From Dysgonamonadaceae bacterium (GTDB lineage Bacteria; Bacteroidota; Bacteroidia; Bacteroidales; Dysgonomonadaceae): DNA of 64,000 nt. Shown one piece after another: positions 1-64,000 of this stretch (its first letter is position 1; each line of letters opens with the position of its first letter). The stretch is taken from the NCBI GenBank assembly GCA_031254645.1, contig JAIRUA010000008.1:1-64000 (forward strand). The letters run 5' to 3'. The notes under the pieces are model-generated. The model was not told where the DNA came from, made no database searches, and worked only from the letters and a program-made list of their open reading frames with translations. The position numbers were made by a program, and so were the translations under genes.

Positions 1-360
1 CTCGTCCAACTGCTCTGTGTCAAAATATCTCTCTTCCAAAGCCTTATTTAGCAAATGAAGTGCTTTTCCCTCCACTTTTATCACTTCTTTAATGAATTCG
101 GAATGAGCCACAACGGCGCATTTTCCGATTTGATGAAAGTGTTTGCAACTCCAAATTTCGCCTTCCATAAAGGCTTTCAAATCCATATGCTTGAATATGG
201 ACATATCCTTGACTTTGAACAACAAATTGATGTGTTCGTAACCTTCGTTCAACTTTTCCTCAAAAAGTTGAGCCATAAATTGCTGGTCTTCCTTTGTCCA
301 CGTGTCCGTGAGTTCCAACGCCAACGCGTTTCCTTTGAATTGTTTGATTTGAGTTAGCAT
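1..360 (-). CDS. SpoIIAA-like / STAS-domain protein, cut by window edge
   Basis: The reverse strand reads from an ATG at 360 off the left edge without a stop, giving 120 residues that begin MLTQIKQFKGNALALELT. The pattern (short N-terminal strand, 'LTDTWTKEDQQF' helix start, 'HINLLFKVKDMS', 'VVAHSEFIKEV') fits the SpoIIAA-like family of STAS/SEC14-type domains, small cytosolic proteins of poorly known role. It starts 44 bases after the clpB stop on the same strand, so it may be cotranscribed with clpB. The C-terminus lies outside the window. The family call rests on overall pattern, not on a catalytic motif. Confidence 0.6.
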   Translation of the reverse strand, partial: MLTQIKQFKGNALALELTDTWTKEDQQFMAQLFEEKLNEGYEHINLLFKVKDMSIFKHMDLKAFMEGEIWSCKHFHQIGKCAVVAHSEFIKEVIKVEGKALHLLNKALEERYFDTEQLDE

Positions 361-403
361 AATTGTAAAAAATTAATGATGAATATTATAATGGTTAAGT
401 TCT

Positions 404-2992
404 TTAGTTTCTGAAAAATACGATGTCATCGACCGCATCAATCACAATCGGCTTCGATTTATCTATTGTGCCTGCCAAAATATCTTTCGACAATTGGTTG
501 AGCACTTTGCGTTGAATAACTCGCTTCACGGGACGTGCACCAAATTCGGGGTCGAAACCTGCGTGCGCAATGGATTTCAACGCCTCATCGGTATATTGAA
601 GTTCGACTCCGTTTTCATTCAACATTTTTTGAATACCAACGAGTTGCATACGAACGATTTGTTCGATTTCTTGTTCGTTGAGCGGCGTAAACATAATAAT
701 ATCGTCAATTCTGTTCAAAAACTCGGGACGAATGGTTTGTTTCAACATATTCATTACTTGATTTTTGGTGTTTTCGACAATTTCTTCCCGATTTTTTGGT
801 GTTATTTTCTCAAAATTCTCACGAATAAGACTCGAGCCCATATTCGATGTCATAATAATAATCGTATTTTTGAAATTTACGACACGTCCTTTGTTGTCAG
901 TAAGTCTCCCGTCATCAAGCACTTGCAAAAGAATATTGAATACATCGGGGTGTGCTTTTTCGATTTCGTCAAATAGTACAACCGAATATGGTTTTCGGCG
1001 AATCGCCTCCGTCAATTGTCCACCCTCATCGTAGCCTACATATCCCGGAGGTGCACCAATAAGACGCGTTGCGCTGAATTTTTCTTGGTATTCGCTCATA
1101 TCGATGCGCGTCATCATATTTTCGTCGTCGAACAGATAATCGGCAAGCGCTTTCGCCAATTCGGTTTTACCTACACCGGTGGTTCCAAGAAAAATAAACG
1201 AGCCAATTGGGCGTTTCGGGTCGCTTAATCCTGCACGATTACGGCGTACAGCATCAGAAACGGCAGCAATTGCCTCGTCTTGTCCGATAATGCGTTTGTG
1301 TAATTCGTCTTCGAGAAACAACAGTTTTTCACGCTCGCTTTGTAACATTTTGCTCACAGGGATCCCTGTCCAGCGTGAAACAACGTCGGCGATATCCTCT
1401 GCGTCAACTTCTTCTTTAATCATTGCGCCTGCGCCTTGACGTTCTTGCAACTGTTGTTGAAGTGTTTCGATTTGACTTTCTTTTTCTTTAATTGTACCGT
1501 AACGTAATTCGGCAACTCGTCCATAATCGCCTTCACGTTCGGCTTTATCGGCTTGAAATTTAGCGTCTTCAATATCGATTTTCTCTTGCTGAATTTTATT
1601 GATAATTTCTTTTTCCGATTGCCATTTGGCTTTGTAATCGGCTTCTTCGGCTTTGAGGTCTTCGATTTGTTTGGTCAGTTGTGCCTCTTTTGGCTTGTCG
1701 TTTTCGCGACGAATTGCCTCTCGTTCAATCTCCAGCTGTTTGATACGGCGCATAATTTCATCTAACGCTTGCGGCACGCTGTCCACTTCCATACGCAGTT
1801 TGGCAGCCGCTTCGTCCATCAGGTCGATGGCTTTGTCAGGCAAAAATCGGTCGGTAATGTATCGGCTCGAAAGCTGAACAGCGGCGATAATCGCCTCATC
1901 CTTAATACGCACTTTGTGATGATTTTCGTACTTTTCTTTCAATCCGCGAAGAATGGAAATCGTATCGGGCTCGCTCGGTTCATTTATCATAACCGTTTGA
2001 AAACGACGCTCTAATGCTTTGTCTTTTTCGAAATATTTTTGATATTCATCCAACGTGGTAGCACCGATAGAACGCAATTCGCCACGCGCCAACGCAGGCT
2101 TCAGAATATTGGCGGCGTCCATTGCGCCTTCGCCTTTTCCTGCGCCCACAAGCGTATGGATTTCGTCAATGAAAAGAATAATTTCTCCATCGGATTTAAT
2201 TACTTCGTTTACAATCGATTTCAAACGTTCTTCAAATTCGCCTTTGTATTTCGCGCCGGCAATCAATGCGCCCATATCGAGCGAATAGATTTGTTTGCTG
2301 CGAAGGTTTTCGGGCACATCGCCGCGCACAATTCTGTATGCAAGTCCTTCGGCAATAGCGGTTTTTCCTGTACCCGGTTCGCCAATAAGAATCGGATTGT
2401 TTTTGGTACGGCGACTCAAAATTTGCAACACGCGACGAATTTCGTCATCACGTCCGATAACGGGGTCGAGTTTTCCGTTTTGCGCACGCTCCGTCAAATT
2501 TATCGCGTATTTGCTCAATGCTTGATACGTATCTTCGACAGATTGACTTGTTACGTTTTCACCTTTGCGCAATTCTTTAATCGCTTGTTCGAGATGATTT
2601 TGCGAAATCCCTTGCGCTTTCATCAGTTTCGAAACGCAATTATTCTCGCTGATTAATGCCAATAAAATATGTTCGAGCGAAACGTATTGATCGCCCATTT
2701 TGGTGGCAAAATTTGCTGCTTTTTGAAACACAGCATTGGTTTCACGCCCCAACATCGGGTCGCCGCCCGACACGCGTGGGAACGATTCAATTTCTTTATC
2801 CAGAGCCGTTTCTAATGAACGAGTGTTCACAGCCAATTTCTGAAACAGAAAATTGGTTATATTTTCACCCTCTAGCATCACGCCTTTTAATACGTGTGCC
2901 GGCTCAATCATTTGCTGATTATTGGCTTGTGCCAAATCAATGGCTTTTTGCACAGCTTCTTGTGCTTTTATTGTAAAGTTGTTGAAATTCAT
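404..2992 (-). CDS. clpB: ATP-dependent disaggregase ClpB
   Basis: Hexameric AAA+ chaperone that works with DnaK to pull polypeptides out of aggregates in the cytosol. The 862-residue length is normal for the family. Visible in order: Clp N domain (about 1-145), first nucleotide-binding domain with Walker A GEPGTGKTAIAEG near residue 205 and Walker B ILFIDEIHTLVGAG, a long charged coiled-coil middle domain (about 405-530) that separates ClpB from ClpA/C, and a second ATPase domain with Walker A GTTGVGKTELAKA, Walker B VVLFDEIEKAHPD and GYVGYDEGG pore loop. The ATG start gives the usual MNFNNFTIKAQEA N-terminus. The gene has its own 260-base upstream gap facing aqpZ. No clear promoter was recognised there. 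Confidence 0.97.
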   Translation of the reverse strand: MNFNNFTIKAQEAVQKAIDLAQANNQQMIEPAHVLKGVMLEGENITNFLFQKLAVNTRSLETALDKEIESFPRVSGGDPMLGRETNAVFQKAANFATKMGDQYVSLEHILLALISENNCVSKLMKAQGISQNHLEQAIKELRKGENVTSQSVEDTYQALSKYAINLTERAQNGKLDPVIGRDDEIRRVLQILSRRTKNNPILIGEPGTGKTAIAEGLAYRIVRGDVPENLRSKQIYSLDMGALIAGAKYKGEFEERLKSIVNEVIKSDGEIILFIDEIHTLVGAGKGEGAMDAANILKPALARGELRSIGATTLDEYQKYFEKDKALERRFQTVMINEPSEPDTISILRGLKEKYENHHKVRIKDEAIIAAVQLSSRYITDRFLPDKAIDLMDEAAAKLRMEVDSVPQALDEIMRRIKQLEIEREAIRRENDKPKEAQLTKQIEDLKAEEADYKAKWQSEKEIINKIQQEKIDIEDAKFQADKAEREGDYGRVAELRYGTIKEKESQIETLQQQLQERQGAGAMIKEEVDAEDIADVVSRWTGIPVSKMLQSEREKLLFLEDELHKRIIGQDEAIAAVSDAVRRNRAGLSDPKRPIGSFIFLGTTGVGKTELAKALADYLFDDENMMTRIDMSEYQEKFSATRLIGAPPGYVGYDEGGQLTEAIRRKPYSVVLFDEIEKAHPDVFNILLQVLDDGRLTDNKGRVVNFKNTIIIMTSNMGSSLIRENFEKITPKNREEIVENTKNQVMNMLKQTIRPEFLNRIDDIIMFTPLNEQEIEQIVRMQLVGIQKMLNENGVELQYTDEALKSIAHAGFDPEFGARPVKRVIQRKVLNQLSKDILAGTIDKSKPIVIDAVDDIVFFRN

Positions 2993-3253
2993 ATTATTTT
3001 TATTGCCTATTCGTTGATTTGATGATTTGTGTGGCTAATATCATTTATTATACTCATCTAATGATTCAAAATTTTTGCCAAAGTGATGAAAATGACTTTT
3101 TGTCATATTCTTTTTTAGTTAAACAAAATAGCAGGCAAAATTGTTGAAAGGAATATAGGTTTTTATAAAATATTTCGAACAGAGGTTAAACATCTCGTCA
3201 CATTTAGCGTCAGATGGAAATCAGTAATTAATTCTCACATTTAAAATAAAATT

Positions 3254-3946
3254 ATGATGAAAAAGTATTTAGCAGAAATGATTGGTACAATGGTACTCGT
3301 TTTAATGGGTTGCGGTGCAGCCGTATTCGCAGGAAATCCTGCGGGAGTTGTAGGTGCAGGTGGCGTGGGCACGTTGGGTGTTGCATTCGCCTTTGGTTTG
3401 GCTGTTATTGCAATGGCTTACACGATTGGAAACATTTCGGGTTGTCATATCAATCCTGCCATTACGCTCGGCGTTTTTCTTTCGGGTAGAATGAGTGGGA
3501 AAGATGCAGCCGGATATATGACTTTTCAAGTAATCGGCGCTATTATCGGTTCTACCATTATTTGGGCACTGCTTTCAACCGGAACACACAACGGACCAAC
3601 CGCAACAGGTGCTAACGGTTTTGCCGACGGACATCTGCTGCAAGCGCTTCTTGCCGAAACCGTGTTTACGTTTGTTTTCGTATTTGTGGTGTTGGGTGCG
3701 ACAGCCAAATTTGCGTTTGGAAAATTCGCAGGATTGGCTATCGGTCTCACGTTGGTTTTGGTACACATAGTGTGTATTCCTATCACGGGTACATCGGTAA
3801 ATCCGGCGCGCAGCATTGGACCCGCTTTATTTGAAGGTGGTGCGGCACTTGCGCAACTTTGGGTGTTTATTGTGGCTCCATTGGTAGGTGCGGCTATCGC
3901 GACTTGCGTTTGGAAAACATTAGAGAAAGAAGACAAAAACAACTGA
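3254..3946 (+). CDS. aqpZ: Aquaporin Z-type water channel
   Basis: Six-helix inner-membrane channel of the MIP family, 230 residues. Both half-helix signatures are present: NPA at 67-69 (ISGCHINPAITLG) and NPA at 183-185 (TSVNPARSIGP). The selectivity-filter residues match the water-specific AqpZ set: Phe47, His171, Thr180 and Arg186, rather than the Trp/Gly pair of glycerol facilitators. That makes water the likely substrate. The gene stands alone and is followed by a very strong hairpin terminator. Two adjacent ATG codons (3254 and 3257) are possible starts. Confidence 0.94.
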   Translation: MMKKYLAEMIGTMVLVLMGCGAAVFAGNPAGVVGAGGVGTLGVAFAFGLAVIAMAYTIGNISGCHINPAITLGVFLSGRMSGKDAAGYMTFQVIGAIIGSTIIWALLSTGTHNGPTATGANGFADGHLLQALLAETVFTFVFVFVVLGATAKFAFGKFAGLAIGLTLVLVHIVCIPITGTSVNPARSIGPALFEGGAALAQLWVFIVAPLVGAAIATCVWKTLEKEDKNN

Positions 3947-3960
3947 TTATTAAATCAATA

Positions 3961-4015
3961 GAATAAAGAGCGAAGAAAAAAGATGTCAAAAGTCTTTTTT
4001 CTTCGCTCTTTATTC
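3961..4015 (+). terminator. Strong intrinsic terminator after aqpZ
   Basis: Perfect 23-bp inverted repeat (arms 3961-3983 and 3993-4015) around a 9-base loop. A-rich left and T-rich right arms would let it work in either direction. It separates aqpZ from fabI. Confidence 0.9.
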
Positions 4016-4038
4016 TTTCATATATTGCACATTTTTCG

Positions 4039-4046
4039 TACTTTTG
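4039..4046 (+). promoter_or_regulatory. Candidate fabI promoter, -7 element
   Basis: TACTTTTG matches the Bacteroidetes TAnnTTTG -7 element and lies 66 bases before the fabI ATG, after the aqpZ terminator. No good -33 element was found at the usual spacing. Confidence 0.5.
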
Positions 4047-4112
4047 TGCCGTTTTTAGGTTGTCATCGCTTTTCTATCAAGACTGATGACAGGAAATTAA
4101 TAAGATAAAAAA

Positions 4113-4970
4113 ATGAGTCATAATTTATTACAAGGAAAAAGAGGCGTTATTTTCGGTGCGTTAAACGATATGTCTATCGCGTGGAAAGTTGCCGAACGTG
4201 CCGTTGAAGAAGGCGCACAAATCACATTGTCGAACACACCGTTGGCTGTGCGAATGGGTACTACTGATGTTTTGAGCGAAAAACTCGGCGCAACCATTAT
4301 TCCTGCAGACGCCACCAGTGTGGACGACTTGCAAGTTGTTTTTGAACGTTCCGTAGAAATTTTGGGTGGAAAAATCGATTTCGTATTGCACTCTATCGGA
4401 ATGTCTCCCAATGTGCGCAAAAAACGCACGTATGATGATTTGGACTACTCAATGTTGGACACTACACTTGATGTATCTGCCGTGTCGTTTCACAAAATGA
4501 TACAAACCGCCAAAAAACTTGACGCGATTAACGAGTGGGGTTCAATTGTAGCACTCTCGTATATCGCTGCACAACGTACAATGGTGGGCTACAACGATAT
4601 GGCTGATGCAAAAGCGTTGTTGGAATCTATCGCCCGCAGTTTTGGTTATGTTTACGGAAGAGAAAAAAGCGTACGTATCAACACCATTTCACAGTCGCCA
4701 ACAATGACCACTGCGGGAAGCGGTGTAAAAGGTATGAATAATTTGTTCGATTTCGCAGAACGTATGTCGCCCGTTGGTAACGCAACAGCCGATGATTGTG
4801 CCAATTATTGCATTATGATGTTCAGCGATTTAACGCGAAAAGTAACCATGCAAAATCTCTACCACGATGGTGGATTTTCAAGTATGGGGATGAGTTATCG
4901 TGCAATGGAACAGTATATTAAAGGAATTGATGAGTATCGCGACGAAGATGGAAATATCGTTTACGGATAA
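4113..4970 (+). CDS. fabI: Enoyl-ACP reductase FabI
   Basis: NADH-dependent reduction of trans-2-enoyl-ACP, the last step of each fatty-acid elongation cycle, in the cytosol. The protein is an atypical short-chain dehydrogenase of 285 residues. The N-terminal cofactor region reads GVIFGALNDMSIAW. The catalytic residues are Tyr150 (LSYIAAQ), Tyr160 and Lys167 (YNDMADAK), with the Y-x6-K spacing characteristic of FabI rather than the Y-x3-K of classical family members. HSIGMSP near 93-99 and the QSPTMTTAGSG loop are also typical. It is a single-gene unit between two hairpins. Confidence 0.95.
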   Translation: MSHNLLQGKRGVIFGALNDMSIAWKVAERAVEEGAQITLSNTPLAVRMGTTDVLSEKLGATIIPADATSVDDLQVVFERSVEILGGKIDFVLHSIGMSPNVRKKRTYDDLDYSMLDTTLDVSAVSFHKMIQTAKKLDAINEWGSIVALSYIAAQRTMVGYNDMADAKALLESIARSFGYVYGREKSVRINTISQSPTMTTAGSGVKGMNNLFDFAERMSPVGNATADDCANYCIMMFSDLTRKVTMQNLYHDGGFSSMGMSYRAMEQYIKGIDEYRDEDGNIVYG

Positions 4971-4976
4971 TTGACA

Positions 4977-5038
4977 GAAGATAAAAGACCTTTTCAAAAA
5001 ACATTTCAAAGTCTTTTGTCTAACAGTCTTCTATCTTA
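4977..5038 (+). terminator. Imperfect hairpin after fabI
   Basis: GATAAAAGAC near 4980 can pair with GTCTTTTGTC near 5013 with one T-G wobble, followed by a T-rich stretch. It is the only terminator-like structure between fabI and the next gene. Confidence 0.45.
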
Positions 5039-5130
5039 TTTCTTAAATATCATTAATCAAATGAAGAGCAATTAAACCATTTCTCTTTCACTCTATCATA
5101 ACAGATGAATTATTAAATAACAAAATTTTT

Positions 5131-5616
5131 ATGAAGAAAATTATTTTATCATTAGTGTTAGTTTTCGGGTGTCTAACGTTTGCAAATGCACAGCAAAATG
5201 CCCTTGGTTTGAAAAGTAGTATGATCAACAGCAATGGTTGGGACATCTCTTATCAGCGCTGGTTATGCGAATCAAACCGTTTAGAGTTTAACTTAGGATT
5301 AAGTGATTTGGACACAAAGTATGGTACTGATTTTAATCTTTCGGCTGCTTATCAGTGGGTTTTTGATTTAGATCAACTTGCAACCGGTTTCAAATGGTAC
5401 GTAGGTGCCGGTGCTGCTGCGGGACTATTCACACACAAAGACCTTGATAGTCAATTTAGATTGGCTGCTATTGGTAATCTAGGTATTGAATACAATTTCA
5501 AATTCCCATTGCAATTGGCTATTGACTACACGCCTACATTGAGTATTACGCCAAGTTTCGGAGACTTCTATGGCGAAGACAGAAGTGTTAGATTTGCTGC
5601 AAGATGGAGATTCTAA
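5131..5616 (+). CDS. Small outer-membrane beta-barrel protein
   Basis: 161 residues with a signal peptide (about 1-20, ending ANAQ) followed by alternating amphipathic strands and a terminal aromatic residue (RWRF), the signature of an outer-membrane barrel. Of note are FKWYVGAGAAAGL and LGIEYNFKFPLQLAIDYTPTLSI. Nearly the same two motifs recur in the protein at 27142-27615 (FDWYVGAGLHLG; VGVEYVFPAAPFSLSLDWKPSFS), so the two genes are paralogs. About eight strands fit the length. No function can be given. It is a single-gene unit. Confidence 0.7.
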   Translation: MKKIILSLVLVFGCLTFANAQQNALGLKSSMINSNGWDISYQRWLCESNRLEFNLGLSDLDTKYGTDFNLSAAYQWVFDLDQLATGFKWYVGAGAAAGLFTHKDLDSQFRLAAIGNLGIEYNFKFPLQLAIDYTPTLSITPSFGDFYGEDRSVRFAARWRF

Positions 5617-5810
5617 TTTAATTTATAGAATAATACAGACATAAATTCAGTATCCGGTATTCGTAAGAATATCGGATACTTGTTTTTTAATAGCATAGCG
5701 AAAAATCCGGAAATTCATTCAAAACTTGAAAATCTAAAACCATCAATCTTAACCACATTCTTACTATCTTTACATAAGATAGGCTGCACCTCGGCAAAAT
5801 CAAAATTTAT

Positions 5811-5841
5811 TTTGTTTTGCGCTTGGCTTGCACTATCTTTG
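5811..5841 (+). promoter_or_regulatory. Bacteroidetes-type promoter of the rRNA methyltransferase
   Basis: TTTG at 5811-5814, a 19-base spacer, then TATCTTTG at 5834-5841: a full match to the -33/-7 consensus of this phylum. The expected transcription start near 5848 lies just before the ATG at 5863, which rules out the longer upstream reading frame as coding. Confidence 0.8.
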
Positions 5842-5862
5842 CAGCCTCAAAACAACACATCA

Positions 5863-7374
5863 ATGACAAGAAAGAAAAAACAACTTCCGATTCTCGAAAA
5901 TATAACCATAACCGATGTAGCTGCCGAAGGCAAAGCGATTGCGAAAGTAGATGGTTTAACGGTTTTTGTTCCTTATGTAGTACCGGGTGACGTAGTGGAT
6001 ATTCAACTCGGACGCAAAAAAAATAGCTATGCCGAAGGTAAAGCGATAAAATTTCACAGTTATTCGCCGGAACGGACGGAAGCGTTTTGCGCTCATTTTG
6101 GTGTATGTGGCGGTTGTAAATGGCAAGTCTTGCCATACGACAAACAATTACAGTACAAACAAAAGCAGGTAACAGATAATCTTACGCGCATTGGAAAAAT
6201 AGAATTTCCTAGCCCCCTAACCCTCCCTCAAGGGGACTTGCCTAACGGCGGCTTGCAAAACGCTAAGAATGACGGTAGCCTGCAAAGTCCCCCTAAGAGG
6301 GATTTAGGGGGCTACATTCTCGGTGCACCCGAAACCACTTTTTATCGCAATAAACTAGAATTCACTTTTTCGAATAAAAAATGGCTCACGGAAGCACAAA
6401 TCAAAAGCAATGAAACATTTAGCAATATGAATGCCGTTGGCTTTCATATTCCGGGAATGTTCGACAAAGTGCTTGATATTGAAAAATGTTGGCTGCAAAG
6501 CGACATATCAAACCAAATTCGTAACGCCATTCGTACATTTTGTTTGGAAAACAATTATTCGTTTTTCGACTTGCGCAATCAGCACGGATTGATGCGAACA
6601 CTCATTATTCGCACATCATCTATCGGAGAAATAATGGCGATTGTGGTTTTCTACGAAAATGATAAAGAAAAGCATGAGAAATTGCTCACCTATCTTGCCG
6701 AAACATTTCCGCAAATTACATCGCTGCTCTACATTATCAACCAAAAAGCAAACGACACGATTACCGACCAGCAAGTAATTGTGTGGAAAGGACGCGATCA
6801 TATTTTCGAAGAAATGGAAGGGCTACGTTTCAAAATCGGGGCAAAATCGTTTTATCAAACCAACAGTGAACAAGCGTACAATCTGTATAAAATCACGCGC
6901 GACTTTGCACAACTTTCAGGCAACGAACTAGTCTATGATTTATATACAGGTACAGGCACTATCGCCAATTTCATAGCGCGAAGTGCCAAAAAAGTCATCG
7001 GTATCGAATACGTGCCCGAAGCGATTGAAGACGCGAAAGAAAATTCGCGCATCAACGGCATTGAAAACACACTTTTTTTTGCCGGCGATATGAAAAACGT
7101 GCTCAACGCCGATTTTATCGCCGAACACGGTCGTCCCGATGTAATTATTACCGACCCGCCACGCGCCGGAATGCACAATGATGTGATTGAAACTATTCTT
7201 TTCGCCGAACCGCAACGAATTGTGTACGTGAGCTGTAATCCGGCTACGCAAGCACGTGATTTGAGTTTGTTGGACGAAAAATATCGTGTTGTTCGTGTAC
7301 AGCCAGTGGATATGTTTCCACATACACATCACGTGGAAAATGTAGTACTTTTGGAAAAATGTGCTAATAAATAA
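5863..7374 (+). CDS. rlmD: 23S rRNA (uracil-5-)-methyltransferase RlmD/RumA family
   Basis: SAM-dependent methyltransferase that makes 5-methyluridine in RNA. 503 residues from the ATG at 5863. Domains: N-terminal TRAM domain (about 8-65), [4Fe-4S] cysteines Cys76, Cys82, Cys85 and a later Cys (DIEKCWLQ), a central RNA-binding region, and a C-terminal Rossmann methyltransferase with DLYTGTGTI, TDPPRAGMH and the catalytic Cys458 in VYVSCNPATQ. The frame stays open upstream to 5680, but the promoter sits in that part. Residues about 117-150 are encoded by an inserted palindromic repeat (see 6210-6313). The last residues CANK and the stop codon come from another repeat (7361-7469). The exact target base cannot be read from sequence. 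Confidence 0.9.
   Translation: MTRKKKQLPILENITITDVAAEGKAIAKVDGLTVFVPYVVPGDVVDIQLGRKKNSYAEGKAIKFHSYSPERTEAFCAHFGVCGGCKWQVLPYDKQLQYKQKQVTDNLTRIGKIEFPSPLTLPQGDLPNGGLQNAKNDGSLQSPPKRDLGGYILGAPETTFYRNKLEFTFSNKKWLTEAQIKSNETFSNMNAVGFHIPGMFDKVLDIEKCWLQSDISNQIRNAIRTFCLENNYSFFDLRNQHGLMRTLIIRTSSIGEIMAIVVFYENDKEKHEKLLTYLAETFPQITSLLYIINQKANDTITDQQVIVWKGRDHIFEEMEGLRFKIGAKSFYQTNSEQAYNLYKITRDFAQLSGNELVYDLYTGTGTIANFIARSAKKVIGIEYVPEAIEDAKENSRINGIENTLFFAGDMKNVLNADFIAEHGRPDVIITDPPRAGMHNDVIETILFAEPQRIVYVSCNPATQARDLSLLDEKYRVVRVQPVDMFPHTHHVENVVLLEKCANK
6210..6313 (+). repeat. Palindromic element inserted in frame inside the rRNA methyltransferase gene
   Basis: Two 32-base arms (6210-6241 and 6282-6313) form an imperfect inverted repeat. 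Left arm starts TAGCCCCCTAACCCTCCC; the right arm ends TTTAGGGGGCTA. The element adds about 34 codons (SPLTLPQGDLPNGG ... SPPKRDLGG) between a conserved IGKIEFP and YILGAPETTFYRNKLEF without breaking the frame. The proline/glycine-rich segment has no resemblance to the rest of the enzyme. Similar C-rich palindromes are known as dispersed intergenic repeats in Bacteroidetes genomes. Confidence 0.85.
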
Positions 7375-7469
7375 TATGCTAATGTGCTAATGAGACAAAA
7401 CCCTGTAATACTTTGGAGCATTGCAGGGTTTTTTATTTGCACATTATTTATTAGCACATTAGCATATTG
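7361..7469. repeat. ATGTGCTAAT-family inverted repeat, site 1
   Basis: Left arm 7361-7393 and right arm 7437-7469 carry GTGCTAATAAATAAT-type units in opposite orientation. The left arm supplies the stop codon (TAA, 7372-7374) of the rRNA methyltransferase and the right arm supplies the stop (TAA) of deoD on the other strand. A conventional terminator sits between the arms. Confidence 0.85.
7397..7436 (+). terminator. Intrinsic terminator between convergent genes
   Basis: AAAACCCTG (7397-7405) pairs with CAGGGTTTT (7424-7432), followed by a T run. It lies at the centre of the repeat and separates the methyltransferase gene from convergent deoD. Confidence 0.8.
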
Positions 7470-8169
7470 AAAAAGCGATGTCCATCATTTTCGTCAAAGC
7501 CGTTTGACGATATTCCGACGAACTTGCTTCACCCGTAAACGGACAATCCGAAATCGTACAAATACAAAGCGCCTTTTTACCTGCACGCGCAGCATTCATA
7601 TAAAGCGCTGATGCTTCCATTTCAACGGCAAGAACACCCATTTTTTGCCACGCACCCAACGATTGCGCATCATCATAAAACGTATCAGACGAATAAATAT
7701 TACCCACTTTGTATTTTACACCAAGTTTTTCAGCTTCTTCTACCGCTTTTTTCACAAGGTCGAAACTCGCAATCGGCGCATAAGTGCCCGGCAGTAGATA
7801 TTGCGTTGCATAAGCAGAATTGGTACACGCACCCATTGCGATAACCACATCGCCGATTTTCAATTCGGGGTCAATAGCACCGGCAGAACCAACACGAATA
7901 ATCGTTTCTACGCCATAAAAATTGTACAATTCGTAAGTGTAAATACCAATCGACGGAATACCCATTCCGTGTCCCATAATCGACACTTCTTTTCCTTTGT
8001 AAGTGCCTGTATAGCCCAACATTCCGCGAACGCCGTTGAATTGAACAGGATTTTCGAGGTATGTTTCTGCCATAAATTTTGCGCGCAACGGATCACCCGG
8101 CATTAATACGGTTTTGGCGATTTCGCCTGCTTTTGCCTCGATATGAGGCGTAGGAATCTGATTACTCAT
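7459..8169 (-). CDS. deoD: Purine nucleoside phosphorylase, DeoD type
   Basis: Phosphorolysis of purine (deoxy)ribonucleosides to base and (deoxy)ribose-1-phosphate in purine salvage; DeoD enzymes are hexamers. 236 residues, normal length. Typical motifs: TPHI near the N-terminus (His9), phosphate-binding [11 protein letters not shown] (Arg29) and [23 protein letters not shown] for ribose/base binding, and SDCPFTGE with the catalytic Asp. The C-terminus DIAFSIC is slightly short, and its last codon and stop (TGC TAA) come from the neighbouring repeat. Convergent with the methyltransferase gene. Confidence 0.95.
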
Positions 8170-8246
8170 AATCGTATTTTATTAGTTTTGTAAATTGTTT
8201 TTGTAAAGGTATAAACAAAATTCGATTTGTTGAGGAGTGAGGGCTT

Positions 8247-8353
8247 AAAAATTCAAAAAATCAAAGGTTTAAAAATTCAAAGATTCAAGGGTTCAAAGGT
8301 TCAAAAGACTGTCTAAAAGTGCTTTTAGAATAATCTTTTGAACCCTTGAACCC
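8247..8353. repeat. TTCAAAGATTCAA-family inverted repeat, site 1
   Basis: Units of the kind ATTCAAAGATTCAAGGGTTC run through 8247-8308 and return inverted at 8333-8353, with an inner TCTAAAAG/CTTTTAGA hairpin at the tip. The repeat ends exactly at the stop codon of the minus-strand gene 8354-11155. Related copies lie at 24152-24226 and 28258-28342. Confidence 0.75.
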
Positions 8354-11155
8354 CTATTTTATATCCGACCCCAAAATGCCATTAAGCACTTCGCTATTTA
8401 TTCTAAGACCTGATAAATAATGATTGTTTGTCAATTCAATCGACCTTCCCGTTGAGTGTAATCTGGCATATACATTATTCCCTATTGCCTGACCTGTTTG
8501 CGGGTGTGCAAAATACGATGAATAAATATGCGCCGCGCCGCCTCTTACATCAATAGCAGGAGCGCCGCTTCGCTGGAAGTTTGCTTGTTGAAAACGCACA
8601 ATACCATTATTAATAATAGCACCTACCGTTGGACTGCCCCAAAATGCACTATTGTACAATATCAATTGTGCGTTTGGATGTACTTTGTCCGTGTTTGGCT
8701 CAGCACCCATCAATACGTACGAGCGAATAGGTTGTCCTTGAATTTGAGTATTGACAAGCTCCGAATTGATTCCGATAATTTTTGTGTCGGCAGATGCATC
8801 TTCAACAAATAGTGCATAAGTACAACCATCTGAGCCGTGCCCAATCATTGTCATCTCGCCCGGATTATTCCCTGTAATGGCATCTCGCAAGAAATGGATT
8901 CCGTAAACCGATCCGAAAACAAAGTTGTTGAAAATGGTTTGGTTTTCAACATCGGAAAATTTCAATGCGCTGCAATTTGCTTGCACAAATCTGCCCAAAG
9001 CTACTCTCGGATAGCCTTGTCCTTCCATCGGCAATCTTGTTCCGTAGTGCGGATTGAATTGCATATTTCGGATAAATCCGCCTTCGGCGCCACCGCCTAC
9101 CCAAATGCCTGCACGAGCCAATACGCCGGCAAAATAATCTACATAATGTCCGCTTGTGTTATACGATGCGAGGTCGATTCCTTTATCGCCGTGCGATACT
9201 GTAATATTAACAATATGCACATTCTTGCCTTGTCCTTGAATCAAAAACGGCGTTATTCTGGGGTTTTCTGCGCTAAATTCGTCTGTTGCAATATTCAATT
9301 GTGTAACTTTGAATCCTCTAACTCCGGAATTTACCTCCAATTGAATCAGCGATGCTCCGTTTTCTCCCTCAGCTCCGCCGTAATAATTGGTAAAAATTGC
9401 CGTTCCACCACTTTGCGTATGATGTTGCACATCCCAAGTTCCCCTCAATTCTACTCCCGAAGGAACTGTGATGGGCGATTCAACCAAATATCTGCCCGCC
9501 GACAAAAATACAGTACCGCCGCCGGCTCTTTTTACGGAATTGAGTACCGCTTGCAATAGCGCAGACACATCTACCGTAGGTACATCATTATTGAAACCTG
9601 TTGCTCTTGGCAAATCGGCTCTTAAAACTTTATTGGAACTTGGTCTTGGGTGTACATCAATATTCGTCTTGATATTTTTCGGAATCGGGTCGAATAGGTA
9701 ATTGTTATTGACAAGAATCTCTACATTTGCGTTTGCGCTACTGTTTTGAACGCTTAACACACGATTATATCCTGAGTTTAATGCTTTCAACGTATTCACA
9801 TTTTCTCCCAAGAATACGTGTCCTACCGGACGTTTAAATTCACTTTGCGTAATCAAAATATTGCCCCTGTTTATTCTGAGTGCATACTCTTGATAATTGT
9901 CAAACGTGCAGCTTTCAAAAGAAATGACGCCATCTCTTCCATCACTTACAATTTGTCCAAAGAAATCAACACCGTTGAATTGCGTAGATGTGTGAAAAAG
10001 TTCACCGAAGTAGACTGCTACTCCGCCGGCATTGGCTCCAAATGTAGAGTTAGAAAAAAGCAAACCATATGGATTTACATCTTGAACATACAAACCGATG
10101 GCGCAATTGTCGATATGTACTTCGTAAAACTGTGCATTTGGCGCATCGGCAAAACCGGGCTCTCTACCTATCCACATACCAATGTTATAACCGGAAATAT
10201 ACAGATACGAAACATATTCCCAATCCGAACGGTGCATTTGAAAACCGGTACCATACTCTTTTGTATATGCCGTAACTGCTTCGAGTGAAGGCGCTCCGGG
10301 CAGCCCCGAGTTTGCCCAAAATTTGGGGTTTATTTTCACATTTTCGATTCGACCGATATCGGTACATACGTGTATTTCAATGCCGGTGTTCAAGGCAGTG
10401 ATGTAACTATTTAATACATAATGTAGTTCGCTTGGCGCAGAATAAAATCCGTTGTATGAATTGACAAGCGTTACATTTTCAACGGTTGCACTGTTGCCGG
10501 TTGCTTGGAAAAGTGTCCACGGATATGGTTTCACGTTGTTGATATCCTGTTCGGGATACCAAATTGAGAGATTTGTTACACCTGTACCTTCGCGCATATC
10601 AATAAACCTGTCGGCAATACTTGTGTAAGTGGTGTTAAGGCGGTTGTTTGCCTGTGGGTCGTTCCACCAACTTTCAACAACGCCGTTGTAATTAGGCGAA
10701 TCTTTTCCGACACGTACTTCGAGAATTGCTCCGAGCACTTTCCCGCCGTGTTCTTCGGGATTTGCCCAATCGCCGCGAAGTTGTACACCTTGCGGAAGCT
10801 GTAATACATATTCATAATTGAACATTCTGATCTCTTCTGCATCGCCTTCACGAACTCTTACAAAGCGTGAGCCGGTTTGCGTGCTGTGAAATTCATAGTT
10901 TCCGGCAGGAATATATACTACTCCGCCGCCAGCATTATGTGCCGCATCAATAGCTGCTTGAAAAGCTGCCCGGTTATCGAAACCCGGCTCGGCTTTTGCG
11001 CCAAATTGAGGGTCGGTTACGATAAAATCGGATATTACCCAATCTTTGGTGGGATAAATTGTTTTGATGGCTTCTTTGATTTCTCCTTGGGCGTGTAAAC
11101 AACTTATAAAAAGAAGACACGCCAAAATGTTCGGTAAAATTGCTGTTTTACTCAT
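8354..11155 (-). CDS. Large secreted protein with two pectate-lyase-like beta-helix domains
   Basis: 933 residues from the ATG at 11155, which gives a clean signal peptide (MSKTAILPNILACLLFISCLHAQ). The frame extends 15 codons further upstream, but that part does not look like an export signal. Two copies of the Pectate_lyase_3/GH55-like repeat are visible: 'DNRAAFQAAIDAAHNAGGGVVYIPAGNYEF ...VQLRGDW' in the N-terminal half and 'VSALLQAVLNSVKRAGGGTVFLSAGRYLV ...VELRGTWD' in the second half, each followed by right-handed beta-helix repeats. The fold is that of polysaccharide lyases and glucanases. I cannot assign a substrate or catalytic residues. No SusC/SusD pair is adjacent. Confidence 0.75.
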   Translation of the reverse strand: MSKTAILPNILACLLFISCLHAQGEIKEAIKTIYPTKDWVISDFIVTDPQFGAKAEPGFDNRAAFQAAIDAAHNAGGGVVYIPAGNYEFHSTQTGSRFVRVREGDAEEIRMFNYEYVLQLPQGVQLRGDWANPEEHGGKVLGAILEVRVGKDSPNYNGVVESWWNDPQANNRLNTTYTSIADRFIDMREGTGVTNLSIWYPEQDINNVKPYPWTLFQATGNSATVENVTLVNSYNGFYSAPSELHYVLNSYITALNTGIEIHVCTDIGRIENVKINPKFWANSGLPGAPSLEAVTAYTKEYGTGFQMHRSDWEYVSYLYISGYNIGMWIGREPGFADAPNAQFYEVHIDNCAIGLYVQDVNPYGLLFSNSTFGANAGGVAVYFGELFHTSTQFNGVDFFGQIVSDGRDGVISFESCTFDNYQEYALRINRGNILITQSEFKRPVGHVFLGENVNTLKALNSGYNRVLSVQNSSANANVEILVNNNYLFDPIPKNIKTNIDVHPRPSSNKVLRADLPRATGFNNDVPTVDVSALLQAVLNSVKRAGGGTVFLSAGRYLVESPITVPSGVELRGTWDVQHHTQSGGTAIFTNYYGGAEGENGASLIQLEVNSGVRGFKVTQLNIATDEFSAENPRITPFLIQGQGKNVHIVNITVSHGDKGIDLASYNTSGHYVDYFAGVLARAGIWVGGGAEGGFIRNMQFNPHYGTRLPMEGQGYPRVALGRFVQANCSALKFSDVENQTIFNNFVFGSVYGIHFLRDAITGNNPGEMTMIGHGSDGCTYALFVEDASADTKIIGINSELVNTQIQGQPIRSYVLMGAEPNTDKVHPNAQLILYNSAFWGSPTVGAIINNGIVRFQQANFQRSGAPAIDVRGGAAHIYSSYFAHPQTGQAIGNNVYARLHSTGRSIELTNNHYLSGLRINSEVLNGILGSDIK

Positions 11156-11381
11156 TGCTGTTTTATTTTTTGATTTTGATTGTATCTGTTTTTCTTGCAA
11201 ATATCAAGAAAAGCACTTAACAAAACACTTAATAAAACATTAAAATGGTGATAAAAAACGGAGCATTTTGCTTTTTAACATTATCTTATTTGAGTAAAAT
11301 AACTGAACATTGATAATCAAACAATTAGAAATACTCAAAATTTTACCTCACACACACCCTTTCAAATTAAAAAAATCTTCG

Positions 11382-11389
11382 TATATTTG
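11382..11389 (+). promoter_or_regulatory. Candidate promoter of the lytic transglycosylase, -7 element
   Basis: TATATTTG, 62 bases before the ATG at 11451. TTTC 18 bases upstream is only a weak -33 match. Confidence 0.5.
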
Positions 11390-11450
11390 CCTAATCGAAT
11401 TAAAAATTGACGGAGTCAGAATATTTTCGTCGTAATTCCCGAATTATAAA

Positions 11451-12434
11451 ATGAAGAAAGTTACCATTCTTACCCCTATTATCGCCATCGCCCTTATCAT
11501 CGGTTTTGGTGTTGCCATTCTTACACTGAAATCAAGCAACGATATCGAAAAAGTTGAATCCGAAAGACCGGTAGTACTCTCAATGACCGCATCAATTCCT
11601 GTGCCCGATGAAATGACATTCGCAGGCGAAAGAATCGTGTTTGACCGTTACGACCGTCGCGAGCGAATGGATAGAGAGTTGAGTAGTTTTACTTACTTTC
11701 ACTCCACCACCCTACTCCTTTTCAAACGCGCCAATCGTATTTTCCCGATTATTGAGCCAATTATGCGACAACACGGTTTTCACGACGATTTCAAATATTT
11801 AGCTGTTATCGAAAGTAGCCTCGACCCTTTCGCCGTATCAACTGCTCGCGCAGTTGGACTTTGGCAATTTATGGAAGCCACCGGCAGAGAATACGGTTTG
11901 GAAATAAATGAACACGTAGACGAGCGTTATCATTTGGAAAAATCAACCGCAGCAGCGGCTCGTTATTTGCAGCGATTGCACAGAACATTTGGCTCGTGGT
12001 CTGCTGCCTCGCTGGCATACAACGGCGGACAAGGACGCATCAGTAATGCACTACAAGATCAACGAGAAAGCAATGCGCTCGACCTTTGGCTCGTGAGCGA
12101 AACCACACGGTATTATTATCGTATGCTTGCTATGAAAGAAATTTTCGAAAATCCGTTTAGGTATGGTTTTGTTATTAATCCGGAACATTTGTACAAGCCG
12201 ATTGGCTTTAAGGAAGTAACGGTTACATCCACTATTGCCGATTTGGTTGCTTTTGCGCAAGAGCACGGTATTACTTTTGCGCAATTACGCGAATTTAATC
12301 CTTGGCTGCGTAGTCGCAGGTTGCCTGTTTCGGGCGGAAAGACTTATACAGTGCTTATTCCTGCGCAGGAAAGTATGTATTATAGAAAGGGAGTTAAGCC
12401 TATGGTGCACGATGCACGGTGGATAGCGAATTGA
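11451..12434 (+). CDS. Membrane-anchored lytic murein transglycosylase (SLT domain)
   Basis: Cleaves the MurNAc-GlcNAc bond of peptidoglycan non-hydrolytically. 327 residues: an N-terminal hydrophobic segment (about 8-26), then a family-1 SLT domain with the catalytic glutamate in AVIESSLDP, followed by AVGLWQFMEATGREYG and SLAYNGGQGR, the standard order. The C-terminal ~80 residues (ITFAQLREFNPWLRSRRLPVSGG then YTVLIPA) resemble the LysM-like tail of MltD-type enzymes. It ends only 4 bases from the convergent DUF3078 gene, so no terminator separates them. Confidence 0.88.
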   Translation: MKKVTILTPIIAIALIIGFGVAILTLKSSNDIEKVESERPVVLSMTASIPVPDEMTFAGERIVFDRYDRRERMDRELSSFTYFHSTTLLLFKRANRIFPIIEPIMRQHGFHDDFKYLAVIESSLDPFAVSTARAVGLWQFMEATGREYGLEINEHVDERYHLEKSTAAAARYLQRLHRTFGSWSAASLAYNGGQGRISNALQDQRESNALDLWLVSETTRYYYRMLAMKEIFENPFRYGFVINPEHLYKPIGFKEVTVTSTIADLVAFAQEHGITFAQLREFNPWLRSRRLPVSGGKTYTVLIPAQESMYYRKGVKPMVHDARWIAN

Positions 12435-12438
12435 CAGG

Positions 12439-13845
12439 CTACCACTTATAATTCAATCCGAAACTCAACATCTGATTCACTTGCAATAATCCGAATGGAT
12501 ATCTATTTCCATCTTTATCGTGAGAAGGCACACCATCATCATATCGCATATTTACCTGTATGCGAGTAGATAGTGCATTGGTAAGAGACATATTTAATGT
12601 GTTTTCAAATTCCGAAATCACTTTTTCGTAACTTGTAAAGTAGGTAAATTTTGAAGTCCACGTGATGAAACGAGTCATATCGTATATCATATTGAAATTG
12701 ACGGTAGAGCCCAAATCCAAGTTATGCATCTTCCCCTCTTCGATACCAAATCTTCTGACATCAACATCGGGATGATTCACATAAGTGAAATTAATAGAAG
12801 CCGGCGCGAGTGCCAAATCCAATCGTGTACGACGATGGCGTACTTTTTCCGATCGTTTGTCCAACTTATACGTCAAACCGATACCTGCATTCACATACAA
12901 CGGAGACAAAAATGCCGAACGAAGCTCCGCAGAATTCGCCGGATAGCCGTTGAATGCTTGCGTTCTCGCTTCTACATTCATAGAATATGACCAACCTTTG
13001 CCGAAAGCATCAATACCGAAATTGCCGGAATAACGAATCAGATCGTTGCTGATGGTGTAATCTCGTAACGTATCAGTAGTAGACGTGCTATTCAACGCCA
13101 AGCGCCATTCGACTGTATTATCAAAACGTACTTTTTCTTTTCTATAATTGGCTCTAATGGTTTGAAAGCTGTTGATATTTGTACTATTAATACCACCTCT
13201 GTGCCAGTTTTCGGAAAAATAGTTTTGCGAAAACTGCAATGAATGTTCGCCCGAACGTTGCCAATATCTTCGTCCGATTGTTGCACCTTCCACCGTAGGC
13301 GTAATCAACTCAACAGAACTTTCGGCTCTGATCAGTTCGCGAAACGGATTAAATGGACGTAACTCATCGTCATTTGCAGAGCGGATATTGGGTAAATTCA
13401 ACACGGAATACCTTATTTGCGTAGGATTTTCAATATAAAATTGTTGTCTGACATTTTGTGCGAAATCAATATCTGCCAATCGTGAGGCAAATGTTCTGTT
13501 TTGAGAAATCAATGTACCCCTACTCCGCTCATCCCTAACCGGATAAAATGATAAATTGCGAGGAAGTACATTACCATCAAAAATGACCGGCAGAAAAAGC
13601 GGATTATAAAAAAGCGTATCCCGAAAAGTAAGTCCACGCATAGACTCATTATTAAATGTGTTGTCAGGCAGTCGCAATATTCCCGTAACATTGTCTCTTT
13701 CAAACATCAAATCAAGCGGATTGGTGTATGTATATACCATACGCACAGGAATGGTATCCTCTGCAACCCTATAAAAAACTTGTGCCGATATTTTCGAGCT
13801 ACATAAGAAAACAACTAACGTCAGTAATAAAAAAACAGGTTTCAT
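12439..13845 (-). CDS. DUF3078 outer-membrane protein
   Basis: 468 residues with a signal peptide (about 1-21, ending SKISAQ). The central SQNYFSENWHRGGINSTNINSF motif and the following amphipathic strands (FDNTVEWRLALNSTS, SYSMNVEARTQAF, INAGIGLTYKL-like) mark the DUF3078 family, restricted to Bacteroidetes and predicted to form outer-membrane barrels. It ends in an aromatic strand (LSFGLNYKW). The role is unknown. The gene is divergent from miaA. Confidence 0.8.
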   Translation of the reverse strand: MKPVFLLLTLVVFLCSSKISAQVFYRVAEDTIPVRMVYTYTNPLDLMFERDNVTGILRLPDNTFNNESMRGLTFRDTLFYNPLFLPVIFDGNVLPRNLSFYPVRDERSRGTLISQNRTFASRLADIDFAQNVRQQFYIENPTQIRYSVLNLPNIRSANDDELRPFNPFRELIRAESSVELITPTVEGATIGRRYWQRSGEHSLQFSQNYFSENWHRGGINSTNINSFQTIRANYRKEKVRFDNTVEWRLALNSTSTTDTLRDYTISNDLIRYSGNFGIDAFGKGWSYSMNVEARTQAFNGYPANSAELRSAFLSPLYVNAGIGLTYKLDKRSEKVRHRRTRLDLALAPASINFTYVNHPDVDVRRFGIEEGKMHNLDLGSTVNFNMIYDMTRFITWTSKFTYFTSYEKVISEFENTLNMSLTNALSTRIQVNMRYDDGVPSHDKDGNRYPFGLLQVNQMLSFGLNYKW

Positions 13846-13883
13846 AATTCACTGTGATTTGTTTACGCAAAAAATGCAAGTTA

Positions 13884-13918
13884 CAAAGGTATAAAAAATC
13901 TTTTGTTAATGATGCAAA
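13884..13918 (-). promoter_or_regulatory. Candidate promoter of the DUF3078 gene
   Basis: On the minus strand TACCTTTG occupies 13891-13884, about 39 bases before the start codon. TTTG at 13918-13915 is a possible -33 element but with a long spacer of 23. Confidence 0.5.
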
Positions 13919-13934
13919 TTAGGCGAAAATACAA

Positions 13935-13942
13935 TATATTTG
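13935..13942 (+). promoter_or_regulatory. Candidate miaA promoter, -7 element
   Basis: TATATTTG ends 21 bases before the miaA ATG at 13964. It overlaps a TTG that could otherwise be mistaken for an earlier start. Confidence 0.55.
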
Positions 13943-13963
13943 CAGAAAATATCAAGCGAAGAA

Positions 13964-14950
13964 ATGATATATACAAACAATAAGCTCATCACAATACTCG
14001 GACCCACAGCGAGTGGAAAAACAACTTTCGCCACACATTTGGCATGCCATTTAAAAAACGCCGAAATCATCAGCGCCGATTCACGTCAAATATATAAAGG
14101 TATGGATATCGGCACCGGAAAAGATTTGTCGGACTATACAATAAATGACACGCAAGTGTCTTATCATTTGATTGATATTCGCGAAGCGGGTGATAAATAT
14201 ACATTGTTTGATTATCAGCACGATTTTCACGCGGCATATCAAGATATTCTTTCGAGAGAAAAAACGCCCATTTTGTGTGGTGGCACAGGACTTTACATCG
14301 AATCAGTATTGGAGGGTTATCATTTGCCCGATGTGCCGCCAAACACCGAATTACGTGAATCACTCGAAGAAAAATCGCTCGAAGAACTGACATACATCCT
14401 CAGCCAATACAAAAAATTACACAATTCCACCGATACCGACACAAAAAAACGCGCGATTCGTGCCATCGAAATTGCTGATTTTTTGTCGAAACAAGAGGCG
14501 ACCACTTGTGAATACCCGCCCATCGAGAGTATTATTATCGGTATTAATATTGACCGCGAAACGCGACGGGAAAAAATTTCAATTCGACTAAAAAATCGCC
14601 TCGACGAAGGTATGATTGACGAAGTGAAACGCCTTATTGACAATGGCGTACATCCCGACGATTTGATATATTACGGACTTGAATACAAATTCGTTACACA
14701 ACACGTTTTAGGACAATTAAGCTTCGAAGAAATGCGTTCACAACTCGAAATCGCCATTCATCAATTTGCCAAACGACAGATGACTTGGTTTCGCGGAATG
14801 GAACGGCGAGGTTTTACGATTCATTGGATTGATGCAGGGTTGTCGATGGAAGAGAAAATGAAGCAGGCATATTTCATTATTAATCAAAAAAATCGTACTT
14901 TTGCCCCACAAAAAACAAAAACAAATGATCAAAGGAACATTTCCCATTAA
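13964..14950 (+). CDS. miaA: tRNA dimethylallyltransferase MiaA
   Basis: Transfers a dimethylallyl group from DMAPP to N6 of A37 in tRNAs reading UNN codons. 328 residues from the ATG at 13964; a TTG eight codons earlier falls inside the promoter element. P-loop ITILGPTASGKTT near residues 9-21, then SADSRQIYKGMDIGTGK (substrate and tRNA contacts), LCGGTGLYIESVL, and DEVKRLIDNG...LIYYGLEYK. The C-terminal part with FAKRQMTWFRGM is conserved. The last 26 bases overlap the start of lysA. Confidence 0.95.
   Translation: MIYTNNKLITILGPTASGKTTFATHLACHLKNAEIISADSRQIYKGMDIGTGKDLSDYTINDTQVSYHLIDIREAGDKYTLFDYQHDFHAAYQDILSREKTPILCGGTGLYIESVLEGYHLPDVPPNTELRESLEEKSLEELTYILSQYKKLHNSTDTDTKKRAIRAIEIADFLSKQEATTCEYPPIESIIIGINIDRETRREKISIRLKNRLDEGMIDEVKRLIDNGVHPDDLIYYGLEYKFVTQHVLGQLSFEEMRSQLEIAIHQFAKRQMTWFRGMERRGFTIHWIDAGLSMEEKMKQAYFIINQKNRTFAPQKTKTNDQRNISH
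14896..14903 (+). promoter_or_regulatory. lysA promoter inside the end of miaA, -7 element
   Basis: TACTTTTG within the miaA coding sequence, with TTTC 20 bases upstream (14872-14875) as a weak -33 element. It lies 21 bases before the lysA ATG, so lysA can probably be transcribed without miaA. Confidence 0.5.
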
Positions 14951-16082
14951 AAAATTCGACGCACTCGAAACGCCGTTTTATTATTATGATATCGAACTAT
15001 TGCACAAAACACTCGACATTATCAAAAAAGAAACGGAAAACAAACCATATCACATTCATTATGCAATAAAAGCAAACAGTAATCCGCGCATTTTGAAAGA
15101 AATTGCAGCTTATGGTTTCGGTGCCGATTGCGTGAGCGGGAACGAAGTGTTGCGAGCATTAGAATACGGTTTCCCGGCAGAAAAAATAGCATTTGCCGGC
15201 GTGGGAAAAACCGACAGAGAAATCAATATCGGATTAGACAACGATATTTTCAGTTTTAATGTAGAATCACTTCCCGAGCTTGCCAGAATCGATTTTCTCG
15301 CCAAACAAAAAGGAAAAACTGCCAATGTGGCACTTCGTATCAATCCCAATGTGGATGCGCATACACATAAATATATCACAACCGGTTTGACCGAGAATAA
15401 ATTCGGACTCAACGAACAAGATATTCCTGCCGCCTTGCAAATCATTACGCAATCGGCTCATTTATCGCTGATTGGCATTCATTTTCATATTGGATCACAA
15501 ATAACTGATTTGTCGTCGTTTGAAAACCTTTGTGTGCGTTTTCTGGAATTGCAACAACAATTTAACGAAAAAGGCGCCACATTGAAAACAATAAATGTAG
15601 GTGGCGGACTAGGCATTAATTACCAACACCCAAATCATTGTCCGATAGCTGATTTCGAAGCCTATTTTCGGGTATTCGAGAAATATTTAAAACTGCAAGA
15701 TGGGCAGACATTGCATTTTGAGTTGGGACGTTCTGTTGTCGCTTCTTGCGGCACTCTCATTTCGCGTGTGATTTATGAAAAACAGGGCGTCAGCAAAAAG
15801 TTTTTGATTATTGACGCCGGAATGACCGATTTAATTCGTCCGGCGTTGTATCAAGCGTTTCATCATATTGAAAATATCAGCTCCGATGGCGGATTGACAA
15901 AATATGATGTGGTGGGTCCTATTTGCGAATCAAGCGATGTGTTTGTCAAAGATATTTGGCTGAACGAAGCACAGCGCAATAACCTTATCGCCATTCGTTC
16001 TGCAGGTGCATATGGCGAAGTAATGGTATCGCAATATAATTGCAGGGAATTGCCGAAATCGTATTTTTCAGACACTTTATAA
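14925..16082 (+). CDS. lysA: Diaminopimelate decarboxylase
   Basis: PLP-dependent decarboxylation of meso-diaminopimelate to lysine, the last step of lysine synthesis. 385 residues from the ATG at 14925. Alanine-racemase-fold barrel with the PLP lysine in HYAIKANSN, GFGADCVSGNE, HFHIGSQI, the glycine-rich phosphate site NVGGGLGINYQ and ELGRSVVASCG; C-terminal domain with CESSDVF and AYGEVMVSQYNCRELP that completes the active site of the dimer partner. The start lies inside miaA. dapB, an earlier step of the same pathway, is at 24221-24937. The stop codon directly touches the repeat at 16081. Confidence 0.94.
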   Translation: MIKGTFPIKKFDALETPFYYYDIELLHKTLDIIKKETENKPYHIHYAIKANSNPRILKEIAAYGFGADCVSGNEVLRALEYGFPAEKIAFAGVGKTDREINIGLDNDIFSFNVESLPELARIDFLAKQKGKTANVALRINPNVDAHTHKYITTGLTENKFGLNEQDIPAALQIITQSAHLSLIGIHFHIGSQITDLSSFENLCVRFLELQQQFNEKGATLKTINVGGGLGINYQHPNHCPIADFEAYFRVFEKYLKLQDGQTLHFELGRSVVASCGTLISRVIYEKQGVSKKFLIIDAGMTDLIRPALYQAFHHIENISSDGGLTKYDVVGPICESSDVFVKDIWLNEAQRNNLIAIRSAGAYGEVMVSQYNCRELPKSYFSDTL

Positions 16083-16116
16083 TATGCTAATGTGCTAATT
16101 AAATATTGTGCTAATG
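16081..16116. repeat. ATGTGCTAAT-family repeat, site 2 (single arm)
   Basis: ATATGCTAATGTGCTAATT and a further TTGTGCTAATG unit follow the lysA stop codon with no gap. No inverted partner arm is present, unlike most other copies. Confidence 0.7.
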
Positions 16117-16143
16117 TTGGTTGCTGAACTTTACTCGTAAAAT

Positions 16144-17289
16144 ATGATTGACTTTTCTTTCACCGAATGGATTGTGACAGGATGCTTGCTACTGTTTTTC
16201 ACTGTGCAGGTACTTTTTTATATACTATTGTATAGGTTACCTTACGTTTACGAAAAAAAGAGAAAAGAGAAGCCCGTTTCCGATGATATTTTTCCACCTG
16301 TTTCAATCATTATTGTATCGAAAAACGACGGAGATGAATTGGAACGAAACCTACCGTTTATTCTCGAACAAGATTATCCCAATTTTGAAGTTATTGTGGT
16401 AAATAGCCGTTCAACCGACGAGACGGATATTGTACTAAAAGCTACTGAATTAAAGTACAACAATTTCTATCATACATACGTTCCCAAAAGTTCGGAAACA
16501 GTACACGAGCGAAAATTGGCACTCACATTAGGTATAAAAGCCGCTAAAAACGATATTCTTCTTTTTACCGAAGCATATTGCCGCCCTTGTTCTTCACAGT
16601 GGATAAAGGAATTTGCGTCAGTGTTTAACAGCGGAAAAGATGTGGTTTTGGGGTATTGCAAGTTGTTGGTGGACAAAAAAGCGGCATTTCGTGGATTTAT
16701 TCGTTACGATAATTTGATTCATTACCTTAAATTTCTCTCAATGACCATTGCCCACAAACCGTTTATGGGTATCGGGTGGAATATGGCATACAGAAAAGAG
16801 CTTTTTGTAAATCAAAAAGGATTTTCGCCGATATTAAACGTGAGTGAAGGTGAAGACAACCTGTTTATCAACACCATTGCCAACGAAAAAAACACAGAAG
16901 TAGTCATTTCGCCCGAAAGTATGACGGAAACATCTATTGTCAATCGTCTTTCGGTTTGGCGTGCGATGAAATCAAAATATCTACATACAAGGCAGTTTTA
17001 TAAAAACAGTTCGTGGCGCATTCTGAGTTGGGAAACATTTTCGAAATATGCATTTTATGCCGCCCTAACCTGCGCGATAACGCTGGGTGTTGTATATTCA
17101 AACTATATTTTGTTAGGGTTTGCGACATTGTTGTTCATTATTCGATTTGGCATCCAACTCTCTGTTGTCAATAAAAATGCTCGTCTTTTCGATGCGGGAA
17201 GATTCTATTTTTCGTTACCATTCCTTGATTTTTGGCAGCCGATTAGCAATTTTCGATTTAGGAGAAAGCAAAAAATTAGAAGAATTTAA
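16144..17289 (+). CDS. Membrane glycosyltransferase, family 2
   Basis: 381 residues. An N-terminal transmembrane segment (about 8-30) precedes a GT-A domain: PPVSIIIVSKNDGDELERNL (nucleotide-sugar binding start), FEVIVVNSRSTDET, LFTEAYCRP in the DxD region, GIGWNMAYRKE acceptor loop and SEGEDNLFINTI with the likely catalytic acidic pair. The C-terminus has two hydrophobic segments (about 300-350). It probably builds a cell-surface polysaccharide or lipid-linked glycan at the cytosolic face of the inner membrane. Donor and acceptor are unknown. No neighbouring glycan genes help to narrow this. Confidence 0.82.
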   Translation: MIDFSFTEWIVTGCLLLFFTVQVLFYILLYRLPYVYEKKRKEKPVSDDIFPPVSIIIVSKNDGDELERNLPFILEQDYPNFEVIVVNSRSTDETDIVLKATELKYNNFYHTYVPKSSETVHERKLALTLGIKAAKNDILLFTEAYCRPCSSQWIKEFASVFNSGKDVVLGYCKLLVDKKAAFRGFIRYDNLIHYLKFLSMTIAHKPFMGIGWNMAYRKELFVNQKGFSPILNVSEGEDNLFINTIANEKNTEVVISPESMTETSIVNRLSVWRAMKSKYLHTRQFYKNSSWRILSWETFSKYAFYAALTCAITLGVVYSNYILLGFATLLFIIRFGIQLSVVNKNARLFDAGRFYFSLPFLDFWQPISNFRFRRKQKIRRI

Positions 17290-17310
17290 TAGTTGAAATT
17301 ATTGCTGCTA

Positions 17311-17376
17311 TTAGCCCGAATGGGCTTAATCTTCATAACCGCAGGTCGCCGCTTCGCTTTGACCTGCGGTTATGAA
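17311..17376. repeat. GC-rich palindrome, probable terminator
   Basis: Perfect 16-bp arms (17332-17347 and 17361-17376; TTCATAACCGCAGGTC and complement) around a 13-base loop, preceded by a small AGCCC-GAAT-GGGCT hairpin at 17313-17326. It is much richer in GC than its surroundings and looks like a dispersed palindromic element that also ends glycosyltransferase transcription. Confidence 0.7.
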
Positions 17377-17459
17377 AATCTCGACTTTCAGGCGTTTTGG
17401 TAAAAATTTAAACAGACTCTAATACAGACTGACAAAAATGGCAGATAAATTCCTCTAAA

Positions 17460-17503
17460 AACATTAATCATTAGCCATTAAACATTAATCATTATTAATC
17501 AGC
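17460..17503. repeat. ATTAATCATTAAACATTAATCATT-type repeat unit
   Basis: Shares its core (ATTAAACATTAATCATT) with the 37-bp inverted repeat at 46523-46628 and with a partial copy at 37571-37602. Confidence 0.5.
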
Positions 17504-17620
17504 CATATAATCCAGTTAAAAGTGTTAAAATCGACCTTTTCGATTAAACTTACTGTATGGTTTTTGTTCTATATTTATCAGATAGAAATATTAAAATACA
17601 AACTAAAATAATATTGAACA

Positions 17621-19186
17621 ATGAATACAAGTAATACTAAAAAAGGATTCACCATTGTATTGGTGGCGATATTAAGCTCAGTAATTACTTTATTGGGTTA
17701 CAGTGTAATAAATAAGAAAAGCGACAGTGTTTTTTCGGAAAATAAAACCAAACGAAGTGCCGTTACAACAGATATGAGAACGTACGCCGATACGTTCAAT
17801 CAAAGTAATGATAATGTAACGCTTGCAAGTGTAACAGCTGTTGGCGGATATCCCGATTTTACGGAAGCCGCCGAAAAATCAATAAACGGTGTTGTACATA
17901 TCAGAACTACCACAACCGTTAATCAGCAACGACAAATGAATCCGTTTGATTTCTTTTTTGGCAATCCTTCGCAACAGCAGCCACAACAACCACGTGTACA
18001 GCAAGGAGCAGGCTCGGGTGTTATCATTTCTGCCGATGGTTATATTATTACAAACAATCACGTAATAGATAGAGCCAATGAAGTAACTGTTACGCTGAAT
18101 GACAGCCGTGAATTTACGGCAAAAGTAGTCGGAACAGATCCTTCTACAGACATTGCCTTGCTTAAAATCGAAGGGGAAAACTTCCCTTATCTCACTTTCG
18201 GTAATTCGGATGCACTCCGTGTAGGCGAATGGGTGTTGGCGGTAGGAAATCCGTTTAATCTCACATCTACCGTAACGGCAGGTATTGTAAGTGCCAAAAA
18301 CAGAGGCGATATAATGCCCGGCAGAGATAATATCCAAGCATTTATTCAAGTAGATGCAGCCGTCAATCGTGGAAACAGTGGTGGCGCACTTGTGAACACT
18401 CGCGGCGAGTTAGTGGGCATCAACACTGCCATTTATTCTCGCACCGGAGAATTTGCAGGACTTGCCTTTGCCGTTCCCATTTCCATTGCCGGCAAAGTAG
18501 CTTCCGATTTGAAGGAGTTTGGTGCCGTTCAACGCGCTGTATTGGGCATTAACGTTGAAAATATCGAACTGGTTAGACGCGACAATCCCGAAAGAGCACG
18601 TGAATTATCGCAAATAAACGGCGTAGTTGTGAGTGGATTTGCCGACAGAAGTACTGCTAAAGCAGCCGGTATTGAAGAGGGCGATATCATCAAGTCTATC
18701 AATGGCGAAGCCATCAATAACTTCCCCGATCTGCAAAGACAATTGAGTCGTTTCCGTCCGGGCGACAGAGTCGTTGTAGCAGTTGAGCGCAATGGCAATA
18801 TGCACAGATTCAATGTTGAACTAAAAAACTTGGAAGGCACTGCCGATGTTACACGACCGACTGACGCAACACCACAAGCCACCAGCGCAATGCAATCGCT
18901 CGGCGCTACATTCCAACCTATTCCGGCGGAAAGACGACGCCAATTGGGTATCAGTAGTGGAGTTCAAGTAACAAATGTGAGCAATCAAGGGCTTTTTAGA
19001 AGAGAAGGTATCAATAACGGTTTCATCATTATGCGTATTAATAATACGCCTGTAAACAGCGAATCCGATATTGCGCAAGTAGTTGCAGAAGCCGCTAATA
19101 ACACACAAGATAAAGTGATTTTGATAGCCGGCTTTTATCCCAACAGCCGTACACAATACATCGCTATTGATTTAGGTAGAGAATAG
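17621..19186 (+). CDS. Periplasmic HtrA/DegP-type serine protease
   Basis: Envelope stress protease and chaperone, 521 residues. An N-terminal signal anchor (about 9-30) is followed by a trypsin-like domain with the complete triad His147 (TNNHVID), Asp177 (DPSTDIALLKI) and Ser253 (NRGNSGGALVN). A Gln/Pro-rich loop (about 115-128) lies before the first strand. Two PDZ domains follow (about 275-385 and 420-515), with VLGINVENIEL and LGISSGVQVTNV as carboxylate-binding loops. Lies between repeat-rich gaps as a single-gene unit, upstream of rpoD. Confidence 0.94.
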   Translation: MNTSNTKKGFTIVLVAILSSVITLLGYSVINKKSDSVFSENKTKRSAVTTDMRTYADTFNQSNDNVTLASVTAVGGYPDFTEAAEKSINGVVHIRTTTTVNQQRQMNPFDFFFGNPSQQQPQQPRVQQGAGSGVIISADGYIITNNHVIDRANEVTVTLNDSREFTAKVVGTDPSTDIALLKIEGENFPYLTFGNSDALRVGEWVLAVGNPFNLTSTVTAGIVSAKNRGDIMPGRDNIQAFIQVDAAVNRGNSGGALVNTRGELVGINTAIYSRTGEFAGLAFAVPISIAGKVASDLKEFGAVQRAVLGINVENIELVRRDNPERARELSQINGVVVSGFADRSTAKAAGIEEGDIIKSINGEAINNFPDLQRQLSRFRPGDRVVVAVERNGNMHRFNVELKNLEGTADVTRPTDATPQATSAMQSLGATFQPIPAERRRQLGISSGVQVTNVSNQGLFRREGINNGFIIMRINNTPVNSESDIAQVVAEAANNTQDKVILIAGFYPNSRTQYIAIDLGRE

Positions 19187-19200
19187 ACTATAGGACAAAA

Positions 19201-19256
19201 GACTATAAGAAAAGAAGAAGCAGTCTATGAACTTGCCTTCTTCTTTTCTTATAGTC
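19201..19256 (+). terminator. Perfect 20-bp hairpin after htrA
   Basis: GACTATAAGAAAAGAAGAAG (19201-19220) and its exact complement (19237-19256). Further ACTATAGGAC-type copies flank it on both sides (19186-19200 and 19258-19275), so it looks like a nested repeat as well as a terminator. Confidence 0.8.
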
Positions 19257-19429
19257 TTCTTTCTTATAGTCCTATTTGTACATTTACAAACTTTATGAAC
19301 TAAACAACAACAAAAATAGTTCATTCGGTGTTTAATAACAGTAGGATTTTAATAGTGAATAAAACAACTTCACTATATTTCCAATAATTATTTGGGGATT
19401 GATTTCGATTTTATATCAAAAAAAATGGC

Positions 19430-19437
19430 TATCTTTG
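19430..19437 (+). promoter_or_regulatory. rpoD promoter, -7 element
   Basis: TATCTTTG, 39 bases before the rpoD ATG. No clean -33 element at the usual spacing. Confidence 0.6.
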
Positions 19438-19476
19438 CACCCTTGATTTCAGATTAAAAAAATGAGTCCGAGCTAA

Positions 19477-20337
19477 ATGAGACAATTAAAAATTACAAAA
19501 TCAATAACTAATCGCGAAAGCGCTTCGTTGGATAAATATCTTCAAGAAATTGGTCGCGAAGACCTCATTACCGTTGAGGAAGAGGTTGAATTGGCGCAAG
19601 CCATTAAAAAAGGCGACCGACAAGCACTTGAAAAACTGACAAGGGCTAATCTTCGATTTGTGGTATCTGTTGCGAAACAATACCAAAATCAAGGATTGAG
19701 TTTGCCTGACCTTATCAACGAAGGCAATCTTGGATTGATAAAAGCCGCTGAAAAATTTGACGAAACCCGTGGTTTCAAATTTATCAGCTATGCCGTATGG
19801 TGGATTCGCCAATCTATCCTGCAAGCTCTCGCCGAACAATCTCGAATCGTGCGATTACCATTGAATCAAGTAGGTTCATTGAATAAAATAAACAAAGCAT
19901 TTCAAAAATTTGAGCAAGAAAACGAGCGTAGACCTTCGGCAGAGGAGTTGGCAAAAGAATTGGACCTATCGGTAGATAAAGTAACGGATTCTTTAAAAGT
20001 TTCCGGTCGTCACATTTCTATGGACGCACCTTTCGTAGAAGGCGAGGACAACAGTTTACTCGATGTACTGGTAAATGACGATGCGCCTATGGCAGATAGA
20101 ACCCTTGTAAACGAATCGCTTCAAAAAGAAATCGACAGAGCATTATCCACTCTAACTGAGCGCGAAAGCGATATTATCAAGATGTTTTTCGGAATTGGTG
20201 GTCAAGAGATGACTTTGGAGGAAATTGGCGATAAATTTCAATTGACTCGTGAGCGTGTACGTCAAATTAAAGAAAAAGCAATTCGTCGTCTTCGACAAGA
20301 TTCAAGAAGTAAATTGTTAAAAAGCTATTTGGGTTAA
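19477..20337 (+). CDS. rpoD: Primary sigma factor RpoD (short Bacteroidetes type)
   Basis: Directs RNA polymerase to the housekeeping promoters seen throughout this window (TAnnTTTG). 286 residues, far shorter than the E. coli protein because region 1.1 and the non-conserved insert are missing, as is normal in Bacteroidetes. Region 1.2 starts at [11 protein letters not shown]; region 2 has LIQEGN-like [24 protein letters not shown] and [11 protein letters not shown]; region 3 ELAKELDLS...SMDAPF; region 4 helix-turn-helix [28 protein letters not shown]. Monocistronic in appearance. Confidence 0.96.
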
Positions 20338-20667
20338 ACCTTTTGATCTAACAAAGGTCTTACAAGGGGTAAATATTGGTAAAAACCCCAAATTATGTGC
20401 TCTTTGGCGATTTTTTTAAGTAAAAAAGCGATTTTGTGAAATTATTTTTTTACTTTTGTGTCCAAATTAATGTGTTTTAGGGACACAGTATATAATAATT
20501 CACTAATTAATTAAGGTTTCGGCGAAACTTTTTCGATGGGTAAACGTTATATATTTAAACTGGGGATATACTGAACGTACAGAGGTGCGTATACATATCC
20601 GACAGAAAATGAGAAAGGAATATCGAGTAATTATAATAAAAAAAATGTTTAATTAGAATTTTAATTT
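20338..20667. other. rpoD-ompA gap with long ompA leader
   Basis: No protein gene is supported. The -7 element at 20451 implies an unusually long (about 200-base) untranslated leader for ompA. It holds three very short open frames (starting at 20470, 20537 and 20609; 14, 12 and 15 codons) whose coding status is unknown. No terminator with a T run was found behind rpoD. Confidence 0.5.
20451..20458 (+). promoter_or_regulatory. Candidate ompA promoter, -7 element
   Basis: TACTTTTG, 210 bases before the ompA ATG. The TTTG at 20434 is too close to serve as a standard -33 element. Confidence 0.45.
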
Positions 20668-21837
20668 ATGAAAAAGTTTAGTTTACTTTTAGTTTCAGCT
20701 CTTGTTGCATTTAGCATAAGCGCACAAGAGGTACAAAACGTTTCTAACGGAACAGTGTTCTTGAGAAACAAAGGCTCTGACAATTGGTACATGGGTCTCG
20801 GTGGTGGTACAAACATGTACCTTAACAAAGGTATCAATGATCAAAGCCCCGACTTTATGGATCGTCTTGGTTGGAACGGACAAATCGAAATCGGACGTTG
20901 GAACTCTCCAAGATGGGGTGCTCGTGTGGTTCTTGAAGGTGGTAACATCCAATTACCTTCTTGGGGACGCGAAGAAATGAACTGGGTAGGTGGTCACTTA
21001 GACTTGATGTACAATGTTACACAAGCTTGGGGTGGTTACAGAGCAGACAGAGTTTATAACTTGATTCCTTATTTAGGTATTGGTTATATGTATGGTCTTG
21101 ACAAAGATTGGAAAAAAATACCTCATGTAAGTGGTGATGACTTTTATCGCACTCCAGCTCAGTCATTTACTTACAACGTAGGTTTGATCAACAATTTCCA
21201 GCTTTCTCCAAGATTTGCTATTTTCGTTGACCTTGGCTTCAGAGTATTGAATCAAGGAGGTTTCGATGGTAAAAGACATGGTGGTTTGTTCATAGATAAC
21301 GCACCGATTGATGGTATGTTCACAGCTAACGCTGGTATCAAATTCGGTTTAGGTGGAAAACAAACTTTCACACCTGCTGAATTGATGGACTACAATTTGA
21401 TCAACGATCTTAACAGTCAAATCAACAGACTTCGCGCTGAAAACGAAGAGTTGAGAAGAAGACCGGCTTCTTGCCCAGATTGTCCAGATGTTCAACCACA
21501 AGTTGTTCAAAGTAGCGTACACGTTCCTAACGTAGTATTCTTCCGCATCAACTCTGCTGTAATTGACAGAGGTCAGCAAGTAAGCGTGTTCAACACTGCT
21601 GAGCATATGAGAGCTAACCCGAATGCGAGAGTTAAAATCATTGCTTACGCCGATAGAGGTACAGGTACTCCTGCTATCAATATGGCACTTTCTGAGAGAC
21701 GTGCAAGAGCGGTTGCCGCTGCATTGCAAAATCACGGAATTGCAGCTAACCGTATTGAAGTTGAGTGGAAAGGTGATACAGAACAGCCTTACGCAGAAAA
21801 CGACTGGAACCGCGTTGCTATCTTCTTTATGCAGTAA
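20668..21837 (+). CDS. OmpA-family outer-membrane porin
   Basis: 389 residues: signal peptide (about 1-19), an eight-strand-type N-terminal barrel (about 30-235, glycine- and aromatic-rich), a short coiled coil (NSQINRLRAENEELRRR, near 255), a cysteine-bearing linker CPDCPD, and a C-terminal OmpA peptidoglycan-binding domain (about 285-389) with the Asp of AYADRG and the Arg of NMALSERRARAV that hold diaminopimelate. Same architecture as the abundant OmpA-like proteins of Porphyromonas, where linker cysteines join subunits. Long leader and strong terminator suggest high expression. Confidence 0.92.
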   Translation: MKKFSLLLVSALVAFSISAQEVQNVSNGTVFLRNKGSDNWYMGLGGGTNMYLNKGINDQSPDFMDRLGWNGQIEIGRWNSPRWGARVVLEGGNIQLPSWGREEMNWVGGHLDLMYNVTQAWGGYRADRVYNLIPYLGIGYMYGLDKDWKKIPHVSGDDFYRTPAQSFTYNVGLINNFQLSPRFAIFVDLGFRVLNQGGFDGKRHGGLFIDNAPIDGMFTANAGIKFGLGGKQTFTPAELMDYNLINDLNSQINRLRAENEELRRRPASCPDCPDVQPQVVQSSVHVPNVVFFRINSAVIDRGQQVSVFNTAEHMRANPNARVKIIAYADRGTGTPAINMALSERRARAVAAALQNHGIAANRIEVEWKGDTEQPYAENDWNRVAIFFMQ

Positions 21838-21859
21838 TTAGGCAATAAAGATAAAAATG

Positions 21860-21887
21860 AAAAAGCATCTCTTCGGAGATGCTTTTT
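21860..21887 (+). terminator. Textbook terminator after ompA
   Basis: Perfect 12-bp stem (AAAAAGCATCTC and complement) closed by a stable C-TTCG-G tetraloop and ending in a T run. Confidence 0.93.
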
Positions 21888-21890
21888 TTG

Positions 21891-21984
21891 TTGTCTGAAC
21901 TGTGATTTTGAATGATTAATGTGATTTTATGAATGACAGAATCAAAATAATCACATTAATCATTCAAAATCACAGTTCAGACAA
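21891..21984. repeat. Perfect 36-bp inverted repeat overlapping the wbqC 3' end
   Basis: Arms 21891-21926 and 21949-21984 are exact complements (TTGTCTGAACTGTGATTTTG at the outer end). The right arm carries the last eight codons of minus-strand wbqC (CLNCDFE plus stop). The hairpin would terminate wbqC transcription and back up the ompA terminator. Confidence 0.9.
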
Positions 21985-22571
21985 AATCTACTCTCATTTC
22001 CCATATTAAACAATAGATCAATAATACTCAAATGAGGAATAAAACCGTTTTTTTCAGCAAAAACTTGATAATAAACAGGTGTGTCGACAATCGATGGTTT
22101 TTTCGGATGGATAATTTCACGAAAATCAGAAGCGGTGTCGGGAATGGTTTGGATATATGTTTCAGAATATGAAACCAAAGTTTGTATACCGATAAGGCGA
22201 CAAATGAGTTGGCGAAGTTCTTCGTTGAAATCGTGCAGAAAGGATTGCTTTTTTTCGTAAAACGGACGAAAATCATCTTCGTAATACTCAAAAAACGGCG
22301 TAGAATTGTATGCCGAAATTATCGCATTCCAATGCAAATGTTGCCAATTTCCGTGTTCGGAAATACGAATATCTTTCATTTTGCACTTTGCCGTCGAAGG
22401 TTTTTCAATGGGAATACTCAGTGATATCGCTCCATTTGCTCCGGCAATCATACAACGGTTTCGATAGGATTGCTTTTGATAGTTGTCGTGAATTTCGATA
22501 ACGGCTTGTTCGGCACGAAAAAGCGTAGAATAATATTCGATTGGAGCAAGATAAAGAGAATTGACAATCAT
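21960..22571 (-). CDS. WbqC family protein
   Basis: 203 residues matching the WbqC-like family: N-terminal LYLAPIEYYSTLFRA, NYQKQSYRNRCMIAGANG, LSIPIEKPS, then HGNWQHLHWNAIISAYNSTPFFEYYEDDF, the family core. WbqC proteins are linked with aminosugar or amino-acid transfer in surface polysaccharide synthesis, but the reaction is not firmly known. It is the last gene of a dapB-lepB-wbqC series, an order I recall as common in Bacteroidales. Its ATG touches the repeat at 22572, and its last codons lie in a 36-bp hairpin arm. Confidence 0.8.
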   Translation of the reverse strand: MIVNSLYLAPIEYYSTLFRAEQAVIEIHDNYQKQSYRNRCMIAGANGAISLSIPIEKPSTAKCKMKDIRISEHGNWQHLHWNAIISAYNSTPFFEYYEDDFRPFYEKKQSFLHDFNEELRQLICRLIGIQTLVSYSETYIQTIPDTASDFREIIHPKKPSIVDTPVYYQVFAEKNGFIPHLSIIDLLFNMGNESRFCLNCDFE

Positions 22572-22640
22572 AATGTGCTAATAAATAATGTGCTAATGAA
22601 TCAAGGATACTGTCATTATTTATTAGCACATTAGCATATT
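22572..22640. repeat. ATGTGCTAAT-family inverted repeat, site 3
   Basis: AATGTGCTAATAAATAATG (22572-22590) and its exact complement at 22614-22632 fill the gap between lepB and wbqC. The left arm starts at the base next to the wbqC start codon, so the whole wbqC leader is repeat. Confidence 0.85.
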
Positions 22641-22646
22641 CAAAAA

Positions 22647-24137
22647 TTATTTCTTCGCGCTTCTAAACAATCTATTCCATCTGATTTTTCCATTAAACCA
22701 ACCGTTGTCTTTTTCTAGCGAAAGCCAAATCAACATCGGTTGTCCTACAATGTGGTCTTCGGGCACAAAACCCCAGTTGCGCGAATCGGCAGAATTGTGG
22801 CGATTGTCGCCCATCATAAAGTAATAATCAAGCTTAAATGTATAAGATTCGGCAACTTGTCCGTTGATATAAACCCTACCATTGCGAAATTCGAAATCAT
22901 TTCCTTCATAATTTTTGATCGGACGCTCATAAGCTGCTACTTTGAAAGCAACATCGGTATCAAAGTAAATCGTAGAACCTCTTTTCGGAATCCAAAGCGG
23001 ACCGAATGTATCTCGCGTCCAACCTGTTCTGTAATGAATCGGATAATAAATACCTAAACCGGGTTGTTCTTTTTCTTTGACGATAGACCATACAAATGGT
23101 CTTGTCTTCAGTGATACAACCATCGCTTGCGTCATCGGAATACTAACATAAACAAGTCCATTGTTACCATCTTGTCGTTGTAATCCAATACGTTCCATAT
23201 CTTCACTGCGCAGACCGGTAAGGTCTTGGACTTTATGCGACTCTATTATTCGTCCGAGTTGGTCGCGTTCAGATACTAAATAATCATCTTTGTTGATACC
23301 CAATTCTTTAAATAATTGGGGCGAAATCATTGTTCCGTCCGTTTGTATCATATAATTGTGCTGTACAAGTGGCGGATTGGAAGTAAATTGTCCATTGATG
23401 AATACACTATCATTGCGTAGTTCGATGATTTCACCCGGAAGTCCGATAGCGCGTTTTACATAATTCTCACGCCTATCTACAGGACGAAAAACCACTTCAC
23501 CATATCTTCTTACATCGGCTCGCACTCCTGCACTACCAAGAGGATTTTGTTTTGCAAGTGAATAAAAATCAACCGCTTGCATATTAAGCGCAACAGTGTC
23601 TCCCGCCGGAAAGTTAAATACAACAATGTCATCTCGTTTCACATTACCAAAACCTCTCAATCGACGATAGCGCCATTGCGGTCTGTCGAGATACGATCTT
23701 CCCCCAATAATCGGCATTGTGTGCTGTGCCAACGGAAATGAAAGCGGCGTCATCGGCGCACGCGGTCCGTAGCTGAGTTTGCTTACAGCTAAAAAGTCGC
23801 CCACGAGCAACGATTTTTCGAGCGACGAAGTGGGTATCTGATAGTTTTGAAAGAAAAATGTATTGATAAAATAAACGGCTACCAATGCAAATAAAATGGC
23901 GTCCACCCACTCCATCGTTCGGCGCACAATAGGATTCTTCGATTTTTTCCAAAACGTCCAAGGGATAAATTTCGTGATATAAATATCGAAAATAAACGGA
24001 ATGGGAATTAATACCCACGCTGTTCGTGCCCAAAAAGCGAAAAGAGCGAGGGCAATCATCCACACTGCAAACCAAATCCATTGGTGGCGGTCGGCGTTTT
24101 TTAATCTTTCTTGAAAGGAACTATTTTTATTTGTCAT
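22647..24137 (-). CDS. lepB: Signal peptidase I
   Basis: Cleaves signal peptides from exported proteins at the periplasmic face of the inner membrane. 496 residues, longer than E. coli LepB (324) as usual in Bacteroidetes, which carry a large insert in the catalytic domain. Membrane segments near 20-55 and 78-96. Catalytic Ser105 in IPTSSLEKSLLVGD; catalytic lysine in NYVKRAIGLPGE; C-terminal box D-like GDNRHNSADSRNWGFVP. Between dapB and wbqC on the same strand, with repeat hairpins in both gaps (83 and 75 bases). Confidence 0.94.
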   Translation of the reverse strand: MTNKNSSFQERLKNADRHQWIWFAVWMIALALFAFWARTAWVLIPIPFIFDIYITKFIPWTFWKKSKNPIVRRTMEWVDAILFALVAVYFINTFFFQNYQIPTSSLEKSLLVGDFLAVSKLSYGPRAPMTPLSFPLAQHTMPIIGGRSYLDRPQWRYRRLRGFGNVKRDDIVVFNFPAGDTVALNMQAVDFYSLAKQNPLGSAGVRADVRRYGEVVFRPVDRRENYVKRAIGLPGEIIELRNDSVFINGQFTSNPPLVQHNYMIQTDGTMISPQLFKELGINKDDYLVSERDQLGRIIESHKVQDLTGLRSEDMERIGLQRQDGNNGLVYVSIPMTQAMVVSLKTRPFVWSIVKEKEQPGLGIYYPIHYRTGWTRDTFGPLWIPKRGSTIYFDTDVAFKVAAYERPIKNYEGNDFEFRNGRVYINGQVAESYTFKLDYYFMMGDNRHNSADSRNWGFVPEDHIVGQPMLIWLSLEKDNGWFNGKIRWNRLFRSAKK

Positions 24138-24151
24138 TTCTGTTTTTTTGT

Positions 24152-24226
24152 TTAAAAATTCAAGAGTTTAAAGATTCAAGGCAAATCGCTTTGAATTTTT
24201 GAACCTTGAACTTTTGAATCTTATAA
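24152..24226. repeat. TTCAAAGATTCAA-family inverted repeat, site 2
   Basis: AAAATTCAAGAGTTTAAAG and ATTCAAGG units (24156-24181) return inverted (CCTTGAACTTTTGAATC, 24204-24220). Fills the dapB-lepB gap. Confidence 0.7.
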
Positions 24227-24937
24227 TTCTAACATATCTTCCATTCCCAAAAAACCTGTTTTTTCATAAGTAAATTCGGCAGCGAGGACGGCTCCCAAAG
24301 CAAATCCTTGTCGGTTTTTAGCATCGTGTGTGATAGAAATTTTATCCACTTCGGATTCATAAGTAACGGTATGAATACCGGGTACTTCTCCCTCACGATA
24401 GGCTTTTATTTCCATTTCGTTTTCCGATTGCGTGTCTCGCATTACCCATTTTGTTTTTCGTTCGATGTTCGAAAAAATGCCTTCGGCGAGTGTTATTGCC
24501 GTGCCACTCGGTGCATCTAGTTTGTGAATGTGATGTGTCTCTTCCATTCGCACATCATAATCGGGAAATTGGTTCATTAGTTTCGCTAAGTATTTGTTCA
24601 GAGCGAAGAAAATATTGACACCAAGGCTGAAATTTGAGGCGTAAAAAAATGTTTTTCCCCCTTTTTTACACATTTGCTTCACCTCCTCCAGTCGATTGAG
24701 CCAACCGGTAGAGCCGGAAACAACGGGTACATTGACAGCAAACGCACGCATATAGTTTTGAAATGCACTTTCGGGCGATGTAAATTCGATGGCTACATCG
24801 GCACTCCTAAATTCGGGCGAATCAAACTTCGCCTCCTCACTTATGTCAATGGTACAGACGATGCTATGTCCACGTTCGAGGGCGATTTTTTCGATTTCTT
24901 TCCCCATTTTTCCATATCCGATGAGTGCTATTTGCAT
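24221..24937 (-). CDS. dapB: 4-hydroxy-tetrahydrodipicolinate reductase
   Basis: NAD(P)H-dependent step in diaminopimelate/lysine synthesis. 238 residues, a little shorter than E. coli DapB (273), as in other Bacteroidetes. N-terminal Rossmann motif ALIGYGKMGKEIEK; VVSGSTGW; FFYASNFSLGVNIF; the substrate/catalytic stretch EETHHIHKLDAPSGTAITLAE with the conserved His pair and Lys; C-terminal HDAKNRQGFALGA. First gene of the dapB-lepB-wbqC series. The diaminopimelate it leads to feeds both peptidoglycan and lysA. Confidence 0.94.
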   Translation of the reverse strand: MQIALIGYGKMGKEIEKIALERGHSIVCTIDISEEAKFDSPEFRSADVAIEFTSPESAFQNYMRAFAVNVPVVSGSTGWLNRLEEVKQMCKKGGKTFFYASNFSLGVNIFFALNKYLAKLMNQFPDYDVRMEETHHIHKLDAPSGTAITLAEGIFSNIERKTKWVMRDTQSENEMEIKAYREGEVPGIHTVTYESEVDKISITHDAKNRQGFALGAVLAAEFTYEKTGFLGMEDMLEL

Positions 24938-24967
24938 ACGATTTTCTTATTGTTTGATTTTAGAGAG

Positions 24968-24975
24968 CAAATGTA
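24968..24975 (-). promoter_or_regulatory. Candidate dapB promoter, -7 element
   Basis: TACATTTG on the minus strand (24975-24968), 31 bases before the dapB start codon. No -33 match. Confidence 0.5.
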
Positions 24976-25091
24976 CAAAAATAAATGATAGTATTGGGCA
25001 TTTAGGTACAACAACTTATTTTAATTACCGTTGTTCGGCTATGTATCTATAAAACCTTATTCTCAAAAGAAATACATTCTATATAAATTTG

Positions 25092-26105
25092 TTACAACCA
25101 ACCATTTTCTTTATACCATTCTACTGTTTTCTCAATCCCTTCTTTCAATCGAAAATCAGGTTGGAAGTCAAGATCGGTTTTCAATGACGATACATCACAC
25201 GACCAATTCCGCTGTTTCATAATTTGGTACTTATCAGTATTAAACGCGGTAGCTTTCCCTAATAGTCCGCATATTTTTTCGTTAATAAACGCAGCGAATT
25301 TTACTATCCAAAGTGGAATTTTCAGACGAACGACATGTTTTCGTTGCACGGTTTGTCGCACAATCGTGTTGAATTCCACATCGGTGTAAACATCGCCATC
25401 GGCAACATAGTATTCTTTGCGATAGATATTTTTATCGATGCAGGAAAAAATAATCTTTACAAGGTCGTCGATATAAATAAATGTAAGTAGCTGTTTTCGA
25501 AATCCAACACCAATGTCAAAACCGTTTTGTACGGCACGCATTAAAATCAGATAATCCTTGTCTCGTGCACCATATACGCCTGTTGGACGAAGAATTACGT
25601 ATGGAAATCCTCCGAGATTTTTCAAATAATTTTCGGCTTTTAGCTTGCTTTTTCCATAAGCTGTATTTGGGTTTGGTATATGGTTACTAGGCAAAGGTGT
25701 GTAATTAATTTCATCACCAACGCCCATTACACCCAACGTGCTCATAAAAATAAATGAAGCGGGAACGGCGTTAATTTCGATAAGTGCATCAACGAAATTA
25801 CGCGTATATTCGTCATTTACTTTATCGAAATCGGCTTTACGAACGGCTTTCGTGAGTCCGGCAATGTGAACAATGACGTCGAAATATCCGTTTTTATTCA
25901 CGAAATCAAGTAGTTGGGATTTCAGTTTTGTCTTATCAGCATAATTCAAATCGATGAAACGAATGCGTTCATCTTGCAAAAACTCGCGAATGCTACTTTG
26001 ACGAATGCCCGCCCACGTTTCGTAACCTAGCGCAAGCGCCTTATCGACAGTAGAACTGCCGATAAATCCGCTTGCACCGGTGATGAGGATTTTTTTTTTG
26101 TTCAC
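25092..26105 (-). CDS. NAD-dependent epimerase/dehydratase (extended SDR)
   Basis: 337 residues. N-terminal NAD-binding motif LITGASGFIGSSTV, INYADKTKL and IVHIAGLTKAV, the active-site pair Tyr/Lys in NTAYGKSKLKAE, and RPTGVYGARD. These mark an extended short-chain dehydrogenase acting on a nucleotide sugar or similar compound; the substrate cannot be read. The start codon is GTG, four bases after the stop of the GNAT gene, and it ends a tightly packed run HIT-GNAT-epimerase. Confidence 0.82.
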   Translation of the reverse strand: MNKKKILITGASGFIGSSTVDKALALGYETWAGIRQSSIREFLQDERIRFIDLNYADKTKLKSQLLDFVNKNGYFDVIVHIAGLTKAVRKADFDKVNDEYTRNFVDALIEINAVPASFIFMSTLGVMGVGDEINYTPLPSNHIPNPNTAYGKSKLKAENYLKNLGGFPYVILRPTGVYGARDKDYLILMRAVQNGFDIGVGFRKQLLTFIYIDDLVKIIFSCIDKNIYRKEYYVADGDVYTDVEFNTIVRQTVQRKHVVRLKIPLWIVKFAAFINEKICGLLGKATAFNTDKYQIMKQRNWSCDVSSLKTDLDFQPDFRLKEGIEKTVEWYKENGWL

Positions 26106-26109
26106 TATA

Positions 26110-26670
26110 TCAATTGCACTTAAACTGCATACGTTCTAACTCTTTTCCTGCCAACATTTGCTCCCCAACAACTTCAAATCCCAGCTTCAAATACAGTTTT
26201 TTCGCGTTGGGATTATCCTTGTCAACCAACAAACCAAGCGTTTCCTTTCGATTGTGCACATATTCATCAATCAAGAATTGAAAAATCCTCGACCCGATTC
26301 CCTTTCCTTGATGATTTGGACTAACGCCCACACAATCAATATAAAATTCTCCCGCCTGCGTTTCATCTTCGGGACAGTAATCTCTGCCTGTCATTCTTTT
26401 AATTTCCTGAATCACAGGGTCGCGCAATTCGTACAGTTTTCCGCCATCATATACTACGGCAGCACCTACTGTTACGCCATCGAGTTCTGCAATCCAGCAA
26501 TTTTCATACGAATACTGGTCGCCTGTTCGTCCGATAAGGTTTTTCAAAAACAGGGTGGCTTTTTCTTCGTTTTTTTCGCCAATAAATCCATACGCAATGT
26601 CTTCCATCGCCAACATCATATAGTAGGCAATATCTGACGTATCTTCTATCTTTGCTTTTCTAATTTCCAT
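26110..26670 (-). CDS. GNAT-family N-acetyltransferase
   Basis: 186 residues. The acetyl-CoA-binding motif A is clear: YIDCVGVSPNHQGKGIGSRIFQFLID, with the Q-x-x-G-x-G core, preceded by the beta strands NCWIAELDGVTVGAAVVYDGG and followed by LGLLVDKDNPNAKKLYLKLGFEVVGE. The acceptor is unknown. Packed between the HIT gene (8 bases) and the epimerase gene (4 bases), so all three are probably cotranscribed. Confidence 0.85.
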   Translation of the reverse strand: MEIRKAKIEDTSDIAYYMMLAMEDIAYGFIGEKNEEKATLFLKNLIGRTGDQYSYENCWIAELDGVTVGAAVVYDGGKLYELRDPVIQEIKRMTGRDYCPEDETQAGEFYIDCVGVSPNHQGKGIGSRIFQFLIDEYVHNRKETLGLLVDKDNPNAKKLYLKLGFEVVGEQMLAGKELERMQFKCN

Positions 26671-26678
26671 AGAACGCT

Positions 26679-27110
26679 TTATAAATTTGCTTTAATCTTG
26701 TCTATCAACTGTTGATTTTCTTCGTCCGACAGATATACTTCTTGCGGATTCATACGGAAAATGCCCGGATAATCTACACCACCAATGTATTTCGGCACTA
26801 AATGAAAATGCAAATGCGAAAGTACATCGGAATACGCACCCATATTGATTTTTTCTGCATCTAACGCTTCGCTCATCGCACGACTGACACGCGCTACATC
26901 TTTCATAAATGCGTTGCGCTGTTCATCGGTCAACTCAAAAAACTCATCGATATGTTCTTTGTGTGCTACCACGCAACGTCCTTTGTATGTTTGCTCTTTG
27001 AACAAAAACAGACGCGACACTTCTAAATCGCAGATGTCAATCATCAACGATTTTTGTAACTCATTGCGTTGGCAATACAAACACTCGGAAATAGGGCTTT
27101 TAACTTTCAT
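26679..27110 (-). CDS. HIT-family hydrolase
   Basis: 143 residues ending in the histidine triad HLHFHLVPK (about 100-108), the nucleotide-phosphate binding and catalytic site. An N-terminal CLYCQRNE pair of cysteines resembles the optional zinc site of HIT proteins. Likely hydrolyses a nucleotide phosphoramidate or dinucleotide; the substrate is not readable. A second, shorter HIT protein without the N-terminal cysteines is at 39583-39969. Confidence 0.85.
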   Translation of the reverse strand: MKVKSPISECLYCQRNELQKSLMIDICDLEVSRLFLFKEQTYKGRCVVAHKEHIDEFFELTDEQRNAFMKDVARVSRAMSEALDAEKINMGAYSDVLSHLHFHLVPKYIGGVDYPGIFRMNPQEVYLSDEENQQLIDKIKANL

Positions 27111-27141
27111 ATTTAAAAAAATTTTATTGTGAATTCATTTT

Positions 27142-27615
27142 TTATCTTCCAAACGTATATCTCAAACTTACCCCAAAGCCATAAAACCAATAATCATTGA
27201 AATTATTTGTAAAACTGAACGATGGTTTCCAATCAAGTGAAAGACTGAATGGTGCTGCGGGAAACACATATTCTACACCAACAATTAAATCGGCACCGAA
27301 TAAAAAAGCGTGATCGCCTTTTTGCTTGCTCTTATCGGTAATGCTGCCAAGATGCAAACCGGCACCCACGTACCAATCGAAGTTATCGATATCCAAAAAC
27401 GGCTGTTGATACTGGTACAATCCCGTAAGTTTGAAAGCGTGCGGCGAAAAACTCATAATCCCTTCCACCGCATTGTTGGGCATAAAGAAATGCTTTCCCG
27501 AAATTCCGTTGTCGTATCCTAATCTGATACCGACAGCATTGTTGTACTCTTGCGCGTGAAGCGTTAATGTAAAAATCGCAAGTAATGCTACGAATAATAA
27601 TTTTTTCAGTTTCAT
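27142..27615 (-). CDS. Small outer-membrane beta-barrel protein, paralog of 5131-5616
   Basis: 157 residues with signal peptide MKLKKLLFVALLAIFTLTLHAQ and alternating strands ending SLRYTFGR. Shares FDWYVGAGLHLG and VGVEYVFPAAPFSLSLDWKPSFS with the protein at 5131-5616. Function unknown. It lies 31 bases upstream of the HIT gene on the same strand and may be the first gene of that operon. Confidence 0.7.
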   Translation of the reverse strand: MKLKKLLFVALLAIFTLTLHAQEYNNAVGIRLGYDNGISGKHFFMPNNAVEGIMSFSPHAFKLTGLYQYQQPFLDIDNFDWYVGAGLHLGSITDKSKQKGDHAFLFGADLIVGVEYVFPAAPFSLSLDWKPSFSFTNNFNDYWFYGFGVSLRYTFGR

Positions 27616-27652
27616 ATTTTTAGTTTTTGTTTATTTACAGAATGGTTGTTTT

Positions 27653-27680
27653 GTAAAGACGTAGTGCGCTATGTCTCTAT
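27653..27680. repeat. GTAAAGACGTAG-type palindrome
   Basis: GTAAAGACGTAGTG is followed at once by CGCTATGTCTCTAT, its complement with four wobble-type changes. Resembles a dispersed GTAGAGACG... palindrome seen in many bacterial genomes. Lies between tdk and the barrel gene. Confidence 0.55.
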
Positions 27681-27689
27681 GGTAACGAA

Positions 27690-28256
27690 CTATGAATGAT
27701 TATAACATTTCCTGCAAAGCGGTTGATATTCTTCCATTTCGCCCAACATCACCTGTTTATCATTATCTTTCACTAATCGATATGAATAGTTGGCAAGCGC
27801 ACCGCAACTTGTGCAAATGGCGTGCACTTTGGTAACATCATCGGCAATGGCGCATAGCGCAGGCATTGCCCCGAAAGGCACGCGCTTAAAATCCATATCC
27901 AATCCGGCTACGATAACGCGAATTCCCTGGTCGGCAAGCTGTTGGCAGACATCGGCAAGTCCGTTGTCAAAAAACTGTGCTTCATCAATTCCCACCACTT
28001 CCACTTCCGACGAAAGAAGCAAAATATTACTCGAATGTTCGACCGGTGTGGAAAGAATCGAGTTTTTGTCGTGCGAAACCACTTCTTCTTGCGAATAACG
28101 CACATCGACAGTGGGTTTGAAAATTTCTACCGTTTGTCGTGCGAATTTTGCACGACGAAGTCGGCGAAGAAGTTCCTCGGTTTTTCCGGAAAACATTGAG
28201 CCGCAGATTACTTCGATGCGACCGCTTTTTTGGGTTTCATTATTTTCGTGATACAT
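27690..28256 (-). CDS. tdk: Thymidine kinase
   Basis: ATP-dependent phosphorylation of thymidine for dTTP salvage. 188 residues from the ATG at 28256; a TTG five codons upstream falls in the adjoining repeat and is unlikely. P-loop [29 protein letters not shown], catalytic [12 protein letters not shown], the lasso region [10 protein letters not shown] and the structural zinc cysteines CTSCG and CRKCY. Follows mutS on the same strand with a repeat hairpin between. Confidence 0.96.
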
Positions 28257-28257
28257 A

Positions 28258-28342
28258 TTTTTCAAACTCAAAGATTCAAAGATTTAAAGATTCAAAAAAT
28301 CAAGTACCTGTCTTGAATTTTTGAATGATTGAATCTTTGAAT
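28258..28342. repeat. TTCAAAGATTCAA-family inverted repeat, site 3
   Basis: ACTCAAAGATTCAAAGATTTAAAGATTC (shown here by position 28264-28291) returns inverted as TTGAATGATTGAATC and TTTGAATTT up to 28342. It fills the whole gap from the mutS stop to the tdk start. Confidence 0.7.
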
Positions 28343-30961
28343 TTATTTCTTCCCTTTTACAATTTTCTTTATGTCATTCAATTTATTCAACGCTTCAATC
28401 GGCGTGAGATTATTCACGTCAATATTCATAATTTCGTCTCGCACTTGACAAAGAATTGGGTCGTCAAGTTGAAAAAAATTGAGTTGATATCCTTCTCTTT
28501 TTTCGATAAAGTCGTTGATGGGTTTTTTGATACTTTCTTTTCTATTCGATGATTCCATTTCAGCAAGAATAGCATCGGCACGCTTCGTGATACTTTTCGG
28601 CATTCCCGCCATTTTCGCCACGTGAATACCAAAACTGTGCTCGCTTCCGCCGGGTAAAAATTTGCGAATAAAGATGATTTTGTTGTTGATTTCTTTAATC
28701 GCAATGTGAAAATTTTTGATGCGCTTAAACGATTTTTCCATTTCGTTCAACTCGTGATAATGCGTGGCGAAAAGCGTTTTGGCACGTGCTTTCGGGTGTT
28801 CGTGAATGTATTCTACAATCGCCCACGCAATGGAAATTCCGTCGTAAGTACTTGTTCCTCTACCGAGTTCATCGAAAAGCACCAAGCTTCGGTCGGAAAT
28901 ATTGTTGAGAATATTTGCCGCTTCGTTCATTTCCACCATAAAAGTAGATTCGCCGAGTGAAATATTGTCCGATGCACCCACGCGCGTAAAAACTTTATCA
29001 ACCAACCCGATTTTTGCTGCTTCGGCAGGAATAAATGACCCTATTTGCGCCATAATCGTGATCAACGCCGTTTGACGCAACAGCGCCGATTTACCCGCCA
29101 TATTCGGACCTGTAATAATTATTATCTGTTGCGACTCGCTGTCGAGACAAATATCATTGGCGATAAACGGCTCATCGGGTGGTAGTTGTTTTTCGATAAC
29201 CGGATGACGGCCCTGCGTGATGTTGATAGCCGTAGAATCATTTATTTCGGGACGAATGTAGTTATTTTGTTGCGCCACATTGGTAAACGACAACAAACAA
29301 TCGGCACGTGCCACAATATTCGCATTTATCTGAATAGTAGGAATATATTCGATAATACTACTAATTAATTCAATATAAAGTCGGTTTTCGAGTGCTACGA
29401 TTTTTTCTTCCGCGCCGAGAATTTTTTCTTCGTATTCTTTCAGCTCTTCCGTAATATAACGCTCTGCACCTGTGAGTGTTTGTTTACGAATCCATTCGGG
29501 TGGTGTTTTATCTTTATGCGAGTTGCGCACCTCAATGTAATAACCAAACACGTTGTTGAATCCGATTTTAAGCGACGGAATGCCCGTTTTTTCGCTTTCA
29601 CGTTGCTGAATTTGAAGTAGATAATCTTTTCCCGAATAGGCAATAGCCCGCAAATCATCAAGTTCCTGGCTCACATCTTCTTGAATAAAACCGCCTTTTG
29701 TGAGCAGTGCCGGCGGGTCGGGTTTTATCTCTTTTTCGATGCGGTCGCGAATAATTGGACAAGGATTTAGCTTTTCACCCATTTCTCTCAAACTATGATT
29801 GTCCGAAGTCAAAAACGCCTCGCGAATAGGCTCAATAGCGGTAAGTGCCACTTTAAGTTGCACCACTTCGCGCGGTGAAATGCGTCCAACGGCGACTTTC
29901 GATATAATTCGCTCCAAATCGCCGATAAGGCTGATTTTTTCTTCGAGCAGTTTTTTCAATTCCGGTTGGCGGAAGAAATTTTCGACAACATTCAATCGGT
30001 CTTCAATCGGTTTTGCCTCTTTGAGCGGAAAAACCAACCAACGGCGCAACAATCGTGACCCCATTGGCGAAATCGTTTTGTCGAGAATATCAAGTAACGA
30101 TTTTCCACCCTCGTTCATCGTCGAAATAAGCTCTAAACTGCGCACCGTGAATTTATCAAGGCGTACAAATCGCTCTTCTTCAATACGATTGAGTGAAACA
30201 ATATGCCCAATATTGCTGTGCTGCGTAATATCCAAATAGTGCAAAATAGCACCCGAAGCAATAATTCCTAATAAAAGGTTTTCAACGCCGAATCCTTTTA
30301 GGTTTTTGGTTTGAAAGTGCGAAAGAAGTCGGTCACGAGTAGTATCTTCAGTAAAACACCAATCATCGAGTTCGAAAAGAAAATAACTGCTGCCGAATAG
30401 TTCTTCAAACTTCTTTTTGTTACCGCGTTCAATCAAAATTTCTTTCGGTGAAAAGTTGGCGAGTAGTTTGTCGACATCGTTTTGTATGCCTTCGGTTGTG
30501 AGAAATTCGCCGGTAGAAACATCAAGAAAGGCAATACCAAATTGTTTACTTTTTGTAAAATGAAAGGCACACAAGAAATTATTTTCTTTGTGATTCAGGA
30601 TATTGTCATTGATAGAAACACCCGGCGTAACCAATTCGGTAATACCACGTTTGACGAGCCCTTTCGTTTGTTTTGGGTCTTCCAGTTGATCGCAAATGGC
30701 TACACGTTTACCCGCTCTCACCAATTTCGGCAAATAGGTGTCGAGCGCGTGGTGCGGAAATCCGGCTAATTCTACAAACGCCGCAGTACCATTCGCTCTG
30801 CGCGTGAGTGTTATCCCCAAAATTTCCGACGCTACAATGGCATCGTCAGAGAATGTTTCGTAAAAGTCACCTACGCGAAACAATAAAATAGCATCGGGAT
30901 GTTGTGCTTTTATCTCGATGTATTGTTTCATCATAGGTGTTTCGGCTATTTTTTTCCCCAC
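28343..30961 (-). CDS. mutS: DNA mismatch repair protein MutS
   Basis: Recognises mismatches and recruits MutL. About 872 residues from a GTG at 30961 ([14 protein letters not shown]); the alternative ATG pair at 30934/30931 gives 9-10 residues fewer, and a TTG at 30985 sits inside the promoter. Domains in order: mismatch-binding domain with the Phe-x-Glu motif in RVGDFYETF, connector, levers and clamp, ATPase with Walker [41 protein letters not shown] and Walker [17 protein letters not shown], then the helix-turn-helix. Full length. Cotranscription with tdk is likely. Confidence 0.96.
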
Positions 30962-30982
30962 AATAAATTTTATTTTTGGATA

Positions 30983-31014
30983 CAAAGATAGTTAATAATG
31001 TGCTAATATGCCAA
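30983..31014 (-). promoter_or_regulatory. mutS promoter
   Basis: On the minus strand TTG (31014-31012), a 21-base spacer and TATCTTTG (30990-30983). The -33 part lies inside a repeat element. Confidence 0.6.
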
Positions 31015-31102
31015 TGTGCTAATGCAAATTCGCTGATTTTCTAACTATAGTCAATATGACAATTGCATTAGCACATTATTTATTAGCACATTAGCACATT
31101 AC
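30992..31102. repeat. ATGTGCTAAT-family inverted repeat, site 4
   Basis: Left units AATAATGTGCTAATATG and CCAATGTGCTAATGCA (30994-31025), right arm TGCATTAGCACATTATTT with ATTAGCACATTAGCACATT (31064-31101). The right arm gives the sirtuin gene its last two codons and stop (ATG TGC TAA). The left arm overlaps the mutS promoter. Confidence 0.85.
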
Positions 31103-31772
31103 GTAAATTTTTTACTCCTTCCGATGCGCCTTTTTTGATAAAATGGATTCCACTACAACCAACTGCCACTTCATTTGGGTCAATCAAGTAAATCGGCACG
31201 CTTTTCGGCACATATCCCAACAATCCTGCCGCCGGATATACATTTAACGATGTGCCGATTACCACAAAAATATCCGCCGTTTGTGTCAATCGAGCCGCTT
31301 CTTCAATCAATGGCACAGCCTCGCCAAACCACACAATATGCGGACGCAGCTGAAATCCTTTTTCACAAACATCGCCGATGAAAATTTCGGGACGTTGTGC
31401 ATTTAATTCAATAATATCCGTTTCGTTGCCCACAGAACGCACTTTCATTAATTCACCGTGCAAATGAAGTACTTTCGTGCTGCCCACTTGTTCGTGCAAA
31501 TTATCAACGTTTTGTGTGATGATTTGCACTTCAAAATCTTTTTCCATTTCTGCCAAACCGAAATGTCCTGCGTTAGGTTTCACACCCAAAAGTTCTTTTC
31601 TACGAATATTGTAAAATTCCAGCACTAATGCGGGATTCGCTCTCCACGCTTCGGGTGTAGCCACTTGTTCTATCGGGTATTTATCCCACAATCCACCCGA
31701 ATCTCTGAATGTGGAAATGCCGCTTTCGGCACTCATTCCGGCGCCGGAAAGAATGATTAGTCGTTTCTTCAT
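31083..31772 (-). CDS. Sirtuin-type NAD-dependent protein deacylase without zinc cysteines
   Basis: Removes acyl groups from lysine using NAD+. 229 residues from the ATG at 31772; the open frame runs 44 codons further but that part is a palindromic repeat. GAGMSAESGISTFRD (NAD site), TQNVDNLHEQ, catalytic His105 in HLHGEL, LRPHIVWFGE, GTSLNVYPAAGL. Tyr54 and Arg57 (EFYNIRRKE) are the Y-x-x-R pair of class III sirtuins, which prefer succinyl- or malonyl-lysine. The four zinc cysteines expected after the catalytic His are missing: only Cys136 is present in that region. Its C-terminus (VLMC) ends inside a repeat. Confidence 0.88.
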   Translation of the reverse strand: MKKRLIILSGAGMSAESGISTFRDSGGLWDKYPIEQVATPEAWRANPALVLEFYNIRRKELLGVKPNAGHFGLAEMEKDFEVQIITQNVDNLHEQVGSTKVLHLHGELMKVRSVGNETDIIELNAQRPEIFIGDVCEKGFQLRPHIVWFGEAVPLIEEAARLTQTADIFVVIGTSLNVYPAAGLLGYVPKSVPIYLIDPNEVAVGCSGIHFIKKGASEGVKNLRNVLMC

Positions 31773-31817
31773 ATTTTCTGATTTTGATGTTTCTTTGCTG
31801 TTATCTTGTTTCTGAAT

Positions 31818-31910
31818 CGCGCGAAAGCACGAAAGCGTAAAAGCGCGAAAGGCAGAAAAGTTGCGGAAATCAGCTTTCGCGCATTCGTGCATTCGCACTT
31901 TCACGCCTTT
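31818..31910. repeat. GCGCGAAAGCACGAAAGCG-type palindrome
   Basis: CGCGCGAAAGCACGAAAGC and AAAGCGCGAAAG units (31818-31852) return as CTTTCGCGCATTCGTGCATTC and CACTTTCACGCC (31873-31907). It lies between the sirtuin start codon and its promoter. It is open in one frame but the translation is low-complexity and repeat-derived. Confidence 0.7.
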
Positions 31911-31917
31911 ATGACCA

Positions 31918-31925
31918 CAAATATA
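31918..31925 (-). promoter_or_regulatory. Candidate sirtuin promoter, -7 element
   Basis: TATATTTG on the minus strand, 146 bases before the start codon, so the palindrome at 31818-31910 would be in the mRNA leader. Confidence 0.45.
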
Positions 31926-31967
31926 GAATTTTATCTCTAAAAAAACGAATATCTCACTTTTATATAT

Positions 31968-31975
31968 TACTTTTG
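31968..31975 (+). promoter_or_regulatory. Candidate promoter of the FKBP pair, -7 element
   Basis: TACTTTTG, 42 bases before the first FKBP start codon. Divergent from the sirtuin promoter. Confidence 0.55.
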
Positions 31976-32016
31976 CACCCTAATTTATTGACAAACAAAA
32001 ATAGAACATAGAGAAA

Positions 32017-32604
32017 ATGGAAAAATTGAGCTACGCCATCGGTATGAGTATGGCACAAAATTTGATGCAATCGGGATTGAAAAGCATCAATATAGATTCA
32101 TTCGTTAAAGCGTTTACCGATGTGATGAACAACGCTTCTACCAATATGAGTTTTAATGATGCAAATATAGTTTTACAAGAATATTTTACTAAACAACAAG
32201 ACGAGATGTTGAATCAAAATTTGGAAATCGGTCACGCTTTCCTCGAAGAAAATAAAAAAAATGCGAATATAGTAACACTCCCAAGCGGATTACAGTATGA
32301 AATCCTCACGGAAGGAACAGGCGAAAAGCCGAAAGCTACTGACACAGTAAAATGTCATTACCACGGCACATTGATTGATGGCACGGTTTTTGATAGTTCG
32401 GTAGAGAGAGGACAGCCTGCATCATTTGGTGTAAACCAAGTAATTAAAGGCTGGGTTGAGGCATTGCAGTTGATGCCTGTCGGTTCAAAATGGCGTTTGT
32501 TCATTCCGTCGGAATTGGCATACGGAAAACAAGGTGCAGGTGGCGCTATTCAGCCTAATTCGGCACTTGTATTTGATGTAGAATTATTAGGAATAGAAAA
32601 ATAA
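32017..32604 (+). CDS. Cytosolic FKBP-type prolyl isomerase
   Basis: 195 residues without a signal peptide. An N-terminal helical dimerisation region (EKLSYAIGMSMAQNLMQSG..., about 1-85) of the FklB/Mip type precedes an FKBP domain (about 90-195) with VKCHYHGTLIDGTVFDSSVERG, VIKGWVEALQLMPVGSKWRLFIP and LAYGKQGAGG..IQPNSALVFDVELLGI. Catalyses cis-trans isomerisation of prolyl bonds. 16 bases upstream of its exported paralog, clearly one operon. Confidence 0.93.
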   Translation: MEKLSYAIGMSMAQNLMQSGLKSINIDSFVKAFTDVMNNASTNMSFNDANIVLQEYFTKQQDEMLNQNLEIGHAFLEENKKNANIVTLPSGLQYEILTEGTGEKPKATDTVKCHYHGTLIDGTVFDSSVERGQPASFGVNQVIKGWVEALQLMPVGSKWRLFIPSELAYGKQGAGGAIQPNSALVFDVELLGIEK

Positions 32605-32620
32605 ACATATTATTATAACA

Positions 32621-33631
32621 ATGAAAAGTATTAAAATTTTTGCACTAAGTGCATTAGCCGTAATGGCGGTAACGATGTGTTCTTGCAACAAGGCTTCTGC
32701 CCCAAGAACCAATTTGAGAACATCGGTTGACACTACTTCTTATGCGTATGGAGTAAGTCTTGCCGATCAAGGTCTTATGCAATATTTGGAGCAATTGGGC
32801 GTGATTCAAAGCACAATGTCAGTAGAACAAGAGTTCCAAATGAAAATGATGATGGCTGACTCCACGCAGTTGGTTACATTGGAAAAAGAGAAACAAGCTG
32901 CACTCGACGCATTGAACAAAGAAAATGCACCGAGACTCAATGAATTCATCAGAGGTTTAAAAACAGCAGTAAGTCTACAAGCAGATTCGCCTTATGCATC
33001 GGGCTTGAATGTTGGATCTCAGATTTCGCAACAAATGTTGCCCGGACTTAATGAGGCACTTTTTGGTGAAAACGCTACCGAGTCAATCAACACCAACCAA
33101 ATGTTAGCAGGCCTGATTGGTGTATTGAATAATAGTAATTTGGCAATTGACAGAACAGAAGCCGGCGCCATTATTCAACGTGAAATCGAAAGAGCAGAGG
33201 AAGTACAAGCTGCTCGCCACGAAGAAGAGATGAGGATTCAATTTGAAGGAGTGATTGCCGAAGGCGCAGCTTTTTTGGCTGAAAATGCAAAAAGAGAAGG
33301 CGTTGTAACATTGCCAAGCGGATTGCAATATGAGGTTATCCGTCAAGGAACAGGCACAACTCCAACCCTTAACGACCGTGTAACCGTTCATTATCACGGC
33401 ACATTGATTGATGGCGAAGTGTTTGACAGCAGCGTAGTTAGAGGTGATCCGGCAACATTTGGTGTAACACAAGTGATTTCGGGTTGGACAGAAGCATTGC
33501 AATTAATGCCTGTTGGTTCGAAATGGAAATTGTTTATTCCATACGATTTGGCTTACGGTTCACAAGACAGAGGTGTAATCAGACCATATTCTACACTTAT
33601 TTTCGAAGTAGAATTGTTGGATATAAATTAA
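32621..33631 (+). CDS. Exported FKBP-type prolyl isomerase, lipoprotein
   Basis: 336 residues. Signal peptide followed by MCSCNK, a Bacteroidetes-type lipoprotein cleavage site (the SC-N cysteine near residue 23 being the likely lipidated one). A long helical region (about 35-215, with paired KEKQAALDALNKEN and EIERAEEVQAARHEEEM) precedes the FKBP domain (about 225-336), which is about 70 percent identical by eye to that of the upstream gene (VHYHGTLIDGEVFDSSVVRG, LMPVGSKWKLFIPYDLAYG). The pair looks like a tandem duplication in which one copy was redirected to the envelope. Confidence 0.92.
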   Translation: MKSIKIFALSALAVMAVTMCSCNKASAPRTNLRTSVDTTSYAYGVSLADQGLMQYLEQLGVIQSTMSVEQEFQMKMMMADSTQLVTLEKEKQAALDALNKENAPRLNEFIRGLKTAVSLQADSPYASGLNVGSQISQQMLPGLNEALFGENATESINTNQMLAGLIGVLNNSNLAIDRTEAGAIIQREIERAEEVQAARHEEEMRIQFEGVIAEGAAFLAENAKREGVVTLPSGLQYEVIRQGTGTTPTLNDRVTVHYHGTLIDGEVFDSSVVRGDPATFGVTQVISGWTEALQLMPVGSKWKLFIPYDLAYGSQDRGVIRPYSTLIFEVELLDIN

Positions 33632-33654
33632 TCATCATTGATTAAAAGATTTAG

Positions 33655-33686
33655 AAAAGGTGTTTCGGAAACGAGGCACCTTTTTT
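33655..33686 (+). terminator. Terminator after the FKBP operon
   Basis: AAAAGGTG and CACCTTTT close an inner GTTTC-G-GAAAC hairpin, followed by T residues. Confidence 0.8.
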
Positions 33687-33768
33687 ATATTTATCTCAAA
33701 AAAGCTTCTTTGAAATTTTACATTTTAAATATTCCCCTCAAAATCACTATAAAACAAAAATAATTATG

Positions 33769-33776
33769 TAACTTTG
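33769..33776 (+). promoter_or_regulatory. Candidate pnp promoter, -7 element
   Basis: TAACTTTG, 38 bases before the pnp ATG. Confidence 0.55.
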
Positions 33777-33813
33777 CGCAATTATATACATATAAAAACG
33801 ATATAAAAAATTT

Positions 33814-35937
33814 ATGATGAATCCAATTACAAAGAGTATTGCGCTGGCAGACGGTCGCACGATTACTCTGGAAACGGGAAAACTGGCGAAACAAGCCGAT
33901 GGAGCCGTTACCCTCAGAATGGGAGATACGATGCTACTGGCTACCGTTTGCGCCGCCAAAGATGCCACTCCCGGATGCGACTTTATGCCGCTGCAAGTTG
34001 AATATAGAGAAAAATATGCCTCTGCCGGACGATTTCCCGGAGGTTTTTTGAAGCGCGAAGGAAGACCATCGGACTCGGAAATCCTCGTAAGTCGACTAAT
34101 CGACCGCGCACTTCGTCCCTTATTTCCTGATGATTATCACGCAGATGTATTCGTAAACGTTACGCTTTACTCTGCCGGAAACGATGATATGCCCGACGCT
34201 TTGGCGGGACTTGCTGCAAGTGCTGCTTTAGCAGTATCGGATATTCCTTTCAATGGACCGATTTCCGAAGTACGTGTTGCACGTGTTGGCGGAAAATACA
34301 TTATTAATCCCACTTTTGCTCAATTGGCACAAGCGGATATGGATATTGTAGTAGGTGCTACTACCGACAATATTATGATGGTGGAAGGCGAATTTTCCGA
34401 AGTATCGGAAGCCGAAATGCTCGAAGCTATCAAAATTGCACACGAAGAAATCAAAAGACATTGCGCTGTGCAAATGGAATTGATGGAAGCAGTGGGTACT
34501 ACTGTAAAACGCGAATATTGCCACGAAGAAAACGACGAGGCACTTCGTGCAGATGTGAAAGCAAAATGTTTTGATAAAGTGTATGCGATTGCAAAATCGG
34601 GAGTTTCGAAACACGAACGCCACGACGCTTTCAAAGCAGTTGTAGAAGAATACAAAATAAACTTCACAGAAGAGGAGTTGGCTGAAAAAGGCGCACTCAT
34701 CGGTAAATATTACCACGATGTAGAAAAAGAAGCGATGCGTCGTTGTATTCTCGACGAAGGCAAACGTCTTGATGGTCGTTCTACAACCGAAATCCGTCCG
34801 ATTTGGTCGGAAGTGGATTACGTACCCGGACCGCACGGCTCGGCAGTTTTCACACGTGGTGAAACACAATCATTGACCACTGTAACGCTTGGTACGAAAC
34901 TCGATGAAAAACTTATTGACGATGTATTGTTCCGTGGAAATGACCGTTTCCTTTTACACTACAACTTCCCACCGTTTTCTACGGGAGAAGCGCGTCCGAT
35001 GCGTGGTACAGGTCGTCGCGAAATCGGGCACGGAAACTTGGCGCACAGAGCATTGAAACGAATGATTCCAACAGGATATCCATACGTAGTACGTGTTGTT
35101 TCCGATATTTTAGAATCAAACGGCTCATCATCAATGGCTACCGTGTGTGCAGGAACACTCGCTTTATTGGACGCTGGTGTAACGATTAAAAAACCGGTTT
35201 CGGGTATCGCAATGGGATTGATTTCCGAAAACAAAGGAAAAAACTTCAGCGTACTTTCCGATATTTTAGGAGATGAAGACCATCTCGGCGATATGGATTT
35301 CAAAGTGTGTGGAACAAAAGACGGAATTACCGCTACGCAAATGGACATCAAGGTTGATGGTCTATCGTATGAAATTTTAGAACAGGCACTTGCGCAGGCA
35401 AAAGCAGGTCGCGAGCACATTTTAGGCGAAATGATGAAGACAATGTCTGAGCCGCGTGCTGATTTGAAAGCACACGCACCTCGCATTGTGGTTATCGAAA
35501 TTCCGAAAGAATTTATCGGCGCTGTAATCGGACCGGGTGGAAAAATTATTCAAGGGATTCAAGAGGAAACCGGTGCGACGATTACCATCGAAGAAATTGA
35601 TGCTAAAGGTCGTGTGGAAGTTTCGGGTACGAACAAAGACTCTATTGATGCGGCATTGGCGAAAATCAAAGGAATTGTTTCTGTTCCCGATATTGGTGAA
35701 GTGTACGAAGCAACCGTTCGTTCGGTAATGCCATACGGTGCATTCTGCGAATTCCTTCCGGGTAAAGACGGCTTGTTACACATTTCGGAAATTGATTGGA
35801 AACGTTTGGAAAAAGTAGAAGATGCCGGTATCAAAGAAGGTGATAAAATCCAAGTAAAATTGATTGATATTGACCCGAAAACAGGTAAATTCAAATTGTC
35901 GCGTAAAGCATTGCTTCCGCGTCCGGAAAATAATTGA
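33814..35937 (+). CDS. pnp: Polyribonucleotide nucleotidyltransferase (PNPase)
   Basis: Phosphorolytic 3'-5' exoribonuclease of RNA decay. 707 residues. Two RNase PH domains (about 10-230 and 315-550) joined by an all-helical linker; the second contains the catalytic region with [23 protein letters not shown] and [18 protein letters not shown] (acidic metal ligands). A KH domain ([25 protein letters not shown], about 570-625) and an S1 domain ([30 protein letters not shown], about 635-705) bind RNA. A strong terminator follows at once. PNPase mRNAs are often self-regulated through the leader, but the leader here is short. Confidence 0.97.
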
Positions 35938-35942
35938 TAATG

Positions 35943-35978
35943 AAAAAACCTGCTACATTACTGTGGCAGGTTTTTTTT
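35943..35978 (+). terminator. Terminator between pnp and gpmI
   Basis: AAAAAACCTGCTACA and TGTGGCAGGTTTTTT pair with one T-G wobble around TTAC, followed by more T residues. The symmetric A and T flanks let it serve both convergent genes. Confidence 0.92.
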
Positions 35979-35995
35979 ATTATCAATCGTAGAAT

Positions 35996-37513
35996 CTAAT
36001 TATCAATTAAACTATGCCCTGTCATATCTTCCGGTTGCTCAACACCCAATAAATAACAAACCGAAGGCGCCACATCAGCAAGAATACCATCTTCTACCGT
36101 TGCGTTTTTGTCATCGGAAATAAAAACAAACGGTACCGGATTGAGCGAGTGCGCCGTGTTGGGCGAGCCATCGGCATTCACGGCATTGTCAGCATTTCCG
36201 TGATCAGCAATGATGATAATGTCGTATCCGGTTTCTTTTGCAGCTTCCACAGCGGTTTTCACAGCTGCATCCACAGCAGTAACGGCTTTTTGAATCGCTT
36301 CGTAAATACCTGTGTGTCCCACCATATCACCGTTGGCATAATTGGCTACAATGAGATCAAATTTGTTTTTTTTGATTTCCGATGCAAGCGCATCAGCTAC
36401 TTCATAAACACTCATTTCGGGTTTTAAATCGTAAGTTGCCACTTTGGGGGAGGGAATTAGAACGCGTTCTTCGCCGTCAAATTCCGTTTCTCGTCCGCCC
36501 GAAAAGAAGAACGTTACGTGTGCATATTTTTCGGTTTCGGCAATACGTAATTGCTTTAATCCTGCTTTGGCAACTACTTCGCCGAGTGTATTTTGTACGT
36601 TTTCTTTGTCGAACAAAATATGCAATCCTTTGAATGATGAATCGTAAGGCGTCATTGTGAAATATTCCAACGGAAGGGTTTTCATTCCGAATTCGGGCAT
36701 ATCTTGTTGCGTGAGCACAATGGTGAGCTCTTTCGCACGGTCGTTGCGATAATTGAAGAAGATAACGGTGTCGCCTGCTTCAATTTTTCCGTCAACGGTT
36801 GTGTTTACTATCGGCAACACAAATTCATCGGTTTTACCTGCGTCATACGAATTTTGCATCGCTTGCACCATATCCGTCGCAGGTACTCCTTTACCTTCAA
36901 CAAGCAAATCGTAAGCTTCTTTCACACGCTCCCAACGCTTGTCTCTATCCATTGCATAATAACGTCCGATAATAGAAGCGATGTTCCCGCCCGTTTGCGT
37001 CAAATGGTTTTGCAACGCTTCGATAAAACCTTTTCCGCTATGTGGATCGGTATCGCGTCCGTCCATAAAACAGTGTACATATGTACGGTCAGCAATGCCA
37101 TATTCTTTCGAAATATCGCAAAGTTTAAACAAATGGTCGAGCGAACTATGCACACCGCCATCGGAAACCAATCCCATAAAATGAATCTTTTTACCCGATT
37201 CTTTTGCGCCGGTAAATGCACGAACGATTTCTTTATTTTTCAAAATTGAGTTGTCGCGACAAGCTATGTTGATTTTTACTAAATCTTGATATACCACTCG
37301 TCCGGCACCGATATTAAGATGTCCTACTTCGGAGTTACCCATTTGTCCGTGCGGCAAACCTACATCTTCACCCGAAGCGAGGAGTTGTGAATGCGGATAT
37401 TCTTCCAACAACGAATCCCAATAAGGTGTTGGTGTGTTATAAATAACGTTTGATGGCGAATGTTTACCTACTCCCCAACCGTCTAAAATCATTAATAATA
37501 CTTTTTTGTTCAT
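35996..37513 (-). CDS. gpmI: 2,3-bisphosphoglycerate-independent phosphoglycerate mutase
   Basis: Interconverts 3- and 2-phosphoglycerate in glycolysis, Mn-dependent. 505 residues, normal length. Alkaline-phosphatase-like metal sites: LMILDGWG at the N-terminus, nucleophile Ser61 in [17 protein letters not shown], then [26 protein letters not shown] in the transferase domain, and the second metal cluster [12 protein letters not shown] and [26 protein letters not shown]. Single gene, convergent with pnp. Confidence 0.97.
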
Positions 37514-37554
37514 ATTTTAATCGTTACAAGTTGTCAGTTACAAAAATTGAGGTA

Positions 37555-37585
37555 CAAAGGTACAAAAATAATGATGAATGGTCAA
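37555..37585 (-). promoter_or_regulatory. gpmI promoter
   Basis: Minus strand TTG (37585-37583), 20-base spacer, TACCTTTG (37562-37555), 42 bases before the start codon. A good full match. Confidence 0.7.
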
Positions 37586-37602
37586 TGATTAATGGTTAAT
37601 GT
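37571..37602. repeat. Partial ATTAATGGTTAATG-type repeat unit
   Basis: ATGATGAATGGTCAATGATTAATGG followed by TTAATGTC: one arm of the repeat type seen at 17460 and 46523. It overlaps the -33 region of the gpmI promoter. Confidence 0.45.
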
Positions 37603-37647
37603 CTGAAAAAGAGGCTGCCTGAAAATTCAATATTATGTGATGCGATA

Positions 37648-37679
37648 TTTGTCTATTTCCCAAAAAACACATAAATTTG
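37648..37679 (+). promoter_or_regulatory. Promoter of the thioredoxin-like lipoprotein gene
   Basis: TTTG (37648-37651), 20-base spacer, TAAATTTG (37672-37679). It overlaps an upstream extension of the reading frame and so supports the start at 37758. Confidence 0.65.
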
Positions 37680-37757
37680 TATGCTCAAATCAATAACGCG
37701 GAAAAGATAATTCGAAAGCCGCTTCAAAGCATTCATTACAAACAAAATAAACAGAAG

Positions 37758-38909
37758 ATGAAGTATATAGTTTTTCTTATTTTACTTGTAGGCATCACTT
37801 TCTCAGCGTGTAAATCTGAAAAAACATTTCGAATCGAAGGGACAATCACATCTTCCGACGGCGAAACAATGTTTTTAGAACATCGCGGCTTGGCAAATGT
37901 TACGGTTTTAGATTCCGTGGTATTGAAAAGCAGCGGCACTTTCAGAATGAGAGGTACAATGCCCGAAAATCCGGAATTTTATCAATTACGCATCGGAAAC
38001 CAAGTGGGTGTTTTCTCCGTATTTGATGAAGATAGATTGACAATTAAGGCAGATGCAAAAGATTTCGCTCGTTCATTCACAGTCGAAAACTCGCCTACTA
38101 ACGATCAGTTGCGACAAGTGGACGGGCTCAGGGAACATGCTTCGCAAAGAATAGCCGATTTAGAAAGACAACACGCGGCACAACAAATTGACGATATGTC
38201 ATTTATCGAACAAATCGATAATGTATTGACCGATTATAAAACGGAAGCTTCGAAAATTATCTTGGCAAATCCGGCAAGTGCAGCGGCATATTATGCCCTT
38301 TTTCAAAGGATAAACGATTATATGATTTTCGATCCATATACGCGACAAGATTACCCAATGTTTGGCGCGGTTGCCACGTCGTGGAATTTGCAATATCCCG
38401 GAACATTGCGCACAAAACATCTGCACGATTTCACGATGCTCGCCTTAACCACTCGTCGACAAGCGGAGCGACAAGCAACAATGCTCGAAAACATTGATAT
38501 CGAAATTGATGGCTCGTTGCCCGACATTGTATTGCCCGATGTTGCCGGAAACAGAATTGCACTTTCGTCATTACAAGGCAAAGTAGTGGTATTGGATTTT
38601 ACGGTTTACAATGCTGATTTCTCGCCAACGCACAATATGGATTTGAATAGGATTTACGAACGCTTTCGGTCGCGTGGTGTAGAGATTTATCAGATAGCAT
38701 TCGATTCCGACCAACATTTTTGGAAAAATGCAGCAGATAATCTGCCGTGGATCACCGTTCGCGACCCACAATCAGTCAATTCCAGACTATTTTCAACATA
38801 TAACGTACGTGAATTGCCTACCGTTTTTATCATCAACCGCGAAGGAGATATAGTGGCGAGAGCCGTAACCCACGAGGAGATAGAGCGTGAATTAAATAGA
38901 GTATTATAG
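37758..38909 (+). CDS. DUF4369 / thioredoxin-like lipoprotein lacking CxxC
   Basis: 383 residues from the ATG at 37758. Lipoprotein signal MKYIVFLILLVGITFSACK. N-terminal DUF4369 domain (FRIEGTITSSDGETMFLEHRG, about 25-120), a helical spacer, then a TlpA/AhpC-type thioredoxin fold (about 255-383) with LPDIVLPDVAGNRIALSSLQGKVVVLDF split here by position, and ELPTVFIINREGDIVAR holding the cis-proline. Where TlpA proteins have W-C-x-x-C the sequence is TVYNADFSPTHN, with no cysteine, so disulfide exchange is not possible. Other Bacteroidales have similar cysteine-free versions. Probably envelope-located; role unknown. Confidence 0.82.
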   Translation: MKYIVFLILLVGITFSACKSEKTFRIEGTITSSDGETMFLEHRGLANVTVLDSVVLKSSGTFRMRGTMPENPEFYQLRIGNQVGVFSVFDEDRLTIKADAKDFARSFTVENSPTNDQLRQVDGLREHASQRIADLERQHAAQQIDDMSFIEQIDNVLTDYKTEASKIILANPASAAAYYALFQRINDYMIFDPYTRQDYPMFGAVATSWNLQYPGTLRTKHLHDFTMLALTTRRQAERQATMLENIDIEIDGSLPDIVLPDVAGNRIALSSLQGKVVVLDFTVYNADFSPTHNMDLNRIYERFRSRGVEIYQIAFDSDQHFWKNAADNLPWITVRDPQSVNSRLFSTYNVRELPTVFIINREGDIVARAVTHEEIERELNRVL

Positions 38910-38964
38910 TACTGATTAACTAACAATTTAACAATATATTCTTTTTTTATTGGAATAAAGGTGC

Positions 38965-38972
38965 TATATTTG
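38965..38972 (+). promoter_or_regulatory. Candidate greA promoter, -7 element
   Basis: TATATTTG, 115 bases before the greA ATG. The leader contains the hairpin at 38998-39038. Confidence 0.55.
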
Positions 38973-38997
38973 CACTCGAAATAATTGTCATAATAGC

Positions 38998-39038
38998 AAA
39001 AAGGAGCTCCGATCTGTATATTAGGTCGGACTCTTTTT
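38998..39038 (+). promoter_or_regulatory. Terminator-like hairpin in the greA leader
   Basis: AAAAAG-(g)-AG-(c)-TCCGATC pairs with GGTCGGA-CT-CTTTTT around a 9-base AT loop, with a T run at the end. It lies between the only visible promoter and the greA start codon, so it is either an attenuator or the terminator of the preceding gene with a second, unseen greA promoter after it. Confidence 0.6.
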
Positions 39039-39086
39039 CTTTGTACAATTATGATAAAAAAGATAGAAAAATAGGAGAACCAATAT

Positions 39087-39557
39087 ATGATAGTAACGTA
39101 TATGACCGAAGAAGGACTTCGGAAACTAAAAGAAGAACTGGTTCAATTGGAATCGGTTGAAAGACCTAAAATTTCGCAAATGATTGCGGAAGCAAGAGAT
39201 AAAGGCGATCTTTCGGAAAACGCAGAATACGATGCGGCGAAAGAAGCGCAAGGAATGCTGGAAGCAAAAATTGCCCAATTGAAAGGCGTTATCGCATCGG
39301 CACGTTTGATTGACGAAAGCGCTATTGGTACGGATACCGTTCAGATTATGAATAAGGTAACCATCAAAAATTTGGGTACCAACAAACAAATGACTTATAT
39401 GCTTGTGTCGGAAAGCGAAGCCGATTTGAAGAGCGGGAAAATCGCAGTAAGTACGCCTATCGCACAGGGACTTATGGGCAAGAAAGTAGGCGACAAAGCC
39501 GAAATTCAAGTTCCGTCGGGTGTAATGCATTTCGAAATCATTGAAATTTCACTTTAA
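39087..39557 (+). CDS. greA: Transcription elongation factor GreA
   Basis: Stimulates transcript cleavage by backtracked RNA polymerase. 156 residues. N-terminal coiled coil (about 5-75) with the acidic tip DKGDLSENAEYDAAKEAQ that reaches the polymerase active site; C-terminal FKBP-like domain (about 82-156) with VSESEADLKSGKIAVSTPIAQGLMGKKVGD (in two conserved parts) and EIIEISL. The ATG at 39087 gives MIVTYMTEEG, close to Bacteroides GreA. An HIT gene follows after 25 bases, an order common in Bacteroidales. Confidence 0.96.
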   Translation: MIVTYMTEEGLRKLKEELVQLESVERPKISQMIAEARDKGDLSENAEYDAAKEAQGMLEAKIAQLKGVIASARLIDESAIGTDTVQIMNKVTIKNLGTNKQMTYMLVSESEADLKSGKIAVSTPIAQGLMGKKVGDKAEIQVPSGVMHFEIIEISL

Positions 39558-39582
39558 GTATAACCTTTCAAACACATAAAAA

Positions 39583-39969
39583 ATGGCAACAATTTTCAGC
39601 AAAATTATCAACGGCGAAATTCCCTCGTATAAAATTGCGGAAAACGACCGTTTTTTCGCCTTTCTCGATATCAACCCGATGTCGAAAGGGCATACTTTGG
39701 TTGTTCCGAAACAAGAAACCGATTATATTTTCGATTTAGATGATGCGTTGTTGGCAGAGATGATGATTTTTGCCAAAAAAGTAGCGCTTAGTATCGAAAA
39801 AGCCGTTTCGTGCACGCGTGTGGGTGTTATGGTTATCGGATTAGAAGTGCCGCACGCACATATTCATTTGATTCCGATTGAAAAAGAGGGCGATATGTCG
39901 TTAGCAAACCCACGATTGAAATTGTCGAAAGAGGAGTTTCTTGATTTACAAGAAAAAATAATGTGCTAA
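39583..39969 (+). CDS. HIT-family hydrolase, Hint type
   Basis: 128 residues. IFSKIINGEIPSYKIAEND, FLDINPMSKGHTLVVPK and the histidine triad HAHIHLIPI (about 98-106) are the standard Hint/HIT pattern: hydrolysis of nucleoside phosphoramidates or related nucleotides. In operon with greA. The last residues MC and the stop codon (ATG TGC TAA) come from the repeat at 39959. Confidence 0.92.
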   Translation: MATIFSKIINGEIPSYKIAENDRFFAFLDINPMSKGHTLVVPKQETDYIFDLDDALLAEMMIFAKKVALSIEKAVSCTRVGVMVIGLEVPHAHIHLIPIEKEGDMSLANPRLKLSKEEFLDLQEKIMC

Positions 39970-40056
39970 TATGCTAATGAGTAGTACTCTACAAATAATA
40001 GGAAGGCAGCCGAAGATAAAAATCTTCGGCTGTTTTTTTATTAGCACATTATTCTC
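39959..40056. repeat. ATGTGCTAAT-family inverted repeat, site 5
   Basis: Left arm AATAATGTGCTAATATGC (39958-39975), right arm ATTAGCACATTATT (40040-40053), enclosing a terminator. The left arm provides the stop codon of the HIT gene. Confidence 0.8.
40007..40039 (+). terminator. Terminator of the greA-HIT operon
   Basis: CAGCCGAAGAT, AAAA loop, ATCTTCGGCTG, then seven T residues. A perfect 11-bp stem. Confidence 0.93.
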
Positions 40057-40171
40057 CTCCCCAATTTTAGCTATTCTACAGCCTCATTTCCCCAATATAT
40101 AGGGATTGTATCACTGCGATAATTGTAAGAACTTTGCACTCGAATTAACAACAATCATATTTTGAAATAAA

Positions 40172-42469
40172 ATGAAAAAAATTATTCTCGTAACTCTGCT
40201 TATAATAAGCACATTAGCTGCACAATCACACGACGAAACCGATGCCAACATTCACGGACACGTATTGGACAGAGTAACACAAGAACACATTCCGTTTGCA
40301 ACTATCAGCGTAAAAGGCGAAATCATAAGTGTTGCTGCCGATGCAACAGGGCATTATCGCATCAACAATCTTCCAGTTAAAACCATTACAGTTATCGCTT
40401 CGTTTGTTGGTTACAAGTCGCAGGAGATAGAAATCAACACAGTGGAGGGAAAAACGATCGAAGTAAATTTTGAATTGACAGAAAGTTCTATTGAATTAGA
40501 GCAAGTGGTGGTTTCTGCCAACCGACGCGAAACCAATCGTCGCGAAGCCGTTTCGCTTGTCAATCTCGTTACGCCGCTCACGTTTGAGATAAGCAATTCA
40601 TCAACTTTGGCTGACGGACTTAATTTCCAACCCGGACTAAGAGTTGAAAACACGTGCAACAACTGCGGTTTTCCTCAACTTCGAATTAATGGATTGGAAG
40701 GTCCTTATACACAAATACTGATAGATAGCCGCCCAATAAACAGTGCATTGGCAGGCGTCTATGGATTGGAACACATTCCGGCAAATATGGTTGAGCGCGT
40801 AGAAATTGTCAGAGGTGGAGCTTCTGCGTTGTTCGGCTCAAGTGCCATTGGCGGAACGGTGAATATTATCACACGCGAAACGTTGCAAAACACTGTTTCT
40901 GTGAGCAATACCATCAATTGGATTGACGGAAATACGCCCGATAATATCACCCATCTCAACGCCTCCATTGTGTCGGAAAACAACCGCGCAGGCGTTACAC
41001 TTTTTGCAGCTTCACGCCAGCGGTCGCCTTTTGATGCTAACAACGATGGTTTTTCGGAATTGGGAAAAATAAATATGAAAAACGCAGGTTTCAGAGGATT
41101 TTACAGACCAACTTACAATAGCCGATTAACGTTTGAATATCACGCCATTGACGAATTTCGCAGAGGAGGAAACAATTTTGAACTTCCACCTCACAAAGCC
41201 GATATTGCCGAACAAACCGATCACACCATTCATTCGGGTGGTTTCAAATACGATATTTTTTTCAACGAAGGAAGACATGCTTTACAAGTCTATTCTTCGG
41301 CACAACATATTAAGAGAGAAAGCTATTACGGTGCAGAACAAGACCCTGATGCATACGGACACACCGAAGATTTTTCGCTCGTTTCAGGTGCGCAATTCAC
41401 ACATCGAATGAATCGCCTTTGGTTTATGCCCGCTACTTTTATCGGCGGATTGGAATATTCACACAATTGGTTGCACGACCAAATGCTTGGACATGACAGA
41501 AATATTGAGCAAACTATGAATATTTATTCCGCTTTTGCGCAAAACGAATGGAGCAATCGCAGGGCAAGTATTTTGCTCGGAGCGCGTTTGGAAAAACACA
41601 GTATGATGGACAATCCGATTCTTTCGCCGCGCATTGCCGCACGGTATACGCCACTTCCCTGGCTCAATCTTCGTGCAGGTTTTGCCACCGGATACCGTGG
41701 TCCACAGGCATTTGACGAAGATTTGCACGTTGCCGTAGTGGGTGGCGATGTAGCTCTGATTCATTTAGATGAAGATCTCAGACCCGAACGCTCGCATACT
41801 TTCACGCTTTCCGGCGAATTAACCCGTCATTTTTCGAATGGACAAGCATTGCAGTTTTTGGTAGAAGGGTTTTATACAAGTTTGAGAGATGTATTCGTGT
41901 TGGAAGAAGAAGACAGAGCCGACGGAACATTGGATTTGATACGCACAAACGGTGATGGCGCGGTGGTTGCCGGAGTGAATTTGGAAGCGAATTTTGTTGC
42001 TTCACGAAAGTTTCAAATCAATTCGGGATTTACCATTCAAACGGCAAAATACACCGAGCCGGAAGAGTGGAGCAGCAACCTCGAACCGCAACGCCAAATG
42101 TTTCGCGCACCGAATACTTACGGTTATATCACCGCCTTGTATTCGCCAATTCGTCCATTAGACCTCTCATTGACGGGCACTTACACCGGAAGTATGCTCG
42201 TGCAGCATTTTGGCGCTTACGATGACGAAGGAGTTCAAGTACAAGCCGACAGAGAAGTAGATACGCCTGCATTTTTCGACCTTGGATTTCGCACAGCATA
42301 CAATTTCAACCTCAGAGATAATGTAACTTTGCAGTTGAATGGCGGTGTGAGAAATATCTTCAACAGCTATCAGCGTGATTTCGATAAGGACGAACTTCGC
42401 GATGCGGGATATATTTATGGTCCGACTTTGCCACGAACAGTGTTTGTGGGAATGAAACTGTCGATATAA
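40172..42469 (+). CDS. TonB-dependent outer-membrane receptor
   Basis: 765 residues. Signal peptide (about 1-19); carboxypeptidase-regulatory-like domain (about 25-110: IHGHVLDRVTQEHIPFATISVKG); plug domain (about 120-240) with the marked CNNCGFPQLRINGLEGPYTQI segment and RVEIVRGGASALFGSSAIGGTVNII; then a 22-strand-type barrel ending in LPRTVFVGMKLSI. Imports a substrate across the outer membrane using TonB energy. The CNNC plug variant is a distinct subgroup in Bacteroidetes, probably for metal-containing ligands, but the ligand is not readable. No SusD partner follows, so it is not a polysaccharide-type SusC. Confidence 0.9.
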   Translation: MKKIILVTLLIISTLAAQSHDETDANIHGHVLDRVTQEHIPFATISVKGEIISVAADATGHYRINNLPVKTITVIASFVGYKSQEIEINTVEGKTIEVNFELTESSIELEQVVVSANRRETNRREAVSLVNLVTPLTFEISNSSTLADGLNFQPGLRVENTCNNCGFPQLRINGLEGPYTQILIDSRPINSALAGVYGLEHIPANMVERVEIVRGGASALFGSSAIGGTVNIITRETLQNTVSVSNTINWIDGNTPDNITHLNASIVSENNRAGVTLFAASRQRSPFDANNDGFSELGKINMKNAGFRGFYRPTYNSRLTFEYHAIDEFRRGGNNFELPPHKADIAEQTDHTIHSGGFKYDIFFNEGRHALQVYSSAQHIKRESYYGAEQDPDAYGHTEDFSLVSGAQFTHRMNRLWFMPATFIGGLEYSHNWLHDQMLGHDRNIEQTMNIYSAFAQNEWSNRRASILLGARLEKHSMMDNPILSPRIAARYTPLPWLNLRAGFATGYRGPQAFDEDLHVAVVGGDVALIHLDEDLRPERSHTFTLSGELTRHFSNGQALQFLVEGFYTSLRDVFVLEEEDRADGTLDLIRTNGDGAVVAGVNLEANFVASRKFQINSGFTIQTAKYTEPEEWSSNLEPQRQMFRAPNTYGYITALYSPIRPLDLSLTGTYTGSMLVQHFGAYDDEGVQVQADREVDTPAFFDLGFRTAYNFNLRDNVTLQLNGGVRNIFNSYQRDFDKDELRDAGYIYGPTLPRTVFVGMKLSI

Positions 42470-42568
42470 TATGCTAATGTGCTAATAAATAATGTGCTAA
42501 TGCAGGTACAATGCTACCTCTTGCAGTTTAAATTAGCACATTATTTATTAGCACATTGGCACATTATT
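42468..42568. repeat. ATGTGCTAAT-family inverted repeat, site 6
   Basis: Left arm ATATGCTAATGTGCTAAT and AAATAATGTGCTAATGCA directly follow the receptor stop codon; right arm ATTAGCACATTATTTATTAG with CACATTGGCACATTATT ends at 42568, just upstream of the next promoter. One frame through it is open and joins the hemerythrin gene, but this is repeat translation. Confidence 0.85.
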
Positions 42569-42571
42569 TCA

Positions 42572-42579
42572 TATCTTTG
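42572..42579 (+). promoter_or_regulatory. Promoter of the hemerythrin-luxR pair, -7 element
   Basis: TATCTTTG, 22 bases before the ATG at 42602. Its position rules out the longer upstream frame. Confidence 0.6.
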
Positions 42580-42601
42580 CATTATTAATACGCAGATAAT
42601 T

Positions 42602-43282
42602 ATGTTTTCCGAAAAAATGAAGTTGGCAGATTTACTCTTAACCAACTATCAACTGTTAGATGTTTTTCCACGCTTTGGGCTTGGACTTGGCTTTGGCGAA
42701 AGTACCGTAAAGCAAATGTGCGATGAAAAAGGACTTTCCGCTTCGCTCTTTCTACTTGTGTGTAACCTGCATACATTCGATAATTATATCCCCGATTCGA
42801 ATACGTTGACGAAAGTTTCATTAGCCGATTTGATGTATTATTTGCGAAATTCGCACAAAAATTATATTGAAAACCGAATGCCGGAAATCATCGACCGTAT
42901 TTTCGAATTAATCGAAAACTATCGTGTGAAAAATGGAAAAATGTTGATCGGTTTTTGCGAAAAATATATACAGGAAATCATTACACATTTCGATTACGAG
43001 GAGCAAATCGTATTCCCCTACATCGAAGCATTGCTAAAAGGTGAAAAGCCAGCCAAATACAAGATAAAAGAATACGAACGAAATCACAGTGATTTAGATG
43101 CGGCACTAAGCGATTTGAAAAATATTTTGGTCAAATATCTACCTGCCGAATATCCGATTGTAATATATCGTAATGTACTGATAGACTTATTTTTATTTGA
43201 GGAAGATTTGAGTAAACACGCTCTTTTGGAAGACCGAATATTGATATCGCTGGTTGAACAAATAGAAAGCAATAGACGATGA
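42602..43282 (+). CDS. Hemerythrin-domain protein, RIC/ScdA-like
   Basis: 226 residues from the ATG at 42602. N-terminal part (KMKLADLLLTNYQLLDVFPRFGLGLGFGES, about 4-60) resembles the ScdA/YtfE (DUF542) domain, but the usual CC pair is replaced by GFGES. A four-helix hemerythrin domain follows with candidate di-iron ligands in LRNSHKNYI, ITHFDYEEQIVFPYI, YERNHSDLD and LSKHALLEDRIL (five His and two Glu). Such proteins bind oxygen or NO, or repair iron-sulfur centres. Its stop codon overlaps the start of the LuxR gene (ATGA), so both are translated together. Confidence 0.82.
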   Translation: MFSEKMKLADLLLTNYQLLDVFPRFGLGLGFGESTVKQMCDEKGLSASLFLLVCNLHTFDNYIPDSNTLTKVSLADLMYYLRNSHKNYIENRMPEIIDRIFELIENYRVKNGKMLIGFCEKYIQEIITHFDYEEQIVFPYIEALLKGEKPAKYKIKEYERNHSDLDAALSDLKNILVKYLPAEYPIVIYRNVLIDLFLFEEDLSKHALLEDRILISLVEQIESNRR

Positions 43283-43887
43283 ATAAAAAAGTACGAATCA
43301 TCATCATCGAGCCTTCATCCGTTATTCGTCAGGGGATCAAATCTTTACTTAACAACAAAGCACCCGAACTAAGTATCGTAAAGGAATATAGCGATTTACA
43401 ATCGTTCCAAGAAAGTAGAATAGATGTTGATGTCGATATTCTTTTGATAAATCCCGCCACGGTCAGTTTTTACAAGCAGTTCAATATCCGAACCCTGTTT
43501 TTCGATTATTCCGAAACGGCTCTGGTTGCCATTTTATACGGTTATGTTGATGCTGCCACTCTCAGTAGTTTCGATGGTATGTTGGATATTTACGACGATG
43601 CCTTAATCATGGCGCAGAAATTACGAAAAATCGCCAAAGAATTTGTCGGTCTACAAAATAACAATAACGGTGGCAATATTGATTTATCCGAACGAGAGAA
43701 AGAAATTCTTATTGCCGTAGCCAAAGGTATGACGAACAAAGAAATCGCAGAAAATCTCTGTATTTCATCGCACACCGTAATTTCTCACAGAAAAAATATT
43801 ACCCGGAAGACGGGTATAAAAACCATTTCGGGACTTACCATTTATGCGATATTTAATAACCTTATATCGCAAGAAGAGGCTTCATAA
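43279..43887 (+). CDS. LuxR-type regulator with degenerate receiver
   Basis: 202 residues. C-terminal LuxR helix-turn-helix (about 137-195): LSEREKEILIAVAKGMTNKEIAENL, SSHTVISHRKNI and GLTIYAIFN. The N-terminal 120 residues have the length and strand pattern of a response-regulator receiver (VRIIIIEPSSVIRQGIKSLL), but the phosphate-accepting Asp is replaced: DILLINPATV. It is probably not controlled by a histidine kinase. Four-base overlap with the hemerythrin gene suggests it takes its signal from that protein. Likely targets include neighbouring genes, which is inference. Confidence 0.82.
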   Translation: MNKKVRIIIIEPSSVIRQGIKSLLNNKAPELSIVKEYSDLQSFQESRIDVDVDILLINPATVSFYKQFNIRTLFFDYSETALVAILYGYVDAATLSSFDGMLDIYDDALIMAQKLRKIAKEFVGLQNNNNGGNIDLSEREKEILIAVAKGMTNKEIAENLCISSHTVISHRKNITRKTGIKTISGLTIYAIFNNLISQEEAS

Positions 43888-43990
43888 TTTGCTAATGTGC
43901 TAATAAATAATATGCTAATGCAGGGACAATGCTGCTTTTCGTAACTCGTAACTAAAATTAGCACATTATTTATTAGCACATTAGCAAATT
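43886..43990. repeat. ATGTGCTAAT-family inverted repeat, site 7
   Basis: Left arm TTTGCTAATGTGCTAATAAATAATATGCTAATGCA (by position 43888-43922) follows the luxR stop codon at once; right arm TTAGCACATTATTTATTAGC with ACATTAGCAAATT (43957-43990) runs up to the coaA stop codon on the other strand. So both convergent genes end exactly at the element. Confidence 0.85.
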
Positions 43991-44942
43991 AAATCTTCCT
44001 GATTCTCACATTTCTCGAAAAATGATTATCTCCTTTTTCCAAAATCAAATCGGCACGAAGGCGCGTGGGTAGAATATTTTGTTCGAGGTTAGGCAAATTA
44101 ATCTCTTCCCACACGGTATTGGCAAGTCGTAAAAGTTCTTCTTCCGGTAAAGAAACGTATTGATGAAAATACGACACAGGATTTTGAAAAGCCGTTTGCT
44201 GTAATGTCTGAAAACGCTCAATATACCATTTACGAAGATTTTTTTCGTGTGCATCTACATAAATCGAAAAGTCAAAAAAATCGGAAACGAACAACCGTCG
44301 GCGCGGTTTTTTATCCAGCGAAACTTGCAACACATTGATTCCCTCTACAATAAGGATGTCGGGACGTTCAAAAATCTGTGTTTCATTCGGCATCACATCG
44401 TAATACAGATGAGAATAAACAGGCGCTTCGAGCACTTCTTTTCCCGATTTTACGCCCGCCAAAAAGCCCAACAGACGCTTAGCGTCGTAACTTTCCGGAA
44501 ATCCTTTTTTGTTGAGTATGCCACGATGTTTCAATTCGGTATTGGGCAAGAGAAAACCGTCGGTAGTAATAAGTTCCACATTTAATTTTTGGGGCAGCAT
44601 CGACAGCAATTTTTGTAACACACGCGCCGTTGTGCTTTTTCCCACCGCCACACTTCCGGCAATGCCGATGATATAAGGCACTTGATGGCTTTGATTGTCG
44701 AAAAACAATTCGCGCTCCTTATGCAGTCTATGATAATGCGTGAGATGAATCTGCAGCAAATGAATCATCGGAATGTAAATATCTTCTATTTCGCTGATGG
44801 TAAGCGGCTCGTTTAGCGATTGCAGTCCCGAAAGGTCAATTTCCGCAATAGGAAGCATTGGATGTTCGTCCAGTTTACACCATTCTTCGCGCGTGAAACT
44901 GCGAAAAGGAGAGCTTGTAAATTCGTATGGTTGTTTGTGCAT
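43989..44942 (-). CDS. coaA: Pantothenate kinase, type I
   Basis: ATP-dependent phosphorylation of pantothenate, the first step of coenzyme A synthesis. 317 residues, the length of E. coli CoaA. P-loop IIGIAGSVAVGKSTTAR, LITTDGFLLPN, KKGFPESYDAKRLLGFLAGVKSG, PVYSHLYYDV and LIVEGINVLQ all match type I enzymes, which are feedback-inhibited by CoA. Many Bacteroides carry the unrelated type III enzyme CoaX instead, so this is a less usual choice. It starts 15 bases after mgtE and is very likely cotranscribed with it. The stop codon touches a repeat. Confidence 0.93.
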   Translation of the reverse strand: MHKQPYEFTSSPFRSFTREEWCKLDEHPMLPIAEIDLSGLQSLNEPLTISEIEDIYIPMIHLLQIHLTHYHRLHKERELFFDNQSHQVPYIIGIAGSVAVGKSTTARVLQKLLSMLPQKLNVELITTDGFLLPNTELKHRGILNKKGFPESYDAKRLLGFLAGVKSGKEVLEAPVYSHLYYDVMPNETQIFERPDILIVEGINVLQVSLDKKPRRRLFVSDFFDFSIYVDAHEKNLRKWYIERFQTLQQTAFQNPVSYFHQYVSLPEEELLRLANTVWEEINLPNLEQNILPTRLRADLILEKGDNHFSRNVRIRKI

Positions 44943-44957
44943 AACGATTGTTGGATA

Positions 44958-46343
44958 TTATAACATCTTCCCCGTCAAAAATAAAACGGCTATCGAAAAA
45001 TAAATAATCAACCCTGTAACATCCACAAGCGTAGCCACAAAAGGAGCGGAAGCGGTTGCCGGGTCTAATTTGAATCTTTTTAGTATAAACGGAATCATTG
45101 AGCCGGCAAGCGTTCCCCAAAGTACAATGAAAATAAGCGAACAAGCAACGGTTATTCCTACCCATATCCAAAAAACACCATGATCGTGAAATCCTGCTTG
45201 TTGCCATATTAATATTCTGAAAAAACCTACAACTCCCAAGATAGTACCTAAGAGCAGTCCCGAAAAAATTTCTTTGCGCATCACATACCACCAGTTTTTC
45301 AACTGCAATTCGCCCAAGGCGAGCGAACGGATAATAATTGATGCCGCTTGCGAACCTGAGTTGCCTCCACTCGAAATAATCAACGGAATAAACAGAACAA
45401 GTACGATTGCTTTTTCCAGTTGGTCCTCAAAGTGGGTCATTGCCGATGCCGTGAGCAACTGTCCGAAAAATAAGATGACAAGCCAAGGCGAACGTTTTTT
45501 TATCATTTCAAACACCGAAGTTTTGGTGTAAGCCAAGTCCAATTCCGCTGTACCACCAAACTTTTGGAAGTCTTCGGTACTTTCCTGCTCCTGTACGTCT
45601 ATCACGTCGTCAACCGTAACAATGCCCAAAAGCGTACCGTCTGTTGCGGTTACGGGCAGGGCAACGCGGTCGTGATCGGCAAATACTTTTACGGCAACTT
45701 CCTGGTCATCATAAGCATTGAGAGAGACAAAACGATTGTCGCTCAATTCGGAAATAAGTTTATCAGCAGGCGCTAAAATGATTTCACGGATTTTGACGTC
45801 GTCAATCAATTTCCAATCATCATCAACAATATAAATAACATTCAAGGTTTCGGAGTTTTGTCCGAATCTACGAATATGCTCCAATGCCTCTTGCACCGTA
45901 TAATAAGGTTTTACGGCAACATATTCGGGCGTCATCAAACGTCCGATACTCTCTTCAGGATAACCCAGGAGTTTTGTGGCAATTTCGCGCTCTTCTTTCG
46001 ACAACATTTGTATCAAACGTTGACTCATCGTGCCGGGCAATTCCTCGAAAAAAGCAGTACGGTCGTCAGGGTCAAGGTCGTTTAGCAGTGTCGATAATTT
46101 ATTGACATTAGCAGCCAAACTTTCAATAATATCCTCCTGCTCCTCATAAGAAAGGTGCTGAAAAGTCTCTTTTGCCAGCTTGCGCGACAAAAGACGAAAT
46201 AAGATAATTTGGTCTGATTTGGGAATTTCTTCAAAAATTTCCGCAATTTGAACAGGGTCGAAGTTGGTTAACTCATTCTTTACTTCTTTCCATCTGTTCT
46301 CTTCAATCAGTTGTAGAAAATGGATTTTTATGCTATCACTCAT
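44958..46343 (-). CDS. mgtE: Magnesium transporter MgtE
   Basis: Mg2+ channel of the inner membrane, 461 residues. Order: cytosolic N domain (about 1-130, LRLLSRKLAKETFQHLSYEEQ-type superhelix), two CBS domains (about 135-255, MTPEYVAVKPYYTVQEAL and VTATDGTLLGIVTVDDVID) that sense cytosolic Mg2+, the linking plug helix, and five membrane helices (about 285-460) with SSGGNSGSQAASIIIRSLALGE and FVATLVDVTGLIIYF pore signatures. First gene of an mgtE-coaA operon. About 160 bases of leader precede it, holding a 20-codon open frame and a hairpin whose base is six bases before the ATG (see 46349-46458). No M-box riboswitch is recognisable. Confidence 0.96.
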   Translation of the reverse strand: MSDSIKIHFLQLIEENRWKEVKNELTNFDPVQIAEIFEEIPKSDQIILFRLLSRKLAKETFQHLSYEEQEDIIESLAANVNKLSTLLNDLDPDDRTAFFEELPGTMSQRLIQMLSKEEREIATKLLGYPEESIGRLMTPEYVAVKPYYTVQEALEHIRRFGQNSETLNVIYIVDDDWKLIDDVKIREIILAPADKLISELSDNRFVSLNAYDDQEVAVKVFADHDRVALPVTATDGTLLGIVTVDDVIDVQEQESTEDFQKFGGTAELDLAYTKTSVFEMIKKRSPWLVILFFGQLLTASAMTHFEDQLEKAIVLVLFIPLIISSGGNSGSQAASIIIRSLALGELQLKNWWYVMRKEIFSGLLLGTILGVVGFFRILIWQQAGFHDHGVFWIWVGITVACSLIFIVLWGTLAGSMIPFILKRFKLDPATASAPFVATLVDVTGLIIYFSIAVLFLTGKML

Positions 46344-46348
46344 ACGAT

Positions 46349-46380
46349 AATCTCTTTACAATTAGTCCGATAAAGAGATT
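46349..46380 (-). promoter_or_regulatory. Hairpin directly before the mgtE start codon
   Basis: On the mRNA AATCTCTTTA (46380-46371) and TAAAGAGATT (46358-46349) form a perfect 10-bp stem with a 12-base loop, ending 5 bases before the mgtE ATG. No T run follows, so it is not an ordinary terminator. It could block ribosome entry at mgtE. The AGAGA side could also pair with UCUCU at 46389-46385, giving an alternative fold. Confidence 0.6.
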
Positions 46381-46395
46381 TCGATAGAGACCCCT

Positions 46396-46458
46396 TTACA
46401 GAAACACTACATTTTTAATTTTTTTACTGTCGTTACTCGGATAAGGGTCCTCGTCCAT
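46396..46458 (-). CDS. Putative mgtE leader peptide, MgtL-like
   Basis: A 20-codon frame, ATG at 46458 and TAA at 46398-46396, lies wholly in the mgtE leader. The product begins MDEDPYPSNDS and ends KKIKNVVFL: acidic and proline-rich first, then basic and hydrophobic. The sequence before the ATG is A/T-rich, as expected for Bacteroidetes translation starts. Enterobacterial MgtL (leader of mgtA) has the same layout, MEPDPTPLP followed by a basic tail, and its acidic/proline start makes ribosomes fall off when Mg2+ is low, which turns on mgtA. Codons 3-5 (GAGGACCC) could pair with GGGGTCTC just after the stop codon. Coding status is inferred; a 20-codon frame can occur by chance. Confidence 0.5.
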   Translation of the reverse strand: MDEDPYPSNDSKKIKNVVFL

Positions 46459-46509
46459 AATGAAATAATTTAAATTCTTTGCCAATAGTGGCGTTTTGTA
46501 ATTTGGGTG

Positions 46510-46517
46510 CAAAGATA
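46510..46517 (-). promoter_or_regulatory. mgtE promoter, -7 element
   Basis: TATCTTTG on the minus strand (46517-46510). Transcription would start near 46503, about 45 bases before the small frame and 160 before mgtE. The -33 region falls in an arm of the repeat at 46523-46628. Confidence 0.6.
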
Positions 46518-46522
46518 CGAAA

Positions 46523-46628
46523 AATAATGATTAGTGGTTAATGTTTAATGATTAATGTTGATGAATGGCTGTGTTGAGATGCCGTTACCCTAACATTAAT
46601 CATTAAACATTAACCACTAATCATTATT
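46523..46628. repeat. Perfect 37-bp inverted repeat overlapping the rsmA 3' end
   Basis: Arms 46523-46559 and 46592-46628 are exact complements (AATAATGATTAGTGGTTAAT at the outer left end). The right arm encodes the last residues of rsmA (KIMISG, stop TAA at 46612-46610). The left arm abuts the mgtE promoter. The hairpin is the apparent rsmA terminator and isolates mgtE. Related units lie at 17460 and 37571. Confidence 0.9.
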
Positions 46629-47401
46629 TTCTCAATAAGATTTGTCAGTTCTTCAAACTGTTCGATAGACAACTGTTCGGGTCGTTTTGTGAAAATTGGG
46701 TCATCGGGTAGCGGACAATCCGGCGGGAAAAACAGTTTGACAGAATTTCTCAACATTTTCCTGCGCTGATTAAAACTTGCTTTCACGACCGATTTGAATA
46801 ACTTTTCATTACAATTGAGTTGTTTACGATCATTTCGCGTCAGACGAATGACTGCCGATTTCACTTTTGGCGGCGGAATAAAAGCATTTTCATCCACCGT
46901 AAAAAGATATTCGATATTGTACCACGCTTGCATCAAAACACTCAAAATACCATACGTTTTGCTGCCGGGTTGCGCTGCCATTCGTTCCGCTACTTCTTTC
47001 TGAATCATCCCCGTGCAGCAAGGAATCGAGTTCTTGCTATCGAGCACTTTGAAGAAAATTTGCGAAGAAATATTATACGGATAATTGCCGATAACACAAA
47101 ATTCGCCGGAATAAAGTTTTGCGAAATCTATTTTAAGAAAATCTTGTTGAATGATTCGTCCTTCCAGTTCAGGAAAATGTTGATTGAGATAAGCAATTGA
47201 TTCCCGGTCAATTTCCACAACAGTGAGGTCTCTGTTGTTTTGCAGCAAAAACTGCGTAAGCATACCGGTGCCCGGTCCCACTTCCAACACAGGAAGCGAT
47301 GGAAAGCTATCAAGCATTGCTGCAATACGACGTGCAATTTCTTCTTCCTTCAAGAAATGCTGCCCGAGATTTTTCTTTGCTTTGACCGAAAATAGCATCA
47401 T
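46610..47401 (-). CDS. rsmA: 16S rRNA dimethyladenosine transferase RsmA/KsgA
   Basis: Dimethylates two adjacent adenosines near the 3' end of 16S rRNA during small-subunit assembly. 263 residues. KAKKNLGQHFLKEEEIARRI, SAM-binding VLEVGPGTGMLTQFLL, TVVEIDRESIAYL, catalytic VIGNYPYNISSQIFFKVLD (N-x-P-Y motif), and VDENAFIPPPKVKSAVIRL with SFNQRRKMLRNS in the C-terminal domain. The C-terminal tail is encoded by an arm of a 37-bp inverted repeat. Divergent from pepD. Confidence 0.96.
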   Translation of the reverse strand: MMLFSVKAKKNLGQHFLKEEEIARRIAAMLDSFPSLPVLEVGPGTGMLTQFLLQNNRDLTVVEIDRESIAYLNQHFPELEGRIIQQDFLKIDFAKLYSGEFCVIGNYPYNISSQIFFKVLDSKNSIPCCTGMIQKEVAERMAAQPGSKTYGILSVLMQAWYNIEYLFTVDENAFIPPPKVKSAVIRLTRNDRKQLNCNEKLFKSVVKASFNQRRKMLRNSVKLFFPPDCPLPDDPIFTKRPEQLSIEQFEELTNLIEKIMISG

Positions 47402-47420
47402 ATTTTTATTTTTTTCGGTG

Positions 47421-47428
47421 CAAAGGTA
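47421..47428 (-). promoter_or_regulatory. Candidate rsmA promoter, -7 element
   Basis: TACCTTTG on the minus strand (47428-47421), 20 bases before the start codon. Confidence 0.55.
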
Positions 47429-47496
47429 GGAATTTTTTTGTACTTTTACACCTTAGTACAAAAGTCATTAAAACTGAATTCAAAAATACACCCATT

Positions 47497-48957
47497 ATGT
47501 CATCACAAATTCTACATCTATCCCCTAAAAATGTTTGGAAACACTTTCATTCGTTTACCCAAATTCCGCACCCTACGGGAAAAATGGACGAAATTACGAA
47601 ATTTATTATCGATTTCGGCAAGTCGCTTCATCTTGAAACAGAACAAGATAAAACAGGTAATATCGTTATTCGTAAGCCGGCAACAGCAGGTTGCGAAGGT
47701 GCGAAAACCGTTATTTTACAATCGCATTTGGATATGGTGCCGCAAAAAAATGCCGATGTTACACACGATTTCTCAAAAGACCCTATCGAAACCATTGTCG
47801 AAGGCGATTGGTTAAAAGCGTGTAACACCACTTTGGGTGCCGACAACGGCATCGGTTGTGCAATGATGATGGCTGTGTTAGAGGACAATACAATACAACA
47901 TCCCGCCATAGAAGCGCTTTTTACCGTTGATGAAGAAGTGGGAATGGTAGGTGCAAACGGTTTAAAAAAAGGTTTTTTGAAAGGTACAACGTTGATAAAT
48001 CTTGATACGGAGGAGGAAAACGAGCTTTGCATCGGTTGCGCCGGCGGAAGAGATGTGAACGTGTCGTTTCAATTCAAGACAGAAAAGGAAATCGACAAAG
48101 GCGATGTCGCTTTCAAAATCAGTTTAACGGGTTTGAAAGGCGGACATTCGGGCACACAAATTCATTTGGGACACGCAAATGCGAACAAACTGATGAACCG
48201 TTTTCTGAAAGATGTAGTAAGTAATTACGAAGCACGTTTGTCGAGTATTCAAGGCGGCTCGCTACGCAATGCCATTCCGCGCGAATCATTTGTGGTACTG
48301 ACAATTCCCGAACAACTTTCCGATGATTTGATGGATTTGACGGCAGAATACGAAGCGTTGTTTCGCGAAGATTTTGCAGGTATCGAGGAAAATATTTCGT
48401 TCAAAGCCGAAAAAACGGATTTGCCGACATCGCTTCTTCCCGAACGGATTCAAGATGATTTGATTAATGCCATTGAAGGCTGTCCGAATGGCGTGATGAG
48501 TTATTTGGCAGACTTTCCCGGTGTGGTCGAAAGCTCATTAAATTTGGCGTTAGTAACTGCGAACGAAGGAAATATCGACATCAAACTATTGGTGCGCAGT
48601 TCGTCCGAAAGTCGCAAAGACTGGGTTTGCTCTGCTGTCGAGAGTGTATTTTTATTAGCCGGCACAAAAGTGGATTTCAGCGGTGATTATCCGGGTTGGC
48701 AGCCGAATACGCACTCCGACTTGTTGAATATTATGGAAAAAATACACGTAGAAATGTACGGCAATCGCCCCAAAGTGATTGTGATTCACGCCGGATTAGA
48801 ATGCGGAATTATTCAATCGAATGTGGAACAAAAGTTGGATATTGTTTCTTTCGGTCCCACTATTCGCGGCGCACATTCGCCCGATGAAATGGTTGAGATT
48901 GATACTGTTGGGCGTTCGTATGATTATTTAATCGCTATTTTGGAACAATTAAAATAA
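47497..48957 (+). CDS. pepD: Aminoacyl-histidine dipeptidase (M20 family)
   Basis: Zinc dipeptidase that hydrolyses Xaa-His dipeptides, cytosolic. 486 residues, typical length. Metal and catalytic motifs: VILQSHLDMVPQKN (His and Asp), TLGADNGIGCAMMMAVLED, LFTVDEEVGMVGA (catalytic Glu), LINLDTEEENELCIGCAGG, GLKGGHSGTQIHLGHANANK in the dimer lid domain, and VIHAGLECGI with GAHSPDEMVEI near the C-terminus. Single gene. Bacteroidales often have several paralogs of this enzyme. Confidence 0.94.
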   Translation: MSSQILHLSPKNVWKHFHSFTQIPHPTGKMDEITKFIIDFGKSLHLETEQDKTGNIVIRKPATAGCEGAKTVILQSHLDMVPQKNADVTHDFSKDPIETIVEGDWLKACNTTLGADNGIGCAMMMAVLEDNTIQHPAIEALFTVDEEVGMVGANGLKKGFLKGTTLINLDTEEENELCIGCAGGRDVNVSFQFKTEKEIDKGDVAFKISLTGLKGGHSGTQIHLGHANANKLMNRFLKDVVSNYEARLSSIQGGSLRNAIPRESFVVLTIPEQLSDDLMDLTAEYEALFREDFAGIEENISFKAEKTDLPTSLLPERIQDDLINAIEGCPNGVMSYLADFPGVVESSLNLALVTANEGNIDIKLLVRSSSESRKDWVCSAVESVFLLAGTKVDFSGDYPGWQPNTHSDLLNIMEKIHVEMYGNRPKVIVIHAGLECGIIQSNVEQKLDIVSFGPTIRGAHSPDEMVEIDTVGRSYDYLIAILEQLK

Positions 48958-48983
48958 AAATTGGAACGCAGATAGCTATGCCT

Positions 48984-49051
48984 CGTCATTGCGGTCTTGA
49001 CCTGCAACCCCCACAATAACAAGGAGATTGCGGGTCAAGCCCGCAATGACG
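48984..49051. repeat. CGTCATTGCGGGCTTGACC-type palindrome
   Basis: 24-base arms (48984-49007 and 49028-49051) are complementary except for two wobble positions. GC-rich, unlike its surroundings. A dispersed palindrome of this type is common in many genomes. The open frame of the next gene extends into it. Confidence 0.8.
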
Positions 49052-49078
49052 AATACCGCGTTCCTCAAAAAAAATATT

Positions 49079-50719
49079 ATGCGTTACTTTTTTATTTTTC
49101 TTTCATTTGTTTTTGTTTTTTCGCTTTCAGCGCAAAATATCGAGTACAAATTTCGTGTCTATCTAAAAGATAAGGGCACCACCAATTATTCCGTTTCCGA
49201 ACCGGAAAAATTCCTTTCGCAAGTGGCAATAGAACGCAGACAGCGACAAAATGTAGCTATTGACGAATCGGACTTACCCATTTCGCGCGACTATTTCACA
49301 TTGGTTGAGCGTGCAGGCGGACGCGTTGTGTCATACAGCAAATGGTTTCAAACGTTTGTGGTACAAGTACCCGATAGCGCGAGAATTACGGCTATCGAAC
49401 AACTTCCTTTTGTAGAGTCAGTCAGATACGTTTGGCGCGGTAATCCTAACTCGCAACAAAACGAAATGCGCCCTCGCCTACAAAAAACCATCGATTGTGA
49501 CCAATATATATCAGCTAATAACTATTTCGGACGGACGGCAAACCAATTCACATTGCATAATGCCGAAACGATGTCAATGGCGGGCTTTCGTGGAAAAGGA
49601 ATAAAAATCGGCGTGATTGATGCCGGATTTGCAAATGTGGACGTTATCCCCTATTTTGATAACCTCAGATTGGGCGGATTTCAAAACTTCGTGCCGCAGG
49701 GTGAAGTATTTTCAGGCAACGATCACGGTACAAGTGTATTATCTACAATGTTGGTACAACAACCCGGCTTAATGATTGGTTCCGCACCCGACGCTACCTA
49801 TTGGTTATTACGTTCGGAAGATGTCGCTACCGAATTTCCCGTTGAAGAAGATTATTGGGTTCGCGCCATTGAATTTGCCGACAGCGTGGGCATTGACATT
49901 GCTAATACATCGTTGGGATACAGCACATTTGACGATCCTTCGCTCAATTATACACACGCCGACCTCACAGGGCGTGTTTCCATTATGTCGCGCGCAGCAG
50001 ATAAAGCGTTCAGCAAAGGGATGTTACTTGTAGTAAGTGCCGGAAACGAAGGCAACAAACCGTGGCAAAAAACCACCGCGCCGGGCGACGCTCATAACGT
50101 TATAACCGTTGGCGCAGTGGGTACAGACGGCGAGATTGCCAATTTCAGTTCGCACGGCTTAACGGCAGACGGACGAATCAAACCTGATATTGTTTCCGTA
50201 GGAAGAGAAACAATCGTTATCGGTCGATATGGTGTGGTAAGAACGGCGAATGGCACATCGTTTTCGTCACCGTTTGTGACAGGATTGATTGCTTCGTTAT
50301 GGTCGATAAATCCTGATTTGCATCGTTCGGAAGTAATTGACATCGTGAAACAATCATCAGATAGATTTCATTCGCCCGATACGGTTTTCGGCAAAGGTAT
50401 CCCCGATTTTCAAAAAGCAACGGCAAAAATGTTGCAAACATTGAACGTCCACATAGGTGATATTTCGGAAAATGGATGGAATATCGCACGCACTGAAGTG
50501 GGTTATACTATTGGCTTCAATAATGCTTTTAAGTCTTCCGATCCGCCATCTTTTGTTTTGCTTGATGAAGAGGGAAGAATCCTCTCCTCTTATGTGATTG
50601 ATAGTAATACATCTTCGATTTCTGTTTCCGTTTCTTCGGAAGTGAGAAGTAAGAATGAGTATTTGTATTTTGTGGTAAATGAGGGTGATTGGCAGAGGGT
50701 TTTTAGGGTGAAGTCGTAG
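49079..50719 (+). CDS. Exported subtilisin-like (S8) serine protease
   Basis: 546 residues from the ATG at 49079, which gives a good signal peptide (MRYFFIFLSFVFVFSLSAQ); 17 codons upstream are repeat-derived. A propeptide-like region (about 20-150, YRVYL-type KFRVYLKDKGTTNYSV) precedes the catalytic domain with Asp in KIGVIDAGFANV, His in GNDHGTSVLSTM, oxyanion Asn in VVSAGNEGNKP and Ser in NGTSFSSPFVTGL. A C-terminal ~85-residue domain follows. Envelope or secreted; no type IX secretion sorting domain is recognisable. Substrate unknown. Confidence 0.9.
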   Translation: MRYFFIFLSFVFVFSLSAQNIEYKFRVYLKDKGTTNYSVSEPEKFLSQVAIERRQRQNVAIDESDLPISRDYFTLVERAGGRVVSYSKWFQTFVVQVPDSARITAIEQLPFVESVRYVWRGNPNSQQNEMRPRLQKTIDCDQYISANNYFGRTANQFTLHNAETMSMAGFRGKGIKIGVIDAGFANVDVIPYFDNLRLGGFQNFVPQGEVFSGNDHGTSVLSTMLVQQPGLMIGSAPDATYWLLRSEDVATEFPVEEDYWVRAIEFADSVGIDIANTSLGYSTFDDPSLNYTHADLTGRVSIMSRAADKAFSKGMLLVVSAGNEGNKPWQKTTAPGDAHNVITVGAVGTDGEIANFSSHGLTADGRIKPDIVSVGRETIVIGRYGVVRTANGTSFSSPFVTGLIASLWSINPDLHRSEVIDIVKQSSDRFHSPDTVFGKGIPDFQKATAKMLQTLNVHIGDISENGWNIARTEVGYTIGFNNAFKSSDPPSFVLLDEEGRILSSYVIDSNTSSISVSVSSEVRSKNEYLYFVVNEGDWQRVFRVKS

Positions 50720-50760
50720 GAGGTATCTGTTCCGCACTCCACAGATGCCTGGCATATTTG

Positions 50761-50791
50761 TTGTGGTCGTGGGGAAAGTGTTGTATATTTG
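50761..50791 (+). promoter_or_regulatory. Promoter of the DUF5694 gene
   Basis: TTG (50761-50763), 20-base spacer, TATATTTG (50784-50791), about 100 bases before the start codon. Confidence 0.6.
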
Positions 50792-50892
50792 CGTGTATTT
50801 AAGAGTTATGGGCAAGTTTTAGCAAACAGTCCACAACTCAACGGAGAAACCGAAAGCCGAAAGTGGAGGAAAATAAAAAAACAAAAAGACTT

Positions 50893-51813
50893 ATGAAAAA
50901 AATCTTATTCACAACAATATTTCTCTCCTATTTCTGCCTATTGAACGCTCAAATATCCGAAATAGAGCTCTTCAAATTTCAAGGTAAACATCAACCAAGA
51001 ATTATGATTCTCGGAACTTTTCATTTCGGTGCAAGCCACGATATGCGCCAAAGCGAAGATCATTTCGATATTCTTTCCGAACAAAGACAGGAGGAAATAT
51101 CTGTATTGCTGAATTTGTTAAAAGAATACAAACCAACAAAAATAATGTTTGAGAACGATCGAATTGAACACGATAGCATCTATAACACTCTGTATAAAAA
51201 ACATTTATCAGATGAATTTGATATTTCAAAACATCGCGGTGAAGATTTCCAATTGGGATTTAGATTGGCGAAAATGATGAATCACGACCGAATCTATCTC
51301 ATTGATGCAAGATCGACATTGCCAACGACTTGGTGTGGTTTTTTAGATTGCAATTCAATAGATATAAAACTTTTTGAATCAGGCTTATCGTATACAGAAC
51401 TTCAGAGGGCTTTAGGAACTGAAAGGCAATTTGAGAGATCCAAGCGACACGATGTTGAGCGTTTTTACCATTGGCAAGATTCTATGAAAAATGAAATGAC
51501 ACTTGTGGATTATCTCACGATGATGAATACTCCAAATTACTTATTGAAACAGCATCAAGCAAATATATTTGGGATGCCGTTAATCGGAGCCGGCATCAAT
51601 TACTTTGGCGCAGATCATATAGCAAATTGGTATCGCAGAGATATCCGAATATTTTCAAATGTGCACGACATTGCTGACTTCGACACCGAAGAGCGATTAC
51701 TCTTAATCATTGGTGCTAGTCACGTCTGGCCGCTCAGACAACTATTCAGTGATTACCCCGATTTCAATTACGTCGAAATAAACGATTATTTAAAATCGCT
51801 AAACCAAAATTGA
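50893..51813 (+). CDS. Exported DUF5694 (TraB/TIKI-like fold) protein
   Basis: 306 residues from the ATG at 50893, with signal peptide MKKILFTTIFLSYFCLLNAQ. The RIMILGTFHFG motif, an acidic TKIMFENDR segment after the second strand, and a terminal LLLIIGASHVWPLRQLFSDY match the layout of the EreA/TraB/TIKI superfamily (GxxH near the N-terminus, a glutamate, and a late GxxH). Members include metal-dependent proteases and other hydrolases, and DUF5694 proteins are uncharacterised. Single gene with its own promoter. Confidence 0.7.
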   Translation: MKKILFTTIFLSYFCLLNAQISEIELFKFQGKHQPRIMILGTFHFGASHDMRQSEDHFDILSEQRQEEISVLLNLLKEYKPTKIMFENDRIEHDSIYNTLYKKHLSDEFDISKHRGEDFQLGFRLAKMMNHDRIYLIDARSTLPTTWCGFLDCNSIDIKLFESGLSYTELQRALGTERQFERSKRHDVERFYHWQDSMKNEMTLVDYLTMMNTPNYLLKQHQANIFGMPLIGAGINYFGADHIANWYRRDIRIFSNVHDIADFDTEERLLLIIGASHVWPLRQLFSDYPDFNYVEINDYLKSLNQN

Positions 51814-51888
51814 AAAATAATAACAAAAACGAGCCCATAGCTAGCAGTTTGGCGCAAGCGAGAGCACAACTCGTCCGAAATTTCAATT

Positions 51889-53970
51889 TTACCACTCTAC
51901 TAAAAACGCTCCCTCCTCGCCTATCACATAAGAATTTATTCCCAATCTTTCGCAATCGTATTTAATTCTGTCCGATACCCAACTTCGATATGATTGGTCG
52001 ATAATTACTTTTCGAGGTGAAACAAATTCCATTAGTTCCGACATCGAAATGCGCAGGTTATTGGTCAAAATCAAATAATCCAATTCCAATGGTTGTTCAG
52101 TAATCTTTCCTTCGAAAATAGTTGAGGAAAGAATCAATATTCGCTTTCCGCCGAAGAAAACAAAACCATCGGCATTGTACCAAGACATAGCATCATCAAT
52201 TAAAGACGGCTGATTAATTCTGTTTTTCATCAAATAGGGCGAAATAGAACGAAGAGCCAAAATATCATTATCAGTCAATAAATACGATGTTGCTCCATTA
52301 ACAAAAGAAATACCATAACCCTCTTGCATCGCGGCTACCAACATACGATTTCCACTCGTATTGGTTTGATGTTTGGCGTATGAATTGACGGAAAACAAAA
52401 CAGCAATCAACAAAAGCCCGACAATCAGCGATTTTCCGTGTCGATACATCACTGCAATTGTCAATATTGCGATTATCAAACAAATGATGCCTAACTGCCA
52501 GCCATCAAGCCAAATGTTTTCTATCTGTGAATAAGGCAAATGATGTACAAAAATGATAATATCGTTTGTCAATCGCAACACAAAAGTAAGTAACGTTGCC
52601 ACTAATTCATTCACAACCGGAATTTGATAAACTAAAAACAATCCACAAGCCAAATAAATAACCCACGATACCATTGGTACAATGATGATGTTGCTAATCC
52701 AAAAGTAATTGGGAAAATAATTGAAATAATAGAGCGACAAAGGCGTTGTAACAAGCTGTGCCGCAAGCGAAACAGTGAGTAATGCCCAAAGTGGTTTAAG
52801 GAGTTTGTTTCGCGTTTTCCATATATCTTGAAATTTCGACTGGTAAAAAACAATGCCCAATACCGCCAAATAACTCATCTGAAAACCAATATCAAACAAA
52901 TAATAGGGATTGTAGATAAGCATAAAAAAGGCGCAAAGAAACACCGTATTGTATGTATCCGTTTTTCGACTTACTACTCTGGAAATAACAACAATAGAGA
53001 GCATCATCGCCGAGCGGACAACCGACGGCGGAAGTCCGGTAATAAACGAATAAAACAACAAAAAAGTGATGATAATAAGCGCTTTGAGTATCCGCGTGCT
53101 ACGTTTTCGATTCATAAAACCGAGCATAAAATCGAGTACAATAAAAATGATGCCCACGTGCATACCACTCACGGCAAGTACGTGCGCCACTCCGGCAGCT
53201 TGATAACTCGCCCGCAAATCTTGACTCAATTCTTCACGATAACCCAATGTGAGTGCCGCCAAAACACCAAATTCATTGCCGGAAATGCCTAAATCTTGGT
53301 AAATGGAAAGTAGTTTATTACGTGCTTTCATCGCAAGATTTACGATAGAAAACGGCGGTTTTTCATCAACTTGCTGCCAATTTGCGGCAGGAACGAAACT
53401 TGTGGCACTGACGCCTTTTCGCTTCAAAAAACGTGGATAATTGAATTCGTATGGGTTACCAAAATTGCGCGGCTTTTCGAAAGCGGCATTGACTAAAATT
53501 CGTTCGCCGGTTTCGAGAGAAAGTGATAGGCTATCTTTGGCGAGATATACCAACACTTTGTTATTCAGCAACTCGCCGTTGTCGATATTGGAAATCAAAC
53601 GTAGTTCATATAACACCGACCGAGGTCTTTCTCTCGGCAGAGAAACAATTTTTGCCAAGTAAGTGTGCTGTTCGCCGATGTAGCGAAATTGTGTGTTTTC
53701 ATCCGCTCTTTGGGTCAAAAACAGTCCGACTGAAAACAGCCAAAGCGTTACACCTAAACCAAAAAACCACCGAAATCGGTAATTTTTTCGATATAAATAT
53801 CCGCTCAACATCAACCCGATACCAAACCAAAACGCAACGAGAAAAACAGAATAATAAAATCCCGCAACAACTTGAAAAACAATACCGAAAAGAAGTGCCA
53901 ACAATAGACGAAGAAACGGCGTTTTACGAAAAAAGAATACTGTGTCGTCGGCGATTTGTCGGCTACTCAT
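51889..53970 (-). CDS. ComEC/Rec2-family DNA uptake channel protein
   Basis: 693 residues. N-terminal membrane segments and DUF4131-type domain (about 15-200), then the competence core with AGVAHVLAVSGMHVGIIFIVLDF, GLPPSVVRSAMM and LFDIGFQMSYLAVLGIVFYQSKF, about nine further membrane helices, and a short C-terminal domain. The C-terminal domain has the place and strand pattern of the ComEC metallo-beta-lactamase domain, but its HxHxDH-type metal ligands are absent. ComEC carries single-stranded DNA through the inner membrane during transformation. No other competence gene is nearby. Confidence 0.87.
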   Translation of the reverse strand: MSSRQIADDTVFFFRKTPFLRLLLALLFGIVFQVVAGFYYSVFLVAFWFGIGLMLSGYLYRKNYRFRWFFGLGVTLWLFSVGLFLTQRADENTQFRYIGEQHTYLAKIVSLPRERPRSVLYELRLISNIDNGELLNNKVLVYLAKDSLSLSLETGERILVNAAFEKPRNFGNPYEFNYPRFLKRKGVSATSFVPAANWQQVDEKPPFSIVNLAMKARNKLLSIYQDLGISGNEFGVLAALTLGYREELSQDLRASYQAAGVAHVLAVSGMHVGIIFIVLDFMLGFMNRKRSTRILKALIIITFLLFYSFITGLPPSVVRSAMMLSIVVISRVVSRKTDTYNTVFLCAFFMLIYNPYYLFDIGFQMSYLAVLGIVFYQSKFQDIWKTRNKLLKPLWALLTVSLAAQLVTTPLSLYYFNYFPNYFWISNIIIVPMVSWVIYLACGLFLVYQIPVVNELVATLLTFVLRLTNDIIIFVHHLPYSQIENIWLDGWQLGIICLIIAILTIAVMYRHGKSLIVGLLLIAVLFSVNSYAKHQTNTSGNRMLVAAMQEGYGISFVNGATSYLLTDNDILALRSISPYLMKNRINQPSLIDDAMSWYNADGFVFFGGKRILILSSTIFEGKITEQPLELDYLILTNNLRISMSELMEFVSPRKVIIDQSYRSWVSDRIKYDCERLGINSYVIGEEGAFLVEW

Positions 53971-54027
53971 TGGAAAGAATTATGTCAGTTTGTTTCGTAA
54001 TAATATAATCTGCGTCATCTGCGTTCC

Positions 54028-55404
54028 CTATCTTTTAATCACATACAACTGAAAATTCTCATATCGCTTCACCTCCACTTCATCGCCTTTTTCGATAAAT
54101 CCTTTCATTGATACAGCATCGTAAAGTTCGCCGTCGACATTCACTTTTCCCGAAGGGCGCAAAACAGTAGCTGCTACGCCCACTTTTCCTACCATTGCGG
54201 CAGGCGCTAACGATACGGAAACAAAACCTTCTTGGTCGGCAGCAAGCGCAACTTTTCTAAACAATCCGGGGCGTCCAATGCGGCTCGACATATAGATAAC
54301 AAAAATTATTCCCATTCCCATTCCGCCCAAAACAATCATAATAGCGCGAAACATTTCCATAGCGGGTACATTTTCAAAATTAAACTTGATATTACCAACC
54401 AAGGCGAGTATTAATCCGGTGAAAACAAACACAATACCCAAAATACCGGGTATTCCAAACCCGGGAAAGACAAATATCTCAAAGACTATCAATATCAATC
54501 CGACGACAAAAATGATAATTTCCCAGTGCTCCGCATATCCTGTCAGGTAAAGCGGTGTAAAATAGAGAATTGCCGCCGTTATTGCCACAGCACTCGGAAG
54601 CCCAACACCGGGCGATTGCAATTCCATATAAATGCCGCCGATAATAAACATAATGAGAAACGCTTGCAAAACGCCATTCGTCAAAAAGCCTTTTATTTGG
54701 TCATAAAAGGTTGGTTGATAAGTTACAAGTTCATAATCCGTGAATCCTAAATGTTCGGTAATCAGTTCGTGTAAACTTTCTACAATTCCATCACAAAACC
54801 CCAACGTTACTGCTTGACTCGCCGTGAGCGTGAGCACTCGCATAGAATCAACTACGCCGGGAATAGCAGCGCCGCCGCCTACCATTGCTTCGGCAATTGC
54901 AGGGTCGCGCCGCCATACGGAAATGGTGTCACCGTTTTCCACACGCGTAATTTTTCCGTGGCTTTCTGCCGTAGCACGCATCATTCCACGCATATAGGAT
55001 TGAAGTTTATCAGGTGCTTCGCTTCCACTGCCGCCGCTTACCACTGTTGCCGCACCAATCGTAGCACTCTGGCGCATAAAGATGCTATCGCAAGCAATGG
55101 AAATCAATGCACCTGCCGAAGCGGCATTATTATCGATAAATACATACACCGGGAGTGGAAAATGAAGAATTGCCGTGCGCATCGAATCAGCTTCAACCAC
55201 GCCGCCACCATACGTATTCATATGCAGAATCACACAAGCGGCATCCATTTGTTGCGCTTCGCGTAAACCGTTTCGCAAGTGAATCCACGTATTACTGCCA
55301 ATATTTTGCTTGATATCAATGCGGTACACTATCGGTCTTTCATCTTGCGAAAAAAGATTAAGCGACGCAGAGATGAAAAGCAGGAGAAATATAAATTGTT
55401 TCAT
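54028..55404 (-). CDS. NfeD-family membrane protein with ClpP-like protease domain
   Basis: 458 residues. Signal peptide; periplasmic ClpP-class serine protease domain (about 22-215) with PVYVFIDNNAASAGALISIACDSI carrying the likely nucleophilic Ser in ASAGA, and a Lys in DKLQSYMRG as catalytic partner; four to five membrane helices (about 230-375); a C-terminal OB-fold NfeD domain (about 395-458: VGKVGVAATVLRPSGKVNVDGELYDAVS). Long-form NfeD proteins associate with stomatin/flotillin-like proteins in membrane quality control, but no stomatin gene is next to it here. Upstream of comEC on the same strand, 57 bases apart. Confidence 0.9.
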   Translation of the reverse strand: MKQFIFLLLFISASLNLFSQDERPIVYRIDIKQNIGSNTWIHLRNGLREAQQMDAACVILHMNTYGGGVVEADSMRTAILHFPLPVYVFIDNNAASAGALISIACDSIFMRQSATIGAATVVSGGSGSEAPDKLQSYMRGMMRATAESHGKITRVENGDTISVWRRDPAIAEAMVGGGAAIPGVVDSMRVLTLTASQAVTLGFCDGIVESLHELITEHLGFTDYELVTYQPTFYDQIKGFLTNGVLQAFLIMFIIGGIYMELQSPGVGLPSAVAITAAILYFTPLYLTGYAEHWEIIIFVVGLILIVFEIFVFPGFGIPGILGIVFVFTGLILALVGNIKFNFENVPAMEMFRAIMIVLGGMGMGIIFVIYMSSRIGRPGLFRKVALAADQEGFVSVSLAPAAMVGKVGVAATVLRPSGKVNVDGELYDAVSMKGFIEKGDEVEVKRYENFQLYVIKR

Positions 55405-55435
55405 AACTGTCTTGTTTTATCGATTTTTTGAAGAA

Positions 55436-55443
55436 CAAAGGTA
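55436..55443 (-). promoter_or_regulatory. Candidate nfeD promoter, -7 element
   Basis: TACCTTTG on the minus strand (55443-55436), 32 bases before the start codon. Confidence 0.55.
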
Positions 55444-55642
55444 AGAAACTGTTTCGATATTTTACGGTTTATTCTAATGGAATTGCGAGAAATCCTGTTT
55501 TTGGGGCTTATTAAGGCAAATGTATTATTTATTTTCACTATTGAGAGGCAATCTGTTTATCGAACTTAAATGGGGTACTATTTCTTTTTTGTCTTGTTGT
55601 TTTAGATTTTTAAGAATCTCTATTTTCTTTTTCGTCACTTTT

Positions 55643-55674
55643 TTTGTCTTTTCACCCGAAAAAGTCTATATTTG
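55643..55674 (+). promoter_or_regulatory. Promoter of the FolK-like gene
   Basis: TTTG (55643-55646), 20-base spacer, TATATTTG (55667-55674); the ATG follows at 55693. A full consensus match that excludes a TTG start at 55672. Confidence 0.7.
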
Positions 55675-55692
55675 CACTTCAATAATTTTTTT

Positions 55693-56058
55693 ATGCATAC
55701 AATTTTACTAAGTATAGGGTCAAATACCTTCGCAAAAACTAATATCGACAAGGCAAAGAGAATGCTCGTGCGCACTTTTCCGGATATTGTTTTTAGTTCT
55801 CCGACACTAACGGAGCCGAGTGATGAAAAATACGTTTTTCCATTCCGCAATATTTTGGCACGGTTTGATAGCGAATTAACTCCTCAGGAAATCAAAGAAA
55901 AAACTAAAATGATTGAAATAGCGGTTGGTCGCTCCCCAAAAGATAAGTATTTAGGGCGCGTTATCATTGATATCGACGTAATAAAATGTGGCGATGATAT
56001 TCTTCGTCCCAACGACTATGAACGAGAATATGTGCAGGAGTTGTTAACTACATTTTAG
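55693..56058 (+). CDS. Short FolK-like protein (HPPK family)
   Basis: 121 residues against about 160 for E. coli HPPK, which transfers pyrophosphate to 6-hydroxymethyldihydropterin in folate synthesis. The N-terminal ILLSIGSNTFAKTNIDKAK and the IDIDVIKCGDDIL segment (acidic Mg-binding pair) match the family, but the LGRVIIDIDVI stretch differs from the G-P-R-x-x-D-L-D signature, and the middle and C-terminal loops are shortened. It could be a reduced enzyme or a related protein. It faces folE, the first enzyme of the same pathway. Confidence 0.65.
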   Translation: MHTILLSIGSNTFAKTNIDKAKRMLVRTFPDIVFSSPTLTEPSDEKYVFPFRNILARFDSELTPQEIKEKTKMIEIAVGRSPKDKYLGRVIIDIDVIKCGDDILRPNDYEREYVQELLTTF

Positions 56059-56081
56059 GAAACACGTTTTATTCAAAAAAG

Positions 56082-56120
56082 AAAATCGGTAGAAAATAAT
56101 AATTATTTCCTACCGATTTT
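56082..56120. terminator. Bidirectional terminator between folK-like gene and folE
   Basis: AAAATCGGTAG (56082-56092) and CTACCGATTTT (56110-56120), with the stem continuing inward through an AT-rich stretch. Serves both convergent genes. Confidence 0.85.
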
Positions 56121-56158
56121 GTATGTGCTAACAACATTTCATTTAACCTGTAACACTA

Positions 56159-56737
56159 TTACCTATTCTTTATCAATGAAATAAATTCTTCTCTCGTTTT
56201 TTGCTCTTTGAATACGCCTGTAAAATCGGAAGTGGTGGTTACTGAGTTTTGTTTTTCCACGCCGCGCATCTGCATACACATATGTTGTGCTTCGATGACA
56301 ACCATTACTCCCATCGGATTCAGTGTTTTTTGAATACATTCTTTGATTTGAAGTGTAAGTCGTTCCTGTACCTGCAATCGACGGGCGAAGACATCTACCA
56401 CCCGGGCAATTTTACTTAATCCCGTAATGTATCCGTCGGGGATATACGCTACATGCGCTTTTCCGAAAAAGGGCAACATATGATGTTCGCACAAAGAAAA
56501 GAGATCAATATCTTTTACAATAACCATCTGACGATAATCTTCGCGAAACAGAGCAGAACGCAAAATTTCTTCCGGATCTTGCCAATACCCTTTCGTTAGA
56601 TATTGCATTGCTTTCGCTACACGATCAGGCGTTTTGATTAATCCCTCACGGTCAGGATCTTCTCCCAAAAGGGGAAGAATCTCTCTCATATAAGATGAGA
56701 TGGTGGCTTTTTTATTTTCTAATTCTTCGGAAGACAT
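56159..56737 (-). CDS. folE: GTP cyclohydrolase I
   Basis: Converts GTP to dihydroneopterin triphosphate, the first step of folate synthesis. 192 residues. Zinc ligands Cys and His in [21 protein letters not shown] and the second Cys in [15 protein letters not shown]; substrate-binding [22 protein letters not shown]. Last gene of the minus-strand series DUF1599-DoxX-tpiA-SPOR-folE, 20 bases after the SPOR gene. Confidence 0.96.
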
Positions 56738-56757
56738 AATGTTCGTTTTTTATTTTC

Positions 56758-57246
56758 TTACCGATTCACAGGAATTCTCACATCGTCTTGCACGATAGAC
56801 AATTCTCGCCCGAAAGCCGGAAATCTTCTGCGCATTTCGTGCATTGCTTCTTCGGCTTCATCACGGGTTTCAAAATTACCAACACGTAATCGCCAAAAAG
56901 GGGATTGAAAAAACACCCGCGTTTCGTGTTCGGGAAATGCATTTTTGATAACACTCTCTCTTTGTTCCGCTTGTGCACGCGAAGTGCGTTGTTCGTTTCC
57001 GGCAAATGCTTGAATTTTAAAACCTTGCATTTCGTGAAACGCTGAGCCGTCAGCGCCAATTGTTACCGGACGTGGCGGTGCCATCGGTCTACCTAGTACG
57101 TGTCTGATATTTTCATCCTCATAAACCGTAACCCTGCCGCCTCCACGTGCAGTGGAATTCAATTCATTGAGTATTTCCCGTCTTTGCCCAACACTTTGCG
57201 CAATGGAAGCGAAAAGCAACAGAGTTATTATTAAAATCGTTCTCAT
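56758..57246 (-). CDS. Exported SPOR-domain protein
   Basis: 162 residues. Signal peptide (about 1-20, MRTILIITLLLFASIAQSVG) and a C-terminal SPOR domain (about 78-150: FKIQAFAGNEQRTSRAQAEQ, VFFQSPFWRLRVGNFETRDEAEEAMHEMRRRF). SPOR domains bind denuded peptidoglycan, so the protein probably sits in the periplasm at the wall. Between tpiA and folE. Confidence 0.85.
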   Translation of the reverse strand: MRTILIITLLLFASIAQSVGQRREILNELNSTARGGGRVTVYEDENIRHVLGRPMAPPRPVTIGADGSAFHEMQGFKIQAFAGNEQRTSRAQAEQRESVIKNAFPEHETRVFFQSPFWRLRVGNFETRDEAEEAMHEMRRRFPAFGRELSIVQDDVRIPVNR

Positions 57247-57253
57247 TTTTTTG

Positions 57254-57305
57254 AGTTTTATAGTTCGATAGTTTTATAGCGATACAACTATCGAACTATA
57301 AAACT
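57254..57305. repeat. Perfect 19-bp inverted repeat between tpiA and the SPOR gene
   Basis: AGTTTTATAGTTCGATAGT (57254-57272) and its exact complement (57287-57305). Lies within an otherwise continuous operon, so it may reduce or end read-through from tpiA. Confidence 0.75.
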
Positions 57306-57321
57306 ATCCACTATTAACTAA

Positions 57322-58077
57322 TCAAAATGCCTCAATAATCGGCATAAATCTATCTACTCCCAACGATGCGCCGCCAATAAGTCCGCCGTCCACATCGGGT
57401 TTAGAGAAAAGTTCTTTCGCATTTGCTGCGTTTGCACTGCCGCCGTAAAGGATAGAGGTGTTGTCCGACACGTCCTTTCCATATTTTCCATCAAGGACAT
57501 CACGGATGAAAGCGTGCATTTCTTGCGCTTGGTCGGCTGTTGCCGTTTTTCCTGTACCAATAGCCCAAACAGGCTCGTAAGCCAACACGATTTTTCCGAA
57601 TTCTTTAGCAGAAAGGTCAAATAACGACTCTTCGATTTGCCATTTTACAATATTGAAATGTTCGCCTGCTTCTCTTTCTTCCAACATTTCACCGATACAG
57701 AAAATCGGTGTTAATCCGTTTGCCAAGGCAAGAAGGGTTTTTTCTTTCAACATTTCGGGATTTTCGCCATAATAGGCGCGACGCTCGCTGTGTCCCAAAA
57801 TCACATATTTTGCACCTGTGGAAGCTACCATTTCCGCCGAAACTTCGCCGGTGTAAGCGCCCGATGCTTTGTCGGCACAATTTTGCGCAGCAACACCGAT
57901 TTTGCCGGTATCAATTGCACTTGCAACCGATGCCAAATGAATAAATGGCGTGCCGATAACAACGTCGCAATTAACGGTTTTACCTGCTAATGCGGCATTT
58001 AGTTCTTTTGCTAATGCTATTCCTTCTTGCAGGTTATTGTTCATTTTCCAGTTTCCTGCTACAATGTTTTTTCTCAT
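57322..58077 (-). CDS. tpiA: Triosephosphate isomerase
   Basis: Interconverts dihydroxyacetone phosphate and glyceraldehyde-3-phosphate. 251 residues. Catalytic Lys11 in VAGNWKMNN, His in [14 protein letters not shown], Glu in [17 protein letters not shown] (followed by the flexible loop) and the phosphate-binding [11 protein letters not shown] and [10 protein letters not shown]. In the middle of the DUF1599-DoxX-tpiA-SPOR-folE series, an order I recall as common in Bacteroidales. Confidence 0.97.
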
Positions 58078-58096
58078 ATTTTTATTATGTTATTTA

Positions 58097-59383
58097 TTAG
58101 TCTATCCATTTAAAAATCATCAGCGGTACCAAAAACAGTAATCCAATAATGATTAATTTCGTATTACTGCTCGCTCTTTTCTTATTAGTAAATTCGTGAA
58201 AATATTTTTCTCTCCACAATTCTTCCATTTGTCGAACAACCGTCGGAATCTCACTATTTGCCCATTTATTTACAACTGTTCCCTCGTGCAAGAGCATCAA
58301 ACCCGGATTTGAACGAATCATTGTTTTCAAAACCCGCTCATCGCCGTGTACGATGTAAAATCCTGTCTGATGACGGCTTTCCCATTCAGCAATCACATTT
58401 AAAGGAGAAGCAGTTAGGAGATAAAATTGGCTAAATTGACCATTGTTTACGTTTGCAATTCGATTTATCTCTTCAAAATGTTTTAATTGCCTTGTATTCA
58501 TCTTATTCAACGAATGAGAAACCATTAAAAATGAATATGGCTTGTGTAAAATTAAATCAGTGATATTATCTTCCACAATCCACGCGCCGGTAGCTTCGTC
58601 ATGATGCAGTGCTTCAATCGAAAAATTATCAATTGCCGGTCTTTCGCCTGCTCGCACCAAAACTGTTTTCATATCTACATATTCCCACGCAGGGTCGTCC
58701 CAAGGGAAATCGTCTTGTGAAAACTCCTGTTCTACACCATTTTTTCTGTAAATCAAAATGGTTTCAAATACATCTCTGTTTGCAGGATCAACGCTCATTT
58801 GCTCGGGAATATTCGCACCGATTTTATACGGTCTGAAATCAATAACAGGCAAACGGTATAAATTATATAGCGTGAAAAAAATGGCAGAAAAAATGACAAA
58901 AATCGCCACATATTTCGTCATTTCTTTCGAGAAAATCGGCGTCATTCGTTCCCACTTGAATACTAAAAATACGGTACAGAGCAGTAAAAATACGTTTTTC
59001 TGAAATGTTTGCCAATTAGTAATCACAAGCGCGTCACCAAAACAACCACAATCTGCTACCGGATTATTGAGCGCAATCCATAATGTGAGCGGTATGAAGA
59101 AAATCATAAAAAGGGCGATAAAAATCGTCGTCCATTTCCGATAAACTCCCAACAATAAAAATGCACCAAGTACTACCTCTGCTGCCACCATTACAACTGA
59201 TCCCGGCAATGCCAATGGAAAAAGTTCAGTAAGATTAAAACTAATCAAGTAATCCTGAATCTTATAGGTAGTTCCCAGCGGATCTATCGCTTTCACGAAA
59301 CCCGAAAAAACGAATACTGCGCCTACAATAATGCGGGCAATTTCCACCAAAAATTGTACTACTCTCTTCATATACTTTCGCAA
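58097..59383 (-). CDS. DoxX/MauE-type membrane protein with C-terminal thioredoxin-like domain
   Basis: 428 residues. N-terminal four-helix DoxX/MauE domain (about 8-150): ARIIVGAVFVFSGFVKAIDP, AEVVLGAFLLLGVY and NPVADCGCFGDAL, where the CGCFG cysteines resemble redox-active MauE motifs. A further membrane helix near 170 is followed by an exported-type domain (about 190-395) with a thioredoxin-like strand pattern but no CxxC, and a final membrane segment (LIIIGLLFLVPLMIFKW). A redox or cofactor-supply role in the membrane is plausible but unproven. Starts inside the end of the DUF1599 gene. Confidence 0.78.
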   Translation of the reverse strand: MRKYMKRVVQFLVEIARIIVGAVFVFSGFVKAIDPLGTTYKIQDYLISFNLTELFPLALPGSVVMVAAEVVLGAFLLLGVYRKWTTIFIALFMIFFIPLTLWIALNNPVADCGCFGDALVITNWQTFQKNVFLLLCTVFLVFKWERMTPIFSKEMTKYVAIFVIFSAIFFTLYNLYRLPVIDFRPYKIGANIPEQMSVDPANRDVFETILIYRKNGVEQEFSQDDFPWDDPAWEYVDMKTVLVRAGERPAIDNFSIEALHHDEATGAWIVEDNITDLILHKPYSFLMVSHSLNKMNTRQLKHFEEINRIANVNNGQFSQFYLLTASPLNVIAEWESRHQTGFYIVHGDERVLKTMIRSNPGLMLLHEGTVVNKWANSEIPTVVRQMEELWREKYFHEFTNKKRASSNTKLIIIGLLFLVPLMIFKWID

Positions 59384-59916
59384 AAATGTAATTTTATCAA
59401 TCCGAAAATCGCATAATTAATCATATCTTTGTAATTGGCATCTATTCCTTCGGAAATCAATGTTTTACCATTGTTGCTCTCGATTTCCTTCGTACGATAG
59501 ATTTTTTGCAAAATCAAATCGGTATAAGAACTGATGCGCATCATTCGCCACGCCTCATCGTAATCGTGATTTTTTGACAGCATCAAATTTTTGACATCGG
59601 TAATATGTTTGTCGTATAATTCGAGTACTTTTTCCGCCGAAATATCGATAGTGTCGGCATATCCTCGTTCGATTTGGACAAGACCAATAATGCCATAATT
59701 GACAATACCGATAAATTCGGGAAAAATGCCCTCGTCTATCTTGCTCTGTTTTTTTATTTCGAGCGAACGAATACGGTTTGCTTTGATATAAATCTGATCT
59801 GTAACCGATTCGGGACGAAGAATACGCCACGATGCGCCATAATCGTGCAGTTTTTTACTGAATATTTCGCGACAAATAGCGGCGACTTCGTCGAATTGTT
59901 TGTTAGTTGTATCCAT
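59368..59916 (-). CDS. DUF1599 protein
   Basis: 182 residues from the ATG at 59916. It contains two copies of the DUF1599 motif: KKLHDYGASWRILRPESVTDQIYIKANRIRSLE and KNHDYDEAWRMMRISSYTDLILQKIYRTKEIE (quoted here only for their shared H-D-Y-x3-W-R and T-D-x-I cores, near 20-60 and 115-155). All-alpha and cytosolic. DUF1599 is distantly like nucleotide pyrophosphohydrolases, though no activity is established. It overlaps the DoxX gene by 16 bases and heads the operon. Confidence 0.78.
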   Translation of the reverse strand: MDTTNKQFDEVAAICREIFSKKLHDYGASWRILRPESVTDQIYIKANRIRSLEIKKQSKIDEGIFPEFIGIVNYGIIGLVQIERGYADTIDISAEKVLELYDKHITDVKNLMLSKNHDYDEAWRMMRISSYTDLILQKIYRTKEIESNNGKTLISEGIDANYKDMINYAIFGLIKLHFCESI

Positions 59917-59941
59917 TATTGATGTTATGAAAATACAGGGA

Positions 59942-59949
59942 CAAAGATA
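59942..59949 (-). promoter_or_regulatory. Promoter of the DUF1599-to-folE operon, -7 element
   Basis: TATCTTTG on the minus strand (59949-59942), 26 bases before the DUF1599 start codon. It falls in the longer upstream frame and so supports the start at 59916. Confidence 0.6.
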
Positions 59950-60140
59950 CGAAAAAAGGCACAAGTTTTCATCTTGTACCTTCTAATTTTTTCAATAATC
60001 CGAAATCTGTATCAATCATCGAACATTCAAATGAAATGGCACACCTCGTCTCAACACTATTCATCGGGTTCTTCCGTTGTGTTTATTAATCCTAATCCGA
60101 TATAACCGCATCGTTAATGTGGTTGTGTCGGATGTTGTTA

Positions 60141-61418
60141 TTAATTCTTTCTTTTTTTAGCCGCTAAACCAACATCTTTTGGTGTCAAAATGCTAATTCC
60201 AAGTGATTCCGGTGTAATCACACCGGGATCAATACTTCGGAAAGTATCTTTCGGCATATCGCCTAATTCTCTAACATTCCATACAATGTTGTCTTTCCAC
60301 ACTGCATCGGGATAGGGACCTCCAATCTTGGCAGCTACATTGCCTCCAATCAGAATATTTTCGGAAAAAGTTGTACGGGGTGCACCAAGACCGTTATTGC
60401 GTGGTGCCATAAAATATTGTCGGTCGTTGTTGACGAGAATGTTTCGGGTAATCACATTGTCATCGGGTCGGTCGTGGCTGGTAAGTGGTGCTCCGTCGGC
60501 AACCTCGGCACCACCGTTACCGATATGAATACCTATCGAGCCCTCTTCAATAAAATTTTCAAAGATTTTATGCCGGTCGCCAAAAATACGAATACCTTGC
60601 GTGTTGTGAAAATAGTTACGATAAGCCACACATTCGTTACCGTGTCGCAGAGAAAGTTCCGAGCCGGGACTGTCAAGAAAAGTATTGTAACGATAAATGT
60701 TACCTCCCGATTTGTTGGAGATAAGTTCGTTTTCGCCGACACACCGTTCAAAAAGATTGTGCTCAATGGTACCGTGCCCCATGGACATACTTAATCCGCT
60801 GAGACCATAACGAATAACCTCCAAGTCGTTTGTCTCTCCCGGTTCAGTTGATCTGTTAAAATCGCGAAAATGATTATGGTGAATCCAAACACGACGAGCC
60901 ACTTGTCCATTGGCACCGGTAATGGATATCATATTTCCCCATCGACTTTTCTCGCGAAACAAATTGTAGGCAATTTCTATATCGTCTCCACTAACGGTAA
61001 AATAAGGACCTCTGCCGGGGCACTTAAAATTACATCGAAAAACACGGATATGGTGCGCTCCCGATCTGATATTCATTATCCCTGTTTGGTGGGTGATGTT
61101 AAAGCCATCAAAGACGATATGAGCAGCACTCGGATAGAACGAAACGCCCTGATCACCTGTCAATTCTACGCCTCCGACCGATTCTGCGAGAATTCTGATG
61201 GGGTTGTCCTCTTTGCCGGCACAAGCAATAATGATAGGCTGATCAACATAATATGTTCCATTTCTGAGAATGATGGTATCTCCGGGTTTAGCAGTGTGTA
61301 AACGTGCCTGAAATCCCGTAATCGACACAACATTGTAGGTAGAACCGAAAGCTGTTGTCGGAACAAGAGAGGAAGCCAACATTACAGATGTACATTGCAT
61401 AAATTTTCGTCTATTCAT
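60141..61418 (-). CDS. Polysaccharide lyase family 6 (alginate lyase / chondroitinase B type)
   Basis: 425 residues. The N-terminus MNRRKFMQCTSVMLASSLVP looks like a twin-arginine (Tat) signal. The rest is a right-handed beta-helix. The catalytic pair of PL6 is present: Lys236 in ISNKSGGNIYRYNTF and Arg258 in LSLRHGNECVAYRNYF, with the calcium-site region TNDLEVIRYG near 196-205. PL6 enzymes cleave alginate or dermatan sulfate by beta-elimination. Which substrate applies cannot be read, though DUF-free, single-domain bacterial PL6 proteins are most often alginate lyases. No SusC/SusD or other lyase adjoins it. Confidence 0.88.
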   Translation of the reverse strand: MNRRKFMQCTSVMLASSLVPTTAFGSTYNVVSITGFQARLHTAKPGDTIILRNGTYYVDQPIIIACAGKEDNPIRILAESVGGVELTGDQGVSFYPSAAHIVFDGFNITHQTGIMNIRSGAHHIRVFRCNFKCPGRGPYFTVSGDDIEIAYNLFREKSRWGNMISITGANGQVARRVWIHHNHFRDFNRSTEPGETNDLEVIRYGLSGLSMSMGHGTIEHNLFERCVGENELISNKSGGNIYRYNTFLDSPGSELSLRHGNECVAYRNYFHNTQGIRIFGDRHKIFENFIEEGSIGIHIGNGGAEVADGAPLTSHDRPDDNVITRNILVNNDRQYFMAPRNNGLGAPRTTFSENILIGGNVAAKIGGPYPDAVWKDNIVWNVRELGDMPKDTFRSIDPGVITPESLGISILTPKDVGLAAKKRKN

Positions 61419-61631
61419 ACTGATTTTGAGTATTATGGGTACTTCTAAAGATTACAAAAAAGACTTGCAACAGAGAAAAAGGTAAAATTCACTATTGCAA
61501 ATGAACACTTTGTCGACAACTCATAACACAAAGTTTGTTTTCTTAGAAGTGCCCTTATTTTTAATTACACGAAAGAAAATTTGAATTTAACTCGAAAATA
61601 ACAAAAAGAAAATTGTTTTGTGTCAAGCTAC

Positions 61632-61665
61632 AAAAAACGTGTCTAAAAAATCAGACACGTTTTTT
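61632..61665. terminator. Terminator of the M23 peptidase gene
   Basis: Perfect 13-bp stem AAAAAACGTGTCT / AGACACGTTTTTT with an 8-base loop, six bases beyond the stop codon of the minus-strand gene. Confidence 0.92.
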
Positions 61666-61670
61666 CACTT

Positions 61671-62684
61671 TTACGAAACCCTCAGACTCCTACCAACACG
61701 TAAAGTAGTAGTTGGCGTAATATTATTCAAGGCACAAAGTCTTTGCACAGTGGTGCCATAACGTCTCGCAATTGCTCCGAGCGTGTCGCCCGAGCGGATA
61801 CGGTGATGCTGCACGTCGCCTGACACGAAAGCATTTGCACTGTTTGTAGAAGCCGTTTGAACGTTGCGATTCTCAACAGCCGGACGTCTTACCGAGCTAC
61901 TACTTGTTGTTAGTTGGAAACTTGAGTTTGTCACCAAATACTCATCGCGATGCGCTACTTGGTTTTCAAAGTCGATGATAAAGTTCGGATTAATCGGTCT
62001 TCCCAAGAAGCGTGTTTCGAAATGAAGATGCGACCCGGTTGAGCGTCCGGTACTACCTCCCAAACCAATAGGTTGTCCTGACATTACAAATTCGTTTTCT
62101 TCAACGAGAAATTTCGATAAGTGTCCGTAAACTGTCTCGAGTCCGTTTGTATGGCGAATAACGATATAAAAACCATATCCACCTCTTTGAAATTGTGCTA
62201 CACGAATTTTTCCGTCGAATGCAGCATATATTGTATCACCTGTTTGTACTTTTAAATCAACTCCGTAGTGATAACGACGACCACGACGACCAAAATTTGA
62301 AGTCATATGCCCTTCTGTCGGCATCGTAAAATGGCTTAAATCAACCTTAAAAGATTCAGGTATATTTAACGACCTACCATAAACGTCCACGAAGCGATTA
62401 CTCCATATTCCTCCATAAATATCGTTTGAGGGAATAACACTTGTATCTATCGTTCTTTCAGCTTCTGCTTCTTCGAGTACGGACAAATCTAATCTTAATC
62501 TTATTCCGTCGGCAAATAAACCTGTTTGCTCACCCAAAGTAAAACTATGCTGTTGCCTATAAGACACCTCCGGTCTTGAATCGGGGGTAATGTCGGGAGT
62601 TACGGAGAAAGCATTCATTGAAAAGAATGCCAAAGTTGCAGGTAATAAAACTCTTACTTTTGCGAGTAAATTTTTACTTTCCAT
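61671..62684 (-). CDS. M23 peptidase with LysM domain
   Basis: 337 residues. Signal peptide (about 8-27). Peptidase M23 (LytM) domain (about 115-230) with zinc ligands in HYGVDLKVQTGD and HLHFETRF, and the typical TSNFGRRGRRYHYG and VYGHLSKFLVEENEFV. A C-terminal LysM (about 293-337: HRIRSGDTLGAIARRYGTTVQRLCALN) binds peptidoglycan. All ligands are present, so it is probably an active endopeptidase cutting wall cross-links, unlike degenerate EnvC/NlpD regulators. Confidence 0.92.
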   Translation of the reverse strand: MESKNLLAKVRVLLPATLAFFSMNAFSVTPDITPDSRPEVSYRQQHSFTLGEQTGLFADGIRLRLDLSVLEEAEAERTIDTSVIPSNDIYGGIWSNRFVDVYGRSLNIPESFKVDLSHFTMPTEGHMTSNFGRRGRRYHYGVDLKVQTGDTIYAAFDGKIRVAQFQRGGYGFYIVIRHTNGLETVYGHLSKFLVEENEFVMSGQPIGLGGSTGRSTGSHLHFETRFLGRPINPNFIIDFENQVAHRDEYLVTNSSFQLTTSSSSVRRPAVENRNVQTASTNSANAFVSGDVQHHRIRSGDTLGAIARRYGTTVQRLCALNNITPTTTLRVGRSLRVS

Positions 62685-62774
62685 TAAATTGTTTTTTGTC
62701 GAGGCATATTTACATCTTGTAAAAAAACAAGTGCATTGCTTTTAGAAAACTGTCCTCTATATTATTAATAGTTT

Positions 62775-62801
62775 GTGATAATCATTCAAAATGGTTATCA
62801 C
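62775..62801. repeat. Hairpin in the AT-rich gap
   Basis: GTGATAATCATT (62775-62786) and AATGGTTATCAC (62790-62801) pair with one wobble across a 3-base loop. No T run follows, so it may be an operator-like palindrome rather than a terminator. Confidence 0.55.
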
Positions 62802-63248
62802 TCACGATGAAATATTTCAAATAAAAATGATTGGGGAACAATCAAGAAGTCTCGTTATATAGACTAATATTATTACAATGGTTTACTCTAAAACCAAAAA
62901 AGCTATGACTTCAATTATTGATTTTTTTCCTTAATCGTTTTCAAAGTAACTACTTTATTATTTCACAACCAAATTTTGTTCAAACTTATTTTCACAACAA
63001 CATAGTATAATAAGAGCCAAAAAAATATTCAACACATTAATAAACAAATCAATAACAATAATAATTTATCAAAAATAAATTATTCTTATTTATGAATAAA
63101 ACAATATTATTAACTAATATTTTTCTCAATAACAACTGTGTTTATGTTTCTCATATTTGCTTCTCAACTTCTCGTTGTGTTTACGTTTTTTAATATCCAA
63201 AAAATGAAAATGGCAGACAAATACATCATTAATATAAAGAGATTTCCT

Positions 63249-63256
63249 TACCTTTG
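63249..63256 (+). promoter_or_regulatory. Candidate promoter of the DUF2723 gene, -7 element
   Basis: TACCTTTG, 64 bases before the ATG at 63321. Confidence 0.55.
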
Positions 63257-63320
63257 CTTGATTTTACACTAAAACAGCGTGTCTGAATCTAATTTTCGGG
63301 CCACAAATCAATAAAACAGA

Positions 63321-64000
63321 ATGAACAAGTACAAATTAATCAACAACATAACAGGCTGGATTGCGTTTCTCATTGCAGCAATCGTTTATTTACTCACAGT
63401 AGAGCCTACAGCAAGTTTTTGGGATTGCGGCGAGTTTATCACGATGGCTTATCAATTGCAAGTAGGACACCCGCCCGGTGCACCATTTTATGCGTTAGTG
63501 GCAAATTTATTTTCCCAATTCGCAAGCGATCCGTCGCAAGTTGCCATTTGGGTCAATTATTCTTCGGCGTTGGCAAGTGCTTTCACTATTTTATTCTTGT
63601 TTTGGTCGATAACGCATCTCACACGCAGGTTGCTTATCAAAAAAAGTGCAGACGAATTACCTATTGGACAGATGATTATCGTAATGGGCAGCGGATTAGT
63701 CGGCGCATTGGTTTATACGTTTTCGGATACGTTTTGGTTTTCGGCAGTAGAAGCAGAAGTGTATGCCCTTTCGTCAATGATGACTGCATTGGTTTTTTGG
63801 CTCATTTTGAAATGGGAAGATAATGTACATAAACCGCACGCCGATAAATGGATTGTACTCATCGCCTATGTAATGGGATTGTCTATCGGCGTTCACTTGT
63901 TGAATTTGTTATGCATTCCGGCGATTGTATTGGTTTATTATTTCAAGAAAAGAGAATTGGTAACGGAAGAAGCCGATGAAAAAGGACTCTCATTCTTCAA
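63321..64000 (+). CDS. DUF2723 (TMEM260-like) membrane protein, cut by window edge
   Basis: Reads from the ATG at 63321 off the right edge, 226 residues visible. A first membrane helix (about 8-27) is followed by TASFWDCGEFITMAYQLQVGHPPGAPFYAL, the hallmark of DUF2723, with conserved Asp/Glu in DCGE and the HPPG turn. Further helices lie near 80-98, 118-135, 150-163 and 178-208. The family is a GT-C type glycosyltransferase fold; the human member TMEM260 is a protein O-mannosyltransferase. In Bacteroidetes it is therefore a candidate for protein O-glycosylation at the periplasmic face, but this is inferred. Confidence 0.85.
   Translation, partial: MNKYKLINNITGWIAFLIAAIVYLLTVEPTASFWDCGEFITMAYQLQVGHPPGAPFYALVANLFSQFASDPSQVAIWVNYSSALASAFTILFLFWSITHLTRRLLIKKSADELPIGQMIIVMGSGLVGALVYTFSDTFWFSAVEAEVYALSSMMTALVFWLILKWEDNVHKPHADKWIVLIAYVMGLSIGVHLLNLLCIPAIVLVYYFKKRELVTEEADEKGLSFF

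Follow-up and report, generated by a model that had tools for sequence, protein, structure and literature searches.

Organization of the mgtE leader

The window, i.e. the whole stretch of DNA analyzed, spans 64,000 nucleotides of a Dysgonamonadaceae genome and carries on its minus strand, at positions 44958–46343, the mgtE gene. The 461-residue Mg2+ transporter that it encodes is recognized by PF01769, PF03448, CBS and TIGR00400 (419.8 bits for the last one, the cut-off being 232.75), and we propose that mgtE is the gene controlled by the leader described here. On the other side of this leader lies a gene (46610–47401) that we take, from its protein sequence, to be rsmA/ksgA. The original prediction, made from the letters of the window, had placed upstream of mgtE a promoter element, a 20-codon frame able to pair with a downstream segment, and a hairpin five bases before the mgtE ATG; all four are present. 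The minus strand carries (i) a −7 promoter box of the Bacteroidetes type, TATCTTTG (46510–46517), just 5′ of the short frame; (ii) the frame itself, MDEDPYPSNDSKKIKNVVFL, which comprises 20 codons and a stop codon (46396–46458, ATG at 46458 and TAA at 46396) and is kept in 83 leaders; (iii) at the start of this frame, the sequence MDEDP (46444–46458), which matches an N-terminal motif M-[DE]-[DE]-x-P delineated by codon entropy and proposed to consist of ribosome-destabilizing codons. Of 81 leaders, 68 have a TAnnTTTG box located 22–97 nt upstream of the short frame, whereas shuffling predicts 4.2.

Three helices can be drawn in this region. The P1 helix, supported by covariation in an arm-swap test, pairs GGACCCTT (46450–46443, codons 3–6) with AGGGGTCT (46395–46388), which directly follows the stop codon, and consists in the window of eight pairs, one of them G-U. 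The 3′ arm of P1 overlaps segment A, CUGUAAAG (46394–46401), which contains the frame end and the stop codon. The other two helices, likewise supported by covariation, share segment B, AAUCUCUUUAUCGG (46367–46380), a partner of either A or C, segment C being UGUAAAGAGAUU (46349–46360), 5 nt before the mgtE start and AAGGAG in most relatives. In the putative closed state, B pairs with C to form the start-proximal hairpin AATCTCTTTA...TAAAGAGATT, which ends at 46349, exactly five bases 5′ of the mgtE ATG (46343); in the putative open state, the frame end CTGTAAAG (46401–46394) pairs with the 5′ arm of this hairpin, giving an alternative helix. A single short frame starting with ATG-GAN-GAN-NNN-CCN exists in the window, and one further site opens a frame of more than 33 codons. 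The leader elements are far from what chance would produce, as tens of relatives show them together with covariation and codon-level conservation.

A large, near-perfect inverted repeat (46505–46640) separates ksgA from the mgtE promoter, with one arm running into the −7 box. This arm has 47 matches in the genome, some of them arranged as inverted pairs; the repeat is a palindromic element present in many copies, and the mgtE promoter lies next to or within it.

Distribution of the leader and conservation of its peptide

A protein search with MgtE retrieved 67 loci, mostly from Bacteroidales. A short frame starting with M-[DE]-[DE] is present 92–126 nt before the mgtE start at most loci whose MgtE is at least 60% identical to that of the window, and at a good number of those with 43–56% identity. 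The leader is mostly absent before the other, approximately 50%-identical MgtE genes of the GTDB family to which the window belongs, the short 5′ leaders of two relatives (L039 and L057) are devoid of the frame, and a reduced symbiont (L070) has no leader. One contig labelled Desulfovibrio (L069) bears a Bacteroidales-type mgtE (69% identical) preceded by the C element at the leader end, the frame being absent; this contig is probably mis-binned or rearranged.

A covariance model, R1, was built from 46 mgtE leaders only and run on 393 Bacteroidales genomes (E ≤ 0.01). With the strict filters used, which make the following frequencies lower bounds, it gave 35 matches in 34 genomes and in 26 of 205 genera. 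The genes lying 3′ of these matches encode MgtE (19 cases), CorA (14 cases, two assigned by PF01544 and the rest by the same protein start), an MgtA of the TIGR01524 family and, in one case, a CzcB-CzcA-TolC metal-efflux operon. A separate search for MgtA yielded a second mgtA gene with a leader, MDDGPFSRKNAVTTTHQ (L148), which was confirmed by a model not trained on it (R2, E 0.002). Since the same switch precedes three unrelated families of Mg2+ transporters, Mg2+ is the best candidate for the signal, and this association is the strongest argument for it. Most corA genes lack the leader, which was found at one of 30 strong CorA loci; it occurs in a clade of CorA proteins of 309–310 residues. 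No such leader was found before the mgtA gene of the window genome itself, and no model match was obtained in the genomes of the class sample outside the order Bacteroidales. A weak third match in the window genome (L153, E 0.29) was rejected because it lacks the acidic/proline frame. Neither the window nor eight relatives had a relevant match in Rfam, even below threshold (M-box/ykoK and the mgtA leader included), and no description of a Bacteroidetes mgtE leader of this kind was found in the literature or libraries searched.

The resulting set contains 83 distinct leaders, 66 of them before MgtE, 14 before CorA, two before MgtA and one before the metal-efflux operon. All 83 have an acidic residue at codon 3 (51 Glu and 32 Asp; GA[A46/C28/G5/T4]), a count somewhat inflated because an acidic codon at this position was demanded by the pattern used to assemble the initial mgtE set. 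Codon 5, which was not part of this pattern, specifies Pro in 80 leaders (CC[G45/T18/C11/A6]) and Ser or Arg in three functional-looking ones (L087, L144 and L065). The entropies of the first, second and third positions are 0, 0 and 1.46 bits for codon 3, and 0.16, 0.09 and 1.65 bits for codon 5. Thus, all four GAN and all four CCN codons are used, and, because the third bases vary while the first and second ones stay fixed, selection acts on the amino acid. Codon 2 encodes Asp or Glu in 76 leaders and Lys or Asn in seven, and, like the GA of codon 3, it lies outside all three helices; codon 4 is free (Gly, Asp, Val, Ile, Glu and others). The short conserved frame with an acidic/proline start and the synonymous bias of its changes, both expected from the original prediction, are therefore observed in the relatives.

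Beyond codon 5, the peptide is not conserved and the codons drift. The short frame belongs to the 5′-terminal part of the mRNA and comprises 10–21 codons. Two reading frames are used across the nucleotide block AAGUAUUAACNNCUCUGUAAGG, one closing with UAUUAA (KQKY then stop) and the other with CUGUAA (VLxxL then stop). Note that in the relatives the block AAGUAUUAACnnCUCUGUAAGG (46396–46412 in the window) contains stop codons in two frames, species differing in the one used. In most leaders the stop codon lies within segment A or a few nucleotides 5′ of it, according to an automatic assignment of the segments in which the helix is misplaced in some rows. A ribosome terminating at either of the two stops would cover segment A.

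Mutually exclusive helices and their predicted response to ribosome position

In the mgtE leaders, the A:B helix, formed by the frame end and CUCCUURCAGAG, is paired in 94.1% of the alignment cells, with eight of its ten pairs changed on both sides; none of 500 shuffles was as well paired, and sliding the partner by one base brought pairing down to about 50%. The B:C helix, in which B pairs with UGUAAGGAGAU before the start, is paired in 91.8% of the cells; both partners have changed in nine of its 11 pairs, and no shuffle out of 500 reached this level of pairing. These proportions are 91.0% for A:B and 90.1% for B:C when the CorA-linked leaders are included. Because B cannot pair with both A and C, the two helices define a two-state switch. 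Since the register of P1 shifts between species, this helix was assessed by arm swapping, that is, by comparing native with crossed pairings. Native pairing exceeded crossed pairing with z = 7.6 in 46 leaders, z = 7.0 once similar leaders were removed (0 of 5000), z = 4.6 in 37 leaders outside the first alignment and z = 1.9 in 17 non-MgtE leaders. P1 is absent from some leaders, for example those of the MDDIP clade.

The covariation expected for the frame-to-downstream pairing and the start-proximal hairpin is thus found, and the role initially given to the former has to be revised. The original prediction had the early codons, by pairing with the downstream segment, expose mgtE; P1 overlaps A:B, is compatible with the blocking hairpin B:C, and favors the closed state. 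Exposure would instead depend on A:B, in which the frame end pairs with the hairpin's 5′ arm and which the earlier reading had missed.

As isolated hairpins, A:B and B:C have mean free energies of −15.0 and −12.5 kcal/mol, respectively; in full-length folds, P1 and B:C jointly win over A:B. When folding was computed before segment C is made, the mean B:A pairing was 0.53 for the ribosome-free leader; it was 0.64 when a ribosome occupied codon 3 and 0.10 when one stood at the stop codon, the latter setting giving the lower value in 82 of the 83 leaders. The window leader gave 0.66, 0.68 and 0.02, respectively. At full-length equilibrium, the B:C pairing was 0.89, 0.76 and 0.93 in the same three settings (0.96–0.98 in the window): the effect of the ribosome goes in the same direction but is weak, and the closed state prevails throughout. 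Equilibrium folding of the whole leader does not by itself reproduce the open state; since the closed state dominates at full-length equilibrium, opening must be co-transcriptional, i.e. governed by kinetics.

In most leaders B:C ends a few nucleotides before the start codon, a position held by covariation; inspection by eye showed just a few bases between the helix and the start codon, without the U-run of an intrinsic terminator. This location suggests translational control. Note that AAGGAG stands before most leader-bearing transporter starts, although Bacteroidia ribosomes reportedly fail to recognize Shine-Dalgarno sites (PMC9976891). Pairing of C with B accounts for its conservation.

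Proposed mechanism, alternatives and precedents

We consider it likely that the leader is a translation-gated, Mg2+-responsive sensor based on translation abortion; the Mg2+ signal, the triggering by ribosome drop-off or pausing and the translational output are inferred. According to this model, ribosomes would load onto the short frame soon after transcription starts. When Mg2+ is ample, they would translate M-D-E-x-P and go on to the stop codon, covering A there, so that B:C forms and the transporter start region is shut. When Mg2+ is low, they would dissociate or pause over the initial acidic/proline codons, thereby sitting on the 5′ arm of P1, which would stay open, and never reaching A; A would then pair with B immediately upon synthesis of the latter, leaving C free and the transporter translated. 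With no ribosome on the early codons, P1, formed by these codons and the post-stop segment, would pull the switch toward the shut state.

The same switch might control transcription termination by Rho rather than translation initiation. We regard this output as rather unlikely: mgtL and corL do act through Rho (PMC11282234, PMC11552253), but the maintenance by covariation of B:C a few nucleotides before the start codon fits a block of initiation, and no U-run is seen after this helix. A trigger of another kind, which we hold to be improbable, would be an attenuation by proline codons, low Mg2+ slowing decoding of Pro5 (for instance through limiting EF-P or deficient modification of tRNA-Pro) and the ribosome stalled on codons 3–6 opening the switch without dissociating. 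The presence of Pro5 in 80 of 83 leaders, with all four codons and even in leaders without a good P1, speaks for it, as does the reported importance of proline codons in mgtL (Gall 2016, as cited in PMC11552253); three leaders nevertheless have Ser or Arg at codon 5 whereas codon 3 is acidic in all, and the Pro codon of mgtQ mattered only through base pairing (PMC8092293). That the RNA alone senses Mg2+, as a riboswitch with a Mg2+-dependent fold in which the frame is a by-product of pairing, is very improbable. The three helices are conserved and the segment order permits an H-type pseudoknot of P1 and A:B, but the acidic nature of codon 2 and of the GA of codon 3, outside the helices, the occurrence of all four letters at the third position of both codon 3 and codon 5, and the tie between the stop codon and A in most leaders speak against it.

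The identity of the signal raises another alternative, namely that a different metal or a general ribosome stress is sensed, Mg2+ being merely one input. Divalent ions other than Mg2+ can be transported by CorA and MgtE, and the window genome contains a second copy of the leader, MNDDPYPSYSSVKTKTSTLL (L136, G000:C7:161000-168000; positions 165807–165925, minus strand), which precedes a CzcB/CzcA/TolC metal-efflux operon and not a Mg2+ transporter. We attach a low probability to this reading, as Mg2+ transporter families lie downstream of 34 of the 35 model matches and the nearest CzcB relative found (44% identity) adjoins mgtA, in divergent orientation, in another genome of the family (L145/L156, G035:C1:83896-87845), a neighborhood that would tie this type of efflux to Mg2+ genes. 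None of the CzcB adaptor relatives fetched has the leader. The efflux copy may also fit the Mg2+ reading, in that larger amounts of Mg2+ importer may let in toxic metals.

More tentatively, it is conceivable that a single portable ribosome-abortion cassette evolved independently in Bacteroidales and was placed before at least three unrelated families of Mg2+ transporters and, in the window genome, a metal-efflux operon, one peptide motif coordinating import and export of divalent cations in a class reported to do without Shine-Dalgarno sites. Sensing of Mg2+ through ribosome failure on an acidic leader peptide would then have arisen at least twice and be no enterobacterial oddity, and ribosome stability could be a general Mg2+ gauge. 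The leader would provide Bacteroidales with a post-transcriptional point of Mg2+ control, none being described in the literature searched, and would account for the conservation of AAGGAG in organisms reported to ignore Shine-Dalgarno sites; its dozens of natural variants could teach which nascent chains break ribosomes. The principle is already known from mgtQ, mgtL and corL, and the Bacteroidales version appears to be built from unrelated sequence.

The original prediction had likened the leader to MgtL. The core of this proposal, a leader peptide with an acidic/proline start and MgtL-like logic in front of a Mg2+ transporter of another phylum, is strongly supported by the conserved motif, the three covarying helices and the recurrence of the leader before MgtE, CorA and MgtA; by analogy, the closest precedent is nonetheless mgtQ–mgtB of Salmonella, which is translational, rather than mgtL, which depends on Rho. 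In mgtQ–mgtB, pairings 1:2 and 3:4, which block the start, have been shown experimentally to alternate with pairing 2:3, which frees it (−16.4 kcal/mol for 2:3 versus −12.26 kcal/mol for 3:4), and the Asp2 and Glu5 codons are needed to free the mgtB start (PMC8092293). Compared in logic, topology and energetics only, both systems have early acidic codons in a short frame, a proline codon (CCC in mgtQ) inside stem region 1, exclusive helices, a Mg2+ transporter and a translational output, presumed in our case. They differ in that mgtQ has eight codons and lies between two operon genes, behind mgtC, in enterobacteria and before the P-type ATPase MgtB, whereas the Bacteroidales leader has 10–21 codons and stands at the mRNA 5′ end before MgtE, CorA or MgtA. 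On the mgtL leader of E. coli and Salmonella mgtA, ribosomes drop off at low Mg2+ because of the acidic codons 2 and 4 (PMC11282234). The early acidic/proline nascent chain and the alternative RNA structures are shared with our leader, and translation of the upstream frame turns the transporter off, a logic we propose for Bacteroidales as well, but the motif is EPDP instead of [DE][DE]xP. Translation of corL likewise represses corA in E. coli and Salmonella (PMC11552253). Two exclusive RNA structures are a common feature, as would be frame translation inverse to a CorA-family transporter, whereas corL is Rho-dependent and has few acidic/proline residues. The erm and tetQ leaders are drug-inducible translational attenuators, in which the position of the ribosome on the leader peptide also decides which hairpin forms, the following start codon being blocked or freed accordingly; they differ by responding to antibiotic stalling and controlling resistance genes.

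Altogether, most of the 83 leaders, 82 of which precede MgtE, CorA or MgtA, have the early acidic residues and the proline in a short frame, and covariation on the shared segment B reveals exclusive structures hiding or freeing the next start, as in mgtQ and mgtL. Model R2 found no match in the E. coli mgtL–mgtA region (L169). Since neither this region nor any Rfam family matches, a convergent origin would be the simplest reading of what had been called an independent or very old instance; the leader thus probably works like mgtQ and mgtL while standing, by its sequence, outside the mgtL family.
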